In this document: in pieces, positions 1-10,729 of the stretch
Layout of the letters: each line of letters opens with the position of its first letter
Numbering within the stretch: the first letter of the stretch is position 1
Source: Bacteroidales bacterium
GTDB lineage: Bacteria; Bacteroidota; Bacteroidia; Bacteroidales; UBA10428
Direction of reading: 5' to 3'
DNA: 10,729 nt
NCBI GenBank assembly: GCA_016926235.1
Contig: JAFGOZ010000694.1
Location: 1 to 10,729 of the forward strand
Translations under genes and position numbers: made by a program
Notes under the pieces: model-generated
Told to the model about the DNA's origin: nothing
What the model saw: the letters and a program-made list of their open reading frames with translations, nothing else
Databases searched by the model: none

Positions 1-98
1 AATAAGTAATTCACATAAATTTATAGCACAAATCATTATATATCTGAACTTTATACATTTTAACCTGACGGCTATGGGGCAAAGCCCTGCGTAATTTG

Positions 99-167
99 AA
101 TGTATTGTTTCAAGCCCTGAAAGGGCGTAAGCTTGCGCCCTTTCAGGGCTTGGTATTCTAATACATT
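99..167. repeat. Long GC-rich palindrome with an outer AT stem
   Basis: The core is a 17-bp perfect inverted repeat, CAAGCCCTGAAAGGGCG at 111-127 and its complement at 136-152. The 8-nt centre contains AAGCTT, so the dyad continues almost through the middle with one T/G mismatch. An outer 8-bp stem (AATGTATT at 99-106, AATACATT at 160-167) encloses it. No reading frame crosses it. It looks like an interspersed palindromic (REP-like) element, or the folded 3' end of a transcript coming from the left of the window. The downstream TTTTT at 166-170 fits weak terminator activity on the plus strand. Confidence 0.75.
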
Positions 168-170
168 TTT

Positions 171-215
171 CATAGGGCGTTGCCCTATGCTTTTGCTGAT
201 GCCCATTCAGGGCAT
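171..215. repeat. Two further GGGC/GCCC hairpins
   Basis: CATAGGGC (171-178) and GCCCTATG (182-189) form an 8-bp stem with a 3-nt loop. ATGCCC (199-204) and GGGCAT (210-215) form a 6-bp stem with a 5-nt loop, followed by TTTTT on the plus strand. A smaller GGGC-AAA-GCCC hairpin lies at 77-87. Together with the 99-167 palindrome they make a run of GC-rich dyads just beyond the 3' end of the dehydrogenase gene. The last hairpin plus T-run could terminate a plus-strand transcript entering from the left. None has a T-run in the minus orientation, so termination of the dehydrogenase transcript here is not clear. Confidence 0.65.
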
Positions 216-248
216 TTTTCGTAATTGAACAATATTGGTTCATGATTG

Positions 249-1022
249 TCATTTATGTTGTTTGGCTAATATATTGCCGCTGGTTTTAACAATAAGCCTG
301 CGAGGTACAAAACGAGTAAAAAATATCTGCAATCTATTGCTAAATCCCGGTATTGCCAGCCTTTTCCCCTTCATAAAAGCTTTATAACCAATCTCAGCCA
401 CTTTGGATGGTTCCATCATGGATAAAAAGACAGATCGCTTTGCCGTACTATCGTTGTGAAAAGGCGTATTAGTACCGCCGGGACACAAGGCTGTGATATG
501 CACCCCCGTCCCTTTCACCTCCTCAGCCAGGGCTTCAGTAAAACTCAGCACGAAACTCTTAGCAGCACAATATATTGCACTATAAGGGCCGGGAACAAAC
601 GAACCGGTAGATCCCACGTTTAATATTCCTCCGCTATTTTTCGATAGCATTGATGGAAGTAATAGTTTTGACAACTCAGTATAGGTAATGCATTGCATCT
701 GTATGAGTCTTTGCTCCTCTTCCCGGCTTGTGGATTTAAATTCTCCTTTTACCAGGCATCCTGCATTATTAACCAGGTATTTTATGGTAATGGATTTCTC
801 AATCAATTTGTTATGTATATCATCAGCAGCTCCCGGAAGTCCCAAATCAACAGGCATTACCAGCACTTCAATATTGTATTGGGTTTTTAAATCATCCGCC
901 ATTTTTTGAAGGATGTCTTTTCTTCTGGAAACAAGTACCAGATTATTCCCATTTCTGGCAAATAATTGTGTGAGTTCGTAGCCAATACCGCTTGATGCTC
1001 CTGTGATTAAAGCATAACTCAT
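249..1022 (-). CDS. Classical short-chain dehydrogenase/reductase (SDR)
   Basis: This is a 257-residue cytoplasmic NAD(P)(H)-dependent oxidoreductase of the classical SDR family, at the family's usual length. Visible signatures are the nucleotide-binding TGASSGIG (residues 7-14), the VSRR pair at 31-34 that suggests NADP(H) preference, NNAG (85-88), the catalytic Ser138, Tyr151 and Lys155 (YxxxK), and PGG at 181-183. The Asn of the SDR catalytic tetrad, expected in the helix before LLLPSM, appears to be Gln110. Overall it resembles the YqjQ/DltE-like 'SDR family NAD(P)-dependent oxidoreductase' group, whose substrates are mostly unknown, so no substrate is assigned. The start codon at 1022 places the Rossmann motif at the normal distance from the N terminus. 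No good Shine-Dalgarno sequence precedes it. It is divergent from the TPR/AraC regulator gene, with 193 bp between the two starts, and appears monocistronic in the window. Confidence 0.93.
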   Translation of the reverse strand: MSYALITGASSGIGYELTQLFARNGNNLVLVSRRKDILQKMADDLKTQYNIEVLVMPVDLGLPGAADDIHNKLIEKSITIKYLVNNAGCLVKGEFKSTSREEEQRLIQMQCITYTELSKLLLPSMLSKNSGGILNVGSTGSFVPGPYSAIYCAAKSFVLSFTEALAEEVKGTGVHITALCPGGTNTPFHNDSTAKRSVFLSMMEPSKVAEIGYKAFMKGKRLAIPGFSNRLQIFFTRFVPRRLIVKTSGNILAKQHK

Positions 1023-1215
1023 GGTTATTCAGGTTGGTTATTATAAATATATAAAAAAAACAGATAATCTCCGCACTAATCTGATTTTGTGAATATTCTA
1101 ACAAACGAATCGATTTCCTTTTTTTCTCAGTCCGTCTAAAAAAGATCATTCCCTGATTATACATGACAGGAATTTTTCTTATATTCAACACGGAAAGTTA
1201 TAATGGCTTTTTCTA

Positions 1216-3018
1216 ATGTGCATAACGAAAACTTTGACGTTAATTTTTTATTTATATTCCTTGATATTAATACCATCTTTTGGTGAGGAAAAAGAGCACG
1301 CCATAGATTCATTGACCAATATTCTTAGTGAAGATTCGATCGGGAAACTTCAATTATCAATGAGAGAAAAAGCCGATATATGGAATTCGCTTGCCGGATT
1401 ATATAAATGCCTGGATTACGATAAAGCCAGGGAATGCGGAATAAATGCTTTAAATTATGCCATTGCTTCAAATTACGGTACGGGAGAAGGACATGCCTAT
1501 ACTGTCCTGGGGAATCTTTACGCGAACAAGGGATTATATGACAAAGCACTCCAATATCAATTATTGGCAATTGAAATCCGAAAAGAAGAAAATGATTCAT
1601 TATGGCTCGCACGTAATTATTCAAACATTGCCCTAGTGTATGATTATAAAGGAGATTATAAAAAATCGCTTGAATACTATATTAAAAGTCTGCGGATAAA
1701 AGAAAAACTGAAAGATTACAATGGAATAGTTGTTACCCTGAATAATATAGGTGCCGTATATTATTTTCTTGGTAAATATGAAGACGCGCTTAAAATACAT
1801 TTTCAGGCTATTGAAATAGAGAAAAATATTTCTGACACAACCGGTTTAGTATATTCATATTACAATATTGGCGAAATCTTCCTGAAGCAGGATAAATTAT
1901 ACAAAGCCGAAGAAGCTTTACTACGAAGTATCGATTTGAATAAATGCCAGCAGGATAATTACATACAAGCCCTTAATTATGGGATTCTTGGAACAGTATA
2001 TCAAAAACTGGGACGAAACAAGGATGCCCTGAAATATTTACAGGCAAGTCTTGAATTGAATGAAAAATTGTATGAAGTGGATGCCATAGTATTATCTAAT
2101 TTACAATTGGGTAGGTTTTACTATGAAACGGGAAATCTGAACAAGTCTATTGAGTACTTTAATACGTCCTATAATTGGGCCAGGGAAGCAGGTTATAAAT
2201 CAGGCGTAACTGATGCAGCAAATGAAATCTCTAAAACCCTTAAGGCTATGGGGAAATATAGTCAGGCGCTTGACTATATGCAAATATATGCTTACACCAG
2301 GGATAGCATGTATACCGAAGAGAGCTCCAGACAAATTGAGGAGATGAAGACCAAATATGAAACAGAGAAAAAAGAACAGGAAATACAAATAAAGAATTTG
2401 CAGCTTGCAAAGAATGAAGAAACAATCAATAAGAAGAATATTGCTTTGGGAGCTTCTTTTGGCGGGGTGTTTCTTTTTTTTCTTTTTATAATTTTGATAT
2501 ACCTGCAATACCGAAAGAAAAGTAAAGCTTATAAGCATCTTGTAAGACAAAACCTTGAAGCAGTGAAATACGAGCGCATGCGTGAAATGAGAGGTTTAAG
2601 TTCGAAGAAAGAAATAATGGACAAATACCAGAAATCCGCCTTAAATGACACTCAAAAAAACGAAATGATATCAAAGCTCATTGATTTATTGGAAAAAGAG
2701 AGAATATACCGGGACTATAACCTGAATATTGACGAATTGGCTGAAAAATTAAAGACAAACCGCAGCTATCTTTCGCAAACCATAAACGAGTATTTCAAAC
2801 AAAATTTCAACAGCATGGTCAACGAGTACAGGATAAAAGAGGCCCGGCAATTATTGACCAGCAAGGAATTCAAACATCTGTCCATTGAAGGTATTGCACG
2901 CCAGGTCGGATTTAATTCCAAATCCTCCTTCAATACTGCCTTTAAAAATTTTACCGGATTAACGCCATCTTATTATCTCAATTCCGTTAAGTTAAGCCAG
3001 GCAGTGATAAGTAATTAA
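1216..3018 (+). CDS. Membrane-anchored TPR protein with C-terminal AraC-type DNA-binding domain
   Basis: This 600-residue protein is predicted to be a one-component transmembrane transcription regulator. Residues 1-23 form a signal peptide or N-terminal anchor. Seven recognisable tetratricopeptide repeats follow (about 94-124, 132-164, 173-203, 212-243, 252-284, 292-324, 331-364), with a degenerate one near 54-84. Residues 370-406 are charged and helical, probably coiled coil. A single transmembrane helix lies at about 408-430 and is followed by RKK. A basic linker leads to an AraC/XylS-type double helix-turn-helix at about 495-595, including YNLNIDELAEKLKTNRSYLS and the second helix pair with GIARQVGFNSKSSF, ending in the family-typical FKNFTGLTPSYY. 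The topology puts the TPRs outside the cytoplasmic membrane and the DNA-binding domain inside. This architecture is widespread in Bacteroidota. Its ligand or partner is unknown. It is divergent from the SDR and precedes two secreted-protein genes it may control. An overlapping ATG at 1203 in another frame has the better ribosome site (GGAAAG); the 1216 start is chosen because an in-frame stop lies at 1201-1203. Confidence 0.9.
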   Translation: MCITKTLTLIFYLYSLILIPSFGEEKEHAIDSLTNILSEDSIGKLQLSMREKADIWNSLAGLYKCLDYDKARECGINALNYAIASNYGTGEGHAYTVLGNLYANKGLYDKALQYQLLAIEIRKEENDSLWLARNYSNIALVYDYKGDYKKSLEYYIKSLRIKEKLKDYNGIVVTLNNIGAVYYFLGKYEDALKIHFQAIEIEKNISDTTGLVYSYYNIGEIFLKQDKLYKAEEALLRSIDLNKCQQDNYIQALNYGILGTVYQKLGRNKDALKYLQASLELNEKLYEVDAIVLSNLQLGRFYYETGNLNKSIEYFNTSYNWAREAGYKSGVTDAANEISKTLKAMGKYSQALDYMQIYAYTRDSMYTEESSRQIEEMKTKYETEKKEQEIQIKNLQLAKNEETINKKNIALGASFGGVFLFFLFIILIYLQYRKKSKAYKHLVRQNLEAVKYERMREMRGLSSKKEIMDKYQKSALNDTQKNEMISKLIDLLEKERIYRDYNLNIDELAEKLKTNRSYLSQTINEYFKQNFNSMVNEYRIKEARQLLTSKEFKHLSIEGIARQVGFNSKSSFNTAFKNFTGLTPSYYLNSVKLSQAVISN

Positions 3019-3070
3019 TTTTTATATCATAACAGCAGGTCGGTTACACTTCAAAAGTGACTCTAGACTT

Positions 3071-3092
3071 GTACGAATTGATCAATCCGTAC
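3071..3092. promoter_or_regulatory. 22-bp dyad, operator-like
   Basis: GTACG (3071-3075) and CGTAC (3088-3092) flank the perfect palindrome ATTGATCAAT (3077-3086). The whole 22 bp is symmetric about 3081/3082 except for one A/C pair (3076/3087). It lies 8 bp upstream of a TTTG that could be a Bacteroidota -33 box, and no T-run follows, so a protein-binding site is likelier than a terminator. The binding protein is unknown. Which of the neighbouring genes it serves is inferred from position only. Confidence 0.45.
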
Positions 3093-3100
3093 GTATCTGA

Positions 3101-3132
3101 TTTGTATATTTTCCTTATATAGCGTAATGTTG
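3101..3132 (+). promoter_or_regulatory. Possible Bacteroidota-type promoter for the chromo-barrel gene
   Basis: TTTG at 3101-3104 and TAATGTTG at 3125-3132 are separated by 20 bp. The known Bacteroidota housekeeping consensus is TTTG, 19-21 bp, then TAnnTTTG, so the downstream box matches in all fixed positions but one. Transcription would start near 3139 and give a 5' leader of about 90 nt. The equivalent spacing is not preserved in the second copy of the leader (3688-3786), which lowers confidence. Confidence 0.35.
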
Positions 3133-3134
3133 CA

Positions 3135-3204
3135 GTGTAGTCTTTTTCAACCAGAAGTTTGAAAACTTAAACTATCAATTCAAAAACAACTTTTTAAAAT
3201 ACAT
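3135..3204 (+). repeat. Duplicated leader, copy A (upstream of chromo-barrel gene)
   Basis: This 70-bp stretch is repeated at 3719-3786 upstream of the GLUG protein gene. Shared blocks are GTGTA(G/A)TCTTTTTCAAC, a GAAAA-TTAAAC-ATCAAT block, and an identical 23-bp tail at 3182-3204 (copy B 3764-3786). Weaker similarity extends upstream to a common TTTGTAT at 3101-3107. In this copy, 26 extra bases separate the repeat from the ATG. Likely roles are a common promoter or 5' untranslated region bound by the same regulator. No stable hairpin was seen in it. Confidence 0.8.
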
Positions 3205-3230
3205 ATTATAAACAAATTAAATTAACCATT

Positions 3231-3596
3231 ATGAAAAAATCAGGATTACTTTTAGTTTTTGCATTGTTTCTGTCATCTTTATGTTTCAGCCAAACTAAAG
3301 GGGACAAAGTAAACGTGCTATGGAACGGCCAGGTGTACGCATCAACAGTGCTCGAGGTAAAAGATGGGAAATTCAAGATACATTATGATGGCTGGGGTTC
3401 CGAATGGGACGAGTGGGTTGGAAAAGAAAGATTGGTTTTATGGAAAAAGGGTGATAAAGTAAATGTTTTGTGGAAAGAGAAATGGTATGCCTCAACCGTA
3501 CTTGATTTTAAGGATGGCAAATACAAGATACATTATGACGGATGGTCCGATGAATGGGACGAATGGGTAACATGCGACAGGATTAAGAAAAAATAA
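3231..3596 (+). CDS. Exported protein with two chromo-barrel/Tudor-knot-like repeats
   Basis: This 121-residue protein has a signal peptide (residues 1 to about 20, cleavage probably before Gln21) and then almost nothing but two tandem domains, at residues 24-63 and 74-113. Both read GDKVNVLW, YASTVL, KDGK, KIHYDGW and EWDEWV. The Trp/Tyr-rich pattern 'hYxGW..xWDEWV' is that of the chromo-barrel/Tudor-knot fold known from the eukaryotic MRG15/MOF family, a small five-stranded barrel that often binds methylated peptides or nucleic acid through an aromatic cage. What the bacterial exported version binds is unknown. The copies share 31 of 40 residues, but 16 of those 31 use different codons, so the pair is old and held by selection. 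At the start of the variable stretch the copies differ at a possible cage position (Val35 versus Trp85). No T9SS tail or lipobox is visible, so a periplasmic location is likely. It follows leader copy A and ends at a strong terminator. Confidence 0.85.
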   Translation: MKKSGLLLVFALFLSSLCFSQTKGDKVNVLWNGQVYASTVLEVKDGKFKIHYDGWGSEWDEWVGKERLVLWKKGDKVNVLWKEKWYASTVLDFKDGKYKIHYDGWSDEWDEWVTCDRIKKK

Positions 3597-3612
3597 GAAC
3601 TTTTACAAACTG

Positions 3613-3661
3613 CAATGGGGTTTGTATCAAAATTATATTAGCTTACAAACCCCATTGTTTT
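3613..3661 (+). terminator. Intrinsic terminator after the chromo-barrel gene
   Basis: A perfect 14-bp inverted repeat, CAATGGGGTTTGTA (3613-3626) and TACAAACCCCATTG (3644-3657), has a 17-nt loop and is followed by TTTT at 3658-3661. It begins 16 bp after the stop codon. It should separate this transcript from the GLUG gene, which would then need its own promoter in 3662-3789. Confidence 0.85.
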
Positions 3662-3718
3662 ATAAGAAAATTTTCCCTTTACCAAACTTTGTATTTTGAT
3701 TTTGAGGTAGAAGCTGCT

Positions 3719-3786
3719 GTGTAATCTTTTTCAACAGAAAGTTAGAAAATTTAAACCATCAATAAAAACAACTTTTTAAAATACAT
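3719..3786 (+). repeat. Duplicated leader, copy B (upstream of GLUG protein gene)
   Basis: This is the second copy of the 3135-3204 leader, with similarity reaching up to TTTGTAT at 3688-3694. The last 23 bp (3764-3786) are identical to copy A, and the repeat stops only 3 bp before the ATG at 3790. The intervening terminator and the repeat's position argue that both genes carry the same promoter/leader rather than sharing a transcript. No convincing -33/-7 pair with standard spacing was found in this copy. Confidence 0.8.
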
Positions 3787-3789
3787 ACG

Positions 3790-6700
3790 ATGAAAAAAAT
3801 ACTTTTCCTGTTTTTTGTGGCTGCAATTGTGGTAAGCAATTTGCATGCCCAGCCTTTTGCCGGGGGTGATGGGTCAACGGCCAATCCTTATCAGATAAGC
3901 ACTATAGAAGAGCTCAACAGTGTTCGTAATTACCTGGATTCTTCATTCATTTTAATCAATGATATTGATATGGATGTTGCCCCGTACAATACCGGTAGCG
4001 GCTGGGAACCCCTGGGGAACAACACTGTTAAATTTACCGGCAGCTTTAACGGGGCAGGCCATAGAATTTACAACTTGTATATCAACAGGCCTTCTTCCGA
4101 ATATACAGGGCTGTTTGGTTATGCTTATGAAGCTTTTATTGACAGCCTGGGAATTACGGATTGTAATATATCAGGTTATTTATCTACAGGAAGCCTGGCA
4201 GGAAAGAGTGATTACTCCAACATATCGAATTGTTATGCCACAGGAAATATTTCAGGAAACAGAAATAATACAGGTGGACTGGTGGGAAATATTTATCAAA
4301 CGACTATTTCGGATTGCTATGTCACAGGAAACATATCCGGAACAGGTCGTACAGGTGGCCTCGTAGGAATTAATTATACATCCGCCATTTCGAATTGTTT
4401 TTTCACAGGGGAAGTATCGGGAACCAGTGATTATACAGGCGGCCTGGTGGGAAGTAATTATATAGCATCTACTGTATCCAATTGTTATGCCTCTGGAAAG
4501 GTGTCAAATACCATGAGTTATACAGGCGGACTGGCGGGATATAATTATTCATCTTCAGTAATAACGAATTGTTACTCAACAGGAATCGTATCAGGTTCCG
4601 GAAGCTATGCCGGTGGCCTGGTGGGATATAATTATTCATCTTCAACAATATCGAATTGTTACTCAACGGGAATTGTTCCAGCAGCAGGTAGCTTTGCAGG
4701 TGGCCTGGTAGCAAGGAATAATTCATCATTTATAACAAACTCTTACTATAACACTGAAACGAGCGGACAAAGTTCAGGGATAGGAACAGACAACCTTTCC
4801 CAGGTAGTTACCGGGCTTACTACTGCACAAATGAAACAACAAAGCAGTTTTACAGGATTTGACTTTACTACAACCTGGATTATTACCAATGGAATAACAT
4901 TTCCCCGTTTACGTTCCGTATACAACTACCCTGTCATTTTAAATGATTTTTCATCCAAAGTAAAAATATTTACTGAATACAGGGATACTGCAAATATTGT
5001 TCCCATGGATAACGAAACAGTTACGTTAACATTGGAAAATGCGCCTGCAGGGATGCAATTACAGGATTCTGTTATTACCTGGACACCTGAGGTTGTTGGT
5101 GAATTCGCATTCTTTGTAGTAGCAACAGATGCCAATTTATATGCCTCCAAATCTCCTGCAACTATCATTGTGACACTTAACGGTGAAGGTACTATAAACG
5201 ATCCGTATCAAATTTCCACAATTGATGAACTTAATATTGTGCGGTATTTGCCCGACAGTAATTATATTCTTATGAACGACCTTGATTTTTCAGGAAGCGC
5301 ATACGATAGCATTAACAGTATTGAAGGATGGGAACCAATATGCATATCTCCGGGATTTACTGGAAGCTTCAATGGCGCCGGCCATATTATCAGGAACCTT
5401 TATATTAACAGGCCTTCCTCCGATATTTTAGGACTGTTTGGTTATACTAATGGAGCAGTTATTGACAGCCTGGGAATTACGGACTGCAATATAACAGGTT
5501 CTGACCGTACAGGCGGACTGGCAGGTATAATTGAATCATCCGTTGTTACCAATTGTTATGTCACGGGAAATGTGACCGGAAACGGCAATTATACAGGTGG
5601 ACTGGCCGGAGAGTTCTATTCATGTAATATATCGCATTGTTATGCCTCAGCATATATTTCAGGCACCTATTACACAGGCGGCCTGACAGGACGCAATAAT
5701 ACGTCATCCACTATATCGTATTGTTATGCCACTGGGGAAGTATCGGGGACTAATAACTATATAGGCGGGCTGGTAGGGATTAATTATTCATCATCCACCA
5801 TAACGGATTGTTACTCTACAGCAAATGTTTCAGGGATCTGGTACATTGGAGGGTTGACAGGGGATAATAACTCATCATACATCTCCAATTGTTATGCTTC
5901 AGGAAAAGTTTTGGGATGGAATGATATGGGTGGACTGACAGGATTGAATAGTTTAACAATTATCAATTCCTATTTTAATATTGAAACAAGCGGGCAAAGT
6001 TCCGGCATAGGATATGACAACCATGCCCAGGTAGTAACCGGCCTTACTACTGCACAAATGAAACAACAAAGCAGTTTTACTGGATTTGACTTTTCTACAG
6101 ACTGGACTATTACAAATGGTAAAACCTTTCCTCGTTTACAATCCGTATGGAACTGTCCAGTAATTTTGCCTCTAGAGGAATCCATAATTTTTACCGGGGA
6201 GGAAAATAACGATACCATAAAAGTGATACCTATGGATAACGATATAATTACCTTCACACTGGAAAATGCCCCGGCAGGGATGCATATCCATGATTCCATT
6301 ATTACCTGGACACCTGAGTTTGTTGGCACCTATACATTTTCAGTAGTAGCAACAGACGCCGGTTCTGGTACATCCAGATCCCTGGCAACAGTGTATGTAA
6401 CACTTCATGGTGAAGGTACTGAAGAGGATCCGTATCAAATCTTCACAATCAGCGATCTTTATTATGCCAGGGAATATCCTGACAGCAACTATATCCTTAT
6501 GAACGACCTTGATTTTAGCGGGAGTATATACGACCCTGCCAACAGCACGGAAGGCTGGGAACCTATATGTACACTTATGTCTCCTTTTACCGGAAGTTTT
6601 AATGGTTCGGGACATAGTATCAGAAATCTTTATATTAACAGGCCTTTTACTCCTTTTACCGGGTTATTTGGTTATCTCAGCGGGGCTGTTATTGACAGCC

Positions 6701-8619
6701 TGGGAGTTATAAATTGCAATATAACAGGTTCAGATTATTCAGGTGGACTGGCAGGATTGAGTGAATATTCCGTCATATCGGATTGTTATGCCACGGGAAT
6801 CGTTTCAGGAACCGGTAATTATAAAGGCATCCTGACGGGAGGAAGCTATTCTTCTGCCATATCCCGTTGTTATACCACCGGAGAGGTTTCAGGTTACAAT
6901 TATATAGGCGGTCTGGCAGGAAATAATAATTCATCCGTTACATCAAATTGTTATTCTACAGGAAATGTTTCAGGATACGATTATAAAGGCGGCCTTGTGG
7001 GAGGCAATCAATCATCATCCGGCATATCGTATTGCTATGCCACTGGAAATGTATCAGGAGGCAGTTATACAGGAGGTCTTACAGGATATAATTCATCATC
7101 CGGCATAACCAATTCATACTACAATATTGAAACAAGCGGACAAAGCGCCGGGATGGGATATGATGACAACAGTCAGGTAGTGACCGGGTTTACTACCGTG
7201 CAAATGAAAGATAGTGCCAATTTTGCGGGTTTTAATTTCGTTACAATCTGGGCTATACGTGCCGATAGCACTTATCCTGCTTTACAGGGCACAAACAATG
7301 CCCCTTTCGCTTTTACCGATATTATAACCGGGGCAGCTCAATCGGAATATCTTGATATACTCCTGATAAATGATTATGATTTTGAAACCCTGAAGAATAA
7401 TCTTGTAATTGAAGTAATAGCAGTTGATTCCGGTTACGTGGCTAACAACAAAATATATTTTAAGGAAAATGCCGGCGAAGGTGATACGGTTTATATTACT
7501 TACAGGCTTGGTGAAATACAACCATTAGCTTCCGACACACTTTGGGGCAATATAGTTACAAGCGTACTTAGAAAGAACTTTCCCCCGGCACTTACAGCGG
7601 TAAGCGAGCCTTCAACTTCTGAAGATGAGGCTGTTACTTTATCAATAAACGATTTGACAGCTTCTGATGTTGACGGAAATGCGCTTTCAATTATTGTTCA
7701 TGATGGTAATAACTTCACCGTTACCGACAACACGGTAATCCCTGCTCCCGACTTCAACGGCGTACTTACTGTTCCAGTTTCCGTGACCGATGGCCTTGAT
7801 ACTTCTAATATCATGAACATAAGCATAACCGTGACTCCTGTAAACGATTTCCCGGTACTTTCGGCTGTAAGCAATACCTCAACTTCTGAAGATATGGCTA
7901 TTACATTATCAATAAACGATGTAACGGCTTCTGATATTGACGGGGACGCGCTTACTATTATTGTTTACAATGGCAGTAACTTCACTGTTACCGACAGCAC
8001 TGTTACCCCTATTGCCAATTTTAACGGCGCGCTTACTGTTCCTGTTGCCGTAACCGACGGTCTTGATACTTCCGGTATCATGAACATAAGCATTACCGTG
8101 ACTCCTGTAAACGATGCCCCCGTACTTTCTGCCGTGAGTGATACTACAACTTACCAAGATGTAGCTACTACCTTATCAATAAACGATGTAGCGGCTTCCG
8201 ATGTAGACGGGGATGCCCTTTCAATTATTGTCTATGGTGGTGATCATTACACAGTAACGGATAGTACTGTAACCCCCGCTTCCGGATTCACGGGAACGTT
8301 AACGGTACCTGTAGTTGTAACCGATGGTATTGCTACTTCAAATAGTATGTATATGAGTATTACCGTTAAAGAAGGTAGCGGAATAAATAATTCACTGGCA
8401 GACAATATCCATATTTACCCCAACCCGGTTAAAGATAAACTCTTCATAGAAGGTATGAAAGGATCTGCAACACTTGAAATATGGAATATCAACGGACAGG
8501 TGGTATATGCCGGCAGCATTTCTGCAGGCGAAGCCATTGATGTAAGCAACATGCAGAAAGGCATGTATATTATGGTATTAAAAGATTATGGCGTGAGGGA
8601 GAAAATAAATATTTATTAG
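3790..8619 (+). CDS. Giant secreted GLUG-repeat protein with cadherin-like repeats and T9SS type A sorting domain
   Basis: This is a 1609-residue predicted cell-surface or secreted protein. It has a signal peptide at 1-20 (...LHA before Gln21). Three large modules start near residues 25, 465 and 874. Each opens with a (G-T)-x-(N/D)PYQI-T segment and an FTGSFNG-GH-I-NLYINRP segment. A ladder of GLUG motifs follows (consensus GGLvG...ISnCYaTG-VSG, period 27-29 residues): 7, 6 and 5 copies in turn. Each module closes with an SGQS-G / TTAQMK cap. Modules 1 and 2 then carry a putative Ig (He_PIG-like) domain at about 381-463 and 790-873 (ENAPAGM, ITWTPE, VVATDA). An unassigned segment covers 1168-1262. 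Three 89-residue cadherin-like repeats (about 1265-1527, with SEDxA and ASD(V/I)DG(D/N)AL) follow. A T9SS type A sorting domain (about 1536-1609, IYPNPVKDKLFIEG) ends the protein. Export across the inner membrane by Sec and across the outer membrane by T9SS is expected. Adhesion or matrix binding is plausible from the architecture but not shown. No catalytic domain was recognised. Confidence 0.93.
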   Translation: MKKILFLFFVAAIVVSNLHAQPFAGGDGSTANPYQISTIEELNSVRNYLDSSFILINDIDMDVAPYNTGSGWEPLGNNTVKFTGSFNGAGHRIYNLYINRPSSEYTGLFGYAYEAFIDSLGITDCNISGYLSTGSLAGKSDYSNISNCYATGNISGNRNNTGGLVGNIYQTTISDCYVTGNISGTGRTGGLVGINYTSAISNCFFTGEVSGTSDYTGGLVGSNYIASTVSNCYASGKVSNTMSYTGGLAGYNYSSSVITNCYSTGIVSGSGSYAGGLVGYNYSSSTISNCYSTGIVPAAGSFAGGLVARNNSSFITNSYYNTETSGQSSGIGTDNLSQVVTGLTTAQMKQQSSFTGFDFTTTWIITNGITFPRLRSVYNYPVILNDFSSKVKIFTEYRDTANIVPMDNETVTLTLENAPAGMQLQDSVITWTPEVVGEFAFFVVATDANLYASKSPATIIVTLNGEGTINDPYQISTIDELNIVRYLPDSNYILMNDLDFSGSAYDSINSIEGWEPICISPGFTGSFNGAGHIIRNLYINRPSSDILGLFGYTNGAVIDSLGITDCNITGSDRTGGLAGIIESSVVTNCYVTGNVTGNGNYTGGLAGEFYSCNISHCYASAYISGTYYTGGLTGRNNTSSTISYCYATGEVSGTNNYIGGLVGINYSSSTITDCYSTANVSGIWYIGGLTGDNNSSYISNCYASGKVLGWNDMGGLTGLNSLTIINSYFNIETSGQSSGIGYDNHAQVVTGLTTAQMKQQSSFTGFDFSTDWTITNGKTFPRLQSVWNCPVILPLEESIIFTGEENNDTIKVIPMDNDIITFTLENAPAGMHIHDSIITWTPEFVGTYTFSVVATDAGSGTSRSLATVYVTLHGEGTEEDPYQIFTISDLYYAREYPDSNYILMNDLDFSGSIYDPANSTEGWEPICTLMSPFTGSFNGSGHSIRNLYINRPFTPFTGLFGYLSGAVIDSLGVINCNITGSDYSGGLAGLSEYSVISDCYATGIVSGTGNYKGILTGGSYSSAISRCYTTGEVSGYNYIGGLAGNNNSSVTSNCYSTGNVSGYDYKGGLVGGNQSSSGISYCYATGNVSGGSYTGGLTGYNSSSGITNSYYNIETSGQSAGMGYDDNSQVVTGFTTVQMKDSANFAGFNFVTIWAIRADSTYPALQGTNNAPFAFTDIITGAAQSEYLDILLINDYDFETLKNNLVIEVIAVDSGYVANNKIYFKENAGEGDTVYITYRLGEIQPLASDTLWGNIVTSVLRKNFPPALTAVSEPSTSEDEAVTLSINDLTASDVDGNALSIIVHDGNNFTVTDNTVIPAPDFNGVLTVPVSVTDGLDTSNIMNISITVTPVNDFPVLSAVSNTSTSEDMAITLSINDVTASDIDGDALTIIVYNGSNFTVTDSTVTPIANFNGALTVPVAVTDGLDTSGIMNISITVTPVNDAPVLSAVSDTTTYQDVATTLSINDVAASDVDGDALSIIVYGGDHYTVTDSTVTPASGFTGTLTVPVVVTDGIATSNSMYMSITVKEGSGINNSLADNIHIYPNPVKDKLFIEGMKGSATLEIWNINGQVVYAGSISAGEAIDVSNMQKGMYIMVLKDYGVREKINIY
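3862..7287 (+). repeat. Three large tandem GLUG modules within the coding sequence
   Basis: Module boundaries are about 3862-5181, 5182-6408 and 6409-7287. GGLxG motifs start at residues 134, 162, 189, 217, 246, 275, 304 in module 1, at 575, 603, 630, 659, 687, 714 in module 2, and at 985, 1013, 1040, 1067, 1095 in module 3. Degenerate copies are GSLAG at 134, GGLVA at 304 and GILTG at 1013. Modules 1 and 2 share 38 identical bases at 4816-4853 and 6043-6080, which suggests fairly recent duplication or gene conversion. Module 3 is the most divergent in this cap and lacks the Ig-like domain. Confidence 0.9.
7582..8370 (+). repeat. Three 89-residue cadherin-like (tandem-95 type) repeats within the coding sequence
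   Basis: The units are 7582-7848, 7849-8115 and 8116-8370. Each carries PxLxAVS, SINDxxASDxDG, a TVTDxTV strand, GxLTVPV and VTDG. The DxDGxAL motif resembles the calcium-binding loops of bacterial cadherin-like domains. Units 1 and 2 have exactly the same length and share most residues; unit 3 is more divergent (Tyr-Gln-Asp where SED occurs in the others). Confidence 0.85.
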
Positions 8620-8649
8620 TCTTTGCCCCGGAAGTTTGGTTGATGGTTT

Positions 8650-8703
8650 AGCCCAAATTAAGCACAAGGTTTTCTTGAGAGACCTGCTTAGTTTGGGCTT
8701 TTT
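8650..8703 (+). terminator. Intrinsic terminator of the GLUG protein gene
   Basis: AGCCCAAATTAAGCA (8650-8664) pairs with TGCTTAGTTTGGGCT (8685-8699), a 15-bp stem with a single G/U wobble (T8658 with G8691). TTTTT at 8699-8703 follows. It starts 31 bp after the stop codon, in the plus orientation. Confidence 0.85.
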
Positions 8704-8755
8704 ATTTAGCCAAAATAACAAATACCTCTAGTGTCATTTTAGTAATGAACTTGCT

Positions 8756-8825
8756 AAAAATTCATCCGATGACTCTAAGGTCAATTGAAAACATAAAGAA
8801 ACAACTAAAAAGTCATCGGATGAAT
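8756..8825 (-). terminator. Probable terminator of the convergent gene, or paired palindromic sites
   Basis: A perfect 15-bp inverted repeat (ATTCATCCGATGACT at 8760-8774, complement at 8811-8825) has a 36-nt loop. Read on the minus strand it is followed by TTTTT (complement of 8756-8760), and it lies 31 bp beyond the stop of the minus-strand gene, so it fits a terminator. Each arm also contains an 11-bp palindrome, TCATC-C/G-GATGA. Near-direct repeats GTGTCATTTTAG (8731-8742) and GTGACATTTTAG (8831-8842), 100 bp apart, flank it. An operator pair or a miniature mobile element are therefore alternatives. Confidence 0.55.
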
Positions 8826-8855
8826 AATATGTGACATTTTAGGATTGATATGACA

Positions 8856-9884
8856 TCAGCGCAATTTTCTAGAATAGCTAAAAATGGGCATTCCGAAGAA
8901 AAAATCAGGGTCTCCTGTATACACCTCCCAGCCCGAATTGTTATACTCTTCAGGTATATCATAGTGGTCATGTATAAACCACCACAAAGCGCATACAGAC
9001 CAACTTGCCCTCGGATTCTTTTTCTTTATAAAACGAAATCCCGTTATACCAAAAGCCACACTACTTAGCTTTGAAAATTGTTCAATTACTTCTGGATTTT
9101 GTGGTGGTAACTTCCTTGCTTCTGATCGTGTATTCAATTGAAAGAAATAATTTTCAGTTACAAAAAAGGAATAATCAGAAGTTCTGGCTTGTGCGGAAAA
9201 AGTTACTGCAGGTCTGTGTGCAGTTATAACAATATCATCGTTCAGATAGGACGAAAAGAGTCCGCCCCCAACACTGAAGTTATTCATTTTAGTTCCATGG
9301 GTGTATATTCCATATGCCAGGTTTCCCAAAAATTGAGATTTAAAAGGATAGCCTCCTGCTAAATCTCCAATAGCAAAAGCAGATTTATCATTTATTGGAA
9401 AAGAGTATTGAGGGATAGCATAATATATTGCAGGGATTATAAAGGTGCCCGCTGTGAGGCTAAAATGGTCATTAATACCATACTTCCATTCATGGATCAT
9501 ATAAAATATGTTATTATAATAAAGAGATTTTTTCTCTATAGCAAATGCATTGGGAGCAAAAATATAGTGGTGACCATGTGAATCTTCCAGATCATTATAC
9601 ATTTCCTCAGATATGAAATAGTCAATTTTCGAGCTTCCGGGTACAAAAACAACACATTTAGTGTCAATGGTATCATATTCATAGCCCATTACCTTTTCCG
9701 TTTTTATACTTGTTGACATCCACTTCCAATGCACCATCATCTCAAAGTGGATACGTGTATCTGTTATACTGTCAATGTGGCATGCAATGGAATCGCCATC
9801 ATTAGTAACTATAAGATCATAGTTTTGCGCATTAACAAGGTTTGAGATAATAATCAGGAATGCAATAGACGTTAGCTTTTTCAT
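8856..9884 (-). CDS. Exported protein of unknown function, possible outer-membrane barrel
   Basis: I do not recognise a named family. The longest frame opens at 9914, but the start is set at 9884 (342 residues). That gives a textbook signal peptide (MKKLTSIAF...NLVNA, cleavage before Gln20), and AGAAGGA, a good Shine-Dalgarno sequence, lies just upstream. After cleavage, residues 22-50 (DLIVTNDGDSIACHIDSIT) match a short N-terminal pattern seen in many Bacteroidota exported proteins of unknown role. From about residue 120 to the end there are alternating aromatic/polar strands with glycine-rich turns (GDLAGGYPF, FSVGGGLFSSYL, SVAFGITGFRF), ending in an aromatic-rich strand. This is consistent with a small outer-membrane beta-barrel, but that is inference. 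It has no T9SS tail. It stands alone, convergent with the GLUG gene; the gene beyond it is on the same strand but 537 bp away. Confidence 0.8.
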   Translation of the reverse strand: MKKLTSIAFLIIISNLVNAQNYDLIVTNDGDSIACHIDSITDTRIHFEMMVHWKWMSTSIKTEKVMGYEYDTIDTKCVVFVPGSSKIDYFISEEMYNDLEDSHGHHYIFAPNAFAIEKKSLYYNNIFYMIHEWKYGINDHFSLTAGTFIIPAIYYAIPQYSFPINDKSAFAIGDLAGGYPFKSQFLGNLAYGIYTHGTKMNNFSVGGGLFSSYLNDDIVITAHRPAVTFSAQARTSDYSFFVTENYFFQLNTRSEARKLPPQNPEVIEQFSKLSSVAFGITGFRFIKKKNPRASWSVCALWWFIHDHYDIPEEYNNSGWEVYTGDPDFFFGMPIFSYSRKLR

Positions 9885-10421
9885 AATTCCTTCTTTTAGG
9901 AATGTAATATACAAGTTACGGAATTATTGATTTAATGTCAAGTATAGATGCCTCTGATTCAAATAATATTGATTATATAAATTGCAAATCTTGTATTCAT
10001 TCCCTTTTAATAAAAGCTTTACATCTGTTTTGGTATCTATCTTCAATTGCTTTTATTACCTTTTTTTTAACTTCTCAAGTATATAAATAATCCCGTAAGG
10101 GATTGAACGTGAATAGACACAGGTTGAATTTGTGGTATGTAAAAAAATGTAAATTCAACACCCTTGAAGCGTTCAATTGTTTAATATTCAAGCCTTTCAG
10201 GTTTTTTGCAACACGAGCTATAACCACCGATTTAACTTCGTTGATCTCACTTTGGTCGGTTCATCGGCGGTTATTTATATTTAATTACTATGGGCATATT
10301 CTTGTGTACTTATAACCTTTTAATATACATGAGTAGTTAAATTTATATTATATAAAAAATAGCCCTATGAAAAACCTTACCTTTTCAAAAATGTGTAAAT
10401 CAATAAAATACTGGTAATCAC
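9885..10421. other. Gene-free stretch with several inverted repeats
   Basis: No convincing complete gene is present in these 537 bp. The left part (9885-10080) is AT-rich and includes the upstream region of the 9884 gene. The centre holds a stem-loop AATCCC-GTAA-GGGATT (10089-10104) and an outer stem ATTGAACG/CGTTCAAT (10102-10109, 10170-10177). Nested inside that outer stem is GTTGAATTT/AAATTCAAC (10123-10131, 10151-10159). An 11-bp stem with one mismatch lies at 10221-10231 and 10263-10273. Two overlapping minus-strand frames without start codons (10075-10260 and 9997 to about 10155) look protein-like and may be fossils. The right part (10274-10421) is AT-rich, with a 15-codon frame at 10367-10414 that resembles a truncated signal peptide. 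The structures could belong to a small RNA or a decayed repeat element. Confidence 0.6.
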
Positions 10422-10729
10422 TTATCTGAAAACTATCTCTTTTATTATTGAACTACTTACTGTAGTTACTTTTAAAAAATACAAACCTGGTTTTACAACA
10501 TCAATCTCTAATTCATCCTGACCTTGAAAAGCATTACTATATTCCTTTCTAAAAACAACTTCACCTGTAATAGAAATAAGTTCTGACTTATTAATATTTT
10601 CACCATTTAGCATTTCAATAATTATTTTTTCTTTAACAGGATTTGGGTAAATTATTAAATTTTCTGATAGTTCTTTTACATATTGATTTTTGACGTTTGT
10701 AATAGTATCACCCTCCCAACCTGCAACCC
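10422..10729 (-). CDS. C-terminal end of a T9SS-secreted protein (partial, 5' end outside window)
   Basis: The frame is open to the window edge, giving 101 residues of the C terminus; an ATG at 10613 lies inside the domain and is not a start. The segment begins VAGWEGDTITNV, the end of some preceding domain. It then shows a type A sorting domain with IIYPNPVKEKIIIEML (residues 25-40), ISITGEVV (51-58) and a final strand KPGLYFLKVTT near the end. This C-terminal domain directs cargo through the type IX secretion system, where it is cleaved and often replaced by attachment to the cell surface. The cargo portion is unknown. It is the second T9SS substrate in the window. No clear terminator was found in 10316-10421. 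Confidence 0.88.
   Translation of the reverse strand, partial: VAGWEGDTITNVKNQYVKELSENLIIYPNPVKEKIIIEMLNGENINKSELISITGEVVFRKEYSNAFQGQDELEIDVVKPGLYFLKVTTVSSSIIKEIVFR

Follow-up and report, generated by a model that had tools for sequence, protein, structure and literature searches.

Two near-identical copies of a non-coding leader of about 75 bp lie close together, in direct orientation and 584 bp apart, before two different genes of a 10,729-nucleotide stretch of DNA (the window, by which we mean the whole stretch analysed). In our estimate there is a probability of roughly 55% that ordinary local duplication of this leader gives the two adjacent genes a common 5′ region and that they are co-regulated. 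The leader would have been copied locally, by duplication or by gene conversion over about 0.6 kb, and two neighbouring genes that are probably transcribed separately, and that probably encode exported proteins, would thereby have the same region before their starts. The leader itself could be a functional operator and/or an A/U-rich 5′ untranslated region, with selection keeping the copies similar, and the genes behind it, encoding a chromo-barrel protein and a GLUG-repeat protein, would then share their regulation. The most likely regulator of both leaders would be the adjacent TPR-AraC protein; that it does regulate both is a guess from adjacency alone, and we put it forward tentatively.

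By protein comparison, the genes of this 10.7-kb contig encode proteins of a Bacteroidota bacterium. The nearest other proteins are 81% identical for the SDR dehydrogenase, 64% for the TPR-AraC protein and 60% for the chromo-barrel protein, and 10 of the 11 organism names among the 120 SDR relatives listed are Bacteroidota (Bacteroidetes, Bacteroidales or Bacteroides), the remaining one being Marinimicrobia. The AraC-type regulator gene is found directly upstream of the leaders on the same strand (Table 1), and a hydrophobic stretch can be seen by eye between the TPR and HTH_18 parts of its product. The chromo-barrel protein is probably exported, as judged by eye from its signal-peptide-like start. 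The coding regions behind the two leaders had been described in the first-pass annotation as unrelated, which agrees with the different Pfam domains of the two proteins (chromo-barrel versus GLUG/Ig). The GLUG gene carries a sign of internal duplication, namely three modules with a period of 1.2-1.3 kb at 4032-7313; near its end, at 7584-8384, there are three 267-nt modules, of which the later two are 81% and 68% identical to the first.

Table 1. Features of the window and the basis on which each was placed.
Feature	Position	Strand	Basis and remarks
SDR dehydrogenase	249-1022	minus	ORF list and domain scan
TPR + AraC-type (HTH_18) protein, 600 aa	1216-3018	+	ORF list, Pfam; candidate regulator
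Leader copy 1, before chromo-barrel gene	3131-3205	+	Window self-comparison, alignment; 81.2 bits to two-copy model
Weak inverted repeat, copy 1: TTTTCAAC ... GTTtGAAAA	3144-3165	+	By eye; fold -3.0 kcal/mol, z -0.50
Tail of leader copy 1, 24 bp, identical in copy 2	3182-3205	+	Mismatch search
Protein with two chromo-barrel (MSL3_chromo-like/Tudor-knot) domains, 121 aa	3231-3596	+	ORF list, domain matches
Terminator-like hairpin: 15 pairs, 17-nt loop, terminal run of four U	3612-3658	+	Fold -22.3 kcal/mol, z -6.02
Leader copy 2, before GLUG gene	3715-3787	+	Window self-comparison, alignment; 75.0 bits to two-copy model
Weak inverted repeat, copy 2: TTTTCAAC ... GTTaGAAAA	3728-3749	+	By eye; fold -2.6 kcal/mol, z -1.07
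Tail of leader copy 2, 24 bp	3764-3787	+	Mismatch search; ends 2 nt before GLUG ATG
GLUG-repeat/bacterial Ig/cadherin-like protein with type IX sorting tail (Por_Secre_tail), 1609 aa	3790-8619	+	ORF list, Pfam

The leader had been noticed as a sequence of about 70 bp occurring before both genes; the repeat is real and slightly larger, with the limits given in Table 1. Alignment of the two copies scores 102, compared with a maximum of 42 among 2000 dinucleotide-shuffled pairs of the upstream regions, and each half of the leader is found at exactly two places in the window (0.00 expected) in a search allowing up to three mismatches. Among the ten pairings of five 110-nt start regions, the leader pair scores 102 and the remaining nine score 14-24. 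The leader was not found in the three remaining start regions, including that of orf 8856-9884, whose start also resembles a signal peptide by eye. Columns 1-51 of the alignment contain eight substitutions and a 2-bp gap, and are followed by 24 identical columns, with the sequence AAAAACAACTTTTTAAAATACATA. This tail had been given as 23 bp; its identity stands and its length is corrected to 24 bp. The lack of changes in the last 24 bp, compared with eight substitutions upstream (Fisher p = 0.047), gives a weak indication that sequence close to the start codons is constrained. With two copies, selection and recent common origin cannot be told apart. From the end of the tail it is 25 nt to the chromo-barrel ATG at 3231 and 2 nt to the GLUG ATG at 3790, and this difference of 23 nt argues against a fixed role in translation start.

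The two genes are separated by a hairpin (3612-3658) that had been described as a strong terminator. The hairpin itself is strong (z -6.0), but it can only be called terminator-like, as its U run is short and it was not listed by the terminator pattern scan, which allows loops of 3-8 nt and was thus unable to accept a loop of 17 nt, or a U run of this length. Reading it as a terminator is our inference; on this reading the GLUG gene is most likely transcribed from a promoter of its own, located between about 3660 and the ATG. One control for the two secreted-protein genes, as had been proposed, is plausible, because the repeat immediately precedes both starts, the hairpin separates the genes and three other start regions lack the repeat.

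The Bacteroidota sigma-A -7 consensus is given as TAnnTTTG in the relevant part of PMC6847099, and no full box of this form was found before either gene; the best sites match five of the six fixed positions and stand at different offsets. Sites of the same quality also occur in other upstream regions (both intergenic regions and others were scanned). It is a conjecture that transcription proceeds from -7 candidates at 3105 and 3684, with predicted starts at 3117 and 3696, in which case the leader would be transcribed and the untranslated regions would be about 114 and 94 nt long. These would be long by comparison with the median 5′ untranslated regions of 24 and 32 nt that a passage of PMC9723704 reports for two Bacteroidota. 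A near-perfect 22-bp palindrome, GTACGAATTGATCAATCCGTAC (10 of 11 pairs, 3071-3092), follows the TPR-AraC gene and precedes leader copy 1; the window has three sites like it, and 40 Markov-resampled sequences have 0.225 on average. None of that quality (10 of 11 pairs) stands before leader copy 2; the palindrome is a possible operator, standing before copy 1 only. Several points count against local copying of a regulatory leader as the best explanation: no full -7 box was found before either gene, the leader stands 23 nt farther from the ATG in one gene than in the other, and the palindrome is present at copy 1 only.

Local regulators of the AraC type can be encoded beside their targets and act on similar non-coding operator blocks before adjacent target genes. 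The present arrangement is comparable in having similar blocks before adjacent genes with a regulator gene next door; the known sites are short, however, whereas the leader match, a candidate operator, extends over 75 bp with few differences. Should the leader truly act as an operator, the two probably exported proteins behind it would be marked as functional partners in an uncultured Bacteroidota lineage, and it would offer a direct target on which a TPR-AraC regulator could be tested. If it is no more than a recent local duplication, the event is an ordinary one with little wider meaning. A precedent for copying of regulatory DNA is known as horizontal regulatory transfer. Passages of PMC9944727, which cite Oren et al. 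2014, use this term, or “regulatory switching”, for intergenic regulatory regions that are duplicated or transferred. As is proposed here, non-coding regulatory DNA is copied or moved independently of the gene that follows; unlike the cases in those passages, the present copy lies 584 bp away within one contig. For the protein behind copy 1, passages of PMC5906684 describe bacterial chromo-like domains, reported also from bacteroidetes, that are consistently secreted and have been suggested to bind envelope or matrix peptides. The copy-1 protein is similar to these in its signal-peptide-like start and its tandem chromo-like domains, and common control of such a protein and a large surface protein would make sense given that view. 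Those passages treat the proteins, not leaders, and the leader is absent from the 10 relatives that we compared.

The most probable alternative, which we nevertheless consider rather unlikely, is that the leader or operator is host-wide, at the level of the species or genus, standing before many exported-protein genes of which the window contains two members of the regulon. That both genes probably encode exported proteins is in keeping with it. The absence of the leader from three other start regions of the window, including the signal-peptide-like orf 8856-9884, speaks against it, and so does the length of the match. Binding sites are usually shorter than 24 identical bp within a 75-bp match. 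Further copies were searched for with a sequence-only model built from both leaders, to which the two copies score 81.2 and 75.0 bits by construction. Among 395 Bacteroidia genomes, drawn evenly and searched with stricter filters, where at most 12 first-look candidates were scored per genome, often out of hundreds, 32 had a match at E ≤ 0.01, the best at 21.9 bits. The nominal expectation is about 4 genomes, and the excess is attributed, without formal control, to rough E-values and A/T-rich sequence. Fifteen of the 32 matches were re-aligned and are read as chance, since 12 of them fall within open frames of more than 450 nt. A set of 34 chosen genomes (33 of which come from the 395 first drawn, for the SDR search), with up to 142 candidates scored in each, gave four with a match, the best at 21.6 bits. 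Exact leader patterns have no occurrence in genome_contigs or viral_contigs, and blastn against plasmids gave weak, partial hits in five records, all from unrelated organisms, with a best E of 9e-3. No convincing third copy was found among the candidates scored in the 395 Bacteroidia genomes, where the best 21.9 bits compare with 81 and 75 for the true copies. A related double chromo-barrel gene is present in 10 of 178 Bacteroidia genomes, and the leader is absent before all 10, as their upstream 200 nt score 10-25 versus 102. Nor do the upstream 110 nt of these relatives recur in the surrounding 12-17 kb beyond the best of 20 shuffles. No description of this leader was found in the titles and abstract openings of open-licence papers searched for such leaders or for these proteins.

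The lack of a convincing third copy, in the 395 genomes and before the 10 related chromo-barrel genes, fits a local event. The genomes searched are distant from the host, and the negatives count against a class-wide leader and not against a genus- or species-wide one; for the host-wide alternative they are a weak test, the best SDR identity being 44% compared with 81% for the closest protein. At E ≤ 1e-60 no SDR relative was found in 395 genomes, and at E ≤ 1e-49 there were relatives in 39 of 325, with a best identity of 44%; at E ≤ 1e-62, the counts by order were 0 of 36, 1 of 64 (44%), 0 of 179 and 0 of 7 genomes. TPR-AraC relatives at E ≤ 1e-45 were found in nine of 345 genomes, with identities of 28-36%, and none at E ≤ 1e-58 in two genomes; the genome draws for the SDR and TPR-AraC searches overlap. 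Among 16 stretches of genome_contigs, two distant relatives of the locus were found by protein, and chromo-barrel alignment to 71 stretches of viral_contigs found no relative. Four of the nine genomes with strong TPR-AraC relatives (G160, G097, G190 and G060, among the 345) belong to a single seven-genome order, and this type of regulator may be unevenly spread.

It is unlikely that the repeat is the relic of a tandem duplication, in which a unit of leader plus chromo-barrel gene was doubled, the body of the second gene then being lost or giving way to the GLUG gene and the leader staying behind as an unselected by-product. The direct orientation of the copies, which flank one gene plus the hairpin at a distance of 584 bp, would suit such a history, and alignment of the sequence that follows the repeat and continues into the coding starts does beat mononucleotide shuffles (p = 0.0025). 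However, an ungapped comparison of the first 75 nt of the chromo-barrel and GLUG coding regions gives only 45% identity, and their 66-nt coding starts score 26, while the chromo-barrel start scores 23 with the unrelated orf 8856-9884. As these scores are almost alike, the likeness on the 3′ side is ascribed to signal-peptide starts beginning ATGAAAAAA, and is probably that of two ATGAAAAAA signal peptides. On the 5′ side, scattered identity had been proposed up to a shared TTTGTAT. This does not hold, as alignment of the 40 nt on the 5′ side of each copy does not beat mononucleotide shuffles (p = 0.21, 5000 shuffles), and TTTGTAT recurs at 3621, within the stem of the intergenic hairpin.

A structured regulatory RNA, riboswitch-like or an attenuator, in both 5′ untranslated regions is very unlikely. 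Both leader copies retain an inverted repeat, TTTTCAAC...GTTNGAAAA, which may be operator-like or a weak hairpin; as RNA it can be drawn in each copy as a small hairpin that has one bulge and a loop of 5 nt. Its folding is nevertheless weak (z -0.50 and -1.07), and its stem pairs are identical between the copies, leaving no covariation. Neither a stable fold nor a known structured-RNA family was found, as the leader matches no Rfam family and folds no better than shuffles (z +0.46 to +1.13). A leader peptide was also considered and rejected: by eye, copy 1 read from 3127 gives a short ORF, but copy 2 lacks both its ATG and its stop, and the differences between the copies mostly change residues.

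It would be highly improbable that the leader copies bracket an “expression slot”, in which exported-protein genes with their terminator are gained and lost as units by recombination between leaders. The unit would here be the 584 bp of leader, chromo-barrel gene and hairpin, and any gene in the slot would come under the same control by the neighbouring regulator. The suggestion in the first-pass annotation of a mobile regulatory cassette, whether a promoter-carrying miniature element or an insertion site, is scarcely probable at all and finds no support. The edges of the repeat are clear, which would suit it, but of the 45 inverted pairs with arms of at least 16 nt, the 25 listed include none that bounds either copy, a recombinase domain is absent from the five proteins scanned, and no convincing extra copy was found in the searches of the 395 Bacteroidia genomes, genome_contigs, viral_contigs or plasmids. 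Where dispersed MITE-like copies were looked for, in the window and the 395 distant genomes, two leader copies were found.

The window contains further repeats. At 111-152, on the downstream side of the SDR gene and among several GCCCTGAAAGGGC-like stretches, there is an inverted repeat with 21-nt arms (95%) and no spacer, which resembles an intergenic palindromic repeat or a terminator. Two exact inverted arms of 14 nt, TTCATCCGATGACT and AGTCATCGGATGAA, were seen by eye at 8761-8774 and 8811-8824; 36 nt separate them, and they lie after the GLUG gene and before the next one.
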